From Thauera humireducens (GTDB lineage Bacteria; Pseudomonadota; Gammaproteobacteria; Burkholderiales; Rhodocyclaceae): a DNA stretch of 64,000 nucleotides. This document shows, piece by piece, positions 1-64,000 of this stretch. Position 1 is the stretch's first letter, and each line of letters begins with the position of its first letter. Where the stretch lies: positions 372,001 through 436,000 of the forward strand of contig NZ_CP014646.1 of the NCBI RefSeq assembly GCF_001051995.2, in the 5' to 3' direction. The notes beneath the pieces were generated by a model that searched no databases, was not told where the DNA came from, and worked only from the letters and a program-made list of their open reading frames with translations. The position numbers were made by a program, and so were the translations under genes.

Positions 1-1528
1 CTGACTCGAGCACGGCAGCGGCGAGATCCTGTGGCGGCTGCCGTCTGGCTTCGAGCGCGCCGTGCGCGCCCAGCGAGTGTTGCTGGGCGGCCTCACTGAA
101 GTTGCCGATGAAAAGGCGCTCGACCTCGATCATGCCGTTTTGTGGCGCGAGGATCACGCCGCGCTCGAGCACGTTCTCGAGTTCGCGCACATTGCCGGGC
201 CAGGTGTGGAGCTTCAGCGCGTGCATGGCCTTGTCGCTGATGCCGGCGATGCGCTTGCCATGCAGGGTCTCGAAGCGGCGGACCATGGCATCGACCAGGG
301 CCGGGATGTCGCCCGTTCGCTCGCGCAGCGGTGGGATCGTCACCGGATAGACGTTGAGGCGGTAGAACAGGTCGCGGCGGAAGGTGCCGGCATGGACGGC
401 CTTCTGCAAGTCGACGTTGGTCGCGGCGACTAGCCGTACATTGACCTTGCGCGTGCGCTCGTCGCCGAGCCGTTCGATTTCCCCTTCCTGCAATACGCGC
501 AGCAGCTTGGCCTGGGCCGGTAGAGGCAATTCGCCGACTTCGTCGAGGAACAGCGTGCCGCCGTGCGCGCGCTCGAACTTGCCCGCACGTGAGGCGTGGG
601 CGCCGGTGAAGGCGCCGCGCTCGACCCCGAACAGCTCGGATTCGATCAGCTCGTCGGGCAGGGCGGCGCAGTTGACCGCGACGAAGGGCTCGTCCTTGCG
701 CGGGCTCATCTCATGCAGGGTGCGTGCGAAGCGCTCCTTGCCGACGCCGGTTTCGCCGAGCAGCAGTACCGAGACGTTGGTTGACGCGGCACGGCTGATC
801 AGGTCGTAGGCGTGGAGGAAGGCCGCGGAGTTGCCGATGAGGTCGGCGGTCCGGCGCGGGCAGGCGATCGTGTGGCGCATGGCCTCGATCTCGTCGCGCA
901 GCTCGAGCAGGCGGCCGACGATCGAGTCGGCCTCGAAGTACGGCCGCAGCTCGTCCGCGTCGGGCCACGCCTCGGCGGGTTTGCCGACGATGCGGCAGTG
1001 CTCGCACCCCGTCGCCGCACACTCGACTTCCTTGAACAGGATGAAGCGTCCCATGAAGGCGCTGGTGTAGCCCGAGGCATAGCCGATCATCATCCAGCAC
1101 ACCGGGTGGTCCACTTCACCAAAAGCCTGCACGTGCGCCTCGGCTTCCCAGGCGTTGTACCACAGGAACTCGCCGTAAAAGCCGTTGCCTGCGCCGCCAA
1201 ACTCGAGCCGTACCGGCTCGACCCGCGCACAGCCCTCGAGCATGTGCAGTTGTGGCCCGACCACGAAGGCGTCTGCGGGTTCGCTGGTGCCGCGCGTCTT
1301 GCGCGCCAGTTCGGCGTCGCGCATGCCGGAGGCGAAGCCCATGCGCGTGAGGATGCGGCGTGCCTGTTGCTGGCCCACCGAAGCGATCAGTTCCTTGCGC
1401 AGTTCGGACATGGCGCCGGCATGCAGGAGCAGCATGCGGTGCTCTCCCAGCCAGATGTGCCCGTCTTCCGCAGCGAACCGGAGCAGGCTGCGGAGATCTG
1501 CGCTCTCCGGGTAATGGATAGTGGCCAA
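1..1528 (-). CDS. dmpR: DmpR/XylR-type sigma54-dependent phenol-responsive activator (3' end cut by window edge)
   Basis: This NtrC-class activator would sense phenolics and switch on the sigma54 promoters beside it. Read on the minus strand, about 509 codons are in the window. The N-terminal XylR_N/V4R sensor region (roughly residues 10-205) contains the family stretch IWLGEHRM and later [12 protein letters not shown]. The AAA+ domain has Walker A GETGVGK (258-264), the sigma54-contact loop GAFTGA (305-310) and a Walker B with LFLDE. The C-terminal Fis-type helix-turn-helix lies outside the window. I chose a TTG start because GGAGGAG sits a few bases upstream, and the N-terminus then matches the family length; no ATG fits as well. 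The gene is divergent from the ferredoxin and hydroxylase genes, as expected for a local regulator. A 7-bp inverted repeat (1575-1581/1591-1597) lies in its upstream region. Confidence 0.93.
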
Positions 1529-1686
1529 GGGTCTCCTCCAGGTCAGGTCGCTCCGCTCTGCGGCGGGTCGTTCCCCGGACACCTCGGCGTTGTCCGGACT
1601 GAGGCCGAAGCTTAACCGAGGCGGCTCCTGTTTAGGGAGCGGGGACTTCTGGCGATGATAGTAAGAATCTCGAGATAAATAAACGA

Positions 1687-1703
1687 TTGGCACGATTCTT
1701 GTA
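1687..1703 (+). promoter_or_regulatory. Candidate sigma54 (-24/-12) promoter before the ferredoxin gene
   Basis: TTGGCACG-N4-TTGTA matches the sigma54 consensus, with the invariant GG and the -12 G correctly spaced (10 bp between the GG and GT pairs). The -12 element is GT rather than the usual GC. It lies about 100 bp before the ferredoxin start. I found no clear XylR/DmpR-type dyad just upstream of it; the nearest recognisable pair is at 2228-2273, downstream. Confidence 0.75.
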
Positions 1704-1803
1704 ACGGTGCGCCACATCGCCGGTATGCGCGACCAATTGCTGATCGCGTACAGGCGTAGTGATACGCACGACGACAGGCACATCGAGAGAGGAGGCCGTA
1801 AGG

Positions 1804-2124
1804 ATGGGGCAGAGATTCGCGGTGACGATCGAGGACAGTGGAGAACGGGTTTCATGCGCCGAGCAGGACAGCGTGCTGCACGCGATGGAGGCCCTTGGCC
1901 GCAAGGGGATTCCGGTCGGTTGTCGCGGGGGCGGTTGCGGTGTCTGCAAGGTGAGGATTACCGGCGGCGCATACCACACGCGGAAGATGAGCCGTGCCTG
2001 CGTGTCCGAAGCGGAAGAGGCGGACGGGGTGGTGCTGGCATGCAAGCTGTTCCCCGACAGCGACCTGAGCCTGAAGGTGGTGGGGAAGATGGCGAAGGCG
2101 GTCTGTGCGGAGGGGCATAACTGA
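1804..2124 (+). CDS. dmpQ: XylT/DmpQ-like [2Fe-2S] ferredoxin
   Basis: A 106-residue plant-type ferredoxin with cysteines C40, C45, C48 and C80 in the CX4CX2C...C arrangement and a GGGCGVC core. Members of this family (XylT, DmpQ, PhhQ) reduce the oxidised active-site iron of catechol 2,3-dioxygenase and so reactivate it; that role is known of the family and inferred here. The start follows GGAGG about 9 bases upstream. In Pseudomonas CF600 dmpQ lies between dmpP and dmpB, but here it is the first gene, has its own sigma54-like promoter, and is separated from dmpK by a 293-bp regulatory region. It is therefore probably made from a separate or partly separate transcript. Confidence 0.88.
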   Translation: MGQRFAVTIEDSGERVSCAEQDSVLHAMEALGRKGIPVGCRGGGCGVCKVRITGGAYHTRKMSRACVSEAEEADGVVLACKLFPDSDLSLKVVGKMAKAVCAEGHN

Positions 2125-2227
2125 ACCGTAGATCGGACAACCTGGCAGGGTGCCGAACGGGTCGGCGGACGCAGGTCCCCGGCCCGTTCTGCTTTCGGGC
2201 TCCGGTTGTGCAGAGCAATAAAGTAAG

Positions 2228-2273
2228 TGAATCAAATAATCAACGAAATCCATGAATGGATCATTTGATCAAA
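2228..2273 (+). promoter_or_regulatory. Paired upstream activator sites for the DmpR/XylR-type regulator
   Basis: Two imperfect dyads are visible, TGAATCAAATAATCAA (2228-2243) and TGGATCATTTGATCAAA (2257-2273). They resemble the TTGATCAAT-type UAS of XylR/DmpR. Their centres are about 29 bp apart (near three helical turns), and the downstream site is about 100 bp upstream of the -12 element at 2349-2365. This is the classic Po-like arrangement. The surrounding stretch is AT-rich compared with the rest of the window, which would suit DNA bending. The intervening bases 2274-2348 show no other clear element. Confidence 0.75.
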
Positions 2274-2348
2274 CCATGCGCCTGCCTGGTGTGGCGGTCA
2301 AATCTCGATAATTCGGATAAATAGCGCCAATACGAGGATTGGCTGAGA

Positions 2349-2365
2349 TTGGCACGGAAGTTGTT
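2349..2365 (+). promoter_or_regulatory. Sigma54 (-24/-12) promoter of the phenol hydroxylase operon (Po-like)
   Basis: TTGGCACGG-N3-TTGTT fits the -24/-12 consensus with correct spacing. It lies about 50 bp before dmpK and downstream of the paired activator dyads. As in the first promoter, the -12 dinucleotide is GT rather than GC, so the two look like copies of one design. Confidence 0.85.
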
Positions 2366-2417
2366 AATACCCTCCCCATAGCAAGCCCGTGTTGATCAAA
2401 CCGAAGGAGTGTGGGGG

Positions 2418-2681
2418 ATGAAGCGTACAGAGCCCGAAATCGACCTCAGCCGCAAGTTCGTGCGCCTGATCGAGCGTCGGCCCGACGGTTTCGTGGAATT
2501 CGAGTTCGCGATCGGAGATCCCGAGCTCTACGCCGAGATGCTGCTCCCGGCGGAGGCTTATGCCGCGTTCTGCGAGGTCAACAGCGTGACCTTCCTCGAG
2601 CCCCGTGAAGAGGGCGGCGCGGGCGAGACGGAGGATTGGAACTGGAACCTGCATCAAGCCACGCACCAGCGGTTCCGCTGA
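2418..2681 (+). CDS. dmpK: Phenol hydroxylase assembly protein DmpK
   Basis: An 87-residue protein in the first position of the hydroxylase operon, the usual place of DmpK (about 90 residues). It is acidic and contains the family-like segment FVRLIERRPDGFVEFEF. In the family DmpK is not needed for catalysis but helps convert the apo-oxygenase to the active iron-loaded form. The ATG at 2418 follows GGAGTGTGGGGG; an in-frame GTG at 2409 lies inside that ribosome-binding stretch and is less likely. The stop is 31 bp before dmpL. Confidence 0.9.
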   Translation: MKRTEPEIDLSRKFVRLIERRPDGFVEFEFAIGDPELYAEMLLPAEAYAAFCEVNSVTFLEPREEGGAGETEDWNWNLHQATHQRFR

Positions 2682-2712
2682 GCGTGACCCACAAGCACAA
2701 GGAGGAGAATCC

Positions 2713-3708
2713 ATGCAGATCGATTTGCGCACCGTCACCATCAAGCCGCTGCGGCATACGTTCGACAACATCGCCCGGCGCATCGGGGGCGACAAGCCGG
2801 CGTCGCGGTACCAGGAAGGCACGCTGGACATGCAGCAGACGGCCAACTTCCATTACCGGCCGACCTGGGACCCCGAGCACGACATCTACGATGCCTCGCG
2901 CACGGCCATCAGGATGGCCGACTGGTATGCCTTCAAGGATCCGCGCCAGTTCTACTACGGCGCCTACACCATGGCTCGCGCCAAGCAGCAGGACACCGCG
3001 GAGGCCAACTTCGACTTCGTCGAGAACCGCGGCCTCGCTGCGACCCTGCCCGAGTCGGTGCGCGATACCGTGCTGAAGCTGCTGCTGCCGCTGCGCCACG
3101 TGGCCTGGGGCTCGAACATGAACAACGCGAGCGTCTGTGCCTACAGCTACGGCACCGGCTTCTCGCAGCCGCACATCTACCAGGCGATGGACCAGCTCGG
3201 CATCGCCCAGTACCTGACCCGCGTCGGCCTGCTGCTCGGCGACGTCGAATCTCTGGACGAAGCCAAGCGCGCCTGGATGGAGGACGACACCTGGCAGGGC
3301 CTGCGTCGCTACGTCGAGGATTCCTTCGTGATCAAGGATCCGGTGGAGCTCTTCGTGGCGCAGAACGTCGCGCTCGATGGCCTGCTGTATCCGCTGGTGT
3401 ACGAAACCATCGTCGATGACGTGCTTTCGTCCCGGGGCGGCACCGCGGTGGCGATGCTCACCCAGTTCATGACCGACTGGTTCGCCGAGACCCGGAAATG
3501 GGTCGATGCCACGGTCAAGATCGCGGCGGCCGAGTCGCCCGAGAACAAGGAGGTCATGACCCGCTGGCTGAACCTGTGGCGTGATCGTTCGGCCTCGGCG
3601 CTGCTGCCGGTGGCCCGCATCGCCCTCGGCGATCGCGCGGACGAGGTCCTCGCCGAAGTCGTCCAGCAATTCAACGCACGCATGGCCAAGGCCGGCGTCG
3701 CCCTCTGA
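2713..3708 (+). CDS. dmpL: Phenol hydroxylase oxygenase beta subunit DmpL (P1)
   Basis: A 331-residue ferritin-like subunit of the bacterial multicomponent monooxygenase family. It pairs with DmpN and DmpO to form the (alpha-beta-gamma)2 hydroxylase but, as is normal for the beta subunit, lacks the two ExxH diiron motifs. Recognisable stretches include the N-terminal IDLRTVTIKPLRHTF and an internal QNVALDGLLYPLVYE. The start follows an AGGAGGAG ribosome-binding site. It sits between dmpK and dmpM with a short spacer, so it is translated from the operon transcript. Confidence 0.95.
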   Translation: MQIDLRTVTIKPLRHTFDNIARRIGGDKPASRYQEGTLDMQQTANFHYRPTWDPEHDIYDASRTAIRMADWYAFKDPRQFYYGAYTMARAKQQDTAEANFDFVENRGLAATLPESVRDTVLKLLLPLRHVAWGSNMNNASVCAYSYGTGFSQPHIYQAMDQLGIAQYLTRVGLLLGDVESLDEAKRAWMEDDTWQGLRRYVEDSFVIKDPVELFVAQNVALDGLLYPLVYETIVDDVLSSRGGTAVAMLTQFMTDWFAETRKWVDATVKIAAAESPENKEVMTRWLNLWRDRSASALLPVARIALGDRADEVLAEVVQQFNARMAKAGVAL

Positions 3709-3719
3709 GCGGAGCACCC

Positions 3720-3989
3720 ATGTCGACCGTATTCCTTGCATTGCAGACCAACGAAGACACCCGCCCGATCATCGAGGCGATCCTGCAGGACAACCCTTCG
3801 GCCGTCGTCGACGCGCAGCCCGCGATGGTGAAGATCAACGCCGACGGCCGCCTCGTGGTGCGTCGCGAGACGATCGAGGAGATCACCGGCCGCGCCTACG
3901 ACCTGCAGGAGTTGCAGGTCAACCTGATCACCATGTCGGGCAATCTCGATCAGACCGACGACGAGATCACCCTGTTCTGGAAATCCTGA
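3720..3989 (+). CDS. dmpM: Phenol hydroxylase regulatory (effector) protein DmpM (P2)
   Basis: An 89-residue cofactor-free effector protein of the MmoB/DmpM family. It binds the oxygenase, tunes the diiron site and is needed for full turnover. The match rests on length, position and the segments VFLALQTNEDTRPIIEAI near the N-terminus and DEITLFWKS at the very end. The start lies 11 bp after dmpL. Confidence 0.94.
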   Translation: MSTVFLALQTNEDTRPIIEAILQDNPSAVVDAQPAMVKINADGRLVVRRETIEEITGRAYDLQELQVNLITMSGNLDQTDDEITLFWKS

Positions 3990-4009
3990 GACCCCGAGGA
4001 GACAAGACG

Positions 4010-5563
4010 ATGGACATGCAAGTTGCCAAGAAGAAGCTCGGCCTGAAAGAGCGCTATGCGGTGATGACCCGGGGCCTCGACTGGACGCCGTCCTACCAGA
4101 AGATGGAGGACATCTACCCCTACATCGCCTACGAGGGGATCAAGATCCACGACTGGGACAAGTGGGAGGACCCCTTCCGCCTGACCATGGATGCCTACTG
4201 GAAATACCAGGCCGAGAAGGAGCGCAAGCTGTACGCGATCATCGACGCCTTCAACCAGAACAACGGCCACCTCGACGTCACCGACGCGCGCTACATCAAC
4301 ACCGTCAAGCTCTTCATCAGCGGCATCAGCCCGCTCGAGTACGTCGCCCACCGCGGCTTCGCCCATGCCGGCAGGGCTTTCCCCGGCCCCGGCCCGCGCG
4401 TCGCCTGCCTGATGCAGTCGCTCGACGAGATCCGCCATGCGCAGACGCAGGTGCACGCGATCTCGAACTACAACAAGTACTACAACGGCATGCACGACTT
4501 CCATCACATGCATGACCGCGTGTGGTTCCTGTCCGTGCCCAAGAGCTTCTTCGACGACGCCATTACTTCCGGGCCGTTCGAGTTCATGGTCTCGATCGGC
4601 TTTTCGTTCGAGTACGTGCTGACCAACCTGCTGTTCGTGCCCTTCGTCTCGGGCGCCGCCTACAACGGCGACATGGGCACGATGACCTTCGGCTTCTCGG
4701 CGCAGTCCGACGAAGCACGCCACATGACGCTGGGCCTCGAGGTGATCAAGTTCATCCTCGAGCAGGACCCCGCCAACGTGCCCATCGTGCAGCGCTGGAT
4801 CGACAAGTGGACCTGGCGCGGCTATCGCGTGCTGACCCTGGTGGCGATGATGATGGACTACATGCTGCCCAAGCGCACGATGAGCTGGAAGGAAGCCTGG
4901 GAGGTGTACTTCGAAGAGAACGGCGGCGCGCTGTTCAAGGACCTCGCCCGTTACGGCATCAAGATGCCCAAGTGTGCTGAGCAGATCGCGCTCGAGAAGG
5001 ACCACCTGTCGCACCAGGCCTGGCGCACCTTCTACAACTACGCCGCCGCCGCCAACTTCCACACCTGGATGCCGGACGAGGACGAGATGGCGTGGCTGTC
5101 GGCGAAGTACCCGGAGAGCTTCGACAAGCACTACCGTCCGCGCTACGAGTTCTGGCGCGAGCAGGCCGTCAAGGGCAACCGCTTCTACAACAAGACGCTG
5201 CCCATGCTGTGCCAGACCTGCCAGATCCCCATGCTGTTCACCGAGCCCGGCGACCCGACCAAGATCTGCTACCGCGAGGTCGACTACAAGGGCGACAAGT
5301 ACCACTTCTGCTCGGATCACTGCAAAGCGATCTTCGAGCACGAGCCGGAGAAGTACGTCCAGGCCTGGCTGCCGGTGCACCAGATCTACCAGGGCAACTG
5401 CTTCCCCGAGGGCACCGACCCGACGGTCGAGGGCTTCGACGCGCTTGGCGCGGTGCTCAAGTACTACAACCTCGAGCATGGTCGCGACAACCTCGACTTC
5501 GACATCTCGGAAGACAAGAAGAACTTCGCCGAATGGCGCGGCCAGGCGACGAAGAACATCTGA
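4010..5563 (+). CDS. dmpN: Phenol hydroxylase oxygenase alpha subunit DmpN (P3), diiron catalytic subunit
   Basis: This 517-residue subunit carries the diiron centre that converts phenol to catechol. The carboxylate/histidine ligands are all present: E110, E140xxH143 (in LDEIRHAQ), E201, and E235xxH238 (in DEARHMT). Near the C-terminus a YHS-type cysteine cluster (CQTC ... FCSDHC) is visible, a normal feature of this subunit group. Length equals that of DmpN of Pseudomonas CF600. The ATG at 4010 follows GAGGAGAC, 20 bp after dmpM. It is the most diagnostic gene of the island. Confidence 0.97.
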   Translation: MDMQVAKKKLGLKERYAVMTRGLDWTPSYQKMEDIYPYIAYEGIKIHDWDKWEDPFRLTMDAYWKYQAEKERKLYAIIDAFNQNNGHLDVTDARYINTVKLFISGISPLEYVAHRGFAHAGRAFPGPGPRVACLMQSLDEIRHAQTQVHAISNYNKYYNGMHDFHHMHDRVWFLSVPKSFFDDAITSGPFEFMVSIGFSFEYVLTNLLFVPFVSGAAYNGDMGTMTFGFSAQSDEARHMTLGLEVIKFILEQDPANVPIVQRWIDKWTWRGYRVLTLVAMMMDYMLPKRTMSWKEAWEVYFEENGGALFKDLARYGIKMPKCAEQIALEKDHLSHQAWRTFYNYAAAANFHTWMPDEDEMAWLSAKYPESFDKHYRPRYEFWREQAVKGNRFYNKTLPMLCQTCQIPMLFTEPGDPTKICYREVDYKGDKYHFCSDHCKAIFEHEPEKYVQAWLPVHQIYQGNCFPEGTDPTVEGFDALGAVLKYYNLEHGRDNLDFDISEDKKNFAEWRGQATKNI

Positions 5564-5599
5564 GCCCGCGACCGACGACAAGACATCAGGAGACATGAC

Positions 5600-5959
5600 A
5601 TGGCTGTAGTCGCCATTTCCAAGTACGACTTCGCGCCCGCCGACACCAGGGACAAGTTCCACGGCGCGCAACTGCTCTACATCGGCTGGGAAGACCATCT
5701 GCTGTTCTGCGCCCCGTTCTGCTTCCCCTTTCCGCCGACGATGCGTTTCGGCGACGTGGTTGCCGGACCGATGAAGGCCGCCTTCGGTTACCACCCGGAC
5801 TTTGCCCGGATCGACTGGGCGAAGGTCGAGTGGCTGAAGTCCGGCAAGCCGTTCGCGCCCGACTTCGACAAGTCGCTCGCCGACAACGGCCTCGGGCACA
5901 AGGACGTAATCCGCTTCCGCACGCCGGGCCTGACCGGCATCAAGGGTTCGTGCAGCTGA
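5600..5959 (+). CDS. dmpO: Phenol hydroxylase oxygenase gamma subunit DmpO (P4)
   Basis: A 119-residue small subunit of the hydroxylase, required for the assembled oxygenase. It keeps the family motif-rich middle (EDHLLFCAPFCFPFPPTMRF) and falls between dmpN and dmpP, the standard order. An AGGAGACATGAC stretch precedes the start; a second in-frame ATG two codons upstream is possible but lies closer to the ribosome-binding site. Confidence 0.94.
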   Translation: MAVVAISKYDFAPADTRDKFHGAQLLYIGWEDHLLFCAPFCFPFPPTMRFGDVVAGPMKAAFGYHPDFARIDWAKVEWLKSGKPFAPDFDKSLADNGLGHKDVIRFRTPGLTGIKGSCS

Positions 5960-6038
5960 CGCGGCGCAGGGATGGCGGCCCGCTGCGGCGGGTTGCCAAC
6001 CTCGCCCGGCGGAGAACGCAAAAGAACGGAAACGCATC

Positions 6039-7094
6039 ATGAGCTACGAACTGACCATTGAGCCGATCGGCCAGACCATCGAAGTGGAGGAGGGCCAGAC
6101 CATCCTCGACGCCGCCCTGCGCGCGGGCGTCTGGCTGCCCCATGCCTGTTGCCACGGCCTGTGCGCCACCTGCAAGGTGCAGGTGATCGACGGCGAGGTC
6201 GACCACGGCGAGGCGTCCAGCTTCGCGCTGATGGACTTCGAGCGCGACGAGGGCAAGACGCTGGCCTGCTGTGCGCGCCTCGAGTCCGACGTGACGATCG
6301 AGGCAGAGATCGAGGAGGAGGCGGACGCGGAGTCGATTCCGGTGCGCGACTTCCCCGGCACCGTGACCCGCATCGAGGCGCTGACACCGACGATCAAGGC
6401 GGTGTTCATCGAGACCGACGAGCCGATGCACTTCCAGGCCGGCCAGTACATCAACTTCTTCCTCGAAGGCGGGGAGTACAGCCGGGCCTTCTCGCTGGCG
6501 AATCCGCCTTCGACCGGACGCGAGGTGGAGCTCAACATCCGCATCGTGCCCGGCGGGCGGGGCACCACCTGGATCCACGAGCAGCTCAAGGCCGGCGAAC
6601 GCGTACGCCTGTCCGGCCCCTATGGTCGCTTCTTCGTGCGCAAGTCGGCGCCCGAAGCGCTGCTGTTCATGGCCGGCGGCTCCGGGCTGTCGAGCCCGCG
6701 CTCGATGATCCTCGACCTGCTCGAAGCCGGCGACACGCGACCGATGACCTTGGTGTACGGTCAGCGCAACCGGGGCGAGCTGTATTACCACGACGCGTTC
6801 CTCGCGCTCGCCGCGAAGTACCCGAACTTCAGCTACGTCCCGGCCCTGTCCGACGAGCCGGCCGACTCCGGCTGGGACGGCTTCCGCGGCTATGTCCACG
6901 ACGCGGCGACGGCGCACTTCGACAATGACTTCCGCGGACACAAGGCCTACCTGTGCGGCCCGCCGCTGATGATCGACGCCTGCATCACCGCGCTGATGCA
7001 CGGCCGCCTGTTCGAGCGGGACATCTTCATGGAGAAGTTCTTCTCCGCGGCCGATGTCCAGCAGGTCCGCAGCCCCCTGTTCAAGCGCATCTAG
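6039..7094 (+). CDS. dmpP: Phenol hydroxylase reductase DmpP (P5), FAD/[2Fe-2S]
   Basis: A 351-residue reductase that moves electrons from NADH through FAD and a [2Fe-2S] centre to the diiron oxygenase. Domain order is an N-terminal plant-type ferredoxin (C37, C42, C45, C77), then a ferredoxin-reductase-like FAD domain with the RAFS motif (149-152), then an NAD-binding domain with GGSGLSS and a YLCGPP segment near the end. A GC-rich inverted repeat (7103-7109/7125-7131) follows in the spacer before dmpB; it has no T-run, so it may modulate rather than end transcription. Confidence 0.96.
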   Translation: MSYELTIEPIGQTIEVEEGQTILDAALRAGVWLPHACCHGLCATCKVQVIDGEVDHGEASSFALMDFERDEGKTLACCARLESDVTIEAEIEEEADAESIPVRDFPGTVTRIEALTPTIKAVFIETDEPMHFQAGQYINFFLEGGEYSRAFSLANPPSTGREVELNIRIVPGGRGTTWIHEQLKAGERVRLSGPYGRFFVRKSAPEALLFMAGGSGLSSPRSMILDLLEAGDTRPMTLVYGQRNRGELYYHDAFLALAAKYPNFSYVPALSDEPADSGWDGFRGYVHDAATAHFDNDFRGHKAYLCGPPLMIDACITALMHGRLFERDIFMEKFFSAADVQQVRSPLFKRI

Positions 7095-7198
7095 TGTTCT
7101 CTGGCCGGCGGCGCCTGCCCGGCTGCCGGCCTGTGTCGTGACGATTTCAAACCGCCGCGGGAATCCACCCCGGCAATCAATATGGAGAGGAGACAATC

Positions 7199-8128
7199 AT
7201 GGCAATGACTGGTGTTCTGCGTCCGGGCCACGCCCAGATCCGCGTGCTCGACATCGAGGAAGGGGTCAAACACTACGGCAAGGTGCTCGGCCTGATCGAG
7301 ACCGGCCGCGACAGCCAGGGCCGCGTGTACTTCAAGGCCTGGGACGAGCGCGACCACCACAGCGTGATCCTGCGCGAGGCCGACAGCGCCGGCATCGACT
7401 TCTTCGGTTTCAAGGTGTCGGACCAGGCCACGCTCGACAAGCTTGACCGCGACCTGCAGGCCTACGGCGTGAAGACCGAGCGCATTCCGGCCGGCGAGCT
7501 GCTCGAGACCGGCGAGCGCGTGCGCTTCGAGGTGCCTTCCGGCCACCTGATCGAGCTGTACTGGGAGAAGAGCGACTACGGCAACGACGACACCTACACC
7601 AATCCGCCGCCCTGGACCGACGACGCCGAGCGTGGCATCGCTCCGATCCGCCTCGACCATTGCCTGCTCTACGGTCCCGACATCGAGAAGGTGCAGGACA
7701 TCTTCGTGAACGTGCTCGGCTTCTACCTCGTCGAGCACGTGATCATGGAAGACGGCAAGACCGATCTGGCGATCTGGCTGTCGTGCTCGATCAAGGCGCA
7801 CGACATCGCCTTCGTCCGCCATCCCGAGCCGGGCAAGCTGCACCACGTCTCCTTCCTGCTCGAAAGCTGGGAGAAGGTGCTGCGGGCGGCCGACATCATG
7901 TCGATGAACCGGGTGTCGATCGACATCGGTCCGACCCGCCACGGCATTACGCGCGGCACCACGATCTACGCCTTCGACCCGTCGGGCAACCGCTTCGAAA
8001 CCTTCTGCGGCGGTTATCAGTGCTACCCGGACTGGAAGCCGATCCGCTGGACCTGGGACGAGGTCGGTGCGGGCATCTTCTACCACGACCGCAAGCTCAA
8101 CGAGCGCTTCCTGACCGTGGTGTCGTAA
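7199..8128 (+). CDS. dmpB: Catechol 2,3-dioxygenase (extradiol, type I)
   Basis: A 309-residue two-domain extradiol dioxygenase of the XylE/DmpB class that opens catechol to 2-hydroxymuconic semialdehyde. Iron ligands correspond to H154, H216 and E267; the acid-base histidines H201 and H248 and Y257 are also present at positions that align with XylE H199, H246 and Y255. The start follows GGAGAGGAG. It is the last gene of the hydroxylase operon and ends in a hairpin shared with the convergent GntR gene. The ferredoxin at 1804 is its expected reactivation partner. Confidence 0.97.
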   Translation: MAMTGVLRPGHAQIRVLDIEEGVKHYGKVLGLIETGRDSQGRVYFKAWDERDHHSVILREADSAGIDFFGFKVSDQATLDKLDRDLQAYGVKTERIPAGELLETGERVRFEVPSGHLIELYWEKSDYGNDDTYTNPPPWTDDAERGIAPIRLDHCLLYGPDIEKVQDIFVNVLGFYLVEHVIMEDGKTDLAIWLSCSIKAHDIAFVRHPEPGKLHHVSFLLESWEKVLRAADIMSMNRVSIDIGPTRHGITRGTTIYAFDPSGNRFETFCGGYQCYPDWKPIRWTWDEVGAGIFYHDRKLNERFLTVVS

Positions 8129-8136
8129 GCGGCAGC

Positions 8137-8163
8137 GGCCACGGCAGCCTCGCTGCCGTGGCC
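8137..8163. terminator. Perfect 12-bp hairpin between convergent genes
   Basis: GGCCACGGCAGC (8137-8148) and its exact complement (8152-8163) are separated by a 3-base loop. It sits between the convergent stops of dmpB and the GntR gene, so it could end transcription from both sides. There is no clear T-run, so an intrinsic terminator is likely but not certain. Confidence 0.65.
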
Positions 8164-8168
8164 GGGTC

Positions 8169-8924
8169 TCAGTGCTTGCCCTTGCCGGTGAAGAAGTCTG
8201 CCGGCATGCGCCTGACGGCATCCAGGGTGCGCAGGATGTGCTCGGTCAGGATGGAGGTGGCGCGGGTCGCATCGCGTGCCAGCGTTGCCTCGAACAAGGC
8301 CTGGTGCTCGGCATGGATGTCGCGGGCGATGGGCTGTCGGAACAGGCTGATGCGGCGATACCGCTCGGACTGCTGGTAGAGGATGTGCTGGAAATGACGG
8401 ATCCAGCGCGAGCCGGAGGCGGAGATGAGGGCTTCATGGAAGGCGCGGTTGCGGACCTCCCATTCCTGCGTGGTGCCGACGTCGTGATCGGCCAGGCGCT
8501 GCTCGGCACGCGACAGGCGGTGGAAGGCGGCGACGATCGCGGCTTCCCATTCCTCGCCACCCGAGGCGATCGATTGCCTGAGCGCTTCGGTCTCGAGCAG
8601 TACGCGGGTGCGGGTGATGTCCTCGAAGTCGGCGATCGAGATCGGTGCGACACGGAAGCCACGCTGGCCCTGCGCGACGACCAGGGCGTCGGTCACCAGC
8701 AGCAGCAGCGCCTCGCGCAGCGTGCCGGCGCCGACGTCGTAGCGGTCCTTGAGGTGCTCGACGCGCAGCTTCTCGCCCGGTGCATGCACGCCCTCGATGA
8801 TGTCGCGGCGCAGACGCTGATAGGCGCCTTCGACCAGGGTCTTGGGTTCCAGGGCTTCCGGGGCTTGGGTGAGGGCGTTTTCGCTCATGGCCGCGAGGGA
8901 TCTGAAGGAAGGTTTCGCTTGCAT
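8169..8924 (-). CDS. GntR-family (FCD-type) regulator within the meta-pathway locus
   Basis: A 251-residue repressor-type protein: an N-terminal winged helix-turn-helix (around residues 30-95, with DVGAGTLREAL) and a C-terminal all-helical FCD ligand domain with conserved acidic and His positions (RTRVLLETEALR, FHEALI, DIHAEHQAL). In Comamonas the GntR proteins AphS and PhcS repress phenol genes; by position this could do the same for one or both operons, which is inference. It is divergent from the HbpS-dmpC operon and convergent with dmpB. A second in-frame ATG (8888, residue 13) is an alternative start; neither has a good ribosome-binding site. Confidence 0.85.
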   Translation of the reverse strand: MQAKPSFRSLAAMSENALTQAPEALEPKTLVEGAYQRLRRDIIEGVHAPGEKLRVEHLKDRYDVGAGTLREALLLLVTDALVVAQGQRGFRVAPISIADFEDITRTRVLLETEALRQSIASGGEEWEAAIVAAFHRLSRAEQRLADHDVGTTQEWEVRNRAFHEALISASGSRWIRHFQHILYQQSERYRRISLFRQPIARDIHAEHQALFEATLARDATRATSILTEHILRTLDAVRRMPADFFTGKGKH

Positions 8925-8964
8925 TCTAGCTGACGCGAGGCACTGCTGTAGATTAATTAAAATA

Positions 8965-9006
8965 TCGAGAAAACATATTGACGTCGAGAAAATGGTAGTC
9001 TAAGTT
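8965..9006 (+). promoter_or_regulatory. Candidate promoter with flanking direct repeats before the dmpC operon
   Basis: In an AT-rich gap between the divergent GntR gene and the HbpS-like gene, TTGACG (8978-8983) could be a -35 element, with a weak TAAGTT (9001-9006) at 17 bp spacing. Two exact copies of TCGAGAAAA (8965-8973 and 8984-8992, 19 bp apart) flank the -35. They are good candidates for GntR binding, but no known operator was matched. Confidence 0.4.
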
Positions 9007-9048
9007 CATGCAGGTAAGGCGCAAGGGCGCGAAATGGGAGTCGAGAGA

Positions 9049-9486
9049 ATGAAGCTTGCCGTCACGCAGAATACGATCAGCTGGGAGGCCGCGCATGCGG
9101 CGGTGGAGGCCGCCGTGCAGGAGGCGCAGCGGCTCGGTGTGCGCATCAACGTCGCCGTGGCCGATGCTGCGGGCAACCTCGTCGCATTCCTGCGCATGCC
9201 GGGGGCCTTTCCGCAGTCGATCGCGATCGCCATCGACAAGGCCTACACGGCGGGCGGCTTCGGTTTCCCGACCGGCGACTGGATGAAGGTGGTGGGCGAC
9301 AACGAGGGCATGAAGCTCGGATTCTCCGCCCAGCCGCGGCTCATCGTCTTCGGCGGTGGCCTGCCCATCCGCAGTGGTGGCGCCCTGCTGGGCGGCATCG
9401 GCGTGTCCGGTGCCTCGGAAGAACAGGATGGCATTTGCGCACAGGCCGGCCTGCGCGCGATCGGTGCCGACGACAACGAAGCGTGA
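9049..9486 (+). CDS. GlcG/HbpS family heme-binding-like protein
   Basis: A 145-residue single-domain protein of the DUF336 (GlcG/HbpS) family, seen in the segments AVADAAGNLVAFLRMPGAF and GGGLPIRSGGALLGGIGVSG. Family members bind heme or small ligands, and genes of this type recur in aromatic meta-cleavage operons with no settled function. It is the first gene of the second operon, 13 bp ahead of dmpC. The start at 9049 has GGGAG at 9036-9040; an in-frame ATG at 9034 overlaps that site and is less likely. No signal peptide is visible, so it is probably cytoplasmic. Confidence 0.85.
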   Translation: MKLAVTQNTISWEAAHAAVEAAVQEAQRLGVRINVAVADAAGNLVAFLRMPGAFPQSIAIAIDKAYTAGGFGFPTGDWMKVVGDNEGMKLGFSAQPRLIVFGGGLPIRSGGALLGGIGVSGASEEQDGICAQAGLRAIGADDNEA

Positions 9487-9499
9487 GGGAGCGCAGTCA

Positions 9500-10954
9500 A
9501 TGAAACAGATCCACAACTTCATCAACGGCGAGTTCGTCGCCACGGCCAAGTCCTTTGACAAGTTCTCGCCGCTGGACAACGCGCTGATCGCCAAGGTGCA
9601 CGAGGCCGGCAAGGCCGAGGTCGATGCGGCCGTCGCCGCGGCCCGCGCCGCGCTGAACGGACCCTGGGGCCGCATGACCGTGGCCGAGCGCGTCGACCTG
9701 CTCAACGCGGTGGCCGACGGCATCAACAAGCGCTTCGATGATTTCCTGGCGGCCGAATGCGCCGACACCGGCAAGCCGCGCAGCCTCGCCAGCCACATCG
9801 ACATCCCGCGCGGCGCGGCCAACTTCAAGGTGTTCGCCGACGTCATCAAGAGCGTGCCGACCGAGTTCTTCGAGATGGCCACCCCTGACGGCCGCGGCGC
9901 GCTGAACTACGCCGTGCGCCGCCCGGTGGGCGTGGTCGGCGTGATCTGCCCGTGGAACCTGCCGTTGCTGCTGATGACCTGGAAGGTCGGCCCCGCGCTG
10001 GCCTGCGGCAACACCGTGGTGGTGAAGCCGTCCGAAGAGACCCCACAAACCGCGACGCTGCTGGGCGAAGTCATGAACGAGGTCGGCATGCCCAGGGGCG
10101 TGTACAACGTGGTGCACGGCTTCGGCCCCGGTTCGGCGGGCGAGTTCGTCACCACCCATCCCGGCGTCAATGCCATCACCTTCACCGGCGAGACGCGCAC
10201 CGGCGCGGCGATCATGAAGGCAGCGTCCGACGGTGCGCGCCCGGTGTCGCTGGAGATGGGGGGCAAGAACCCCGCCATCGTCTTCGCCGACTGCGACTTC
10301 GATGCCGCCATCGAAGGCACGATGCGCTCGGTCTTCGCCAACTGCGGCCAGGTCTGCCTGGGTACGGAGCGGGTCTATGTCGAACGTCCGATCTTCGACC
10401 GCTTCGTCGAGGCGCTGAAGAAGGGTGCCGAAGGCCTGCGGCTCGGCCGTCCCGAGGATGCAGCCACCGGGCTCGGCCCGCTGATCTCGCAGGAGCACAA
10501 GCGCAAGGTGTTGTCCTACTACGAGAAGGCGAAGGCGCTGGGCGCCACCGTGGTCACCGGCGGCGGCGTGCCCGACATGCCGGGCGAGTTGGCGAACGGC
10601 GCCTGGGTGCAGCCCACCATCTGGACCGGCCTGGACGACAGCTCGCCGATCGCGCGCGAGGAGATCTTCGGCCCCTGCACCCTGATCCAGCCCTTCGACG
10701 CCGAAGACGAGGTGATCCGCCGCGCCAACGACACCGAGTACGGCCTCGCCTGCTCGGTGTGGACCAAGGATCTGGCGCGCGCGCACCGTGTCGCCGGCCA
10801 GATCGAAGCCGGCCTGGTGTGGGTGAACTCGTGGTTCCTGCGCGACCTGCGCACCCCCTTCGGCGGGTCGAAGCAGTCGGGCATCGGCCGCGAAGGCGGC
10901 GTGCATTCGCTCGAGTTCTACACCGAACTCAAGAACGTCTGCATCAAGCTGTGA
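9500..10954 (+). CDS. dmpC: 2-Hydroxymuconic semialdehyde dehydrogenase
   Basis: A 484-residue NAD-dependent aldehyde dehydrogenase that oxidises 2-hydroxymuconic semialdehyde to 4-oxalocrotonate (enol form). Catalytic residues are visible: N153 in CPWNLP, E252 in LEMGGKNP and the nucleophile C286 in NCGQVC. The N-terminal KQIHNFINGEF is typical for this subfamily. Because no hydrolase gene (dmpD) is present in the window, this oxidative branch appears to be the route for ring-cleavage product. dmpE starts 11 bp downstream. Confidence 0.95.
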   Translation: MKQIHNFINGEFVATAKSFDKFSPLDNALIAKVHEAGKAEVDAAVAAARAALNGPWGRMTVAERVDLLNAVADGINKRFDDFLAAECADTGKPRSLASHIDIPRGAANFKVFADVIKSVPTEFFEMATPDGRGALNYAVRRPVGVVGVICPWNLPLLLMTWKVGPALACGNTVVVKPSEETPQTATLLGEVMNEVGMPRGVYNVVHGFGPGSAGEFVTTHPGVNAITFTGETRTGAAIMKAASDGARPVSLEMGGKNPAIVFADCDFDAAIEGTMRSVFANCGQVCLGTERVYVERPIFDRFVEALKKGAEGLRLGRPEDAATGLGPLISQEHKRKVLSYYEKAKALGATVVTGGGVPDMPGELANGAWVQPTIWTGLDDSSPIAREEIFGPCTLIQPFDAEDEVIRRANDTEYGLACSVWTKDLARAHRVAGQIEAGLVWVNSWFLRDLRTPFGGSKQSGIGREGGVHSLEFYTELKNVCIKL

Positions 10955-10965
10955 GGAACGCCGCC

Positions 10966-11748
10966 ATGGACAAGAACACCATCGAACAGCTCGGCGACGA
11001 GCTCTATCAGGCGCTGGTCAAGCGCGAGGTGCTGTCGCCGCTCACCGAGCGACATTCCGACATCACCGTCGAGGACGCCTATCGCGTCCAGCAGCGCATG
11101 ATCGCGCGGCGCCTCGAGGCGGGCGAGCGCATCGTCGGCAAGAAGATCGGTGTCACCAGCAAGGCGGTGATGAACATGCTCGGCGTGTTCCAGCCCGACT
11201 TCGGCATGCTCACCGACGGCATGCTCTACAACGAGGGCGAGGCGATTCCCGCCAACACCCTGATCCAGCCCAAGGCCGAAGGCGAGATCGCCTTCGTGCT
11301 GAAGAAGGATCTCAAGGGTCCGGGCGTGACCGCGGCCGACGTGCTGGCCGCCACCGAAGGCGTCATGACCTGCTTCGAGATCGTCGATTCGCGCATCCGC
11401 GACTGGAAGATCAAGATCCAGGACACCGTCGCGGACAACGCCTCGTGCGGTGTGTTCGTGCTGGGCGACAGCCTGGTCGATCCGCGCAAGGTCGACCTGA
11501 ACACCTGCGGCATGGTGCTGGAGAAGAACGGCGAGATCGTCGCCACCGGCTCGGGCGCCGCGGCGCTGGGGGCGCCTGCCAACGCGGTGGCTTGGCTGGC
11601 CAACACCCTGGGCGCACTCGACATTCCGCTGAAGGCCGGTGAAGTCGTCCTGTCCGGCTCGCTCGCGATCATGGTGCCGGTTGCGGCTGGCGACAACCTG
11701 CGCGTCACCATCGGCGGCATCGGCAGTTGTTCGGTGCGTTTCGTCTGA
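10966..11748 (+). CDS. dmpE: 2-Oxopent-4-enoate hydratase
   Basis: A 260-residue member of the hydratase/decarboxylase family (MhpD/DmpE/DmpH fold). It hydrates 2-hydroxypenta-2,4-dienoate to 4-hydroxy-2-oxovalerate. Metal-site acidic residues of the family are seen in [14 protein letters not shown] and FEIVDSRI. It is a paralogue of the decarboxylase DmpH encoded 2.2 kb downstream, with which it normally forms a complex so that the unstable dienol is passed on directly. I separate the two by operon position and by the closer match of this one to DmpE. Confidence 0.92.
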
Positions 11749-11848
11749 TTGCGCGTGTCCAGTTCGCAACTGCACGGCTCCCGTCTCCCACTTTCTCCGG
11801 GGGCCGTGCGGTCTGCGTCCTTACGCCACTCCTTGCAAGGAAGCTCTC

Positions 11849-12847
11849 ATGAACAAGATCAAATGCGCCCTGATCGGTCCGGGCAACATCGGCACCGACC
11901 TGCTGTACAAGTTGAAGCGTAGCCCGGTGCTGGAGCCGGTGTGGATGGTGGGGATCGACGCCACCTCCGAGGGCCTGGCGCGTGCGCGCGAGATGGGCCT
12001 CAAGACCACCGCCGAGGGCGTCGACGGCCTGCTGCCGCATGTGGTCGCCGACGGCGTGCAGATCGCCTTCGACGCCACCAGCGCCTACGTCCATGCCGAG
12101 AACAGCCGCAAGCTCAACGAGCTGGGCGTGCTGATGATCGACCTCACCCCGGCCGCGATCGGCCCGTTCTGCGTGCCGCCGGTGAACCTTGCCGAGCACG
12201 TGGGCTGGCCGTCGCCGGGCCGCTCCCAAGACGGCCAAACCCCCTCGGGGGGCAGCGAACGCAGTGAGCGTGGGGGCCTGCTCTCCGAGATGAACGTCAA
12301 CATGGTCACCTGCGGCGGCCAGGCCACGATCCCGATGGTCGCGGCCGTGTCCCGCGTGCAGCCGGTGGCCTACGGCGAGATCGTCGCCACCGTGTCGAGC
12401 AAATCGGCCGGTCCGGGCACGCGCAAGAACATCGACGAGTTCACCCGCACCACCGCGGGCGCGGTCGAGAAGGTGGGCGGCGCCAAGAAGGGCAAGGCCA
12501 TCATCATCCTGAACCCGGCCGAACCGCCCCTGATCATGCGCGACACGGTGCATTGCCTGACCGAGACCGAACCGGACCAGGCCGCGGTCACCGAATCCAT
12601 CCACGCCATGATCCGCGAAGTGCAGAAGTACGTCCCCGGCTACCGCCTGGTGAATGGCCCGGTGTTCGACGGCAACCGCGTCTCGGTCTTCCTCGAAGTC
12701 GAAGGCCTGGGCGACTACCTGCCCAAGTACGCCGGCAACCTCGACATCATGACCGCGGCCGGTGCGCGCACCGCCGAGATGTTCGCCGAGGAGATCCTCG
12801 CCGGGCGCCTGAAACTCGAATCCAACCGCGCCACGCTGGTGGCCTGA
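11849..12847 (+). CDS. dmpF: Acetaldehyde dehydrogenase (acylating), with an in-frame insertion
   Basis: This NAD- and CoA-dependent enzyme converts the acetaldehyde released by DmpG into acetyl-CoA. The Rossmann motif GPGNIGTD lies at residues 10-17 and the catalytic cysteine is C155 in [10 protein letters not shown]. The protein is 332 residues, against about 305-312 in the family. The excess is a block of about 27 residues after NLAEH (residues 118-147), rich in Gly, Ser and Arg ([20 protein letters not shown]), replacing only about four family residues. The reading frame stays intact on both sides. The block maps to a GC-rich palindromic repeat annotated separately and lies just before the active-site cysteine, so activity or channelling with DmpG could be altered. 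The gap before it (11749-11848) has no clear element. Confidence 0.93.
12203..12283 (+). repeat. GC-rich repeat element inserted in frame within dmpF
   Basis: About 81 bp with no counterpart in usual dmpF genes. It contains the palindrome CCCCCTCGGGGGG (12240-12252), then GCAGCGAACGCAGTGAGCG (12252-12270) and a further G-run (12272-12276) that could also pair with the C-run. From memory, very similar elements are common between genes in Burkholderiales and related genomes. I did not see another copy in this window. Boundaries are estimated from protein length only. Confidence 0.75.
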
Positions 12848-12876
12848 GCGGCGACCGAACGAAGGAGATGAAGAAC

Positions 12877-13908
12877 ATGGAACTTCGCGGCAAGAAGATC
12901 ACCGTCCACGACATGACCCTGCGCGATGGCATGCACCCCAAGCGCCACCTGATGACGCTCGAGCAGATGAAGACGATCGCCGTCGGCCTGGACGAAGCGG
13001 GCATCCCGCTGATCGAGGTCACCCACGGCGACGGCCTCGGCGGCAGCTCGGTGAACTACGGCTTCCCCGCCCACAGCGACGAGGAATACCTCGGCGCGGT
13101 GATCCCGCTGATGAAGCAGGCCAGGGTCTCGGCGCTGTTGCTGCCGGGCATCGGCACGGTGGACCACCTGAAGATGGCGCACGAGATCGGCGTGTCGACC
13201 ATCCGGGTGGCCACCCACTGCACCGAGGCGGATGTCTCCGAGCAACACATCGGCATGGCCCGCAAGCTTGGCATGGACACCGTCGGCTTCCTGATGATGG
13301 CCCACATGAACAGCCCCGAAGGGCTGGTCAAACAAGCCAAGCTGATGGAGAGCTACGGCGCCAACTGCATCTACGTCACCGACTCGGCCGGGCACCTGCT
13401 GCCCGACACGGTCAAATCCCGCCTCAGCGCGGTGCGCGATGCGCTCAAGCCCGAGACCGAACTGGGCTTTCACGGCCACCACAACCTCGCCATGGGCGTG
13501 GCCAACAGCCTCGCCGCGCTCGAAGTCGGTGCCACCCGCATCGACGCGGCGGCCGCCGGGCTGGGTGCCGGGGCGGGCAACACCCCGATGGAAGTCTTCA
13601 TCGCGGTGTGCGACCTGATGGGGATCGAGACCGGCGTGGACGTGTTCAGGATCCAGGACGTGGCCGAAGACCTGGTGGTGCCGATCATGGACTTCCCGAT
13701 CCGCATCGACCGCGACGCGCTCACGCTGGGCTACGCCGGGGTGTATGGCTCCTTCCTGCTGTTCGCCAAGCGCGCCGAGAAGAAGTACGGCGTGCCCGCG
13801 CGCGAGATCCTGGTCGAGATGGGCCGGCGCGGCATGGTCGGCGGGCAGGAGGACATGATCGAGGATACGGCGCTGAATCTGGCGCGGGCGAAGGGGATTG
13901 CAGCATGA
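12877..13908 (+). CDS. dmpG: 4-Hydroxy-2-oxovalerate aldolase
   Basis: A 343-residue class II aldolase of the HMGL/DRE-TIM family. It splits 4-hydroxy-2-oxovalerate into pyruvate and acetaldehyde, and forms a bifunctional complex with DmpF that channels the acetaldehyde. The metal-binding motif TLRDG(MH) is at residues 14-20 and the metal histidines lie in GFHGHHN. The ATG at 12877 has GGAG nine bases upstream; the in-frame ATG at 12868 directly touches that GGAG. Its stop overlaps the dmpH start (ATGA). Confidence 0.95.
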
Positions 13909-14693
13909 AACTGTCACGTGAAGTCATCAAACAACTGGCCATTCATCTCGAAACCTGCGAGCTGGAGGCGAAGGACACGCCCAAGATCACCGATGCGCAT
14001 CCCGACATGGACTGGGATGACGCCTATGCGATCCAGGACGAGATCAAGCGGCGCAAGATCGCCCGCGGCAACCGGGTCATCGGCCTCAAGGCCGGCCTGA
14101 CCTCGCACGCCAAGATGAAGCAGATGGGCGTCGAGACGCCGGTGTTCGGCTTCCTGGTGGATTACTTCAGCGTGCCCGAGGGGGGTGAGATCGACACCTC
14201 GAAGCTGATCCATCCCAAGGTCGAGCCCGAGATCGCCTTCGTCACCAAGGCGCCGCTGCGCGGACCCGGTTGCCACATCGGCGCCGTGCTGGCAGCGACG
14301 GATTTCGTGATTCCCGCCATCGAGGTCATCGACAGCCGCTACCGCGACTTCAAGTTCGACCTGAAGAGCGTGGTCGCCGACAACTGCTCGTCGAGCCGTT
14401 TCGTCGTCGGTGGCCGGATGGGCAACGTAGCCGACCTCGACCTGCGCACCACCGGCATCGTGCTGGAGAAGAACGGCGAGCCGGTGGCCTTCGGCGCCGG
14501 TGCCGCGGTGCTGGGGCACCCGGCGGCAGCCATCGCCATGCTGGCCAACATGCTGGGCGAGCGCGGCGAGGAGATCCCCGCCGGCACGCTGATCCTGTCG
14601 GGCGGCATCACCGAGGCGGTGGCCGTGCAGCCTGGCGACGACGTCACGCTGCGGGTGCAGGACCTCGGCTCGGTGTCCGTCCGCTTCAAGTAA
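13905..14693 (+). CDS. dmpH: 4-Oxalocrotonate decarboxylase
   Basis: A 262-residue magnesium-dependent decarboxylase of the hydratase/decarboxylase family that turns 2-oxohex-3-enedioate into 2-hydroxypenta-2,4-dienoate and CO2. Family segments include [14 protein letters not shown] and [15 protein letters not shown]. It overlaps dmpG by four bases (ATGA), implying coupled translation. It pairs with DmpE in the known complex. Confidence 0.94.
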
Positions 14694-14704
14694 ATCGAAC
14701 CCTT

Positions 14705-14726
14705 CGGGGCGTCCTCCGGCGCCCCG
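14705..14726 (+). other. Intra-operon hairpin between dmpH and dmpI
   Basis: CGGGGCG (14705-14711) and CGCCCCG (14720-14726) form a 7-bp stem with an 8-base loop in the 54-bp spacer. No T-run follows. It may protect the upstream message or tune expression of the downstream genes; function is inferred from structure only. Confidence 0.4.
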
Positions 14727-14747
14727 ACCTCATTCCGGGAGAAGGCA

Positions 14748-14939
14748 ATGCCGTTTGCGCAGATTCACATCCTCGAAGGCCGTACCGAAGAGCAGAAGCG
14801 CGCCGTGATCGAGAAGGTTACCCAGGCGCTGGTCGAAGCGCTCGATGCGCCGCAGCAGACCGTTCGCGTGCTGATCAGCGAGGTGCCGAAGGGCAACTGG
14901 GGCATCGGCGGCGTGTCGGCGAAGGACCTCGGTCGCTGA
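14748..14939 (+). CDS. dmpI: 4-Oxalocrotonate tautomerase
   Basis: A 63-residue tautomerase (62 after removal of Met). The catalytic N-terminal Pro follows the initiator Met, and with mature numbering R11, R39 and an aromatic residue at position 50 (Trp here, commonly Phe or Trp) are all present. It converts 2-hydroxymuconate to 2-oxohex-3-enedioate, feeding DmpH. The start follows GGGAGAAGG. Confidence 0.95.
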   Translation: MPFAQIHILEGRTEEQKRAVIEKVTQALVEALDAPQQTVRVLISEVPKGNWGIGGVSAKDLGR

Positions 14940-15045
14940 GCGCACGCGACGTCGTCGCGGTGTTCCACCGAGCATCCTGCAGAGGGTGCCGGCAGAAGGG
15001 CAGCAGACATTGCAGCAACACAACCATCAAGGAGGAGAAAGGGAC

Positions 15046-15975
15046 ATGGAAATCAGGAAGATCGCTGCAGCCGTCGCGTTGGGCGTGCTCGCACTCGGCA
15101 GTGCGCAGGCGAAGGAAGGGGGCGACCAGTACCCGAACGGCGCCGAGACCTGGCTGGCAGGCGCCGTGCCGCCCCCGGGCAACTACTTCATCAACTATTT
15201 CGGCTACTACAGCGGCGACCTGGTGGATGGCGACGGCAAGCGCGTGCGCGGTGCCGGTGTCGATGCATGGTTCGATGCGCTGCGCTTCGTGCAGACCACC
15301 GAGCACAAGATCCTCGGTGCCAACTGGGGCTGGCACGTCATCGTGCCGCTGGTGCATCAGGACGTGAGCCTCGGCGCAGGATCGAAGTCGAAGTTCGGCC
15401 TCGGTGACATCACCATCAACCCGTTCATCCTGTCCTGGCACACGAAGAACTGGCACTGGGCCCTGGCGCTCGACATCAACCTGCCGACCGGAACCTACAA
15501 GTCGGGCGAGCCGCGCGAGAGCATTGGGGCCAACTACTGGAGCGTCGAGCCGATCTTCGCCGTCACCTACATGGGGGACACCGGCTGGGAGGTGTCGGCC
15601 AAGTTCATGTACAACATGAAGTCGGAGAACAAGGACTTCCGCCCGGTAGTGGGGGTGCCGAAGATGGACTACCAGTCCGGCGACGAATTCCACATGGACT
15701 ATCTGGTCGGCAAGCGCTTCGGCCCTTGGGGCGTGGGCCTTTCGGGCTACTACCTGAAACAGACGACCAATGACGAACTCGATGGGCGCAAGATCTCGTC
15801 GGCGTTCGGTCCCTGGTCCGACGGTCGCAAGGGCGAAGTCTTCGCGATCGGCCCGAGCGTGACCTACACGACCAAGAACGGCATGCATTTCATCGCCCAG
15901 TGGCACCACGAAGCCGAGGCCGAGAACCGCTTCAAGGGCGACAAGGCCTGGTTCAAGCTGATCATGCCGCTGTGA
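15046..15975 (+). CDS. MetA/SphA-type outer-membrane protein of phenol degradation operons
   Basis: A 309-residue exported protein of the Phenol_MetA_deg family. It has an N-terminal signal peptide (cleavage likely after AQA, about residue 22) followed by alternating aromatic/polar strands typical of an outer-membrane barrel. Members are encoded at the ends of aromatic-degradation operons and are thought to help hydrophobic substrates cross the outer membrane. That role is inferred from context. A strong AGGAGGAG lies 11 bases before the ATG at 15046. It is the last gene of the operon, followed by a GC-rich hairpin. Confidence 0.88.
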   Translation: MEIRKIAAAVALGVLALGSAQAKEGGDQYPNGAETWLAGAVPPPGNYFINYFGYYSGDLVDGDGKRVRGAGVDAWFDALRFVQTTEHKILGANWGWHVIVPLVHQDVSLGAGSKSKFGLGDITINPFILSWHTKNWHWALALDINLPTGTYKSGEPRESIGANYWSVEPIFAVTYMGDTGWEVSAKFMYNMKSENKDFRPVVGVPKMDYQSGDEFHMDYLVGKRFGPWGVGLSGYYLKQTTNDELDGRKISSAFGPWSDGRKGEVFAIGPSVTYTTKNGMHFIAQWHHEAEAENRFKGDKAWFKLIMPL

Positions 15976-16005
15976 CGGGCCTGCCCACCGCAAGCTGACC
16001 GGAAA

Positions 16006-16039
16006 CCCCGGCTGCCGCCCGACCCGGGGGCGGCCGGGG
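16006..16039 (+). terminator. GC-rich hairpin after the meta-pathway operon
   Basis: CCCCGGC (16006-16012) pairs with GCCGGGG (16033-16039), with further pairing inside, 30 bp after the stop of the outer-membrane protein gene. There is no T-run directly behind it. The placement fits the end of the operon. Confidence 0.5.
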
Positions 16040-16045
16040 CGCCGG

Positions 16046-16115
16046 CATTTTCAACCCGACATTTTCAACCCGACATTTTCAACCCGACATTTTCAACTCG
16101 ACATTTTCAACTCGA
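16046..16115 (+). repeat. 14-bp tandem repeat, five copies
   Basis: Five contiguous units: three of CATTTTCAACCCGA, then two of CATTTTCAACTCGA, followed by a broken CATT. The units are AT-richer than the surrounding sequence. The array ends 44 bp before the start of the next gene, and the C-to-T change divides it into two homogeneous blocks, which suggests expansion by slippage or unequal exchange. Confidence 0.95.
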
Positions 16116-16159
16116 CATTGGCGGCGCCGACAGCGGCAGGCCGCGGAGTCCATGACACG

Positions 16160-16729
16160 ATGAGCAGCACGACAGACAGCCCGGCAGCCCGCGTCACCCG
16201 TATCGCCCGCCGGCGCGCGCAGCCGGGGCGTGAGCGCGAATACGAGGAGCGGCTGCGCGAGATGCTGGCGAAGATGCGCGCCCACAAGGGTTTCCTCGGT
16301 GGCGACGTCATTCCGCCGGAGGTGCCCGACGGGGAGTATCAGATCGTGACCCGCTTTGCCTCCGAGGCCGAGCTCGACGAATGGGACCGCAGCGCCGCGC
16401 GCGCCCATTGCCTGGAGCGCCTGCGCGAAGTGGCCGAGGGCGAACCCGAGTTCCGCAAGATGAGCGGCCTCGAAGCCTGGTTCGAGCCCGCCGTCGTGCC
16501 CGCCAGCATGCATCCGCCGCGCGCGCGGATGGCGCTGGTGACCTGGCTCGGCATCTTCCCGACGGTGTCCTTCTTCCTCTGGTTCGTCGCGCCCTGGCTG
16601 CAGGGCCTGCCTTTCCTGCTGCGCACGGCGCTGCTGACCGCGCTGATCGTCATGACCATGACCTGGCTGGTGATGCCGCGACTGACGCGACTGATGCGCG
16701 GCTGGCTGAATCCGGCGCGCCGCGACTGA
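16160..16729 (+). CDS. ABM-domain protein with two C-terminal membrane helices
   Basis: A 189-residue protein. Residues about 10-110 resemble an antibiotic-biosynthesis-monooxygenase (ABM, ferredoxin-like) domain, with RVTRIARRRAQPGREREYEERL and a central GGDVIPPEV. Two hydrophobic segments follow (about 124-144 and 150-172), and a basic tail ends the protein. Fusions of this sort are widespread but lack a known function; a true monooxygenase activity should not be assumed. GGAG lies 11 bases before the ATG. It stands alone, preceded by the 14-bp tandem repeat. Confidence 0.75.
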   Translation: MSSTTDSPAARVTRIARRRAQPGREREYEERLREMLAKMRAHKGFLGGDVIPPEVPDGEYQIVTRFASEAELDEWDRSAARAHCLERLREVAEGEPEFRKMSGLEAWFEPAVVPASMHPPRARMALVTWLGIFPTVSFFLWFVAPWLQGLPFLLRTALLTALIVMTMTWLVMPRLTRLMRGWLNPARRD

Positions 16730-16765
16730 GCATGGCGTTCGGGCGCGGACTCTGACGCGACGCGT

Positions 16766-17791
16766 TCAGCGCGCCAGCGTGCGGATGTCCGCCAGCAGCG
16801 CGTCGACGCTTTCGGGCAGGGTGTCCCAGCCGCACATGAAGCGGGCGCCGTCGGTCCCGATGAAGGTGTAGAAGCGCCAGCCGCGCTCGCGCAGGCCGCT
16901 CATCACCGGCTCGGGCAGGCTGCAGAACACGCCGTTGGCCTGCACCTCGAACAGCAGGCGGATGCCGGAAATGCCGTGCAGGCCGGCAGCGAGGCGCTGC
17001 GCCATCGCGTTGGCGTGGGCGGCGTGGCGCAGCCAGGCACCGTCCTCCAGCATGCCGAGCCAGGGCGCCGACAGGAAGCGCATCTTGGACGCGAGCTGGC
17101 CCGCCTGCTTGCAACGCCAGGCGAAGTCCTCCGACAGCTTGCGGTCGAAGAACACCACGGCCTCACCCACCGGCAGGCCCATCTTGGTGCCGCCGAAGCA
17201 CAGCACATCCACTCCTGCGCGCCAGGTGAATTCCGCCGGCGCGAGGCCCAGGGACGCGGTGGCGTTGGCGAAGCGCGCGCCATCCATGTGAACGTGCAGC
17301 CCGTAGCGATGCGCCAGTTCGGCAAGCGCGGCGATCTCGTCCGGCCGATACACCGTGCCGACTTCGGTGGCCTGCGTCAGCGTGAGGACGCGCGGGCGCG
17401 GGTAGTGGATGTCGTTGCGCCGCGTGATCAGTTCGGTCACCGCATCGACGGTGAGCTTGCCGTTGGCGCCGCGTGCCGGCAGCAGCTTGGCACCGTTGGA
17501 GAAGAACTCGGGCGCGCCGCACTCGTCGGTATCGACGTGGGCGATCTCGTGGCAGATCACGCTCTGATAGCTCTGGCACAGCGAGGCGAGCGCGAGCGAA
17601 TTGGCCGCGGTGCCGTTGAAGACGAAATAGACGTCGCAGTCGGTCTCGAACAGGGCACGCAGCCGGTCCGACACGCGCTGCGTCCATTCGTCCTCGCCAT
17701 AGGCGGGGGCGTGGCCGGCGTTGGCCGCCTGCAGCGCGGCGAGCGCCTCCGGGCAGATGCCGGCGTAGTTGTCACTGGCGAAATGCTGCAT
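16766..17791 (-). CDS. ltaE: Low-specificity L-threonine aldolase
   Basis: A 341-residue PLP enzyme of the beta-eliminating lyase family that cleaves L-threonine/L-allo-threonine to glycine and acetaldehyde. The PLP lysine is K203 in FGGTKMG, with the cofactor aspartate in HMDGAR (D170). The start MQHFASDNY is the family N-terminus. It lies 8 bp downstream of the sstT stop, so the two are co-transcribed and pair uptake of Thr/Ser with its breakdown. Confidence 0.92.
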   Translation of the reverse strand: MQHFASDNYAGICPEALAALQAANAGHAPAYGEDEWTQRVSDRLRALFETDCDVYFVFNGTAANSLALASLCQSYQSVICHEIAHVDTDECGAPEFFSNGAKLLPARGANGKLTVDAVTELITRRNDIHYPRPRVLTLTQATEVGTVYRPDEIAALAELAHRYGLHVHMDGARFANATASLGLAPAEFTWRAGVDVLCFGGTKMGLPVGEAVVFFDRKLSEDFAWRCKQAGQLASKMRFLSAPWLGMLEDGAWLRHAAHANAMAQRLAAGLHGISGIRLLFEVQANGVFCSLPEPVMSGLRERGWRFYTFIGTDGARFMCGWDTLPESVDALLADIRTLAR

Positions 17792-17799
17792 CGTCGGTC

Positions 17800-19035
17800 T
17801 CAGGCAGTTTCGGCTGCGCCCTTCGGGGCCGGCGCCGTGCATGCGGCGGCGGTGAACAGCACGTCGGTGGAGGAGTTGAGTGCGGTCTCGACCGAATCCT
17901 GCACCACGCTGATGATGAAGCCAATCGCCACCACCTGCATCGCCACGTCGCTCTCGATGCCGAACAGCGCGCAGGCCATCGGGATCAGCAGCAGCGAGCC
18001 CCCCGCCACGCCCGACACGCCGCAGGCCGCGAGCGAGGCCACGATGCAGAGCAGCAGCGCGGTGGGCAGGTCCACCTGGATGCCCAGCGTGTGCGCGGCA
18101 GCGAGGGCCATCACCGTGATGGTGATGGCCGCGCCCGCCATGTTGATGGTGGCGCCGAGCGGAATCGAGATCGAGTAGGTGTCCTCGTGCAGGTCGAGGC
18201 GACGGCATAGGTCGAGGTTGATCGGGATGTTGGCGGCCGAGCTGCGGGTGAAGAACGCAGTCGTCGCGCTCTCGCGCAGGCAGGTGAAGACCAGCGGGTA
18301 GGGGTTGCGGCGGATCTTCCAGAACACGATCAGCGGGTTCATCACCAGTGCGACGAACAGCATGCAGCCGACGATGAGCAGCAGCAGCCGGCCGTAGTCG
18401 AGCAGGGCGCCCAGGCCGGTGTCGGCCAGCGTGCTCGCGACCAGGCCGAAGATGCCCAGCGGTGCCAGACGGATGACCATGCGCACGATGCCGGACACCG
18501 CGTCGGCGACGTCGACCAGCAGCGTCCGCGTGCTCTCCGTGGCATGGCGCAGGCCGATGCCCAGCGCGGCGGCCCAGGCGAGGATGCCGATGTAGTTGGC
18601 CTCCATCAGCGCTTTCACCGGATTGGCGACCGCGCTCAGCAGCAGGTTCTTGAGCACGCCGACGATGCCGCCCGGCGGCGTGCCCGCGGCCTGCGGTGCG
18701 TCGAGGATCAGCGTGGTCGGAAAGGCGAAGCTGGCGACCACCGCCACCAGCGCCGCGCCGAGCGTGCCGATCAGGTAGAGGATCAGCACCGGGCGGATGT
18801 GCGTGGGCTGACCGTGGCGGTGGCTGGCGATCGCGGAGGCGACGAGTACGAAGACGAGCACCGGGGCAACGGCTTTCAGCGCCGACACGAAGACGTCGCC
18901 GAGCAGGGCGACCGACGCCGCCGCGGACGGGGCGAAGACCGCGAGAAGGATGCCAAGCACCAAGCTGGCTGCGATCTGGCTGATGAGGCTTGCGCGCGTG
19001 ATGCGCTGCAGGACGGAGGGGCGTGCCATGTTCAT
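17800..19035 (-). CDS. sstT: Serine/threonine:Na+ symporter
   Basis: A 411-residue inner-membrane transporter of the dicarboxylate/amino acid:cation symporter family. It has many hydrophobic helices and the conserved [12 protein letters not shown] and [13 protein letters not shown] stretches. The closest named relative by sequence pattern is SstT. I prefer the Met at 19035 because the N-terminus then aligns with SstT; an upstream in-frame start at 19068 would add 11 residues. It is followed at 8 bp by ltaE. Confidence 0.9.
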
Positions 19036-19230
19036 GGAGTGACACCGCGCGAGGCGGGATCCGGTCAAAGAACGGAATTGTGCGGTGCGAGCGGAGATTT
19101 CGGGGCGGAATTCGCAGCGAATGCGTGAAATCCGAGGGGATGTCGCGGGGCGATGGGGCGCAACGCAAAACGCCCGTAACCTTGATCGCCTAGGCTCCCC
19201 GCCGTTTGTGCATTCATTGGGAGTCGGGGC

Positions 19231-19713
19231 ATGTCAGCGCTGCGGGTTACCTATGTCAAGACCGAGGCCGGCGTGCGTGAAGTTGCCGCACGCAGCCTGC
19301 GCCTGCCCGCGAACCTGCGCCGCCTGCTGATCCTGATCGATGGTGAGCGCGATGCGGCGCAACTCGCGAACCTGCTTGGCGCGGATGCGGTCGCCGCGCA
19401 ACTCGCCGAACTCGAGGCCGCCGGCCTGATCAGGAATCCTTCTGCGCCACCTCAGGTCAGCAAGCCCGACGCCGCGCCGGTGGTCGATCCGTCGGTGCTG
19501 CAGCATGCCCGCGCGCTGATGTGCGACAGCGCGATGCGCCACCTCGGCCTGCTTGGCAAGACCCTTGCGCGCGAGATCGAGTCGGCCGAAAGCCGCGGCG
19601 AACTCCTGTCCCTGAGTGCCCGCTGGCACATGGCGATGCGTGCCTCACGCGACGGTCATCAGGAGGCGGATGTGCTGTTGGGTTCCCTGCGCAGGATGCT
19701 GGCGCTGGCCTGA
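19231..19713 (+). CDS. Hypothetical protein, 160 aa
   Basis: I do not recognise this gene. The first 70 residues alternate helices and end in [14 protein letters not shown], a pattern like a small winged-helix or helical wheel that might bind a partner or DNA. The rest is mainly helical with no signal peptide or membrane segment. It begins with GGGAGTCGGGGC upstream and ends 5 bp from the convergent HAD phosphatase. Coding is supported by the uninterrupted frame and the ribosome-binding site. Confidence 0.7.
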
Positions 19714-19718
19714 TCCGA

Positions 19719-20504
19719 TCAACGGCTGATGGCCGGCGCCGTCCCACGAGGCAGGGCGCTGCCGCCGGCCCGCTTGGCGGACGCCGCGAACGAGGAGGGC
19801 GTTGACGCCGCCTCGCCGCCGAGAGAGAGCTGCGGCCAGCCGCGTTCGCGTGCGACATCGGTTAGTCTCGCATCGGCATCCACCGCCACCGGACGGCCCA
19901 CGGCCTCGAGCAGGGGCAGGTCGTTGGCGGAGTCGGAGTAGAACCAGGCGTGCGAAAGCGTGTTTGCGGGATCGAGACCGAGTGTCGCCAGCCAGCGGTG
20001 CACGTGTCCGATCTTGCGCTCGCGAAAGCAGGGCTCGCCGTCGATGCGGCCGGTGAAGCGGCCGTCGACCACTTCGGCTTCGGTACAGATCAGGCTGTCG
20101 ATGCCGAGCAGGCGCGCGCTCGGTTCGGCGAGGAAGCGATGCGTGGCCGAGACGATGGCGCAGCGCTGTCCTTGCGCACGGTGGTGCGCGATCAGTGAAG
20201 CGGCACCCGGTGCGATGTGCGGCGCGAGCTGGGTGGCGGCGAAGGCCTCGCGCAGCGGCTGCAGCGATTCCAGGCTGCGGCCAACGAGAGGCTCGAGCTG
20301 GAATTCGAGGTAGGCGAGGATGTCGAGCCGTCCTGCCGTGTAGTCGGCCAGGTAGTGCGCCTGGCGGGCCAGGACCGCGGCGGCGTCGATCAGGCCGCGA
20401 TCGGCGAGGAAGCCCAGCCAGAGTTCGTTGGAGTCGCCGGCGAGCAGGGTGTGGTCGAGGTCGAAGAGCGCGATCGAGGGGGAAGGGGTTTCGGGGCTGG
20501 GCAT
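19719..20504 (-). CDS. HAD-IB family phosphatase
   Basis: A 261-residue haloacid-dehalogenase phosphatase of subfamily IB (SerB-like). Motif I is FDLDHT (D15, D17), motif II lies in CAIVSATHRF and motif III in YSDSANDLPLLEAVG. Its C-terminal 30-40 residues are Ala/Ser-rich and unlike the core. It is the last gene of the Ugp-like operon, 25 bp after ugpE, so a phosphorylated product of the imported compound is a plausible substrate. That link is inference. Confidence 0.88.
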   Translation of the reverse strand: MPSPETPSPSIALFDLDHTLLAGDSNELWLGFLADRGLIDAAAVLARQAHYLADYTAGRLDILAYLEFQLEPLVGRSLESLQPLREAFAATQLAPHIAPGAASLIAHHRAQGQRCAIVSATHRFLAEPSARLLGIDSLICTEAEVVDGRFTGRIDGEPCFRERKIGHVHRWLATLGLDPANTLSHAWFYSDSANDLPLLEAVGRPVAVDADARLTDVARERGWPQLSLGGEAASTPSSFAASAKRAGGSALPRGTAPAISR

Positions 20505-20529
20505 GAAGGGCGTGGCGGGATGTGGCAGG

Positions 20530-21414
20530 TCAACGGATGCCTGCGCGCAGGAAGCTCTGCACGAACTGGCGTTGGAACAGCAGGAAGGCGATGAGCAGCG
20601 GGCTGGAGGCCAGCAGCGTGGCGGCAGTGATGATCGCCCAGTCGATGCCCTGGTCGGTGCCGGCGAAGACCGCCAGGCCGACGGTGAGCGGGCGCGTTTC
20701 GACGGTGTTGGTGACGATCAGCGGCCACAGGAAATTGTTCCAGTGATGGCTCATCGACACCAGCGCGTAGGCGAGGTAGGTGGGTTTGGCCAGCGGCACA
20801 TACACCCGCCACAGGATGCCGAGCGTGCCGCAGCCCTCGATGCGCGCGGCTTCTTCCAGTTCGCGCGGGATCGTCTTGAAGGTCTGGCGCAGCAGGAAGA
20901 TGCCGAAGGCCGAGGCCATGTAGGGCAGCGCCATCGCCGGGATCGTGTCGACCAGGCCGAGCGCGTGGATGCTGCGGTAGTTCTCCACCACCAGCACGTC
21001 GGGCATGATCATCAGCTGGATCAGCACCAGCGCGAAGGCGATGTCGCGCCCGGGGAAGCTGAAGCGGGCGAAGGCATACGCCGCCAGCGTGCCCAGCACG
21101 AGCTGGCCGGCGAGGATGGTGGCGACCAGGATGCTGGTGTTGAGGAAGTAGCGCGGAAAGGGGGCAGCCGCCCAGGCGGCGCGGAAGTTCTCCAGTGTCA
21201 GCGGCGCGAGGAGATCGAAGCGCGTCGAGTAGGCGCCGGGATGGAAGGCCGTCCACACGGCGTACAACAGGGGGGCCAGCCACAGCAGGCCCAGCGCCCA
21301 GGCGCCGGTGGTGTTCAGCATGCGGTCGATGCGGCCGTCGGCAAGCAGGCCCGATGGGGCCGGCGAGGCGATGGGGCGCACGAGGGCGCGGGTGAGTTGG
21401 GCGGATTCGCTCAT
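20530..21414 (-). CDS. ugpE: UgpE-like ABC transporter permease
   Basis: A 294-residue inner-membrane permease of the MalG/UgpE type with about six hydrophobic helices and an EAA loop (ELEEAARIEGCG). It forms the channel with the UgpA-like partner. Its start overlaps the ugpA stop by four bases (ATGA). The transported compound may be glycerol-3-phosphate or a glycerophosphodiester, inferred from similarity of the binding protein. Confidence 0.85.
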   Translation of the reverse strand: MSESAQLTRALVRPIASPAPSGLLADGRIDRMLNTTGAWALGLLWLAPLLYAVWTAFHPGAYSTRFDLLAPLTLENFRAAWAAAPFPRYFLNTSILVATILAGQLVLGTLAAYAFARFSFPGRDIAFALVLIQLMIMPDVLVVENYRSIHALGLVDTIPAMALPYMASAFGIFLLRQTFKTIPRELEEAARIEGCGTLGILWRVYVPLAKPTYLAYALVSMSHHWNNFLWPLIVTNTVETRPLTVGLAVFAGTDQGIDWAIITAATLLASSPLLIAFLLFQRQFVQSFLRAGIR

Positions 21415-22307
21415 TGATAGTGCACCTTGCGTTCCAGCCAGAAGAACTTGAGCAGCGCCACCGTTGCGAGCAGCGACAGCAGCACCATCGTCAGCGCGGC
21501 GGCATAGCCCTGGTCCCAGAACTTGAAGCCGACCTCGTAGATGTAATAGAGCAGCAGCGACGTGGCGTTGTCCGGGCCGCCGCGCGTCAGCACGAACAGA
21601 TGGTCGACGAGGCGGAAGGCGTTGATGGTGGCGTTGATCAGCACGAACAGCGTGGTCGGCATCAGCAGCGGGAAGGTCACGCGCCAGAAACGCTGCCAGC
21701 GGCTGGCGCCTTCGAGCTGCGCGGCCTCGCCCAGTTCGGGCGGGATCTGCTGCAACGCGGCGAGGTAGAAGATCATGAAGAAGCCGGCTTCCTTCCACAC
21801 CGTGACCACGATCACCGCGCCCAGCGCGGTGTCGCCGCTGCCGAGCCAGTTGACCGCCGGCAGGCCGAACAGGCCGCGCAGCTGGTCGAACAGACCGTAG
21901 TCGGGCGTGTAGAAGAACAGCCAGATGTTGGCCACGGCGATCATCGGCAGCACCGTGGGGGTGAAATAGGCCAGGCGCAGCAGGCCGCGGCCGGCGATGC
22001 GCGCATTGACCCACAGCGCCATCGCCATGGCGAGCGCGATCGAGGGCAGGATGGTGCCGGCGGCGAACACCAGGTTGTTCTGCAGCGCCGTCCAGAAGAT
22101 CGGGTCGGCCAGCAGGTCGCGGTAGTGGTCGGCGCCGATGAAGCGCGCCGGACGGTTGCCGCGCGGGGTGGTGAACAGGCTGTGCCAGAAGGTGGCGACG
22201 GCCGGGTAGTGGGTGAAGGCGGCGAGCAGCACCGCCGCCGGCAACAGCAGCAGCCAGCCGTGTATCGCGGCCAGGCGGCCGCCGTTGCCGAGGGGGTGTG
22301 CAGTCAT
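21411..22307 (-). CDS. ugpA: UgpA-like ABC transporter permease
   Basis: A 298-residue permease of the MalF/UgpA type with six likely membrane helices and the EAA loop ELGEAAQLEGAS. It lies between the binding protein gene (28 bp upstream) and ugpE (ATGA overlap). The frame and length fit the family. Confidence 0.86.
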   Translation of the reverse strand: MTAHPLGNGGRLAAIHGWLLLLPAAVLLAAFTHYPAVATFWHSLFTTPRGNRPARFIGADHYRDLLADPIFWTALQNNLVFAAGTILPSIALAMAMALWVNARIAGRGLLRLAYFTPTVLPMIAVANIWLFFYTPDYGLFDQLRGLFGLPAVNWLGSGDTALGAVIVVTVWKEAGFFMIFYLAALQQIPPELGEAAQLEGASRWQRFWRVTFPLLMPTTLFVLINATINAFRLVDHLFVLTRGGPDNATSLLLYYIYEVGFKFWDQGYAAALTMVLLSLLATVALLKFFWLERKVHYQ

Positions 22308-22335
22308 GCTTGCGGGCTCCGCGGGCGGCTTCGCG

Positions 22336-23628
22336 TCAGCGGTAGGGGCGCAGGATGCGCTCGGCTTCGCGCTGGGCGTCCTGCATGGCCTGGGCCGGGG
22401 TCTTGGTGCCGGTCAGCGCGGCCTGCAGACCGTCGTTGAGCGCCTTCGTCACACGCTGGTTCTCGTGCGTCGACAGCTCCGCCACCGCGTACTGCAGCTG
22501 GTCGCGCGCGACCGTGGGCGCGGGGAAGTCCGCCACGTACTTCTTCATCGTGTCGGTTTCCCAGGCCGCCGGCGACACCGCCACGTAGCCGGTGGCAATC
22601 GCCCATTCGGCGGCGCGCTGCGGCGCGGTCATCCACTTGACGAACTTCATCGCGGCTTCGCGTTCCTCGGCCGTGGCGCGCTTGAAGACATGGAAGTTGC
22701 CGCCGCCGGTGGGCGTTCCACGCTGCTTGCCCGCGGGCAGCATCGCCACGCCGAAGTCGAAGCCTGCGTTGTTGCGGATGTTGGTGAGGTTGCCGGTGGT
22801 GGTGTAAATGATCGCGGCCTTGCGCTCGAAGAAGTCCTTCGGCGTCGTGCCCCACTCGACCACGCCCTGCGGATGCACGCCGTGCTTGCGCGACAGGTCG
22901 ACCCAGTACTGCAGCGCTTCGATGACCTCGGGCTTGTCGAAGTAGGTTTCGGTGCCCGCGGTGTTCATCAGCTCGACGCCGGCCTGCGTGGTGAAGGTCT
23001 GGAACAGCCAGTAGGGGAAGCCGGAGGAGGGCACCTGCACGCCCCAGGTGGTGACCTTGCCGCTGGCGTCGCGCTGGGTCAGCTTCCGGCCGTAGTCGAC
23101 GAGTTCCTGCCAGGTTTGCGGCGGACGCTCCGGATCGAGACCGGCGGCCTTGAACAGGTCCTTGTTCCAGTACATCACCACGGTGGAGCGCTGGAAGGGA
23201 ATGCCCCAGGTCTTGCCGCCGGTCTGGCTGTTCTTCATGAAGCCAGGGAAGAAGCCCTGCATCCAGGCGCGGTCCTCGTCGCTGCGGGCGAGTTCGTCGA
23301 AGGGCACGATGGCGTCTTCGTCGATCAGGGTGTACATGTCGGTCGACAGCAGGACCGAGACGTGCGGCGCATCGCCGCCCTTGCTCGCGGTCAGCACCTT
23401 GGTGATGGTGTCCTGATAGCTGCCGGAATACACCGGCTTGACGCGTATGCCGGGGTGTTCCTTCTCGAACGCGGCGGCCATGTCGTCGACGATCTTCGTG
23501 ACTGGCCCGCCAACCGCGACCGGGTAGAAGAAGGTGAGATCGGTCGCCACGGCCGGGGTGGCCGCGACACTGAGGGCGATGCCGAGGCCGGCAGCGATCT
23601 GGTTGAGTCCGGAGAACAGCTTTCTCAT
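22336..23628 (-). CDS. ugpB: UgpB-like periplasmic solute-binding protein
   Basis: A 430-residue extracellular binding protein with a signal peptide (about residues 1-29, ending ATPAVA-TD). Segments FQRSTVVMYWNKDLFKAAGLDP, PPQTWQELVDY and a C-terminal KTPAQAMQDA follow the layout of E. coli UgpB, which binds sn-glycerol-3-phosphate. Substrate in this organism is inferred. AGGAG lies 7-8 bases before the ATG. It is the third gene of the operon, after deoR and ugpC. Confidence 0.85.
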   Translation of the reverse strand: MRKLFSGLNQIAAGLGIALSVAATPAVATDLTFFYPVAVGGPVTKIVDDMAAAFEKEHPGIRVKPVYSGSYQDTITKVLTASKGGDAPHVSVLLSTDMYTLIDEDAIVPFDELARSDEDRAWMQGFFPGFMKNSQTGGKTWGIPFQRSTVVMYWNKDLFKAAGLDPERPPQTWQELVDYGRKLTQRDASGKVTTWGVQVPSSGFPYWLFQTFTTQAGVELMNTAGTETYFDKPEVIEALQYWVDLSRKHGVHPQGVVEWGTTPKDFFERKAAIIYTTTGNLTNIRNNAGFDFGVAMLPAGKQRGTPTGGGNFHVFKRATAEEREAAMKFVKWMTAPQRAAEWAIATGYVAVSPAAWETDTMKKYVADFPAPTVARDQLQYAVAELSTHENQRVTKALNDGLQAALTGTKTPAQAMQDAQREAERILRPYR

Positions 23629-23687
23629 GCGGGGAAGCTCCTGGTGGATGGAACGGGAGGGGAAGTCGGGAGGAAGGGCGCGCGCGT

Positions 23688-24707
23688 TCATGTGCCTGCC
23701 ACGCGGCGCCCGTGGTCGCGGGCGAAGCGGTGTTCGGCATCGGTCGGCCAGACGAGGCCGACGCGTTCGCCGATGCCGGCGGTGACGCGGCCGGGCATGC
23801 GCACGGTGATGCGGTGCGCGTCGTCGTGGCGGCAGATCAGCATGGATTCGGCGCCGAGGTACTCGATAGTTTCGAGCTGCGCAGGCAGTCCGCGCCCGGG
23901 TTCGCACAGGGTGATGTGCTCGGGGCGCACGCCGATCAGGATCGAGTCCGCCGGATCGCCGGCGCGCGCGGCGGCGGCGGGCAGCAGGTTCATCGCCGGG
24001 CAGCCGATGAAGCCGGCGACGAAGGTGCTGGCCGGGCGCTCGTAGAGTTCGGCCGGGCTGCCGTGCTGCTCGATGCGGCCGGCGCGCATCAGCACGACCT
24101 TGTCGGCCATGGTCATGGCTTCGGTCTGGTCGTGCGTGACGTAGATCAGGGTCATGCCCAGGCGCTGCTGCAGCGCGCGGATCTCCTGCCGCATCTGCTG
24201 GCGGAGCTGGGCGTCGAGGTTCGACAGCGGTTCGTCCATCAGGCACACCGCCGCCTCGGCGACGATCGCGCGCCCGAGCGCCACGCGCTGCCGCTGGCCG
24301 CCCGACAGCTGGGCCGGCCGGCGGTCGAGCAGCGCGCCCAAGCCCAGCAGTTCGGCGGCGGCGTCGAGCCGGCGCTTGCGCTCGGCCACCGGCACGCGCC
24401 GGACCTGCAGCCCGAACACGATGTTCTCGGCGACCGTGAGGTGCGGGAACAGCGCGTAGGACTGGAACACCATGGCCACGCCGCGCTGGGCCGGCGGCAG
24501 GCGGGTGACGTCGCGTCCGCCGATGTGGATCTCGCCCTCGTCGGCGCCCTCGAGGCCGGCGATCAGGCGCAGCGTCGTCGACTTGCCGCAGCCCGAAGGC
24601 CCGAGCAGGGCGACGAGTTCGCCCGAATTGACGTGCAGGCTGACGCGATCGACGGCGCGCGTCGTGCCCCAGTTCTTGACGACCGCGTTCAGATGAACGT
24701 CGCTCAT
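23688..24707 (-). CDS. ugpC: UgpC-like ABC transporter ATP-binding protein
   Basis: A 339-residue MalK/UgpC-type ATPase. It has Walker A GPSGCGKST, the Q-loop FQSYALF, signature LSGGQRQRVALGRA and Walker B VCLMDEPLSN, followed by a TOBE regulatory domain (roughly residues 240-335). It would energise the UgpA/UgpE channel. Its start overlaps the stop of the DeoR gene, so the regulator and transporter are translated together. Confidence 0.9.
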   Translation of the reverse strand: MSDVHLNAVVKNWGTTRAVDRVSLHVNSGELVALLGPSGCGKSTTLRLIAGLEGADEGEIHIGGRDVTRLPPAQRGVAMVFQSYALFPHLTVAENIVFGLQVRRVPVAERKRRLDAAAELLGLGALLDRRPAQLSGGQRQRVALGRAIVAEAAVCLMDEPLSNLDAQLRQQMRQEIRALQQRLGMTLIYVTHDQTEAMTMADKVVLMRAGRIEQHGSPAELYERPASTFVAGFIGCPAMNLLPAAAARAGDPADSILIGVRPEHITLCEPGRGLPAQLETIEYLGAESMLICRHDDAHRITVRMPGRVTAGIGERVGLVWPTDAEHRFARDHGRRVAGT

Positions 24708-25513
24708 GAGCAGCTTTCTCCGGTTTGACGGGCGGGGGTCTCGGCACTGGCCGCGACGTGCACGCGGGGCCGGTCGGCATCGAGTGCGCCGAGGTAGTCG
24801 GCCGGGACCGGTGCGTCGATGAAAAGGTGGTCGGCATCGCCGAGCGGGCCGCCGCGGGCAATCGCGGGGCGACCGAATTTGCTGGCGTCGGCCACGAGCA
24901 GGCTGGTGCGGCAGTTGTCCGCCATGGCCTGGCGGGTGGCGACTTCGGCCACATCGAAGTCGAGCAGCGTGCCGTCACGGTCGATGCCGCCGACGCCGAA
25001 CACCGCGAAGTCGGTCTTGAAGGCCGAGAAGCAGCTCACCGCGCCGCTGCCAACGACGTCGAGGTCGGTCGGGCGCAAGGGGCCGCCGGCGATCGTCACC
25101 TCGATGCCCGGGTTGCCGCCGAGCGCGGTGGCGACGTTGAGGCTGTTGGTGATCACGCGCAGGCGAGTGTGGGCACGCAGTGCCACCGCGACCTGGGCCG
25201 GCGTGGTGCCGATGCCGATCGACACGCTGGCGCCATCCGGGATGAAGGCCGCCACCGCATTGGCGATGCGGCGCTTGGCGTCGAGGTTGAGGATCTGGCG
25301 GCGCGGGTAGGGCAGGTTGCCGTGGCGGGGCGAGTCGACGCCGCCATGCACGCGCCGCAGCAGGCCTTGTTCGCACAGGCGGTTGACGCCGCGCCGGATG
25401 GTCTGCGGGGTGACGTCGAAGCGTTGCGCCAGATCGTCGATGCCGGCGAAGCCGCTGCGCAGGACCTGCTCGAGGATCTGGCGTTCGCGGGCATCAAGGG
25501 TGGGTGGGATCAT
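24704..25513 (-). CDS. DeoR/GlpR-family transcriptional regulator
   Basis: A 269-residue repressor. The N-terminal DeoR helix-turn-helix (residues 5-60, with RFDVTPQTIRRGVNRL) is followed by a sugar-phosphate sensor domain with IGIGTTPAQVA and RTSLLVADASKFGR. It is the first gene of the ugp operon and overlaps ugpC by four bases. A spaced perfect inverted repeat immediately upstream suggests it controls its own operon. The ligand is likely a glycerol-phosphate type compound, by context. Confidence 0.9.
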   Translation of the reverse strand: MIPPTLDARERQILEQVLRSGFAGIDDLAQRFDVTPQTIRRGVNRLCEQGLLRRVHGGVDSPRHGNLPYPRRQILNLDAKRRIANAVAAFIPDGASVSIGIGTTPAQVAVALRAHTRLRVITNSLNVATALGGNPGIEVTIAGGPLRPTDLDVVGSGAVSCFSAFKTDFAVFGVGGIDRDGTLLDFDVAEVATRQAMADNCRTSLLVADASKFGRPAIARGGPLGDADHLFIDAPVPADYLGALDADRPRVHVAASAETPARQTGESCS

Positions 25514-25518
25514 CGCTG

Positions 25519-25547
25519 ATTCGAATGGAGTCGGTTTTCATTCGAAT
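25519..25547 (-). promoter_or_regulatory. Likely DeoR/GlpR-type operator (spaced inverted repeat)
   Basis: GATTCGAATG and CATTCGAATC form an exact 10-bp inverted repeat around the positions given, and each contains the 8-bp palindrome ATTCGAAT. The two copies begin 21 bp apart, two helical turns. They start 6 bases upstream of the DeoR start codon, well placed to block the operon. Confidence 0.65.
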
Positions 25548-25769
25548 CCTGAAGGGCGCGTGTTGCCGTTCGTTTGCACGAATGTGATCGCAGTGTGAAA
25601 CCGCGGGTGGAGACGCTGCGGTGTGCTGCCGGACGCCGTCACGCGGGCTTCATGTGCGTCACCTAGCCTGTGGTGTCCGGGCAGGTGCGGCGCAGGCCGC
25701 GACTGCCAGCGGGGCGAGCGGTCCGCCATGAACGGGATGCGCCGCCTAATCGACCCAGGAGGGGCGTCC

Positions 25770-27014
25770 ATGCGTGTGCTGATGGTTTCCGACGTGTATT
25801 TCCCCCGCGTGAACGGGGTCTCGACTTCCATCGAAACCTTTCGCCGAACGCTGGCGGCCTATGGTGTCGAGGTGCGTCTGGTGGTGCCGGCATACGGTGA
25901 AGACGCGCCGGAGAATGGGGTGGTCCGGGTGCGCGGCGTTCCGGTGCCCGGCGACCGCGAGGACAGGCTGGTGGGCTGGCGGGCGATGCACGCGGCGGTG
26001 CTGCACGCCGCGCGGGACTGCGACCTCATCCACGTCCAGACGCCCTTCGTCGCGCACTACGCCGGGCTTGCGGCTGCGCGCAAGCTGGATCGGCCGGTGC
26101 TGGCGACCTACCACACGCTGTTCGAGGAATACCTGCAGCATTACGCCCCCTTCCTGCCTGCGGGCTGGCTCAGAGGCCAGGCACGCGCCTGGTCGCGGCG
26201 CCAGTGCAATGCGCTCGATGTGGTGGTGGTGCCGTCGACCGCGATGCGCGAGCGTCTCGCCGGCTACGGCGTCGAGGCTCCGATGCACGTGCTGCCCACC
26301 GGGATTCCGCTGGCTGCGCTCGGAGGCGGCGATCGCGCGCGCTTTCGCATGGAGCACGAGATTGCCGCGGATCAGCCGGTGGCGCTCTTCGTCGGTCGCG
26401 TCGCGCACGAGAAGAACATCGGTTTCCTGCTCGATGCACTGCGCCACGCCCTGTGCACGCGTCCCGATCTGCTGTTGCTGATCGCGGGCGAGGGGCCGGC
26501 GCTGGAAGATCTGCGCCGCCGCGTGCGTCGTGAGGGACTGGACGCCGCGGTGCGTTTCATCGGCTATCTCGACCGTGGCGAGGCCTTGCCGTCGTGCTAC
26601 GCGGCGGCCGACGTCTTCGTCTTCGCGTCCCGCACCGAGACCCAGGGGCTGGTCCTGCTCGAGGCGATGGCGGCGGGCGTGCCGGTCCTGGCGCTGGCGG
26701 AGATGGGCACCATCGACATTCTCCAGCCCGGACGCGGTAGCGTGTCGCCGCCCGCCGACCCAGCGCTGTTCGGCGCCGAACTGGCCAGCCTGGTGGCGGA
26801 CGAGCCGCGCCTGCGCGCCCTGGGCGCCGAAGCGCGGAAGTACGCGCAGCACTGGTCGGACACCGCGATGGCGCAACGCATGGCGCAGCTCTACACCGGT
26901 CTGCTGCAGCGCGCCTCAGCCGTTCGGCGCGCCGAAATGCAGGGCGACGTCGCAGTCGCCGCCGCCGCGGAACCAGCGCGCGGACACGCGGGCGCCGCCC
27001 GCGAATCGCAGTGA
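25770..27014 (+). CDS. Glycosyltransferase family 4-like protein
   Basis: A 414-residue GT-B fold glycosyltransferase. The N-terminal domain begins MRVLMVSDVYFPRVNGVSTS, typical of the GT4 group that includes mannosyl- and glucosyltransferases acting on lipids. The C-terminal donor-binding domain has the EX7E-like segment ETQGLVLLEAM and GRVAHEKN. GGAGGGG precedes the start by 5-6 bases. Its last 33 codons overlap, in antisense, the end of the next gene; this tail is Ala-rich and probably unstructured. Confidence 0.87.
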   Translation: MRVLMVSDVYFPRVNGVSTSIETFRRTLAAYGVEVRLVVPAYGEDAPENGVVRVRGVPVPGDREDRLVGWRAMHAAVLHAARDCDLIHVQTPFVAHYAGLAAARKLDRPVLATYHTLFEEYLQHYAPFLPAGWLRGQARAWSRRQCNALDVVVVPSTAMRERLAGYGVEAPMHVLPTGIPLAALGGGDRARFRMEHEIAADQPVALFVGRVAHEKNIGFLLDALRHALCTRPDLLLLIAGEGPALEDLRRRVRREGLDAAVRFIGYLDRGEALPSCYAAADVFVFASRTETQGLVLLEAMAAGVPVLALAEMGTIDILQPGRGSVSPPADPALFGAELASLVADEPRLRALGAEARKYAQHWSDTAMAQRMAQLYTGLLQRASAVRRAEMQGDVAVAAAAEPARGHAGAARESQ

Positions 27015-27485
27015 GTGCTCGTCGGTCATCGGGCCCGCCCGCATCGGTTCGGCGCTGAACGCCGCGAGGGCGCCTGTCAGGCGCGTGGCGAAGGCCTCGG
27101 CGGCATCGCGGCAGGCTGTGCTGCTCGACGTGCGCAGCTTGCCGTGCGCGGGCTGGAGCACGATCTCCTCGATGCGGCCATCGGCACCGGCCATGGCCAT
27201 CACGCTGGCCGGCGCGCGCCCCAGCGCCTCCGGCAGACCGACCTGCAGCCCGAACTGCGGACGTGCGTCGCATCCAGGCCCCACCGCTGCCGCCGCAGGA
27301 TCCAGCGTTGCCGCGATGCGGGCCGCGTCATGCACGTCGCGGCCCAGCGTCACCGGACCGACGCCGTCTGGGGCCAACTGCACGGGCTGGCCCTGAGCGG
27401 TCGGAGGCGGTGCGCGCTGCGCCGAGGGCAGCGCAGTGAGCGGTGCCGTCAGCAGCAGCGCGAGCAGCGCGCGCCTGAGCCGCAT
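26916..27485 (-). CDS. Small secreted protein of unknown function, partner of sodC
   Basis: A 189-residue protein with a signal peptide (MRLRRALLALLLTAPLTALP). The mature part is Ala/Gly-rich and contains two cysteines that could pair. I do not recognise a family. It follows sodC by 4 bp and must be co-transcribed with it. Its 3' 99 bases overlap the convergent glycosyltransferase gene. Confidence 0.65.
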   Translation of the reverse strand: MRLRRALLALLLTAPLTALPSAQRAPPPTAQGQPVQLAPDGVGPVTLGRDVHDAARIAATLDPAAAAVGPGCDARPQFGLQVGLPEALGRAPASVMAMAGADGRIEEIVLQPAHGKLRTSSSTACRDAAEAFATRLTGALAAFSAEPMRAGPMTDEHSLRFAGGARVSARWFRGGGDCDVALHFGAPNG

Positions 27486-27489
27486 CGCC

Positions 27490-28017
27490 TCAGTCGCCCT
27501 TGATCACGCCGCAGAAGACACGCGCGCCGGCCCCGCCGATCGGCTGTGTCGCGTGGTCGTCGCGGTTCTCGTGGATCACCAGCGCCGCGCCGTCCTCGTC
27601 AAGGATCTTCGCGCGTCCGCCGCGGCCGTCGAGGCTGGTGAGCGGGGTGTACAGCTCGGCCTCGACACTGCCGTCCGCATGCACGAAGAGGTTGGGCAGG
27701 TCGCCCGCGTCCGGCCCTTCCGGGTTCATCAGGCCGTGCTTGCGGCCATCCGGGTTGAGGTGACCCTTCGAGGCGACGAAGCCCTTGTCCGCGTCGTCGC
27801 AGGTGCCCACGCTATGGATGTGGATGGCCTTGGGACCGGGCGGAAGGCCCTTGGCCGTCAGGTGGATCATCACGCCTTGCGGGCCTTCGACGAGGGTCGC
27901 CGTGCCGACGGTCTGGCCCTGGCGGTCGATGATGGAGGCGCCGGCGCGCTCGGTGGCATGGCTGGCCGTTGCCAGGGTCAGCAGGGCGCAGGTGGCAAGG
28001 AGGCGGGGCAGGTTCAT
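27490..28017 (-). CDS. sodC: Periplasmic Cu/Zn superoxide dismutase
   Basis: A 175-residue protein with signal peptide (about residues 1-21) that dismutates superoxide in the periplasm. Copper ligands appear at H66, H68, H86 and H149 (HIHSVG, GHLNPDG, IHENRDDH), and the disulfide cysteines are C73 and C169. In the zinc loop, H94 and D106 are present, but the usual His of the GPHAGD segment is Asp (D103 in GPDAGD). Zinc may therefore be bound differently or weakly. It heads a two-gene operon with the small secreted protein. Confidence 0.9.
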   Translation of the reverse strand: MNLPRLLATCALLTLATASHATERAGASIIDRQGQTVGTATLVEGPQGVMIHLTAKGLPPGPKAIHIHSVGTCDDADKGFVASKGHLNPDGRKHGLMNPEGPDAGDLPNLFVHADGSVEAELYTPLTSLDGRGGRAKILDEDGAALVIHENRDDHATQPIGGAGARVFCGVIKGD

Positions 28018-28161
28018 GATCGGTCTCTCGTTGTTGTGGGGGAAACTATGATGATAGTCAGCATTCCGGACAGGTAAAGCCGGCGCCCACGCAACGCAGG
28101 CTTGGGTGGCGCGGGTCGGCCACAGGCCGTAACATCGCGCCCAACATCCAGGGAGAAGAAC

Positions 28162-29565
28162 ATGGCGTCCTCCGCCGACAGCATCAGCATGGCGCTCTTT
28201 TGCGACTTCGAGAACGTGGCCCTTGGCGTGCGCGACGCCAACTACGAGAAGTTCGACATCAAGCGCGTGCTCGAACGCCTGCTGCTCAAGGGCAGCATCG
28301 TGGTCAAGAAGGCCTATTGCGACTGGGACCGCTACAAGAGCTTCAAGGCGTCCATGCACGAGGCCAACTTCGAGTTGATCGAGATCCCCCACGTGCGCCA
28401 GTCGGGCAAGAATTCGGCCGACATCCGCCTCGTCGTCGATGCGCTGGACCTGTGCTACACCAAGTCGCATGTCGACACCTTCGTCATCATCAGCGGTGAT
28501 TCGGACTTCTCGCCGCTGGTGTCCAAGCTGCGCGAGAACGCCAAGCAGGTCATCGGCGTCGGCGTGAAGCAATCGACTTCGGATCTGCTCATCGCCAACT
28601 GCGACGAGTTCATCTTCTACGACGACCTGGTGCGTGACAGCCAGCGTTCAGCGCGGCGTGACGCGCGCGACGCCCAGCCCGCGACGAAGCGTTCGCCGGA
28701 AGAGGAAAAGCGGCGCAAGGAGGAGCTCGAGGCGCGTCGCGGCCAGGCGATCGAGATCGCGGTCGAGACATTCGACGCGCTGATGGCCGAGCGCGGCGAC
28801 AGCGGCAAGATCTGGGCCTCGATGCTCAAGGAAGCGATCAAGCGTCGCAAGCCGGATTTCAACGAGAGCTACTTCGGCTTCCGCGCCTTCGGCAATCTGC
28901 TCGACGAGGCGCAGTCGCGCGGCCTGCTGGCGGTGGGGCGCGACGAGAAATCGGGCACATATGTCTATCGCCCCTCGGCCGAGCCCGCGCTGAACGTGGT
29001 GCCAGCCGAAGCTGAAGCCAGGGTGGCAGAAACCAGGGCAGCCGAAACGCCGGCGGCCGAGGCGCCCGCCGCCGAGCCGACCCGCGCAGCCCGTGGCGCG
29101 GCTGGGCGCAAGAGTGGAGATGGGCGAGCGGCGGGCGGGCGCAAGGGCAGGGGCGCGGTCGAGATTTCGGCTGAGGAACTGCGGCCCGTGACCGAGCCTG
29201 CCGTGGCGCCGGAGCCCGCTCCGTCGTCGGTGGCCGAGGTCGAGGCGCTGCTGGCTGCAGCCCCCACTGCCGTCGAAGGCGAGGCCGTCGTGCGCAAGGC
29301 GGCGGAGCCGACGGCCAGTGGGCCCGTCGAAACCGAGGCGAAGCCGGCGAGCCGCGCGCGCAAGCCGTCCAGCGGACGTGCGCGCGCCAGCCAGCGCAGC
29401 GGCAAGGCCGCCGCCACCCCGGCTGCGGTCGAGCCGCCACCGGCCGCAGTGCCGGCCAAGGCCTCCGAAGCACCGGCTGCCGAGGCCGAGACCCCCAAAC
29501 CGCACAAGCCGGCCACCCGCCGCCGCACCCGCAAGCCGGCGGAGGGCGCGGGCGAAGGCCACTGA
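28162..29565 (+). CDS. NYN-domain protein with OST-HTH/LOTUS-like domain and long disordered tail
   Basis: A 467-residue protein. Residues 8-155 form a NYN (PIN-like, LabA-type) domain with acidic metal-site residues in FCDFENV (D15) and SGDSDFSPL. A helical region with a charged stretch (170-195) leads to an OST-HTH/LOTUS-like domain (about 200-270, with MLKEAIKRRKPDFNESYFGFRAF). The last 190 residues are Ala/Pro/Glu/Arg-rich with a basic RRRTRKP-type end. Together this suggests an RNA-binding or RNA-cleaving protein; the substrate is not known. GGGAGAAGAAC precedes the start. Confidence 0.87.
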   Translation: MASSADSISMALFCDFENVALGVRDANYEKFDIKRVLERLLLKGSIVVKKAYCDWDRYKSFKASMHEANFELIEIPHVRQSGKNSADIRLVVDALDLCYTKSHVDTFVIISGDSDFSPLVSKLRENAKQVIGVGVKQSTSDLLIANCDEFIFYDDLVRDSQRSARRDARDAQPATKRSPEEEKRRKEELEARRGQAIEIAVETFDALMAERGDSGKIWASMLKEAIKRRKPDFNESYFGFRAFGNLLDEAQSRGLLAVGRDEKSGTYVYRPSAEPALNVVPAEAEARVAETRAAETPAAEAPAAEPTRAARGAAGRKSGDGRAAGGRKGRGAVEISAEELRPVTEPAVAPEPAPSSVAEVEALLAAAPTAVEGEAVVRKAAEPTASGPVETEAKPASRARKPSSGRARASQRSGKAAATPAAVEPPPAAVPAKASEAPAAEAETPKPHKPATRRRTRKPAEGAGEGH

Positions 29566-29599
29566 GGTCGCACGTCACGCCACCCGTCTCGAGCGCGAC

Positions 29600-30355
29600 A
29601 TGATGCAACTGCCGATCGATGCCGCGACCTGGCCTTACCCGCGATGGATCGCCCATCGCGGGGCGGGCCTGTTCGCGCCGGAGAACACGCTGGCGGCTTT
29701 TCGCCTCGGCCATGCCCACGGCTATCGCATGTTCGAATGCGATGTCCGCCTGAGCGCCGATGGCGTGCCCTTCCTGCTGCACGACGATGTGCTGGATCGC
29801 ACCACCGACGGCAAGGGGGGGGTCGCCGGCCTGGACTGGCCGGCGCTGTCGCGGCTCGATGCCGGCAGTTGGCATTCGCCGGGCTTCCGCGGCGAGCCGC
29901 TGGCGAGCCTGCAGGCGGTGCTGTCCTTCTGCGAGGCGCAGGACTGCGCGCTGAACGTCGAACTCAAGCCGACGCCGGGCACCGAATTCGAGACCGGCGT
30001 CGTCGTCGCCCGGACGCTGGAGCGCGACTGGCGCGGCCGACTGCCGCCGTTGCTGAGCTCCTTTCGCATCGAAGCCCTGCGCGGTGCACAAGAAGGTGCG
30101 CCAGCGTTGCCGCGCGCGCTGTTGATCGAGCGGCTCGAGCCCGACTGCGTTGACCTCGCCCTGGGGCTGGGCTGCGTTGCGGTCGTCGCCCACCACGCGC
30201 TGATCACTGCGCGCTTCGAAGCCTGGCTGCGTTCGGCAGGGCTCGCGGTGCTCGCCTACACGGTCAACGACGATGCCGAGGCGTGGCGCCTGCGGCAGAT
30301 CGGGGTGCACGGCCTGATCACCGACCGTGTGGATCACTTCGATCCGGCAAGCTGA
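29600..30355 (+). CDS. ugpQ: Glycerophosphodiester phosphodiesterase, UgpQ type
   Basis: A 251-residue cytoplasmic TIM-barrel enzyme that hydrolyses glycerophosphodiesters to glycerol-3-phosphate and an alcohol. Catalytic and metal residues are seen in AHRGAGLFAPENT (H19, E28), ECDVR (E45, D47) and HDD (H60). No signal peptide is present. The gene is not in the ugp operon but lies 4 kb away, and could act on imported glycerophosphodiesters. An ATG one codon later (29603) is an equally possible start; no strong ribosome-binding site is present. Confidence 0.9.
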   Translation: MMQLPIDAATWPYPRWIAHRGAGLFAPENTLAAFRLGHAHGYRMFECDVRLSADGVPFLLHDDVLDRTTDGKGGVAGLDWPALSRLDAGSWHSPGFRGEPLASLQAVLSFCEAQDCALNVELKPTPGTEFETGVVVARTLERDWRGRLPPLLSSFRIEALRGAQEGAPALPRALLIERLEPDCVDLALGLGCVAVVAHHALITARFEAWLRSAGLAVLAYTVNDDAEAWRLRQIGVHGLITDRVDHFDPAS

Positions 30356-30433
30356 CCAGGGCCGCGGAGCGATGCCGGAACTCGCCATGGCAGCCGTGTT
30401 CTACGCACTCATTGTTCCGTCGAGACGCAGGTC

Positions 30434-31654
30434 ATGAACGTTGCCCGATTGCTTTTCTCCCGCCACCTCCGCATTGCGCTCCTCATTGCGGTGCTGCCTG
30501 CGGCCCCCAGCTTTGCGGCCGATGACGGGCCCGCCTGCCTGCAGCCCGGCGCCTGGACTGCACTCGATGCCGACGGCGTGCGGCCGGGAGCGCCAGTTGC
30601 GCCGCTGGTGGCGTCGATGGCGAAGCGCGAGGTGGTCCTGCTCGGCGAACAGCACGACGACGCCGACCATCACCGCTGGCAGCTGCAGATGCTTGCAGCG
30701 CTGCACGCGCAGCGCCCGGACATGGTAATCGGCTTCGAGATGTTCCCGCGCCGCGTGCAGCCGGTGCTGGATCGATGGGTGGCGGGCGAACTGTCCGAGC
30801 GCCAGTTCCTGGATCAGGCGGAGTGGGACAAGGTGTGGAGCATGCCCGCCGAGCTATACCTGCCCCTGTTCCACTTCGCGCGCCTGAACCGCGTGCCGAT
30901 GGTGGCGCTCAATGTCGAGCAGGGCCTGACGCGCAGCATCGCCACGCGTGGCTGGGACGGCGTGCCCGAGGCGGAACGCGAGGGGGTGGGGCGGGCTGCA
31001 GAGCCGCCTTCGGCCTATGTGGACTTCCTGTTCGGCGTCCACCGCGAGCATGCGCGCATGCGTGGCCGTGGCGACAAGGAGGCGTCGCGCGACGAGCCTA
31101 CCTTCCGCAACTTCGTGGAATCACAACTGGCCTGGGACCGGGCCATGGCTGAGGCGCTGGTGGCGGCGCGCGACAAGGCGAGCAGCGCGCAAGGGCGTGC
31201 GCCGCTGGCGGTCGGCATCATGGGTAGCGGCCATGTGCGCTTCGGCCACGGCGTCGCGCATCAGCTCAAGGCGCTGGGTACGACCGAAGTCGGACAACTG
31301 CTGCCGCTGGCTGCATCGACCGCCTGCGCGGAGGTCGTCGCCGGGCTGGCAGATGCGGTATTCGCGGTGCCGGAGCCGGTGCGCTCGCCAGCCCCGCCGC
31401 CCAGGCTGGGGATCAGCATGGAAGACCATCGCGACGGCGTGCGCATCGTCGAGGTCACCGCCGGCAGCCTTGCCGCGCATACCGGCCTGCGTGCCGGCGA
31501 CATCATCGTCGATGCGGCCGGCGCACCGCTCAAGCGCTCGGGTGCGCTCGCGGCACTGGTGCGGGAACAGCCGCCGGGTACCTGGCTGCCGCTGAAGCTC
31601 CGGCGCGACAAGGAGACACTCGATTTCGTCGTGCGCTTCCCGGCGCGCAAGTGA
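30434..31654 (+). CDS. ChaN-family protein with C-terminal PDZ domain
   Basis: A 406-residue exported protein. After a signal peptide (about 1-29) comes a ChaN/DUF399-type domain with LLGEQHDDADHH and the FEMFPRRVQ segment; Campylobacter ChaN binds heme. The C-terminal 75 residues form a PDZ-like domain (GSLAAHTGLRAGDIIVDAAG), which normally binds protein C-termini or helps proteolysis. The stop is immediately followed by the GTG of the M1-type peptidase, so the two are translationally linked. Confidence 0.85.
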   Translation: MNVARLLFSRHLRIALLIAVLPAAPSFAADDGPACLQPGAWTALDADGVRPGAPVAPLVASMAKREVVLLGEQHDDADHHRWQLQMLAALHAQRPDMVIGFEMFPRRVQPVLDRWVAGELSERQFLDQAEWDKVWSMPAELYLPLFHFARLNRVPMVALNVEQGLTRSIATRGWDGVPEAEREGVGRAAEPPSAYVDFLFGVHREHARMRGRGDKEASRDEPTFRNFVESQLAWDRAMAEALVAARDKASSAQGRAPLAVGIMGSGHVRFGHGVAHQLKALGTTEVGQLLPLAASTACAEVVAGLADAVFAVPEPVRSPAPPPRLGISMEDHRDGVRIVEVTAGSLAAHTGLRAGDIIVDAAGAPLKRSGALAALVREQPPGTWLPLKLRRDKETLDFVVRFPARK

Positions 31655-33730
31655 GTGGCGGACGCTGTCGTGCGTGACGTCCTCCGTGGCTTCTCCCGCG
31701 GTCTAATCGCCGCGGTCCTGCTGCTGGGGGTGATGCGCCCGGCGCTTGCCGACACATGGCCGATATCGCTCGAGGTCGACCTTGACCCGGCGCGGCGCAG
31801 CCTGCAGGTCGATGCGGCACTGCATCCGACCGAGCGCGACTTCCGCTTCCTGCTGCATTCGAGCCTGAGCATCCTGTCGGCGGAGGTCGATGGCAAGCCG
31901 ATGCGCGTCGAGCGGGCCGGTGGCGGCGCGCGCGATGCCCTGAAGGCGTGGCGCATCCGGCTGCCGGCCGATGGCACGCTGCGCCTGCGCTATGGCGGCA
32001 CCCTGCCGGCGCTGGATGCGCGGCTCGACCATCGCGAGGTGCTGCAGGGCCTGCCGCCGATGGCCGCGGAGACGGGCAGCTACCTGCCCGCAGGCGGCGC
32101 GTGGTATCCGCGGCCGGCCGACACCTTCGCTTACCGCGTCGACGTCCGCGTGCCCGGCGGACAGCGCGTGGTCGTGCCCGGGCGGTTGGTCGAGGAGACG
32201 GTCCCGCCGCCCAATGGACAGGAAGGGGGCACCTACCGCGCGCGTTTCGAGTTCCCCCATGCCGCGGACGGTATCGACCTGATGGCCGGGCCGTGGGTCG
32301 TGCGCGAACAGGTCGTGGCGCGCGCAGGCGCCGAGCCGCTGCGCCTGCGCACCTATTTCCCGCCCGCGCTGGATGCGGAGCCGGACCTGGCGGATGCCTA
32401 CCTGCGCGACAGTGCCCGCTACATCGCGCACTACAGCGAGCGCATCGGCGCCTACCCCTTCACCGAGTTCTCGGTGGTCGCCAGCCCGCTGCCCACCGGT
32501 TTCGGCATGCCGACGCTGACCTACCTCGGCGAGCAGGTGCTGCGCCTGCCCTTCATCCGCGCCACCTCGCTCGGCCACGAGGTGCTGCACAACTGGTGGG
32601 GCAACGGCGTGCTGGTCGACTACGCGCGCGGCAACTGGTCCGAGGGGCTGACGACCTTCATGGCCGACTACGCCTACAAGGAAGCGCAATCCGACGCGGC
32701 GGCGCGCGAGATGCGGCTGGGCTGGCTGCGCGATTTCGCCGCGCTGCCGGCCGATGCGCACCAGCCGCTGGCGAGCTTCCGCTCGCGCACCCACGGCGCG
32801 GCTGCGGCCGTGGGCTACGGCAAGGCGTCGATGGTGTTCGTGATGCTGCGCGACCTGATCGGTGCCGAGGCCTTCGACGAGGGTATCCGCCTGTTCTGGG
32901 CGCAGAACCACTTCCGCATCGCCGGCTGGGCACAGTTGCAGGCGGCGTTCGAGCAGGCCTCGGATCGTGCGCTGGACGACTTCTTCCGCCAGTGGCTGAC
33001 GGTGCCCGGCGGCGCGGCGGTGACGATCGAGCAGGCGCGATTCGTAGCGGCGGGCGGAGAGGGCAGGCTGCAACTCAGCGTGCGCCAGTCCGGGCCGACG
33101 CATGTGCTGAACCTACCCGTCCGCCTGGAGGCCGACGATGGCGTCGAAACGCGCTGGATCACTGCGTCCCGTGCGCAGGAGACGGTCGAGTTGCCGGTGG
33201 CGCGCGTGCCGCGGGCCGTCCGTCTCGATCCCGAACTGCGGGTCTGGCGGCGGCCGGAGGCGGCGCAGCTGCCGCCCATCCTCCGGCAGTGGATGCTCGC
33301 GCCGGCGCCGCGGCTGGTGGTCGCGAACGAGGGCGATGGGGCAGTGCGCGATGCGGCCCAGGGGCTGGCCGAGCGCCTGTTCGAGCGTCCTGCACGCTGG
33401 GCCGGGCGTGACGCGCTGAAGACGCCGGCGGACGGGACGCTGCTCGTCGGTACGCATGCGGCCGTCGATGCCGCGCTGGCCGGCGCCGGCCTGCCGCCGC
33501 GTCCGCCGACGCCGGGCCTGCGCGGTGGTGCCCAGGTCTGGACGCTGCGCACCGAAGCCGGGACGACCCTGGCCGTGGCGTCGGCACGGGACGCCGCAGA
33601 GCTGGCTGCGCTCCAGCGCCCGCTGCCGCATTACGGCGGGCAGAGCTGGCTGGTGGCGGAGGCGGGGCGGGTCGTCGACCGAGGGGTGTGGGACGCGCCG
33701 GGCACGGCGGTGCCGGTTCGGCGTGACTGA
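31655..33730 (+). CDS. M1-family (aminopeptidase N-like) metallopeptidase, exported
   Basis: A 691-residue zinc peptidase. The motif HEVLHNWWGN gives zinc ligands H308 and H312 and catalytic E309, with the third ligand (E330) in NWSEG. A hydrophobic N-terminal segment (about 15-32, ending ALAD) suggests export. It lacks the usual GAMEN but has GFGMPTLTYLGE at that position, as in this subgroup. The C-terminal third is unlike classical APN. The GTG start abuts the ChaN stop; a second GTG five codons later is an alternative. Likely function is periplasmic peptide or protein processing. Confidence 0.85.
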   Translation: MADAVVRDVLRGFSRGLIAAVLLLGVMRPALADTWPISLEVDLDPARRSLQVDAALHPTERDFRFLLHSSLSILSAEVDGKPMRVERAGGGARDALKAWRIRLPADGTLRLRYGGTLPALDARLDHREVLQGLPPMAAETGSYLPAGGAWYPRPADTFAYRVDVRVPGGQRVVVPGRLVEETVPPPNGQEGGTYRARFEFPHAADGIDLMAGPWVVREQVVARAGAEPLRLRTYFPPALDAEPDLADAYLRDSARYIAHYSERIGAYPFTEFSVVASPLPTGFGMPTLTYLGEQVLRLPFIRATSLGHEVLHNWWGNGVLVDYARGNWSEGLTTFMADYAYKEAQSDAAAREMRLGWLRDFAALPADAHQPLASFRSRTHGAAAAVGYGKASMVFVMLRDLIGAEAFDEGIRLFWAQNHFRIAGWAQLQAAFEQASDRALDDFFRQWLTVPGGAAVTIEQARFVAAGGEGRLQLSVRQSGPTHVLNLPVRLEADDGVETRWITASRAQETVELPVARVPRAVRLDPELRVWRRPEAAQLPPILRQWMLAPAPRLVVANEGDGAVRDAAQGLAERLFERPARWAGRDALKTPADGTLLVGTHAAVDAALAGAGLPPRPPTPGLRGGAQVWTLRTEAGTTLAVASARDAAELAALQRPLPHYGGQSWLVAEAGRVVDRGVWDAPGTAVPVRRD

Positions 33731-33872
33731 TGCGCCGCACCGATGCGGCCGGTCAGCCGGCCGCACGGTGCTGAGGTGAGGGTGGCCCAGCGAGGCGTGG
33801 TCCAGAGAAGCAGGTCGTTTCGAAATGTGCCTGAGTGCGAGGGCCGCAGCTGTCGCGATTAGAATTCAGCCC

Positions 33873-35153
33873 ATGAACACGACACTGCATTCTTGCCCTT
33901 TTCCCGCTGCATTCCGCACGCCCCTGACGGCGCCTCCAACCCGCAGGCCTTTGCGTGCCATGCTGCTGGCAGGCGCGTTGTCCGGCCTGTCTGCCTTCGC
34001 CTCGCAGTCGCTGGCTTCCGAAGAGGCCTTCGCGAGCTGCCTGCGCGAGCTGCGCGCCGAAGCCGCGTCGAAGGGCGTGACGACGGCGACCTTCGATCAG
34101 CACACGGCTGCGCTGGCGCCCGACATGGCGGTCGTCGGTTTCCTCGACGCCCAGCCCGAGTTCGTCACCCCGATCTGGGACTACCTGGCCGGCCTGGTCG
34201 ATGCGGAACGCGTCGCCGACGGGCGGGCGATGCTGGCGCAGTGGCAGGACGTCCTCGCGCGGGGCGAAGCCGAATACGGGGTCGATCCGGCGACCGTGGT
34301 CGCGGTGTGGGGCGTGGAGAGCAACTTCGGGCGCAACTTCGGCTCGCGTCCGCTGCTCACCTCGCTGTCGACGCTGTCCTGCTTCGGGCGGCGCCAGCCC
34401 TTCTTCCGCGGTGAATTCTTCACCACGCTGAAGATCGTCCAGGAAGGTCACGTCGCGCCCGAGCGCCTGACCGGCTCGTGGGCGGGCGCCTTCGGCCACA
34501 CGCAGTTCATGCCCTCGACCTTCATGCGCCTGGCCGTGGATTTCGACGGCGACGGCCGTCGCGACCTGGTCGACAGCGTGCCGGACGCGCTGGCCTCGAC
34601 GGCGAATTTCCTCAAGCGCGCGGGCTGGAACAGCGCGCTGCCCTGGGGCTTCGAGGTTTCCCTGCCGGCGGGTTTCGACACCTCGGACGCCGGCCGGCGC
34701 AACAAGCAGCCGATGCAGCAGTGGGTGGCGCGCGGCGTGAAACGTGTCGATGGCGGGGCGCTGCCGCCAGGGGCGACGCCGGCAGGCCTGTTGCTGCCGG
34801 CCGGTGCGGGCGGACCGGCCTTCCTCGTCACGCGCAACTTCGATGCGCTGTATTCGTACAACGCGGCTGAAAGCTACGCACTGGCCATCGCCCATCTGTC
34901 CGACCGATTGCGGGGCGGCGGCGCCTTCGCGACCGCCTGGCCGACGGATGATCCGGGCCTGTCGCGCGTCGAGCGGCGGGAACTGCAGACACTGCTGATC
35001 GCGCGCGGCCACGACATCGGCGAAGCGGACGGCATGATCGGCAGCCGCACGCGCGAGGCGCTCAAGGCCGTGCAGGTCGAGCTGGGCCTCGAGCCCGATG
35101 GGCGGGCCGGGCAGAAGGCGCTCAACGCCTTGCGCGCCGCAGTCCGGAAGTAA
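33873..35153 (+). CDS. MltB-family lytic murein transglycosylase
   Basis: A 426-residue peptidoglycan-cleaving enzyme. An exported N-terminus (hydrophobic stretch 28-47) precedes an SLT_2 (MltB) domain with catalytic E149 in VWGVESNFG and the family stretch AFGHTQFMPSTF. A C-terminal peptidoglycan-binding domain (about 365-422) has the HDIGEADGMIGSRTREALK repeat. No lipobox is present, so it is likely soluble in the periplasm. A TAGAAT promoter-like -10 lies about 15 bp upstream. Confidence 0.9.
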   Translation: MNTTLHSCPFPAAFRTPLTAPPTRRPLRAMLLAGALSGLSAFASQSLASEEAFASCLRELRAEAASKGVTTATFDQHTAALAPDMAVVGFLDAQPEFVTPIWDYLAGLVDAERVADGRAMLAQWQDVLARGEAEYGVDPATVVAVWGVESNFGRNFGSRPLLTSLSTLSCFGRRQPFFRGEFFTTLKIVQEGHVAPERLTGSWAGAFGHTQFMPSTFMRLAVDFDGDGRRDLVDSVPDALASTANFLKRAGWNSALPWGFEVSLPAGFDTSDAGRRNKQPMQQWVARGVKRVDGGALPPGATPAGLLLPAGAGGPAFLVTRNFDALYSYNAAESYALAIAHLSDRLRGGGAFATAWPTDDPGLSRVERRELQTLLIARGHDIGEADGMIGSRTREALKAVQVELGLEPDGRAGQKALNALRAAVRK

Positions 35154-35246
35154 GCCGCCCGGCGCTGGCCAGCACGTATTTCTCGGGTTTTTTCACCCTG
35201 CAGGGCGCACGGGTCAGCGTGTCCTGCAGGGCGGCTGTCACCGCCT

Positions 35247-36020
35247 TCAGGCCGGGGCGCGTCGGCGGCTGGCCCGCTCGGCCCGGCGCACCGCATCCTG
35301 TGCTTCAGCCAGCACGTCCTGCACGTAGAGCAGGTGGCGGCTCGACAGCGCACGCGCATCGTCGGCGCGGCCGTCCATGATCGCCCGGTAGAGTTCGCGG
35401 TGCTGGTCCATCAGCGCGTCGCGCACGTCGCTGCCTTGCGGATACATGCCACCGATGTTGGTCACCACACTGCGCTCGAGCAACTGGAACAGGCTGCGGA
35501 TGGTGTGCAGCAGCACGGCGTTGTGGCTGGCCTCGGCAATGGCAAGGTGGAAGTGCGCGTCGGCAGCGCCTTCCTCGGCGCGCGTGACCTTGCCCGGCGG
35601 ACGTGCATGACAGTCCACGACGCGGTCGAAGGCTGCGGTGAGACGCTCGCGGTCCGGCGCGGTCGCGCGCAGGGCGGCGTAGTAGGCGCAGGAGCCTTCC
35701 AGCGTATGGCGGAACTCGAGCAGGTCGCGCTGGGCTTCGGGATTGTTCTCGAGCAGGGCGAGCAGCGGGTCGCGGAAGGATGAACCGATCTCGGCGCTGA
35801 CGAAGGTGCCGCCACCCTGGCGGCTCAGCAGCAAGCCGCGTGCTACCAGCTTCTGCAAGGCCTCCCGCAGCGAGGGGCGCGACACGCCGAACTCCTCTGC
35901 CAGCGTGCGTTCGGCCGGCAGCCGTTCGCCCGGTTTCAACGTGCCTTCCAGGATCAGGGTTTCGATGCGTTCGACGATGTCGTCCGACAGTCTTCGCTGT
36001 TGCAGCGAGGGTGCCTTCAT
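35247..36020 (-). CDS. lldR: GntR-family (FCD) regulator of lactate utilisation
   Basis: A 257-residue FadR-subfamily repressor: winged helix-turn-helix with ERTLAEEFGVSRPSLREAL (residues 38-60), followed by an FCD domain with acidic/His ligand positions (FRHTLEG, FHLAIAEASHN, LMDQHRELYRAI). It is divergent from lldP, and the intergenic region contains a TGGTnnnACCA operator, so it is most likely the L-lactate-responsive repressor of the lldP-lutABC operon. Confidence 0.9.
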   Translation of the reverse strand: MKAPSLQQRRLSDDIVERIETLILEGTLKPGERLPAERTLAEEFGVSRPSLREALQKLVARGLLLSRQGGGTFVSAEIGSSFRDPLLALLENNPEAQRDLLEFRHTLEGSCAYYAALRATAPDRERLTAAFDRVVDCHARPPGKVTRAEEGAADAHFHLAIAEASHNAVLLHTIRSLFQLLERSVVTNIGGMYPQGSDVRDALMDQHRELYRAIMDGRADDARALSSRHLLYVQDVLAEAQDAVRRAERASRRRAPA

Positions 36021-36237
36021 GTGGACGCTCCTTGCAGGTTGGCGATGGTCGGCGTCGTGGCGCCGAACGCAAGACGATCGTGCATGTTTCTGGTTGTCGC
36101 GATGGTGCCGAATCGGGCGCTGTTTCCCGATCGACGGCGGCACGGGCGTTCGGCGGAATCCGGCCTTATCTTCTCATCCAATTTGCTGATTTCCTCGATT
36201 GACTCTTTGAATTCAGTCGCCTACTCTAGCGCAACAG

Positions 36238-36266
36238 TTGGTCAAATGGTAAGACCAATTGACCAA
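36238..36266. promoter_or_regulatory. LldR/FadR-type operator in the 360-bp lldR-lldP intergenic region
   Basis: TGGTAAGACCA (36247-36257) matches the TGGTnnnACCA core of FCD-GntR operators. It is nested in a larger inverted repeat, TTGGTCAA (36238-36245) and TTGACCAA (36259-36266). The rest of the 360-bp gap (36021-36380) holds the two 5' regions; I see no gene in it. The operator lies about 120 bp before lldP and about 220 bp before lldR, so it probably controls lldP. Confidence 0.75.
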
Positions 36267-36380
36267 TTTTTCCACATGGAAACCTCTGAGGGAGTAGGTC
36301 GATGAAGATGCGGCTCAACGGAATCGGGATGCGCGCGCATCCTCTGGTGCGCGCGGCGCGAGTCTGACGGAGCGACATCG

Positions 36381-38078
36381 ATGCAAGCCGGAACCCTCGC
36401 CTTATTCGCCTTCTCTCCCATCCTGCTCGCAGCGCTGCTGCTGGTCGGCCTGCGCTGGCCGGCCAAGCGGGCGATGCCGCTTGTCTATCTGCTGACGGCG
36501 GGCATCGGCCTGTTCGTCTGGGACATGAGCCTGAACCGCGTGCTCGCCTCGACCCTGCAGGGCCTGGTCATCACCATCGGGGTGCTGTGGATCATCTTCG
36601 GCGCCATCCTGCTGCTGAACACGCTGAAGTACTCCGGCGGCATCACGGCGATCCGCGCCGGCTTTGCCACCATCAGCCCCGACCGCCGCATCCAGGCCAT
36701 CATCATCGCCTGGCTGTTCGGCTGTTTCATCGAGGGCGCCTCGGGCTTCGGCACGCCGGCGGCCATCGCCGCGCCACTGCTCGTGGCCATCGGCTTTCCG
36801 GCGCTGGCGGCGGTGCTGCTGGGCATGCTGGTGCAAAGCACGCCGGTGTCCTTTGGTGCGGTGGGCACACCGATCATCATCGGCGTCAACAGCGGGCTGG
36901 ACACGGCCGCGATCGGCGCCCAGCTTGCCGGACGGGGATCGAGCTGGGAGCTCTTCCTGCAGCAGATCACCAGCAACGTGGCGATCATCCATGCGCTCGT
37001 CGGTACGGTGATGCCCTTGATCATGGTGATGATGCTGACCCGCTTCTTCGGCCGCGAGAAGAGCTGGAAGGCCGGGCTGGAGGTGCTGCCGTTCGCGCTG
37101 TTCGCCGGTCTCGCCTTTACCGTGCCCTATGCCTTCACCGGGGTCTTCCTCGGTCCCGAATTCCCCTCGTTGCTCGGCGGTCTCGTCGGCCTGGCGATCG
37201 TGACTTCGGCGGCGCGTGCCGGTTTCCTGGTGCCGAAGAAGACCTGGGATTTTGCCGATGCGAAGGACTGGCCGAGCGAGTGGATGGGCAGTCTCGAGAT
37301 GAAACTCGACCAGTTGCCGCATCACCAGCCGATCAGCGTATTCCGTGCCTGGTTGCCCTATGTGCTGGTCGGTGCGCTGCTGGTGTTGAGCCGCGTGTTC
37401 CCCGAGATCGGCGGGGCGATGAAGTCGGTGGTCATCGTCTTCTCCGACATCCTGGGCGAAAAGGGCATGAAGGCCGATTTTCAGCCGCTCTATCTGCCGG
37501 GCGGCATCCTGGTTGCAGTGGTGCTGGTCACCGTCTTCCTGCACCGCATGCATGCGCGCTCGCTGGTGAAGGCCGTGGGCGAGTCCTCGCGTGTGCTGCT
37601 GGGCGCGGGCTTCGTACTGTTGTTCACCGTGCCGATGGTGCGCATCCTGATCAACTCGGGCGTCAACGCGGCCGGCCTGCCAAGCATGCCGATCGCGATG
37701 GCGCAGTGGGTGGCGGACAGCGTTGGCACGGTCTATCCGCTGCTGGCGCCCTCGGTCGGGGCGCTGGGCGCCTTCATCGCCGGCTCGAACACCGTCAGCA
37801 ACATGATGCTGAGCCAGTTCCAGTTCGGCGTGGCGAGCACGCTCGGCATCTCCGGCGCGCTGATCGTGGCGATCCAGGCGATCGGCGCCGCCGCCGGCAA
37901 CATGGTGGCCATCCACAACGTCGTGGCGGCATCGGCCACCGTCGGCCTGCTGGGACGCGAAGGCGCGATCCTGCGCAAGACCTTCTGGCCGACGGTGTAC
38001 TACGTGCTGATGACCGGCATCATCGCGATGGTCGCCCTCTATGTGCTGGGCGTCTCCGACCCGCTGGTCGCGGGTTGA
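36381..38078 (+). CDS. lldP: L-lactate permease
   Basis: A 565-residue inner-membrane transporter of the lactate permease family with about 12-14 hydrophobic helices. The conserved [17 protein letters not shown] and [19 protein letters not shown] stretches are present. It imports lactate (and glycolate in some members) with protons. It leads the operon with lutABC, 99 bp ahead of lutA, and is under the LldR operator. Confidence 0.94.
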
Positions 38079-38086
38079 GCGCCGGA

Positions 38087-38101
38087 CCGGGATGATCCCG
38101 G
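38087..38101 (+). other. Small hairpin between lldP and lutA
   Basis: CCGGGA and TCCCGG (38087-38101) form a 6-bp stem with a 3-base loop just after the permease stop. It lacks a T-run and may set the ratio of permease to LutABC message. Confidence 0.35.
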
Positions 38102-38177
38102 GTATTAGCGTTATCAGCAGTCGCGCATCCGCCGCGGCTGCCGCACAATCGAGAAGTCATTCACGGAGGCACTCCGC

Positions 38178-38993
38178 ATGAGCCATCAAACCGCTGCCGC
38201 ACCGAACGCCACCCGCGTGGCGCCGCCGCTGCAGGCGCCGCGCAGCTACCCCGCCAAGCCGAGCGACGTCTTCCTGTTCGGCACCTGCGTACTCGACCTG
38301 TTCTTTCCCGACGCCGGCATGGACGCGATCCGCCTGCTCGAGCGCGAGGGCATCAAGGTTCACTTCCCGCAGGCGCAGAGCTGTTGCGGCCAGCCGGCCT
38401 ACACCTCGGGCTATACGGAAGAGGCACGCGAGGTGGCACGGGCGCAACTGGCGCTGTTCGCGGGCGAGTGGCCGGTGGTGGTGCCGTCCGGCTCCTGTGC
38501 CGGGATGTTCCGTCACCACTATTTCGAGCTGTTCAAGGACGAGCCCGGCACGCTGAAGCAGGTCGAGTCGCTGGCCGCGCGCACCTTTGAGCTGGCCGAG
38601 TTCCTGCTGGAGGTGTGCCGCGTGAAGCTTGCCGACACCGGGGCGCCGGTGAAGGTGGCGCTGCATACCTCGTGTTCGGCACGGCGCGAGATGAACACCC
38701 ATGTCCATGGTCGTGCGCTGCTCGCACAGTTGCAGGGGGTGGAGCGCCTCGACCACGACCACGAGAGCGAATGCTGCGGCTTTGGCGGCGCCTTCAGCGT
38801 GCGCATGCCGGACATCTCGGGTGCGATGGTCAAGGACAAGACTGCGGCGCTGAAGGGGTCGGGGGCGGCCGAGGTGGTCAGCGCCGACTGCGGTTGCCTG
38901 CTGAACATCAACGGCGCCTTCGAGAAGCAGGGCGAGTCGCTGCGCGGCGAGCATCTCGCCAGCTTCCTGCTGCGTCGCACCGGAGGAAAGTGA
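38178..38993 (+). CDS. lutA: L-lactate oxidation protein LutA/LldE (Fe-S, cysteine-rich)
   Basis: A 271-residue protein with two CCG-type cysteine-rich motifs (SCCGQP and ECCGFGG), characteristic of the LutA/YkgE/GlpC-like family. With LutB and LutC it oxidises L-lactate to pyruvate in organisms that lack or supplement LldD. GGAGGC precedes the start. lutB starts one base after its stop. Confidence 0.92.
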   Translation: MSHQTAAAPNATRVAPPLQAPRSYPAKPSDVFLFGTCVLDLFFPDAGMDAIRLLEREGIKVHFPQAQSCCGQPAYTSGYTEEAREVARAQLALFAGEWPVVVPSGSCAGMFRHHYFELFKDEPGTLKQVESLAARTFELAEFLLEVCRVKLADTGAPVKVALHTSCSARREMNTHVHGRALLAQLQGVERLDHDHESECCGFGGAFSVRMPDISGAMVKDKTAALKGSGAAEVVSADCGCLLNINGAFEKQGESLRGEHLASFLLRRTGGK

Positions 38994-38994
38994 C

Positions 38995-40434
38995 ATGAGC
39001 AATCTTGCCGACCTGCCCGGCGTACCGATCGAGTTCAAGCGCAACGCGCGCGAGGCGCTGGGCGATGGCCAGTTGCGCCGCAACTTCCGTGGTGCGATGG
39101 ATTTCCTGATGGCCAAGCGCCTGGCCCAGTTCCCGGATGCCGATGAGCTGGAGCGCCTGCGCGCGTTCGGCAACCGCGTCCGGGCGCGGGCGCTGTCGAA
39201 GCTGCCCGACCTGCTCGAGCGCCTCGAGGCCAACCTGACGCGCAACGGCGTGAAGGTGCACTGGGCGGAGACGGTCGAGGAGGCCAACGCGATCGTGCAT
39301 TCGATCGTGCAGGCGCATGAGGCGAAGAAGGTCATCAAGGGCAAGTCGATGGTCAGCGAGGAAATGGAGATGAACCATTTCCTCGGCGACCGCGGCGTCG
39401 ATTGCCTCGAGTCGGACATGGGCGAGTTCATCGTGCAGCTGCGCGAGGAGAAGCCGTCCCACATCATCATGCCGGCGATTCACCTCAACGCCGGGCAGGT
39501 GGCCTCGCTGTTCCACGACAAGCTGGAGGTCGATTACACCGAGGACGTCGATCGGCTGATCCAGATCGGGCGCGAGACGCTGCGGCGCAAGTTCTTCGAG
39601 GCCGATATCGGTGTGTCGGGCGTTAACTTCGCCATTGCCGAGACGGGCACGCTGCTGCTGGTCGAGAACGAGGGCAACGGCCGCATGTCGACGACGGTGC
39701 CGCCGGTGCACATCGCGGTCACCGGCATCGAGAAGGTGGTCGAGAACCTGCGCGACGTCATTCCGCTGCTGTCGCTGCTGACCCGCTCGGCGACCGGCCA
39801 GCCGATCACCACCTACGTCAACATGATCTCGGGCCCGCGCAAGGCCGATGAGCTCGACGGCCCGCGCGAAGTACACCTGGTGCTGCTCGACAACGGTCGC
39901 AGCCAGGCCTTCGCCGACGGCGAACTGCGCCAGACGCTGAACTGCATCCGCTGCGGCGCGTGCATGAACCACTGCCCGGTGTATACGCGCATCGGTGGTC
40001 ACGCCTACGGCACTGTCTATCCCGGCCCGATCGGCAAGATCGTCACGCCGCACATGCTGGGCCTGGACAAGACGCGCGACCTGCCGACCGCTTCGTCGAT
40101 GTGTGGCGCCTGTGGCGAGGTATGCCCGGTGAAGATTCCGATTCCCGCCCTGCTGCGCCGGCTGCGGGAGGAGGCGGTACGCGCGCCCGACGAAGGGCCG
40201 CATCACATGCGCGGGCAGGGCGCCAAGTATTCGGCAAAGGAAAGGATGATCTGGAAGGCGTGGAAGGCGGTGAACACCTCGCCCGGCCTGTATCGCGTTG
40301 CCCGTTTTGCCGGCACCCGCCTGCGCGGGCTGATGCCTTCCAACATCGGTCCCTGGACTGAACACCATGCGCCGCCGAAGCCGGCCGCGCGCAGCCTGCA
40401 CGAACTCGCGCGCGACCACCTGGGAGACGAATGA
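38995..40434 (+). CDS. lutB: L-lactate oxidation iron-sulfur protein LutB/LldF
   Basis: A 479-residue protein with an N-terminal LUD domain and two C-terminal [4Fe-4S] motifs (CIRCGACMNHCPVY and CGACGEVCPVKIP), the usual LutB architecture. It would pass electrons from lactate oxidation towards the respiratory chain. It is packed between lutA and lutC, with lutC starting directly after its stop. Confidence 0.94.
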   Translation: MSNLADLPGVPIEFKRNAREALGDGQLRRNFRGAMDFLMAKRLAQFPDADELERLRAFGNRVRARALSKLPDLLERLEANLTRNGVKVHWAETVEEANAIVHSIVQAHEAKKVIKGKSMVSEEMEMNHFLGDRGVDCLESDMGEFIVQLREEKPSHIIMPAIHLNAGQVASLFHDKLEVDYTEDVDRLIQIGRETLRRKFFEADIGVSGVNFAIAETGTLLLVENEGNGRMSTTVPPVHIAVTGIEKVVENLRDVIPLLSLLTRSATGQPITTYVNMISGPRKADELDGPREVHLVLLDNGRSQAFADGELRQTLNCIRCGACMNHCPVYTRIGGHAYGTVYPGPIGKIVTPHMLGLDKTRDLPTASSMCGACGEVCPVKIPIPALLRRLREEAVRAPDEGPHHMRGQGAKYSAKERMIWKAWKAVNTSPGLYRVARFAGTRLRGLMPSNIGPWTEHHAPPKPAARSLHELARDHLGDE

Positions 40435-41106
40435 ATGAGCGCCAAGGAACGCATCCTCGCCAAGCTGCGCGGCAGCCTCGAGGGCACGACAGCGGTTGCC
40501 GACGACTACGATGAGGCGCTCGTCACCGTGCCCTGGCGCTATGCGCCGGAGAAGCGACTCGACCGACTGCGCGAAGTGCTGGAAAGCGTGCATGGCGAGA
40601 CGCGGCTGACGACCGCTGCCGACTGGCCTGCACTGGCGCTGGCAGCGCTGGTCGAGCGCGGCATCGACGAGTTGCTGGTGTCGCCGGCCACTGCGCATGG
40701 GCAGCAATTCGCGGGCTACCTCGCGCTGAACGGGAGTTCATTGCGCTTGAAGGCCTATGACCGCCCGGTCGAGGACTGGAAGGACGAACTCTTCTTCCAT
40801 ACACCGGCGAGTCTGACCGGGACGCTGGGCGGCATTGCCGCGACCGGCAGCCTCATCGTGTGGCCGACGGCGCAGGAGCCGCGCCTGATGAGCCTGGTGC
40901 CGCCCCTGCACATCGCGCTGCTGAAGGCGAGCGAGGTATTCGACAATCTGTTCGAGGCCATGCACACGCAAGGCTGGGCGGGCGGGCTGCCGACCAACGC
41001 GCTGCTGGTCTCGGGGCCGTCGAAGACCGCCGATATCCAGCAGACGCTGGCCTATGGTGCGCATGGACCGAAGGAATTGCTGGTCCTGATCCTGCAGGAC
41101 GCCTGA
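40435..41106 (+). CDS. lutC: L-lactate utilisation protein LutC/LldG
   Basis: A 223-residue LUD-domain protein with GIAATGSLIVWPTAQEPRLMSL and a C-terminal GPSKTADIQQTLAYGAHGP stretch, the LutC signature region. It completes the LutABC lactate oxidation unit. It is the last gene of the operon. Confidence 0.92.
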   Translation: MSAKERILAKLRGSLEGTTAVADDYDEALVTVPWRYAPEKRLDRLREVLESVHGETRLTTAADWPALALAALVERGIDELLVSPATAHGQQFAGYLALNGSSLRLKAYDRPVEDWKDELFFHTPASLTGTLGGIAATGSLIVWPTAQEPRLMSLVPPLHIALLKASEVFDNLFEAMHTQGWAGGLPTNALLVSGPSKTADIQQTLAYGAHGPKELLVLILQDA

Positions 41107-41213
41107 TCAGGGGGGCGGCGCTGCAAGCGACACGACGTTGATCGAGGACTTTCGCTAGAATCGCGCGCTTCAGGCCGGACGTATTGCCGGCCTTCATCCT
41201 TTCCTGGCTGCAC

Positions 41214-42224
41214 ATGCAAGATCTCGGCTATTTCAAGTGGTCCATCCTCGTCACCATTCTGGGCGTCATCGGTGGTTTTCTGCTGGCGGGGTGGTCCGGC
41301 GCCTTCATCGTTGTCGTGCTCGCCATTCTCGAGACCTCGTTGTCCTTCGACAACGCGGTGGTGAATGCCACGGTCCTCAAGCACATGGACGAGAAGTGGC
41401 GCCAGCGTTTCCTGCTGTGGGGCATCCTGATCGCCGTGTTCGGCATGCGCATCGTGTTTCCGCTCGCCATCGTCGGTGTCGTGGCCGACATGGGGCCGAT
41501 GGCGGTCATCGACCTCGCGCTGTTCGATGAAGCCGAATACGCGCGCATCCTGCTGTCCGCCCACCACGAGATCGCCGCCTTCGGTGGCGCCTTCCTGGCA
41601 ATGGTCTTCCTCAAGTTCTTCGTCGACAGCAACAAGGACTTGCACTGGCTGCAGATCCTCGAGGAGCCGCTGACCAAGCTGGGACGACTCGAAGCCGCGC
41701 AGATCCTGCTCACGCTGTTGGCGATCCTGAGCAGCGCCGCCTACCTGGAGAGCGACACGAAGCGCGTGGAGTTCGTTGTCGCCGGTGTGTGGGGGCTGAT
41801 CACCTACATCATCGCTGACGGTCTGGGGGCGATCCTGGGCGGCGAGGAGGGCGAGGGCGGCAAGGTCGTGGCCAAGACCGGTTTCGCCGGCTTCATGTAC
41901 CTGGAGTTGCTCGATGCGTCGTTCAGCTTCGACGGTGTGATCGGCGCCTTTGCGCTGACGAACAGCCTGCCGATCATCGCGATCGGCCTGGGCGTAGGCG
42001 CGATGTTCGTGCGCTCATTCACGCTCATGCTGGTCTATCGAGAGACACTCAACGCCTACCGCTTCCTCGAGCACGGCGCATTCTGGGCGATCGGCGCGCT
42101 GGCGGCGGTGATGTTCATCGGTGTGCACGTCCACATCCCCGAGGTCTTTACCGGCCTGGTCGGCGCCGTGCTGATCGGTGCGGCGTTCTGGAGTTCGTTG
42201 CGCCACCGGCGGGCCATCGCCTGA
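41214..42224 (+). CDS. DUF475 (TerC-like) integral membrane protein
   Basis: A 336-residue protein with about nine hydrophobic helices. It has acidic motifs inside helices (ETSLSFDNAVVNATV near residue 40 and a second LDASFSFDGVIGAF repeat), typical of the TerC/DUF475 group linked to metal-ion homeostasis. Function here is not known. I chose the ATG at 41214; an in-frame TTG lies 30 bases upstream. A TAGAAT -10-like element lies about 60 bp ahead. No manganese riboswitch was recognised in the short leader. Confidence 0.85.
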   Translation: MQDLGYFKWSILVTILGVIGGFLLAGWSGAFIVVVLAILETSLSFDNAVVNATVLKHMDEKWRQRFLLWGILIAVFGMRIVFPLAIVGVVADMGPMAVIDLALFDEAEYARILLSAHHEIAAFGGAFLAMVFLKFFVDSNKDLHWLQILEEPLTKLGRLEAAQILLTLLAILSSAAYLESDTKRVEFVVAGVWGLITYIIADGLGAILGGEEGEGGKVVAKTGFAGFMYLELLDASFSFDGVIGAFALTNSLPIIAIGLGVGAMFVRSFTLMLVYRETLNAYRFLEHGAFWAIGALAAVMFIGVHVHIPEVFTGLVGAVLIGAAFWSSLRHRRAIA

Positions 42225-42249
42225 GCGCGGCCCGCCGCCGGCGGCGGCG

Positions 42250-42951
42250 TCAGCCGCGGCGGGTGTGCAGCAGGTAGTTCACGTCGGTATCGCGGCCCAG
42301 CGAATAGACCTTGGTGAGCGGGTTGTAGCTCATCCCGATCAGTTCGTGCGTGTCGAGGCCGGCATTGCGGCAGTAACGGCCGAGCTCGGACGGCTTGAGG
42401 AACTTGGCGTATTCGTGCGTGCCGCGCGGCAGCATGTTCAGCACGTATTCCGCACCGATGATGGCCAGCACATACGCCTTGAGATTGCGGTTGATCGTCG
42501 AGAAGAAGACGTGTCCGCCCGGTTTGACCAGGCGCGCGCAGGCGGCAATCGTGCTGGCGGGATCGGGAACGTGCTCGAGCATTTCCATGCAGGTCACGAC
42601 ATCGAAATGGCCCGGCATCTCCTCGGCGAAGGCTTCCGCGCTCACCAGCCGGTAATCGACGCTGTGGCCGCTCTCGAACAGATGCAGGCGTGCAACGCTG
42701 AGCGCCTTCTCCGACAGGTCGATCCCGGTGACGCGGGCGCCGACGGAAGCCATGCCTTCGGCCAGGATGCCGCCGCCGCAGCCGACGTCCAGCACCGTCT
42801 TGCCGGCGAGGTCGGCTTTTCCGTTGATCCAGCCCAGGCGGAGCGGGTTGATCTCGTGCAGCGGCTTGAACTCGGATGCGGGATCCCACCAGCGGTGGGC
42901 GAGCTCACTGAATTTCTGCAGTTCGGCAGGGTCGGCGTTGATTGCACTCAT
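42250..42951 (-). CDS. ubiG: Ubiquinone biosynthesis O-methyltransferase
   Basis: A 233-residue SAM-dependent methyltransferase acting twice in ubiquinone synthesis. The SAM motif [16 protein letters not shown] and post-motif [11 protein letters not shown] are present, and the N-terminus carries [11 protein letters not shown] as in UbiG. The start at 42951 gives the normal length; an upstream in-frame start would add 12 residues. It is downstream of the ompA terminator, so it has its own promoter. Confidence 0.93.
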
Positions 42952-43020
42952 CGTCTGTCGTCCGGGGGATTGGTTGAATGAGACCACGTGAATCGTCGTG
43001 CGTTTCGATCCGGCACTCCA

Positions 43021-43053
43021 AAAAACAAAAAGCCCCGCCGAAGCAGGGCTTTT
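43021..43053 (-). terminator. Rho-independent terminator of the OmpA gene
   Basis: On the minus strand, an 8-bp stem with one mismatch and a further 2 bp closes a TTCG loop (43028-43053). It is followed by a T-rich run (complement of 43021-43031). It lies 18 bp after the OmpA stop. Confidence 0.88.
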
Positions 43054-43071
43054 CGCGCATCGGAAAACCGA

Positions 43072-43782
43072 TTACTTGGAGCCGATGACTTCGACTTCCA
43101 CGCGGCGATCCGGCTGCAGGCACTCGATCAGAGCCTTGCGGTTCTTCACGTTGTCGCACTTGTTGCCGGTAACGGGCTGCTTCTCGCCCTTGCCTTCGGT
43201 GTAGACGCGGTTGGCTTCGACGCCCTTCGACACCAGGTAGGTCTTCACGGCGGCAGCGCGACGCTCGGACAGCTTCTGGTTGTAGGCATCCGAACCCAGA
43301 CGGTCGGTGTGGCCGACAGCCAGGATGACTTCCAGCTTCAGCTGCTTCGACTTGGCGGCCAGGTCGTCCAGCTTGGCGCGGCCTTCCGGCTTCAGCGTGG
43401 CTTTGTCGAAGTCGAACAGGGCGTCGGCAGCCAGCTTGATCTTGTCAGCGGTGGGCTTGGGTGCAGGAGCGGGGGCCGGCTTGGCAGCAGCGACCGGCGC
43501 AACGCACTTGTCCTTGGCGACGATGTCGCTGTCGCACTCGCAGCCAACCGGGAACTGGCCGGCCATGGCGGTCGAGGCGGCAGCCGGCGACCAGTAGCCA
43601 GTGCGCCAGCACAGGCCGGTACCGCTGCGGGCAACGACGTTGCGTGCATCGATGACGTAGGGGATTTCGCCCTTGCCGTCGACCACGACATCCTTGACTT
43701 GCGCGTAGGCGCTGGGAGCGGACAAGCCGATCGAGGCGATGGCGGCCAGCATGAACATCTGCTTCTTGGTTTGTTTGATCAT
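43072..43782 (-). CDS. OmpA-family outer-membrane/peptidoglycan-binding protein
   Basis: A 236-residue protein with a signal peptide (cut after AYA, about residue 27), a short Cys-containing N-terminal region, an Ala/Pro-rich hinge (about 97-110) and a C-terminal OmpA domain with [20 protein letters not shown], and [21 protein letters not shown]. It lacks the eight-strand barrel of classical OmpA. It has its own promoter and terminator, which fits an abundant envelope protein. Confidence 0.92.
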
Positions 43783-43860
43783 GGTTTCCTCTTTGAAGGG
43801 CGAGTCGCCGGATTTACCACTGCAACGGAAAGTGAAAGCAGCCGTGAAGCTGAATTCGCG

Positions 43861-43889
43861 TCGATATTGAACGACTGTATCCAGTTCAA
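43861..43889 (-). promoter_or_regulatory. Candidate sigma70 promoter of the OmpA gene
   Basis: On the minus strand TTGAAC (43889-43884) and TATCGA (43866-43861) are 17 bp apart, about 80 bp before the OmpA start. The -35 overlaps the end of the upstream deaminase gene. Confidence 0.5.
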
Positions 43890-45205
43890 TTAGCGAGCTT
43901 AGTGTGCCATAGCGCTGCGATCCTGAGCAATTCTTTGTCGTGAATATGCAACAGCGGAACGCCTTTGTTCACGCGGAGTTCGCCATTTACCCACACATGT
44001 GTGACGTGTTCGCGACCCGCCGAATACACGAGGTGGGAGACGGGGTCGAAGCACGGTTGCGTAAAAAGGCCACCGAGGTCGACGGCACACAGATCGGCCT
44101 GCTTGCCCGGCGTGATCGAACCGATCAGTGCTTCCATGCCGAGCGCCCGTGCACCGTCGATCGTGGCCATTGCCAACACACGGTGCGCGGGAAGGGCGCC
44201 AGCGTCCAGGCTTGCGACCTTGGCCAGCAGGGCCGCGTGTCGCATTTCCTGGAAAAGGTCGACGCGGTTGTTGCTCGCGGCGCCGTCGGTGCCGAGGCCG
44301 ACGCGTATCCCGGCCTCGAGCAGGCGCGTGACGGGTGCGATGCCGCTGCCCAATTTCATGTTCGATGTGGGGCAATGCGCGACGCTGCAGCCATGTCGGG
44401 CGAGCAGTTCGACGTCCATGTCGGCGAGATGCACCGCGTGCACGCCGATCGTGTTCTCGCCGAGCACGCCCAGGCGGGCCAGGCGGGCGAGGGGGCGCAC
44501 GCCGTGGGTCGCCAGCGACTCATGGATCTCGGTCTCCGTTTCATGAACATGGATGTGAATGCCTGTGTCGAGCTCATCCGCCAGTGCGCGTACGCGCTCG
44601 AAAGCCGCATCGGACACCGTATAGGGCGCGTGAGGCGCCACGGAAAAGGACAGCAGGGGATGCTTGGCAAAGCGATCGCGTGTCTCCAGTCCCTTGCGCA
44701 GATAGTCGTCCGCATCGCTCGCCCACGGCGTGGGGAAGTCGAGCACCACGATGCCGACGACGGCCCGCATTCCCGCCTCGGCAAACGCTTCGGCCGCTGC
44801 GCCGGGATAGAAGTACATGTCGTTGCAGGTCGTGATGCCGCCCCGCAACATTTCGGCTGCCGCGAGCAGGGTGCCGTCGCGCACGAAGGCGGCGGATACG
44901 TGCCGGCTCTCCGCCGGCCAGATCGCTTCCCGCAGCCAGCGCATGAGCGGCAGGTCGTCGGCGATCCCGCGCATGAGGTTCATTGCCGCGTGCGCATGGA
45001 GATTGACCAGCCCGGGTATCAGGACGTGTTGCGGTAGTTCGACCGTCTCGCCCGGCTGGAATCGAAGACGGGCTTCGTCCATGGGCAGGACGGCGATGAT
45101 GCGGCCGTCGCGGATGGCGACCGCGTGGTCCTCGAGGGGCGCACCGGCCGGTTCGACGGTGATGGTCCAGCGCGGGTGAATCAGCAGGTCGATGGGTTCG
45201 CTCAA
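43886..45205 (-). CDS. mtaD: TRZ/ATZ-family amidohydrolase (MTA/SAH deaminase-like)
   Basis: A 439-residue zinc amidohydrolase. The metal motif NLHAHAAMN, the HxH-type [17 protein letters not shown] and the late [11 protein letters not shown] are visible. The group deaminates 5-methylthioadenosine or S-adenosylhomocysteine; exact substrate is not certain from sequence. The mtaD-ompA-ubiG grouping is familiar in proteobacteria. Confidence 0.86.
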
Positions 45206-45392
45206 GCGCAGCTCCTGGGGCGGCGCAGCACGGCAGGCTGCGGGGGTGGTCGATTGTAGGCATGCCGCTGTGCGTGGAACAATCGAGACATGCCCGCGCC
45301 CGCTGGAACGCAGTGCCGGCGGGCGCGACTTCGTGCCACAATCAGGCGACTTCTAAGCAAAACGGCGGTGTCTGATCGCCGTCTCGATCGCA

Positions 45393-46757
45393 ATGAGCGA
45401 AACCCCGGACAGGATCGGCAAGTACAGGATCGTGCGCGAGATCGGACGCGGTGCGACGGCGATCGTCTATCTGGCGGAGAGCCCCGACTATCCCGAGCCC
45501 GTTGCGCTCAAGCACGTCCGCTTCGACGACAAGATCAAGGACGAGGCGAAGTGGAACCGTCGCCTGCTGAAGCTGCTGAAGGCCGAGGAGGCGGTGTCGA
45601 GCCGCCTGAACCATCCGAACATCATCCGCATCTTCGACGCGTCGATCGAGACCACGCAGGCCTACGTGGTGATGGAGTATTTTCCCGGCGGCTCGCTCGA
45701 ACGCTACTGCAGCTTCGAGAACCTGCTGCCGATCCATCGCACCATCGGCATCGTGTTCAAGTGCTGCATGGCGCTCGATCATGCCTATCGGCAGGGCATC
45801 GTGCACCGGGACATCAAGCCGGCGAACATCCTTGTCGATGATCAGGACAACGTGAAGATCACCGACTTCGGCCTGGCGATGAACATCAACAAGAAGGTGG
45901 ACACCGATTCGACCTTCATCATGGGGGTCGGCTCGCCGGCCTACATGAGCCCGGAGCAGATCAAGGGCTATCCGCTCAACCAGAAGACCGACCTGTACTC
46001 GCTCGGCGTCCTGCTGTTCCACCTGTTGACCGGGCGCCTGCCGTTCCGCGCCAGCAACCCCGCGCAGCTGGTCTACAAGATCATCAACGCGGATCCGCCT
46101 TCCGTATCACAGCTCAACCCGGACGTGCCCGAGCAGATGGATGCGGTGATCCGCAAGGCGCTGGAGAAGGACCTTTACTCGCGTTATCGCAATGGTGCGG
46201 AGTTTGCGAAGGATCTCGCCGCGGTGCGCTACAAGATCCTGGACGACAGCTACGTGCCGCCCGACACCAGCCGCTTCGCGCGCTTGCGCAAGGTGGCTTT
46301 CTTCACCGAGTTCGAGGATGTCGAGCTGTGGGAAGTGCTGCGCATCTGCAGCTGGCGCAAGGTCGACAAGCACGTGACGCTGGTCCGGGAAGGCGGCACG
46401 GATCAACGCTTCGGCATCGTGCTCGACGGCAGCGTGGAGCTGTCCGTCGATGGACGCAAGGTCATGGAACTGGGACATGGTGAAGTCTTCGGCGCCCAGG
46501 CCTGGCTCGATCACCTCGAGCACAAGCATTCGATGTCGGTGGTGTCGCTGACGCCACTGACCTACCTCGAGATCAATCCGTCGGCGCTCGCGCTGGCCAG
46601 CGAAGAAGTGCTCGAGCGCTTCCGGCGCCAGCTGACCACCGTGATCGTGCGTCGCATGGCTCAGCTGGCGAAACGGATGTCGGAAGACGGACCGCCAGCG
46701 GTGCGTGGAGAATTCACGTCAACGGGCGGTCTTGACCTGCAGTTGATCGACAACTGA
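45393..46757 (+). CDS. Ser/Thr protein kinase with C-terminal cyclic-nucleotide-binding-like domain
   Basis: A 454-residue protein. The kinase domain (about 10-275) has GRGATAIVYLA, K40, catalytic D140 in HRDIKPANIL, DFG at 158-160 and the SPAYMSPEQI activation segment. Residues about 305-430 form a cNMP-binding-like beta-roll (VREGGTDQRFGIVLDGSVELSVDG, GHGEVFGAQAWL). No membrane segment is present, so it is soluble. A 6-bp inverted repeat lies just ahead of the start, which has no good ribosome-binding site. Substrate and ligand are unknown. Confidence 0.92.
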   Translation: MSETPDRIGKYRIVREIGRGATAIVYLAESPDYPEPVALKHVRFDDKIKDEAKWNRRLLKLLKAEEAVSSRLNHPNIIRIFDASIETTQAYVVMEYFPGGSLERYCSFENLLPIHRTIGIVFKCCMALDHAYRQGIVHRDIKPANILVDDQDNVKITDFGLAMNINKKVDTDSTFIMGVGSPAYMSPEQIKGYPLNQKTDLYSLGVLLFHLLTGRLPFRASNPAQLVYKIINADPPSVSQLNPDVPEQMDAVIRKALEKDLYSRYRNGAEFAKDLAAVRYKILDDSYVPPDTSRFARLRKVAFFTEFEDVELWEVLRICSWRKVDKHVTLVREGGTDQRFGIVLDGSVELSVDGRKVMELGHGEVFGAQAWLDHLEHKHSMSVVSLTPLTYLEINPSALALASEEVLERFRRQLTTVIVRRMAQLAKRMSEDGPPAVRGEFTSTGGLDLQLIDN

Positions 46758-46758
46758 C

Positions 46759-47856
46759 TCAGCGCGTCGCACCCTTTTCCATGGCGCGACTGCGGGCTGC
46801 GGCCAGCGAAGCCTCGTCCGGGCGCCCGATTTCGAGCCAGTTTCCGAGGTGTGCGATGCTCAGGCGGGTCAGCGCATCGATCCACTCGTGGTTCTCGTTG
46901 AGGCAAGGGATGTAGTGGAATTCCTTGCCGCCGTGCTCGAGGAAGGCCTCGCGGCACTCCATGGCGATTTCCTCCAGCGTCTCCAGGCAGTCCGCGACGA
47001 AGCCGGGGCAGATCACGTCGACGCGCCCGACGCCTTGCGCAGCCAGCGCCTCGAGCGTGGGTTGGGTATAGGGCTTGAGCCATTCCGCCTTGCCGAAGCG
47101 CGACTGGAACGTGACCAGCGCGCGTTCGCGCGGCAGGCCGAGCGCCTCGGCGAGCAACCGGCCGGTCTTGTGGCACTCGCAGTGATAGGGGTCGCCGAGG
47201 TCGAGCGAGCGGCGCGGCACACCGTGAAAGCTCATGACCAGCCGATCCGGTTCGCCGTTCTTCATCCAGTGGTCACGCACGCTGCGGGCCAGGGCCTCAA
47301 TGTAGCCGGGATCGTCGTGAAAGTTTCGCACGAAGCGCAGTTCCGGCTGGTTGCGCATGTGGCCCATGCAGCGCGAAACCTCGTCGACCACCGTCGCGGT
47401 GGTGCTCGCCGAGTATTGCGGATAGAGCGGCACGACCAGAATGCGGCTGCAGCCGCGTGCGCGCATCGCCTGCAGGCGGTCGGCGATGGACGGCGAGCCA
47501 TAGCGCATCGCGAAATCGATGTCGAGATCCGGGTGGCCGGCCTTGGTCAGGTAGCCGGCGAGCAACTTGGCCTGGCGCTCGGTGTGCACCTTCAGCGGCG
47601 AGCCCTCGTTCATCCACACGCTGGCGTACTTCTTGGCCGATGCGGCCGGGCGGGTGTTGAGGATGATGCCGTTCAGGATCGGCCACCACACGAGTCGGGG
47701 AATCTCGACGACGCGGGGGTCGGACAGGAACTGCTTGAGATAGGGCCGCAGCGCGGCGGCTGTCGGGGCTTCGGGCGTGCCGAGATTCACGAGGAGCACA
47801 CCGGTGCGTGCCGCGGTGCCGTGTTGGTAGGCGGGTTCGGGCCAGTAGCGAGCCAT
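46759..47856 (-). CDS. hemH: Ferrochelatase
   Basis: A 365-residue enzyme that inserts ferrous iron into protoporphyrin IX, the last step of heme synthesis. Recognised by [26 protein letters not shown] (catalytic His) and [16 protein letters not shown]. It is convergent with the kinase gene, with one base between the stops. Confidence 0.95.
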
Positions 47857-47909
47857 TGGGGTCCTTGAGCGGTGGTTCCAGTGCCGGTCGCGTCATGCGC
47901 GCCGGCAGG

Positions 47910-48938
47910 TCAGGCGTTTGCGGACAGGGCGTTCGACAAGAGCCGTGCGGTGATGTCGACGATGGGGATGACGCGGTCGTAGGCCATGCGCGTCGGGCCG
48001 ATGACGCCGACCGAGCCCACGACCTGGCCGTCGACCTCGTACGGCGCGGTAACGACGCTGCAGCCATCGAGCGGAGCCAGGCCCGATTCGCCGCCGATGA
48101 AGATCTGCACGCCTTCGGCCCGGTTCGAAAGCTCGAGCAATTGCATCAGTCCGGTGCGCTGTTCGAAAAGCTTGAACAGCTCGCGCAGGCGCGACATGTT
48201 CGAGGACAGGTCCTCGACGTCTAGCAGGTTGGTTTCACCCGAGATGACGTAGCTGGTGGCAGTCTCTTCGGCGGCTTCGCTGCCGGCATCCACCGTGGCG
48301 GTCATCAGCTCGGTCATGTCGCTGCGCAGCTGACGCAGTTCGTCGGCAAGCCGGCGACGGATCTCGTTGAAGGACAGCCCGGCGAAGTGTTCGTTGAGGT
48401 AGCTCGCCGCGCCGCTCAGTTCGCCCGCATTGTAGGCGCGGCGCGTCAGCAGGATGCGGTTCTGCACGTCACCCGCCGTGGTGACGATGATCAGCAGGAT
48501 GCGGTTTTCGGACAGGCTGATGAACTCGAACTGGCGGATGCGCACGGCGTCCTTGCGCGGCGCCACGACCACGCCGGCGAACTGCGTGAGGTTCGACAGC
48601 AGGTGAGAGGCCGAGTTGATCAGGCGCTGAGGCTGGTCGGGCTGGAGCTGCCCTTTCAGCTCGCGGACGCGGGCGGTCTCGAGCGGCTGTACGGTCAGCA
48701 GGGCATCGACAAAGAAGCGATAGCCCAAAGGCGTCGGGATGCGCCCTGCCGACGTATGCGGGCTGGCGATCAGACCCATCTCCTCGAGGTCGCTCATCAC
48801 GTTGCGCACCGTGGCTGGCGACAGCTCCAGTCCGGAAAAGCGTGACAGGGCGCGCGAACCAACCGGCTGGCCGTCCACGATGTAGCGTTCGATCAGGGTC
48901 TTCAGCAGGATCTGGGAGCGGGCGTCGAGCGAATTCAT
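47910..48938 (-). CDS. hrcA: Heat-inducible transcription repressor HrcA
   Basis: A 342-residue repressor of heat-shock operons that binds CIRCE. The N-terminal winged helix ([24 protein letters not shown]) and the C-terminal sensor domain with FIGGESGL and [12 protein letters not shown] fit the family. It is divergent from nadK. The start at 48938 gives the normal length. Confidence 0.95.
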
Positions 48939-49064
48939 GGCTGACAGGGAATATAGCCCGGATTCTATGAGAGTGGGGCGCGGGTGGCCAGTAGGGCAGC
49001 GCTCGTGCAAGCGCCGCCCGCAGCGGCGCCAAGGGGCTGTCCGGTTATGGTTTAATCCGCCTCC

Positions 49065-49949
49065 ATGAATGCCAAATTCAGGAACCTTGCCCTCGTCGGC
49101 AAATACCAGAGTCCGGACGTCGCCGAGTCGGTGATGGCGATCGCCCGCTTCCTGCGCGAAAGCGGGCTGATGGTGTGGATCGAGCAGGGAACGGCGAGTT
49201 CCATCGGCGGCGCGGGAGATTTTCCCGTCGCGAGCTACGAGCACATTGGTGGCGAGGCCGACCTTGCCGTGGTCATCGGCGGCGACGGCACGATGCTGCA
49301 TACCGCACGCCGACTCGTCGAATACGGCGTGCCTCTGGCGGGTGTCAACCTCGGGCGCCTCGGCTTCCTGACCGACATCGCGCTCAATGACGCGCAGCGG
49401 GGTCTCGGGGAGATCATCGCGGGGCGCTACACGGAAGAGTCCCGATTCATGCTCGATGCCGAGGTGCTGCGCGGCGGTACTCGGGTCTTTCACACGCTGG
49501 CGCTCAACGACGTCGTGGTCAACAAGGGCGATCTCGGGCGGATGATCGAGTTCGATCTGTCGATCGATGGCGAATACGTCTACACGCAGCGGTCGGACGG
49601 CATGATCGTCTCGACGCCGACCGGCTCCACCGCGTATGCGATGTCCGCCAACGGGCCGATTCTTCATCCCAGCGTGGGGGGCATCGCGCTGGTGCCCTTG
49701 TGTCCGCACGCGCTGACGGCGCGGCCGATCACGCTGCCCGACCATTGCCGTATCGACATCGAACTGCTGCCGCCGCAGGACGCGCGCGTGCACTTCGATG
49801 GCCAGGCGCGCTTCGATCTGCGCGCCGGTGACGTCGTGCGCATGACGCGCTCGGCGCAGTCGCTGCGACTGCTGCATCCGGAAAGCTACAGCTACTTTGC
49901 GATGCTGCGCGAAAAGCTCCACTGGAGCGCCACGCCGCGCCACAACTGA
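49065..49949 (+). CDS. nadK: NAD kinase
   Basis: A 294-residue enzyme that phosphorylates NAD to NADP. The GGDGT motif (D74) and the NDVVVNKG and [17 protein letters not shown] segments are present. Between hrcA and recN, a common order in betaproteobacteria (hrcA, nadK, recN). Confidence 0.96.
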
Positions 49950-49996
49950 ACCCGTGCCGCGCCGGCGGTCCGTCCTCCCAATTCCGTTCGTCTGCC

Positions 49997-51655
49997 ATGC
50001 TGAGAAGCCTCTCCATTCGCGATTTCGTCATCGTCGATCAACTCGAGCTCGACTTTGGTTCCGGCTTCGGCGCCCTGACCGGCGAGACCGGCGCAGGCAA
50101 GTCCATCCTGCTCGACGCGCTGGGACTGGCGTTGGGCGGGCGTGGCGAGGCCGGCATGGTACGCGTGGGGCGGGAGCGCGCTGACGTGATCGCCGAGTTC
50201 GACCTGCCCGAAGGCGGTGGCCTGCGGGCGTGGCTGGGTGAGCAGGCGCTGCCGGTGGAGGAGGGCTGCGTGCTGCTGCGGCGGACCATCGACGTCAGCG
50301 GCCGCAGCCGCGCGTGGATCAACGGTGTCGTCGTGACGCTGGCGCAGCTGCGTGCGGCGGGGGAATGGCTGGCCGACATCCATGGCCAGCACGCGCATCA
50401 CGCGCTGCTGCGCGCCGATGCGCAGCGCGTCCTGCTCGATGCCCAGGCCGGCGCCGAGGCGCTCGTCGCCGAGGTCGGAGCGCGCTATCGCGACTGGCAG
50501 CGCCTTGCCCGACTGCGACTGGAAGCCGAGAACGACTCCGCCAGTTCCGCGCGCGAGCGCGAACTGCTCGCCTGGCAGTTGCAGGAGCTGGATGAACTCG
50601 CATTCGATGCGGACGAATGGGCCGAGATCAACGCCGAGCATGGGCGCCTGGCGCATGCCGCCAGCCTGATGGAAGGCGCCGACGAAACGCTCGATACGCT
50701 GGGCGAGGGCGAACTGGCCGTGTGCTCGGTGTTGCGCCACCTCGACGCGCGCATCGCGTCGCTGGCCGACATCGACCCGGCCCTGGGCGACGTGCGCGAA
50801 CTGCTGGCGTCAGCGGCCATCCAGGCGGACGAGGCGCTCCATGCGCTGCGTCGCTATCGTGACCGGCTCGATCTCGATCCGCAGCGCCTCAACGAAATCG
50901 AGCGCCGCATCGCGGCGGTGACCGACATGGCGCGCAAGTACCGGGTCGGGGTGGATGTGCTGCCCGAACTGCGCGAGCAGTGGAAGGCGCGGCTCGAGAC
51001 CCTCGAGGCGAGCGCGGATCCCGAGCGGCTGGCGGCGGACGAGGCGCGCGCGCGCAGGGACTACGATGCGGCCGCCGAGCGTCTGTCGGCCGCGCGGCGG
51101 CCCGCGGCCGAGGTGCTGTCGCATGAGATCACCGAGGCGATGCAGACGCTGGCGATGGCGGGCGGGCGCTTCGAGGTTGCCCTCGAGCGCTGCGAGCCCG
51201 GTGCGTTTGGCGTGGAGAGTGTCGAGTTCCGCGTGGCGGCCAACCCGGGGCAGACCTTGCGCAGCCTGGCCAAGGTGGCGTCGGGCGGCGAATTGTCCCG
51301 GATCGGGCTGGCGATCCAGGTGATGACCAGCCGTGCCTCGGAGACGCCGACGCTGATCTTCGACGAGGTCGATGTCGGCATCGGCGGGCGGGTGGCCGAG
51401 ATCGTCGGCAAGTTGCTTGCCCGTCTGGGCGAGGGCCGACAGGTCATGTGCGTGACACACCTGCCGCAGGTCGCTGCCTGCGCCGACTGGCAGTGGCGCA
51501 TCGCAAAGCGCGAGCAGGCAGGCGAGACGGTCAGCGAGGTCACGCCGCTCGATCGCGAGGGGCGCGTGGAAGAGATCGCGCGCATGCTGGGCGGCGTCAA
51601 CATCACCAGCACCACGCGCGAGCACGCTGCCGAAATGCTCGGGCAGCGCGGTTAG
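49997..51655 (+). CDS. recN: DNA repair protein RecN
   Basis: A 552-residue SMC-like ATPase of double-strand-break repair. Walker A is GETGAGKS (29-36), a coiled-coil middle follows, and the C-terminal signature [15 protein letters not shown] and Walker B with [14 protein letters not shown] are present. It starts 48 bp after nadK and is likely co-transcribed. Confidence 0.96.
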
Positions 51656-51686
51656 GTCAGCGAGCCTGGCGGCTCCGGCTCAGTAT

Positions 51687-52124
51687 TCAGCTTTCGGCAG
51701 GACGGTCCGGGCAGTTCTCGCGGGTGCAGTCGGCATACAGGTACAGCGCATGCTCGCGCAACGAGAAGCCGCGTTCCTTGGCGATGGCATTCTGCCGGCG
51801 TTCGATCTCGGGGTCGTAGAACTCCTCGACCTTGCCGCACTGCATGCACACGAGGTGGTCGTGGTGACCGCCTTCATTGAGTTCGAACACGGCCTTGCCG
51901 GATTCGAAATAGTGGCGCTCGAGCAGGCCCGCCTGTTCGAACTGCGTCAGCACTCGGTAAACGGTCGCCAGGCCGATGTCCATGCCCTCGTTCATCAGTG
52001 AGCGATAGACGTCTTCGGCGGTGAGGTGGCGTTGATCTGAACTCTGAAAAAGGTCGAGGATCTTCAGGCGCGGGTAGGTCGCCTTGAGGCCGATGCTTTT
52101 CAGGTTCTTGGAATTGTCGGTCAT
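51687..52124 (-). CDS. fur: Ferric uptake regulator
   Basis: A 145-residue Fur protein. The winged-helix N-terminus ([32 protein letters not shown]) and the metal site [11 protein letters not shown] are visible; two further cysteines near the C-terminus form the likely structural zinc site. It is divergent from bamE, as in many proteobacteria. Confidence 0.96.
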
Positions 52125-52275
52125 GGCGGCGGCTCGATGGGTGGGGGTTGGCGCATGTGCGTTGTATGGGCGCGCGTGCGAGTCTGCACGCCCTGTAATG
52201 TCACCCTATGTTATATTTTTTGCCCTTTCCTGAGAACCGCGCACCCCGTGCGCACGCTCCTCGACACCTTTCTAC

Positions 52276-53537
<1,262 letters not shown>

Positions 53538-53545
53538 GCGAGAGT

Positions 53546-55705
53546 ATGGACAACAAGCGGCGTAGCGACCAGCTCAGGGCGGCGGTCGCTACCCGAACGC
53601 CCCGCTGGATCTGGCGACCGTTCCCGGCTTCGGGCATCGCGGTCGGGGGGCGTGGGCGGCGCGAAATGGAGCTGCTCGAAGCCAAGGCGGCTGCCGAGGC
53701 ATCGAGCCGGGCCAAGAGCGATTTTCTTGCCAGCATGAGCCACGAGATCCGGACGCCGATGAACGGCATCCTGGGCATGACGGATCTGCTGCTCGATACC
53801 GAACTTTCCGGTGAGCAGCGCGACTACGTGCAGACCGTCAAGTCCTCGGCCGAGACCCTGCTCACGATCATCAACGACATCCTCGACTTTTCGCGTGTCG
53901 AGGCGGGGCGGCTGGAACTGGAGGAGATCGATTTCACGCCGGCCCTGGTGGTGTCGGACACCTGCCGGGCGCTCGCCTTGCGCGCACACCAGAAGGGTGT
54001 CGAGCTCTTCTTCGATCTCGCGCCCGATGTGCCGTCGGTATTGCGTGGCGACCCGACGCGACTGCGGCAGGCGCTGACCAACCTCGTTGGTAACGCAATC
54101 AAGTTCACCGAACGGGGTGAGATCGAGGTCAGTGTTCGCGTCGAGGGACGAACCACGGGCGGTGTGGTGCTGCGCATCAGCGTGCGCGATACGGGATGCG
54201 GCATCGATGCCGCCAAGCTCGAGAGCATCTTCGAGGCGTTCTCGCAGGCCGAGGTGTCGACCAATCGCAAGTACGGCGGTACCGGGCTGGGGCTTACGAT
54301 TTCCCGTCACCTGATCGAGTTGATGAACGGCCTGATCGAAGTGCAGAGCGAGCCGGGCCGGGGTAGCACCTTCTCGGTCGTCGTGCCGCTGGGTGTGGTG
54401 GCCGATGAGCCGCTGCAGGACCCACGCGATCTGCGCGCGGCGCGCCTGCTGATCGCCGCACGCAACGAAGCCTTCGCCGCCATGCTCGCCGGAGTATGCC
54501 TGCAGTGCGGAATCCGTGCCGACGTCGCCACGACGGGTGAAGCCGTCATCGCTGCGCTCGTCTCGGCGCGCGATGGTCGTGATCCTTTCGACTTCCTGCT
54601 GATGGACGCGGACATGCCCGAGCCGGCGGGTTTCGAGCTGGTCAGGCGTTTCGCCGACGCGACGCCCTGCGTCGATCGCATCGTCATGATGCTGTCGAGC
54701 CATACCCAGCGGGAGGACTCGGCACGCTGCAAGGAATTCGGCCTGCCCGTGCGGCTGTCGAAGCCGTTCTCGGCCGGCGACCTGTTCGAGGCGCTGCAAT
54801 TGGCGAAAGGCCGACACGAAGCGCAGGCCGAGGTGCCCGTGGTGGCGCCGGCCTTCGTGCTGGAGCCGGCGATGCTGCTCGAGTCGGCGCTTGCTGAGAA
54901 GCCTTCCGAGGGATACTCGATCCTGGTCGCCGAGGACAACCTGGTGAATCAGACCGTCGTCACCCGCCTGCTGGAAAAGGCCGGGCACCGTGTGAGCATC
55001 GTGGGCAACGGCGCCGAGGCCATCGAGGCATACGATGCGGGGCGCTTCGATCTGATCCTGATGGACGTGCAGATGCCGGTCCTGGGCGGCCTCGAGGCGA
55101 CGCAGGCGATCCGTGCCCGCGAGGCGCGACGCAGCTGGATCGTGCAAGGGCACTGGCATGCCGTCCCGATCATCGCCATGACGGCGCATGCGATGGCGGG
55201 CGACCGTGAACGCTGCCTCGAGGCGGGGATGGACGATTACGTCTCCAAGCCGATTCGTGCCGACGCGTTGCACGCTGCGATTGACCGGGTGATGCGACCG
55301 AGGCACGAGGACGACGACGGCTATGGCGATCGCAGCCTTCTAGAGCTCGACCCGTCGGCCGACAGGCTTGTCGCCAATCTGCAGGAGGCGCGGCAGATGT
55401 TCGAGGGCGACGAGGAGGTGGTGCAGCAGTTGCTCGCGGTGTTCTTCCGTGATTTCGACCGTATCGTCGGTGACTTGCAGCGCGCAGCGGCCGGGCTCGA
55501 TTTCACGCGACTCGCAGACCTTGCGCACTCGATCAAGGGGTCCGTGGGCCTGTTTGGTGCCCAGCGTGCGCTGGAGGCGGCAGGAACGCTAGAGCAGATG
55601 GCCCGCGACGGTGATCCCGCCGCCGCCACGACCGAGGCGAGCCGTCTCATCGACGAGATGAGACGGCTGGCGAAGGTGCTGCGAGCCGATTATCGTCCTT
55701 CATAG
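53546..55705 (+). CDS. Soluble hybrid histidine kinase: HisKA-HATPase-REC-REC-Hpt
   Basis: A 719-residue phosphorelay protein. Domains in order are HisKA (H66 in [10 protein letters not shown]), HATPase_c ([19 protein letters not shown]), a first receiver (phospho-Asp likely D354), a second receiver (D507 in LILMDVQMP) and a C-terminal Hpt (H661 in LAHSIKGS). No PAS, HAMP or transmembrane sensor is seen; only about 40 unremarkable residues precede a short coiled linker. Input must come from a partner or the receiver domains. It lies 8 bp after dapB with no adjacent response regulator. Confidence 0.92.
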
Positions 55706-55719
55706 TGAATCGGCGCCGT

Positions 55720-55748
55720 TTGCCTTCGTTCGCCCAAAAATATACAAT
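55720..55748 (+). promoter_or_regulatory. Candidate sigma70 promoter of carAB
   Basis: TTGCCT (55720-55725) and TACAAT (55743-55748) are exactly 17 bp apart, 15 bp after the histidine kinase stop. It would start RNA near 55755, upstream of the terminator-like hairpin. Confidence 0.65.
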
Positions 55749-55762
55749 TCGGCGGTTTATTC

Positions 55763-55797
55763 AGCGGGATCGGCCCAGAGGCTCGTCCCGCTTTTTT
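55763..55797 (+). terminator. Terminator-like hairpin in the carA leader, possible attenuator
   Basis: AGCGGGA (55763-55769) pairs with TCCCGCT (55786-55792) and is followed by a run of six T (55792-55797). It lies between the candidate promoter and carA, within the first 45 bases of the likely transcript, so it could act as an attenuator. Alternatively it only ends the upstream message if the true promoter lies further down. Confidence 0.75.
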
Positions 55798-55860
55798 GCA
55801 CATATCGGGGCGCGAATTTTCGTTAGTCCCTGATTTTAAAGCTGAATCCAGGAGTTACTC

Positions 55861-57003
<1,143 letters not shown>

Positions 57004-57088
57004 CACGGCACCGGGCGGGCTCTGGGCCTGCCCTCACTGTTCGACGCCGGCGCACAAGGCCGGGTCAAGGAATCATCGAGGCAAGACA

Positions 57089-60315
<3,227 letters not shown>

Positions 60316-60319
<4 letters not shown>

Positions 60320-60792
60320 GCAAGACGCCGCTGACTGTTGCTGGCGCCGAGAAGCTGCGCGAGGAACTCCACCGCCTGAAGACGGTGGAGCGTCCGAACG
60401 TGATCGCGGCGATCGCCGAGGCGCGCTCGCACGGCGATCTGTCGGAGAATGCCGAATACGACGCCGCCAAGGAGCGCCAGGGTTTCATCGAGGGGCGCAT
60501 CATGGAGGTCGAGGGCAAGCTGGCCAACGCCCAGATCATCGATCCCAAGCTGCTCGATGCCGATGGGCGCTGCGTCTTCGCCGCGACCGTGGAACTCGAG
60601 GATATGGAGTCCGGGCAGGTCGTGACCTACCAGATCGTCGGCGAGGATGAGGCCGACATCAAGGAAGGCAAGATTTCGGTGAGCTCGCCGATCGCCCGCG
60701 CGCTGATCGGCAAGTACGCCGGTGACATCGCTGAAGTTCAGGCGCCGGGTGGTGTGCGCGAGTACGAAATTCTCGACGTGCGCTACGAGTGA
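60316..60792 (+). CDS. greA: Transcription elongation factor GreA
   Basis: A 158-residue factor that rescues backtracked RNA polymerase. The N-terminal coiled coil with the acidic loop ([16 protein letters not shown]) and C-terminal FKBP-like domain are seen. Coupled to carB by ATGA overlap. Confidence 0.97.
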
Positions 60793-60826
60793 AAGTCGGG
60801 TATTCGTCTGCAGGTGGCGAATGAAA

Positions 60827-60852
60827 AAGGGGCGGCCATCGAGCCGCCCCTT
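60827..60852. terminator. Bidirectional terminator between greA and yhbY
   Basis: AAGGGGCGGC and GCCGCCCCTT form a perfect 10-bp stem with a 6-base loop. A five-A run (60824-60828) gives a T-run for the minus-strand gene, and TT follows on the plus strand. It sits between convergent genes. Confidence 0.82.
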
Positions 60853-60874
60853 GTGCTATCTTGCGTCGCCTCGC

Positions 60875-61339
60875 TCAGCGACCGCGAGTGCCGCTGCCCG
60901 GACCCCGGCTGCGTGAAGCCGGCCCGCGCGCGGGCGAGCGGCGTGCTTCGGCGCTCGCCTTGGCCAGTGCGGCACGTCGCGCCGCGGCAGCAAATGCCGC
61001 TGCCGATTTGGCTGTCGAGGGTCGTGCGCCGGACTTCTGCGTAGCGGGGGCTGCATTCTTTTCTTCCTCGCGTCGCTGGCGCCAGACGACGAGGATGTTG
61101 CCAATATGCTGTACCGGTGCTGCGTCGAGCGTTTCGCACAGTTCGTTCATCAGCGCATCGCGCTGCTCGCGTTCGGCGCCCTGGATCTTCACCTTGATGA
61201 GTTCATGGGCCTGCAGCGAGCGTTCGATTTCGGCCACGACGGTGGGTGTCAGGCCATTGCCGGCGATGGTCACGACGGGGTTCAGGTGATGGGCCCGCGC
61301 GCGCAGGTCGCGGCGCTGGACCGGGGTGAGTTCGATCAT
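60875..61339 (-). CDS. yhbY: CRM-domain RNA-binding protein YhbY with basic tail
   Basis: A 154-residue protein. Residues 1-95 form the YhbY/CRM domain (LNPVVTIAGNGLTP, HELIKVKIQG), associated with the large ribosomal subunit. The C-terminal 55 residues are an Ala/Arg/Ser/Gly-rich basic tail not present in E. coli YhbY. Divergent from rlmE. Confidence 0.93.
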   Translation of the reverse strand: MIELTPVQRRDLRARAHHLNPVVTIAGNGLTPTVVAEIERSLQAHELIKVKIQGAEREQRDALMNELCETLDAAPVQHIGNILVVWRQRREEEKNAAPATQKSGARPSTAKSAAAFAAAARRAALAKASAEARRSPARGPASRSRGPGSGTRGR

Positions 61340-61415
61340 TGAATCTCTCTGAATGCTTGAAGCGTCAAACGCGCAATTCTACTCTGATTACTAGAGGCGA
61401 ACTTCTTCTAAGTCG

Positions 61416-62039
61416 ATGAAAAAGAACAAGACAAGCCGTGCCTGGGTGCACGACCATCTGAACGACCCCTATGTGCAGCGCGCGCAGCAGGACGGTTATC
61501 GCGCCCGTGCGGCCTACAAGCTCATCGAGGTCGACGAGCGCGATCGCCTGCTGAAATCCGGAGCGGTCGTGGTCGATCTCGGTTCGACGCCGGGGTCGTG
61601 GTGTCAGGTTGCAGTAAAACGTTGTGGGGCAAAGGGCAAGGTGTTTGCGCTCGACATCCTGCCGATGGAACCGGTGGCCGGTGTCGACTTCCTGCATGGC
61701 GACTTCACCGAGGATGCGGTGCTCGAGGATCTCGAGTCGCGGCTCGAGGGCGCCAAGGTCGATGTCGTCCTTTCGGACATGGCGCCGAACCTGTCCGGCG
61801 TGACGTCGGTCGACCAGGCGCGATCGATCCATCTGTGCGAGCTGGCGCTCGATTTTGCCGTCCGCCATCTGAAACCGGGCGGTCAGTTTTTGGTCAAGGT
61901 GTTCCAGGGCGAAGGCTTCATGGAGTACCGCAAGCAGATGGAGGCGGCGTTTGCTTCGGTGCAGGTGCGCAAGCCCAAGGCGTCGCGTGACCGCAGTGCC
62001 GAGGTCTATCTGCTCGGCAAGGGTCCGCGTGCGGTCTGA
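61416..62039 (+). CDS. rlmE: 23S rRNA 2'-O-methyltransferase RlmE (FtsJ/RrmJ)
   Basis: A 207-residue SAM enzyme that methylates U2552 in 23S rRNA. SAM motif [13 protein letters not shown] and catalytic-site residues in DMAPNLSGV and [11 protein letters not shown] are visible. Directly ahead of ftsH, the classical heat-shock pair. Confidence 0.95.
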
Positions 62040-62153
62040 TGCTGTAGCGATTGGCCGTAGTAATCGCGGCCATTGGTTTGCCGGCGGGAACGTTCGGCAC
62101 TAGAATCGGTCAGTCGCGTACATGGCCAAAAACGGCTTCTGAGGAAGGGAACG

Positions 62154-64000
<1,847 letters not shown>

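Follow-up and report, generated by a model that had tools for sequence, protein, structure and literature searches.

REP elements are small intergenic hairpin repeats that have no transposase gene of their own and with which RAYT (Y1) transposases are associated. Rickettsia palindromic elements (RPE) are palindromic repeats found in frame in unrelated metabolic genes, and orthologues can carry the insert at the same place (PMC10969869, PMC3767692). As first reported, nearly half of RPE lie in genes (PMC10969869), and the part of PMC3767692 drawn on here leaves open whether hotspots exist for RPE and their Wolbachia counterparts. For the Betaproteobacteria, the passages of Hot et al. (2011, PMC3110155) cited here describe the Beta-proteobacterial Repeat Element (BRE) as a G+C-rich repeat with a full length of 75-91 bp that forms tandem arrays with few bases between units. 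Its hosts, according to the same passages, include Azoarcus, Rhodoferax and other Comamonadaceae, and its copies are mostly intergenic, with some repeats "located entirely within coding sequences" (PMC3110155).

Here, we analyze a dmpF gene for acetaldehyde dehydrogenase in a 64,000-nucleotide stretch of the Thauera humireducens genome, which we call the window. An earlier note made from these letters had proposed that a dispersed repeat of the Betaproteobacteria sits in frame inside dmpF and forms a loop in its product. Copies of the repeat elsewhere in the genome, an insert-free paralogue of the gene and a loop in the AlphaFold2 model all lend support to this proposal.

Results and discussion

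The dmpF gene of the window and its inserted block

The window gene matches the family profiles NF006157 (466.3 bits, cut-off 166) and TIGR03215 (464.8, cut-off 282.25) as well as the Pfam dimerisation domain, and its features are collected in Table 1. We take C155 to be the catalytic cysteine, a role known for the family. A second dmpF in the window genome, L021, encodes 308 aa and is insert-free; its DNA is 96% identical to that of the window gene over 561 bp on one side and over 354 bp on the other, and it reads HVG-KG-EMNV where the window gene reads HVG-[27 residues]-EMNV. The earlier note had counted about 27 extra residues and placed them at 12203-12283. The 27-codon block is indeed present, though its true span, 12206-12286, lies one codon further right, and the net gain over L021 comes to 25 residues rather than 27. 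Each dmpF of this genome belongs to a dmpF-dmpG-like pair, one at 11849-13908 of the window and the other at L021:1000-2981. That the block is an assembly or sequencing artefact has a negligible probability, given that the window genome is a single contig and that an insert occupies the same site in other genome records.

Table 1. Coordinates of dmpF, its inserted block and the neighboring gene, in window positions
Feature	Position	Strand	Basis
dmpF, acetaldehyde dehydrogenase (acylating), 332 aa, with in-frame insert	11849..12847	+	ORF and family profiles
Inserted block, 27 codons (W120-S146), replacing KG of the genome's own insert-free paralogue	12206..12286	+	Comparison with L021 and 103 nine-residue homologues
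First hairpin stem, left arm TGGCCGTC	12206..12213	+	Pairing and covariation
Loop GCCGGGCCGCTCCCAA, with a pyrimidine run one base longer than in most non-dmpF copies	12214..12229	+	Copy alignment
First hairpin stem, right arm GACGGCCA	12230..12237	+	Pairing and covariation
C/G palindrome CCCCCTCGGGGGG, the second hairpin, nearly constant among the copies compared	12240..12252	+	
Third segment AGCGAACGCAGTGAGCGTGGGGGC, lineage-variable tail and repeat end	12254..12277	+	
Junction codons CTG CTC TCC (LLS) outside the repeat core; L-[LF]-x here in 9 of 12 carriers	12278..12286	+	
Codon of the presumed catalytic cysteine (C155), nine residues past the last inserted residue	12311..12313	+	Invariant in 43 aligned sequences
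dmpG-like gene, partner aldolase, just downstream; start ATG 12868 or 12877	12868..13908	+	Named by MTLRDGMH motif

The block belongs to a dispersed repeat, probably BRE

The earlier note had suggested a search for further copies, and such copies are found. The repeat portion of the block matches five other places in the window genome (C1:2799208, 3182513, 2368776, 737918 and 620798; E 7.3e-13 to 0.0078), and 120 of the 199 family genomes, the window genome included, match it at E<=0.01. Given these matches in the genome and in the family, the repeat nature of the block is more than chance. The copies follow a common plan, in which a variable first stem around GCCGGGCCG(C/T)CCCAAG is followed by a nearly constant C/G palindrome and by a variable third segment ending in GTGGGGG. 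We judged the intergenic placing of the window-genome copies by eye, from their printed flanks, and by a codon-position test: several copies fit snugly between the stop of one gene and the start of the next, and the test flagged only one frame, of 173 aa and untypical composition, at L006. At four loci (L004, L006, L007 and L008) the repeat end GGAGGCCTGACATG could, by eye, supply the ribosome-binding site of the next gene.

Tandem arrays, and copies of about 75-91 bp, are found in genomes G060, G199 and G202, and the repeat is also present in replicons of Burkholderia, Paraburkholderia, Variovorax, Acidovorax and Azoarcus, mostly, among the 30 of 102 records listed, at sites where no gene is annotated. 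By its size, composition, arrays, hosts and location, rather than by a comparison of letters, we consider the repeat to be probably BRE. First-stem arms differ between loci and between genomes and, by eye, are mostly still complementary; in one tandem array with eleven listed copies (L068, G060:C1:889858-890739) they are nearly identical within the array.

A literature search by repeat name and sequence words matched only the BRE paper (PMC3110155), and in the literature on the enzyme, or on coding insertions together with palindromes and Betaproteobacteria, we found no report of such an insert, as judged by title and start of abstract. In 12000-12500 all Rfam families stay below their gathering scores, and no match to the block at E<=1e-3 was found among 50,697 phage records. 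On plasmids, 251 records match a 76-residue piece of DmpF that spans the insert, none of them over 80% of the piece, so that no plasmid record shows the insert.

Inserts at the same codon in 12 genes

The earlier note had also suggested an alignment with homologues. Among 119 distinct dmpF-family ORFs, the spacer is exactly nine residues long in 103, seven in one and 34-37 in 12, with three unreadable by motif. The earlier note had counted against its own proposal the case of a block carried by most orthologues and without copies elsewhere; this is not what we observe, since an insert is present in 12 of the 119 ORFs and the repeat has many other copies. All 12 of these distinct genes carry it at one site and in one frame. 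With related inserts at the same codon in 12 genes, the insert in dmpF is no single event private to the window genome.

We scanned a species-genome collection (84,980 species) for the pattern GTGGGGG followed within 27 bases by the conserved MNVNMV codons. This gave nine stretches, and in all nine the spacing is the same and the insert is in frame. These carriers belong to Zoogloea (three), Azoarcus sp. Aa7, a Zoogloeaceae MAG, a Rhodoferax MAG (two genes), a Burkholderiales MAG and the Proteobacteria MAG G199. Genome searches added two carriers from a paralogue family (motif MNVNMISCAGQ), L112/L164 of Zoogloea dura and L271 of G216, which are 75-76% identical to the window protein and have the insert at the corresponding codon. 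Some of the carriers come from a scan aimed at the insert, and 12 carriers of 115 sequences therefore give no frequency. Within the window genus, no other carrier was found among the matches covering the site (29 genomes searched, 22 with a match), and no match among those listed was split elsewhere in dmpF (genomes searched and matched: 199 and 68, 23 and 20, 89 and 25, 29 and 22). A dmpG-like start follows dmpF in 9 of the 11 carriers tested; L096 stops at a contig end, and L093 has no dmpG-like start within 400 bp.

In-frame copies in other genes

MAG G199 has 53 repeat hits, 27 of which lie in open frames that look coding on both sides, and the repeats occur in both orientations. This survey covered 40 fetched stretches (L293-L332) chosen from the repeat hits, with coding called from G+C by codon position and from profiles. 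Of 23 ORFs scanned against NCBIfam or Pfam, 20 match families across the repeat or on both sides of it, with the second side resting on the stretch count in 12 of the 20. One continuous profile match runs across the repeat in eight ORFs: gcvP, metX, uvrA, recG, an RND transporter, a heavy-metal ATPase, an FAD-linked oxidase and a molybdenum hydroxylase subunit. Twelve ORFs have at least two profile stretches, the best of which ends or starts no more than about a dozen residues away from the repeat; these are radA, mpl, uvrD, hrpA, glnE, a thiolase, an acyl-CoA dehydrogenase, an acyl-CoA ligase, an ABC permease, a nitronate monooxygenase, a FemAB-like protein and a carbon-nitrogen hydrolase. 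The remaining three are a second uvrA-type gene, with different UvrA domains on the two sides, and a phosphoglycerate kinase and a nucleotidyltransferase, both of which match on one side only. The dmpF carrier of G199, L093, comes from record JAFEEB010000026.1. An lpxB-like ORF of another genome, G168 (L091:1106-2344), has an antisense-oriented repeat in frame at residues 257-284 and two profile stretches, the best of them covering 10-250.

The first stem stays paired inside the reading frame

Since the fold energy of the block alone is ordinary (DNA z -1.33, RNA z 0.26), we judged the palindromes by covariation. Over the 11 distinct inserts, 84 of 88 first-stem cells are paired, and with the partner slid along only 19-49% of cells stay paired. 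Five of the eight pairs are changed on both sides, in 14 cells as compared with 3.9 in shuffles (0 of 500 as high), a comparison in which related sequences can exceed shuffles without any structure. Two of the five covariation measures gave weaker results, with 5 of 500 shuffles as high for both-side-changed pairs and 68 of 500 for further pair types. Between L096 and L099, all five stem substitutions preserve pairing. Possible causes of the pairing are selection for a DNA or RNA structure, palindrome-correcting mutation, or the insertion, more than once, of sub-types whose stems were paired beforehand.

Carrier proteins are probably functional

Purifying selection acts on the bodies of the carrier genes. 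In ten carrier pairs dN/dS ranges from 0.014 to 0.165, where values for the window gene against other carriers may include time before insertion, and in the pairs likeliest to share one insertion event it is 0.022 (L112/L271), 0.035 (L097/L101), 0.014 (L095/L101) and 0.040 (L095/L097). The residues classed as invariant are unchanged in all 43 proteins of the alignment, nine of which are carriers. In four of the eight carrier genomes searched, namely the MAGs G199, G201 and G204 and Azoarcus sp. Aa7 (G203), no insert-free dmpF was found at E<=1e-40. As dN/dS is low and these four genomes have no insert-free dmpF at that threshold, dmpF proteins with the insert are probably functional, and we infer that the loop is translated.

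An AlphaFold2 model of the window DmpF (mean pLDDT 84.9) places the loop between helix 110-117 and strand 149-152, with residues 124-144 below 50 and ten-residue blocks on both sides at 77-97. According to the model, the insert would form a flexible loop and leave the fold without visible damage. Structures of DmpF/BphJ acetaldehyde dehydrogenases (1NVM, 4JN6) have the same fold outside the loop, and the best eleven structure matches show 51-55% identity. In three alignments, the sequences of the solved relatives differ in passing from the helix that follows NL.EH to the strand preceding the cysteine without such a loop.

It seems very improbable that the insert copy of dmpF is merely a decaying or non-functional duplicate. 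The presence of a second, insert-free dmpF in the window genome would suit decay; this genome is one of several carrier genomes that retain such a gene, and in these the copy with the insert could be dispensable. Yet the window body differs from its paralogue by a dN of 0.017 and a dS of 0.110, its conserved residues are kept, and the L112/L271 ratio given above is low, while the four carrier genomes with insert genes only (three of them MAGs) also argue against decay.

Gene tree and insert tree

In a gene tree of 115 sequences, 12 of them carriers, built with the spacer columns removed, the insert trait takes 10 changes, at least eight of which are forced by starred branches. Shuffled carrier labels take 11.6 changes on average, with 32 of 500 shuffles as few as the observed 10, so that carriers are barely more clustered on this tree than expected from shuffling. 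The sister of the window gene is the insert-free paralogue from the same genome (95*), and the sister of L096 of Zoogloea dura is likewise the insert-free L202 from that genome (99*). A single clade is rejected for all 12 carrier bodies (AU p=7.3e-5), for the 10 dmpF-proper carriers (p 1.4e-5) and for the three Zoogloea carriers (p 0.0017). One clade of the window, L098 and L100 bodies is not rejected (p 0.52), which leaves the number of separate acquisitions uncertain.

In the insert tree (75 columns), the 11 distinct dmpF inserts lie on one side of a branch, facing 71 other copies (support 88, not starred), and no shuffle in 500 gives a value as low for this grouping; shared coding constraint could mimic such kinship. 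A longer pyrimidine run in the loop is present in all 11 dmpF inserts as compared with 3 of 64 other copies; a further 3 of these 64 carry an additional A in its place. Close non-dmpF copies to the window/Azoarcus insert type are 97% identical over 38 bases and 91% identical over about 64 bases (two copies). That the dmpF inserts would be one lineage of the repeat, spread over genes that do not form one clade, is supported but not proven. Distances between inserts are moderately correlated with distances between bodies (Mantel r 0.40, p 0.013), and tail types roughly follow carrier clades. We looked for recent transfer together with flanks and found that identity is not consistently raised over a tract around the insert; third-position differences beside it are similar to those in the rest of the gene.

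Flanking direct repeats of at least eight bases were found at 20 of 86 copies, as compared with about 4 expected from shuffled flanks. They belong mostly to tandem arrays, with one single copy, in gcvP of G199, and dmpF is absent from this set. The gcvP copy (L104/L293) is flanked by the 13-base direct repeat CCATCAGCGCGGC and has GTGGGGG before it on both sides, a possible trace of the insertion mechanism. An upstream GTGGG was considered as a target motif; it was found in some dmpF genes and in gcvP and was absent in the paralogue, and the idea was dropped.

How the insert may have reached dmpF

We consider it very probable, taken as a whole, that a copy of a three-hairpin, non-autonomous repeat of the Betaproteobacteria (probably BRE) joined dmpF at one codon position. 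It would have entered in a stop-free frame and yield, on translation, a flexible loop rich in Gly, Ser and Arg a short way ahead of the catalytic cysteine, a loop that the enzyme would tolerate, and the dmpF inserts would constitute one repeat lineage that is now patchy in dmpF of several genera and in one paralogue family. For its spread we infer either re-insertion at the site or an old insertion followed by recombination and loss. We give these two routes equal weight, each of them a possibility that falls somewhat short of an even chance. A single old insertion in an ancestral dmpF would have been inherited and then lost on many occasions when the gene recombined with paralogues or homologues lacking the insert, with paralogues in one genome homogenised by gene conversion. 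Such a history agrees with the grouping of the inserts, with tail types and distances that go along with those of the carriers, and with the clade of window, L098 and L100 bodies that is not rejected. In several congeners, dmpF pairs cluster by genome, which suggests gene conversion and is what this history would give. It must, however, accommodate the eight or more changes forced on the gene tree, and it sits poorly with the L112/L271 inserts, which are 87-88% identical to the window and L098 inserts in bodies that differ by 19-23%. These two genes also retain codons specific to the paralogue, both immediately to the left of the insert and 18 bases to the right of it, and the missing tract of raised identity speaks against the same history.

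Flanks that are not co-converted are instead what repeated site-specific insertion would leave, if one branch of the repeat preferred a conserved dmpF-family site in a homing-like manner and brought no flanking DNA. An identical codon in 12 genes of two paralogue families, together with the grouping of the dmpF inserts, also fits this route, as do inserts in Zoogloea dura and Rhodoferax-type MAGs that are unlike the other copies of their hosts (at best about 80%) and a Zoogloea tail seen only in dmpF across 23 Zoogloea genomes. But the repeat has no known transposase or nuclease, no target-site duplication is present at dmpF, and the correlation of insert with gene distances is unfavorable to this route. 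The Y1 transposase family (PF01797), present in 7 of the 9 genomes searched, has no match in the window genome (G000), which also counts against it, or in G216. Independent chance insertions, each drawn from the copies of its own host and retained only where frame and site permit, would be in keeping with the many in-frame copies in other enzymes of MAG G199 and with the likeness of the window insert to host-type copies (97% over 38 bases). We nevertheless find them improbable, as the inserts group with each other and not with the copies of their hosts, and where the Zoogloea tail type is found, in 2 of 23 Zoogloea genomes, it is confined to dmpF. In its boldest form, site-specific insertion would involve a BRE branch specific for one dmpF-family codon, a homing-like translated mini-element spreading between genera and into a paralogue without flanks, whose first-stem hairpin, as DNA or RNA, would still matter; this extension we regard as rather doubtful.

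Comparison with known systems

In-frame palindromic repeats, best known from Rickettsia and Wolbachia, are now seen in Betaproteobacteria, at a fixed site in a central catabolic enzyme. What stands out is this fixed site, the seemingly dmpF-specific lineage, and a hairpin that stays paired while apparently being translated. Related repeats at one spot of dmpF in several bacteria suggest that repeat DNA can add new protein loops, and a 2024 review, in the part cited here, considers the same mechanism of protein evolution conceivable in other prokaryotes (PMC10969869). A dmpF with and a dmpF without the loop in one genome offer a natural pair for studying the effects of insertion on the enzyme and on aldehyde channelling, and the fixed site makes the mode of movement of the repeat testable.

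Of the systems described to date, BRE resembles the present repeat in length, G+C richness, arrays, hosts and intergenic bias, while its description, in the passages cited here, is without a recurrent dmpF site and without an analysis of coding copies (PMC3110155). REP elements are likewise small hairpin repeats between genes. A homing element would be expected to leave co-converted flanks, and the dmpF insert differs from it in this respect. RPE are about 100-150 bp long and belong to the Rickettsiales, whereas the present repeat is 75-90 bp, G+C-rich and betaproteobacterial, and unlike with RPE, the insert is absent from most dmpF orthologues. RPE and their Wolbachia counterparts are nonetheless the closest precedent, likened here by description rather than by sequence: they too are palindromic repeats lying in frame within genes, like the dmpF insert and the copies in MAG G199.
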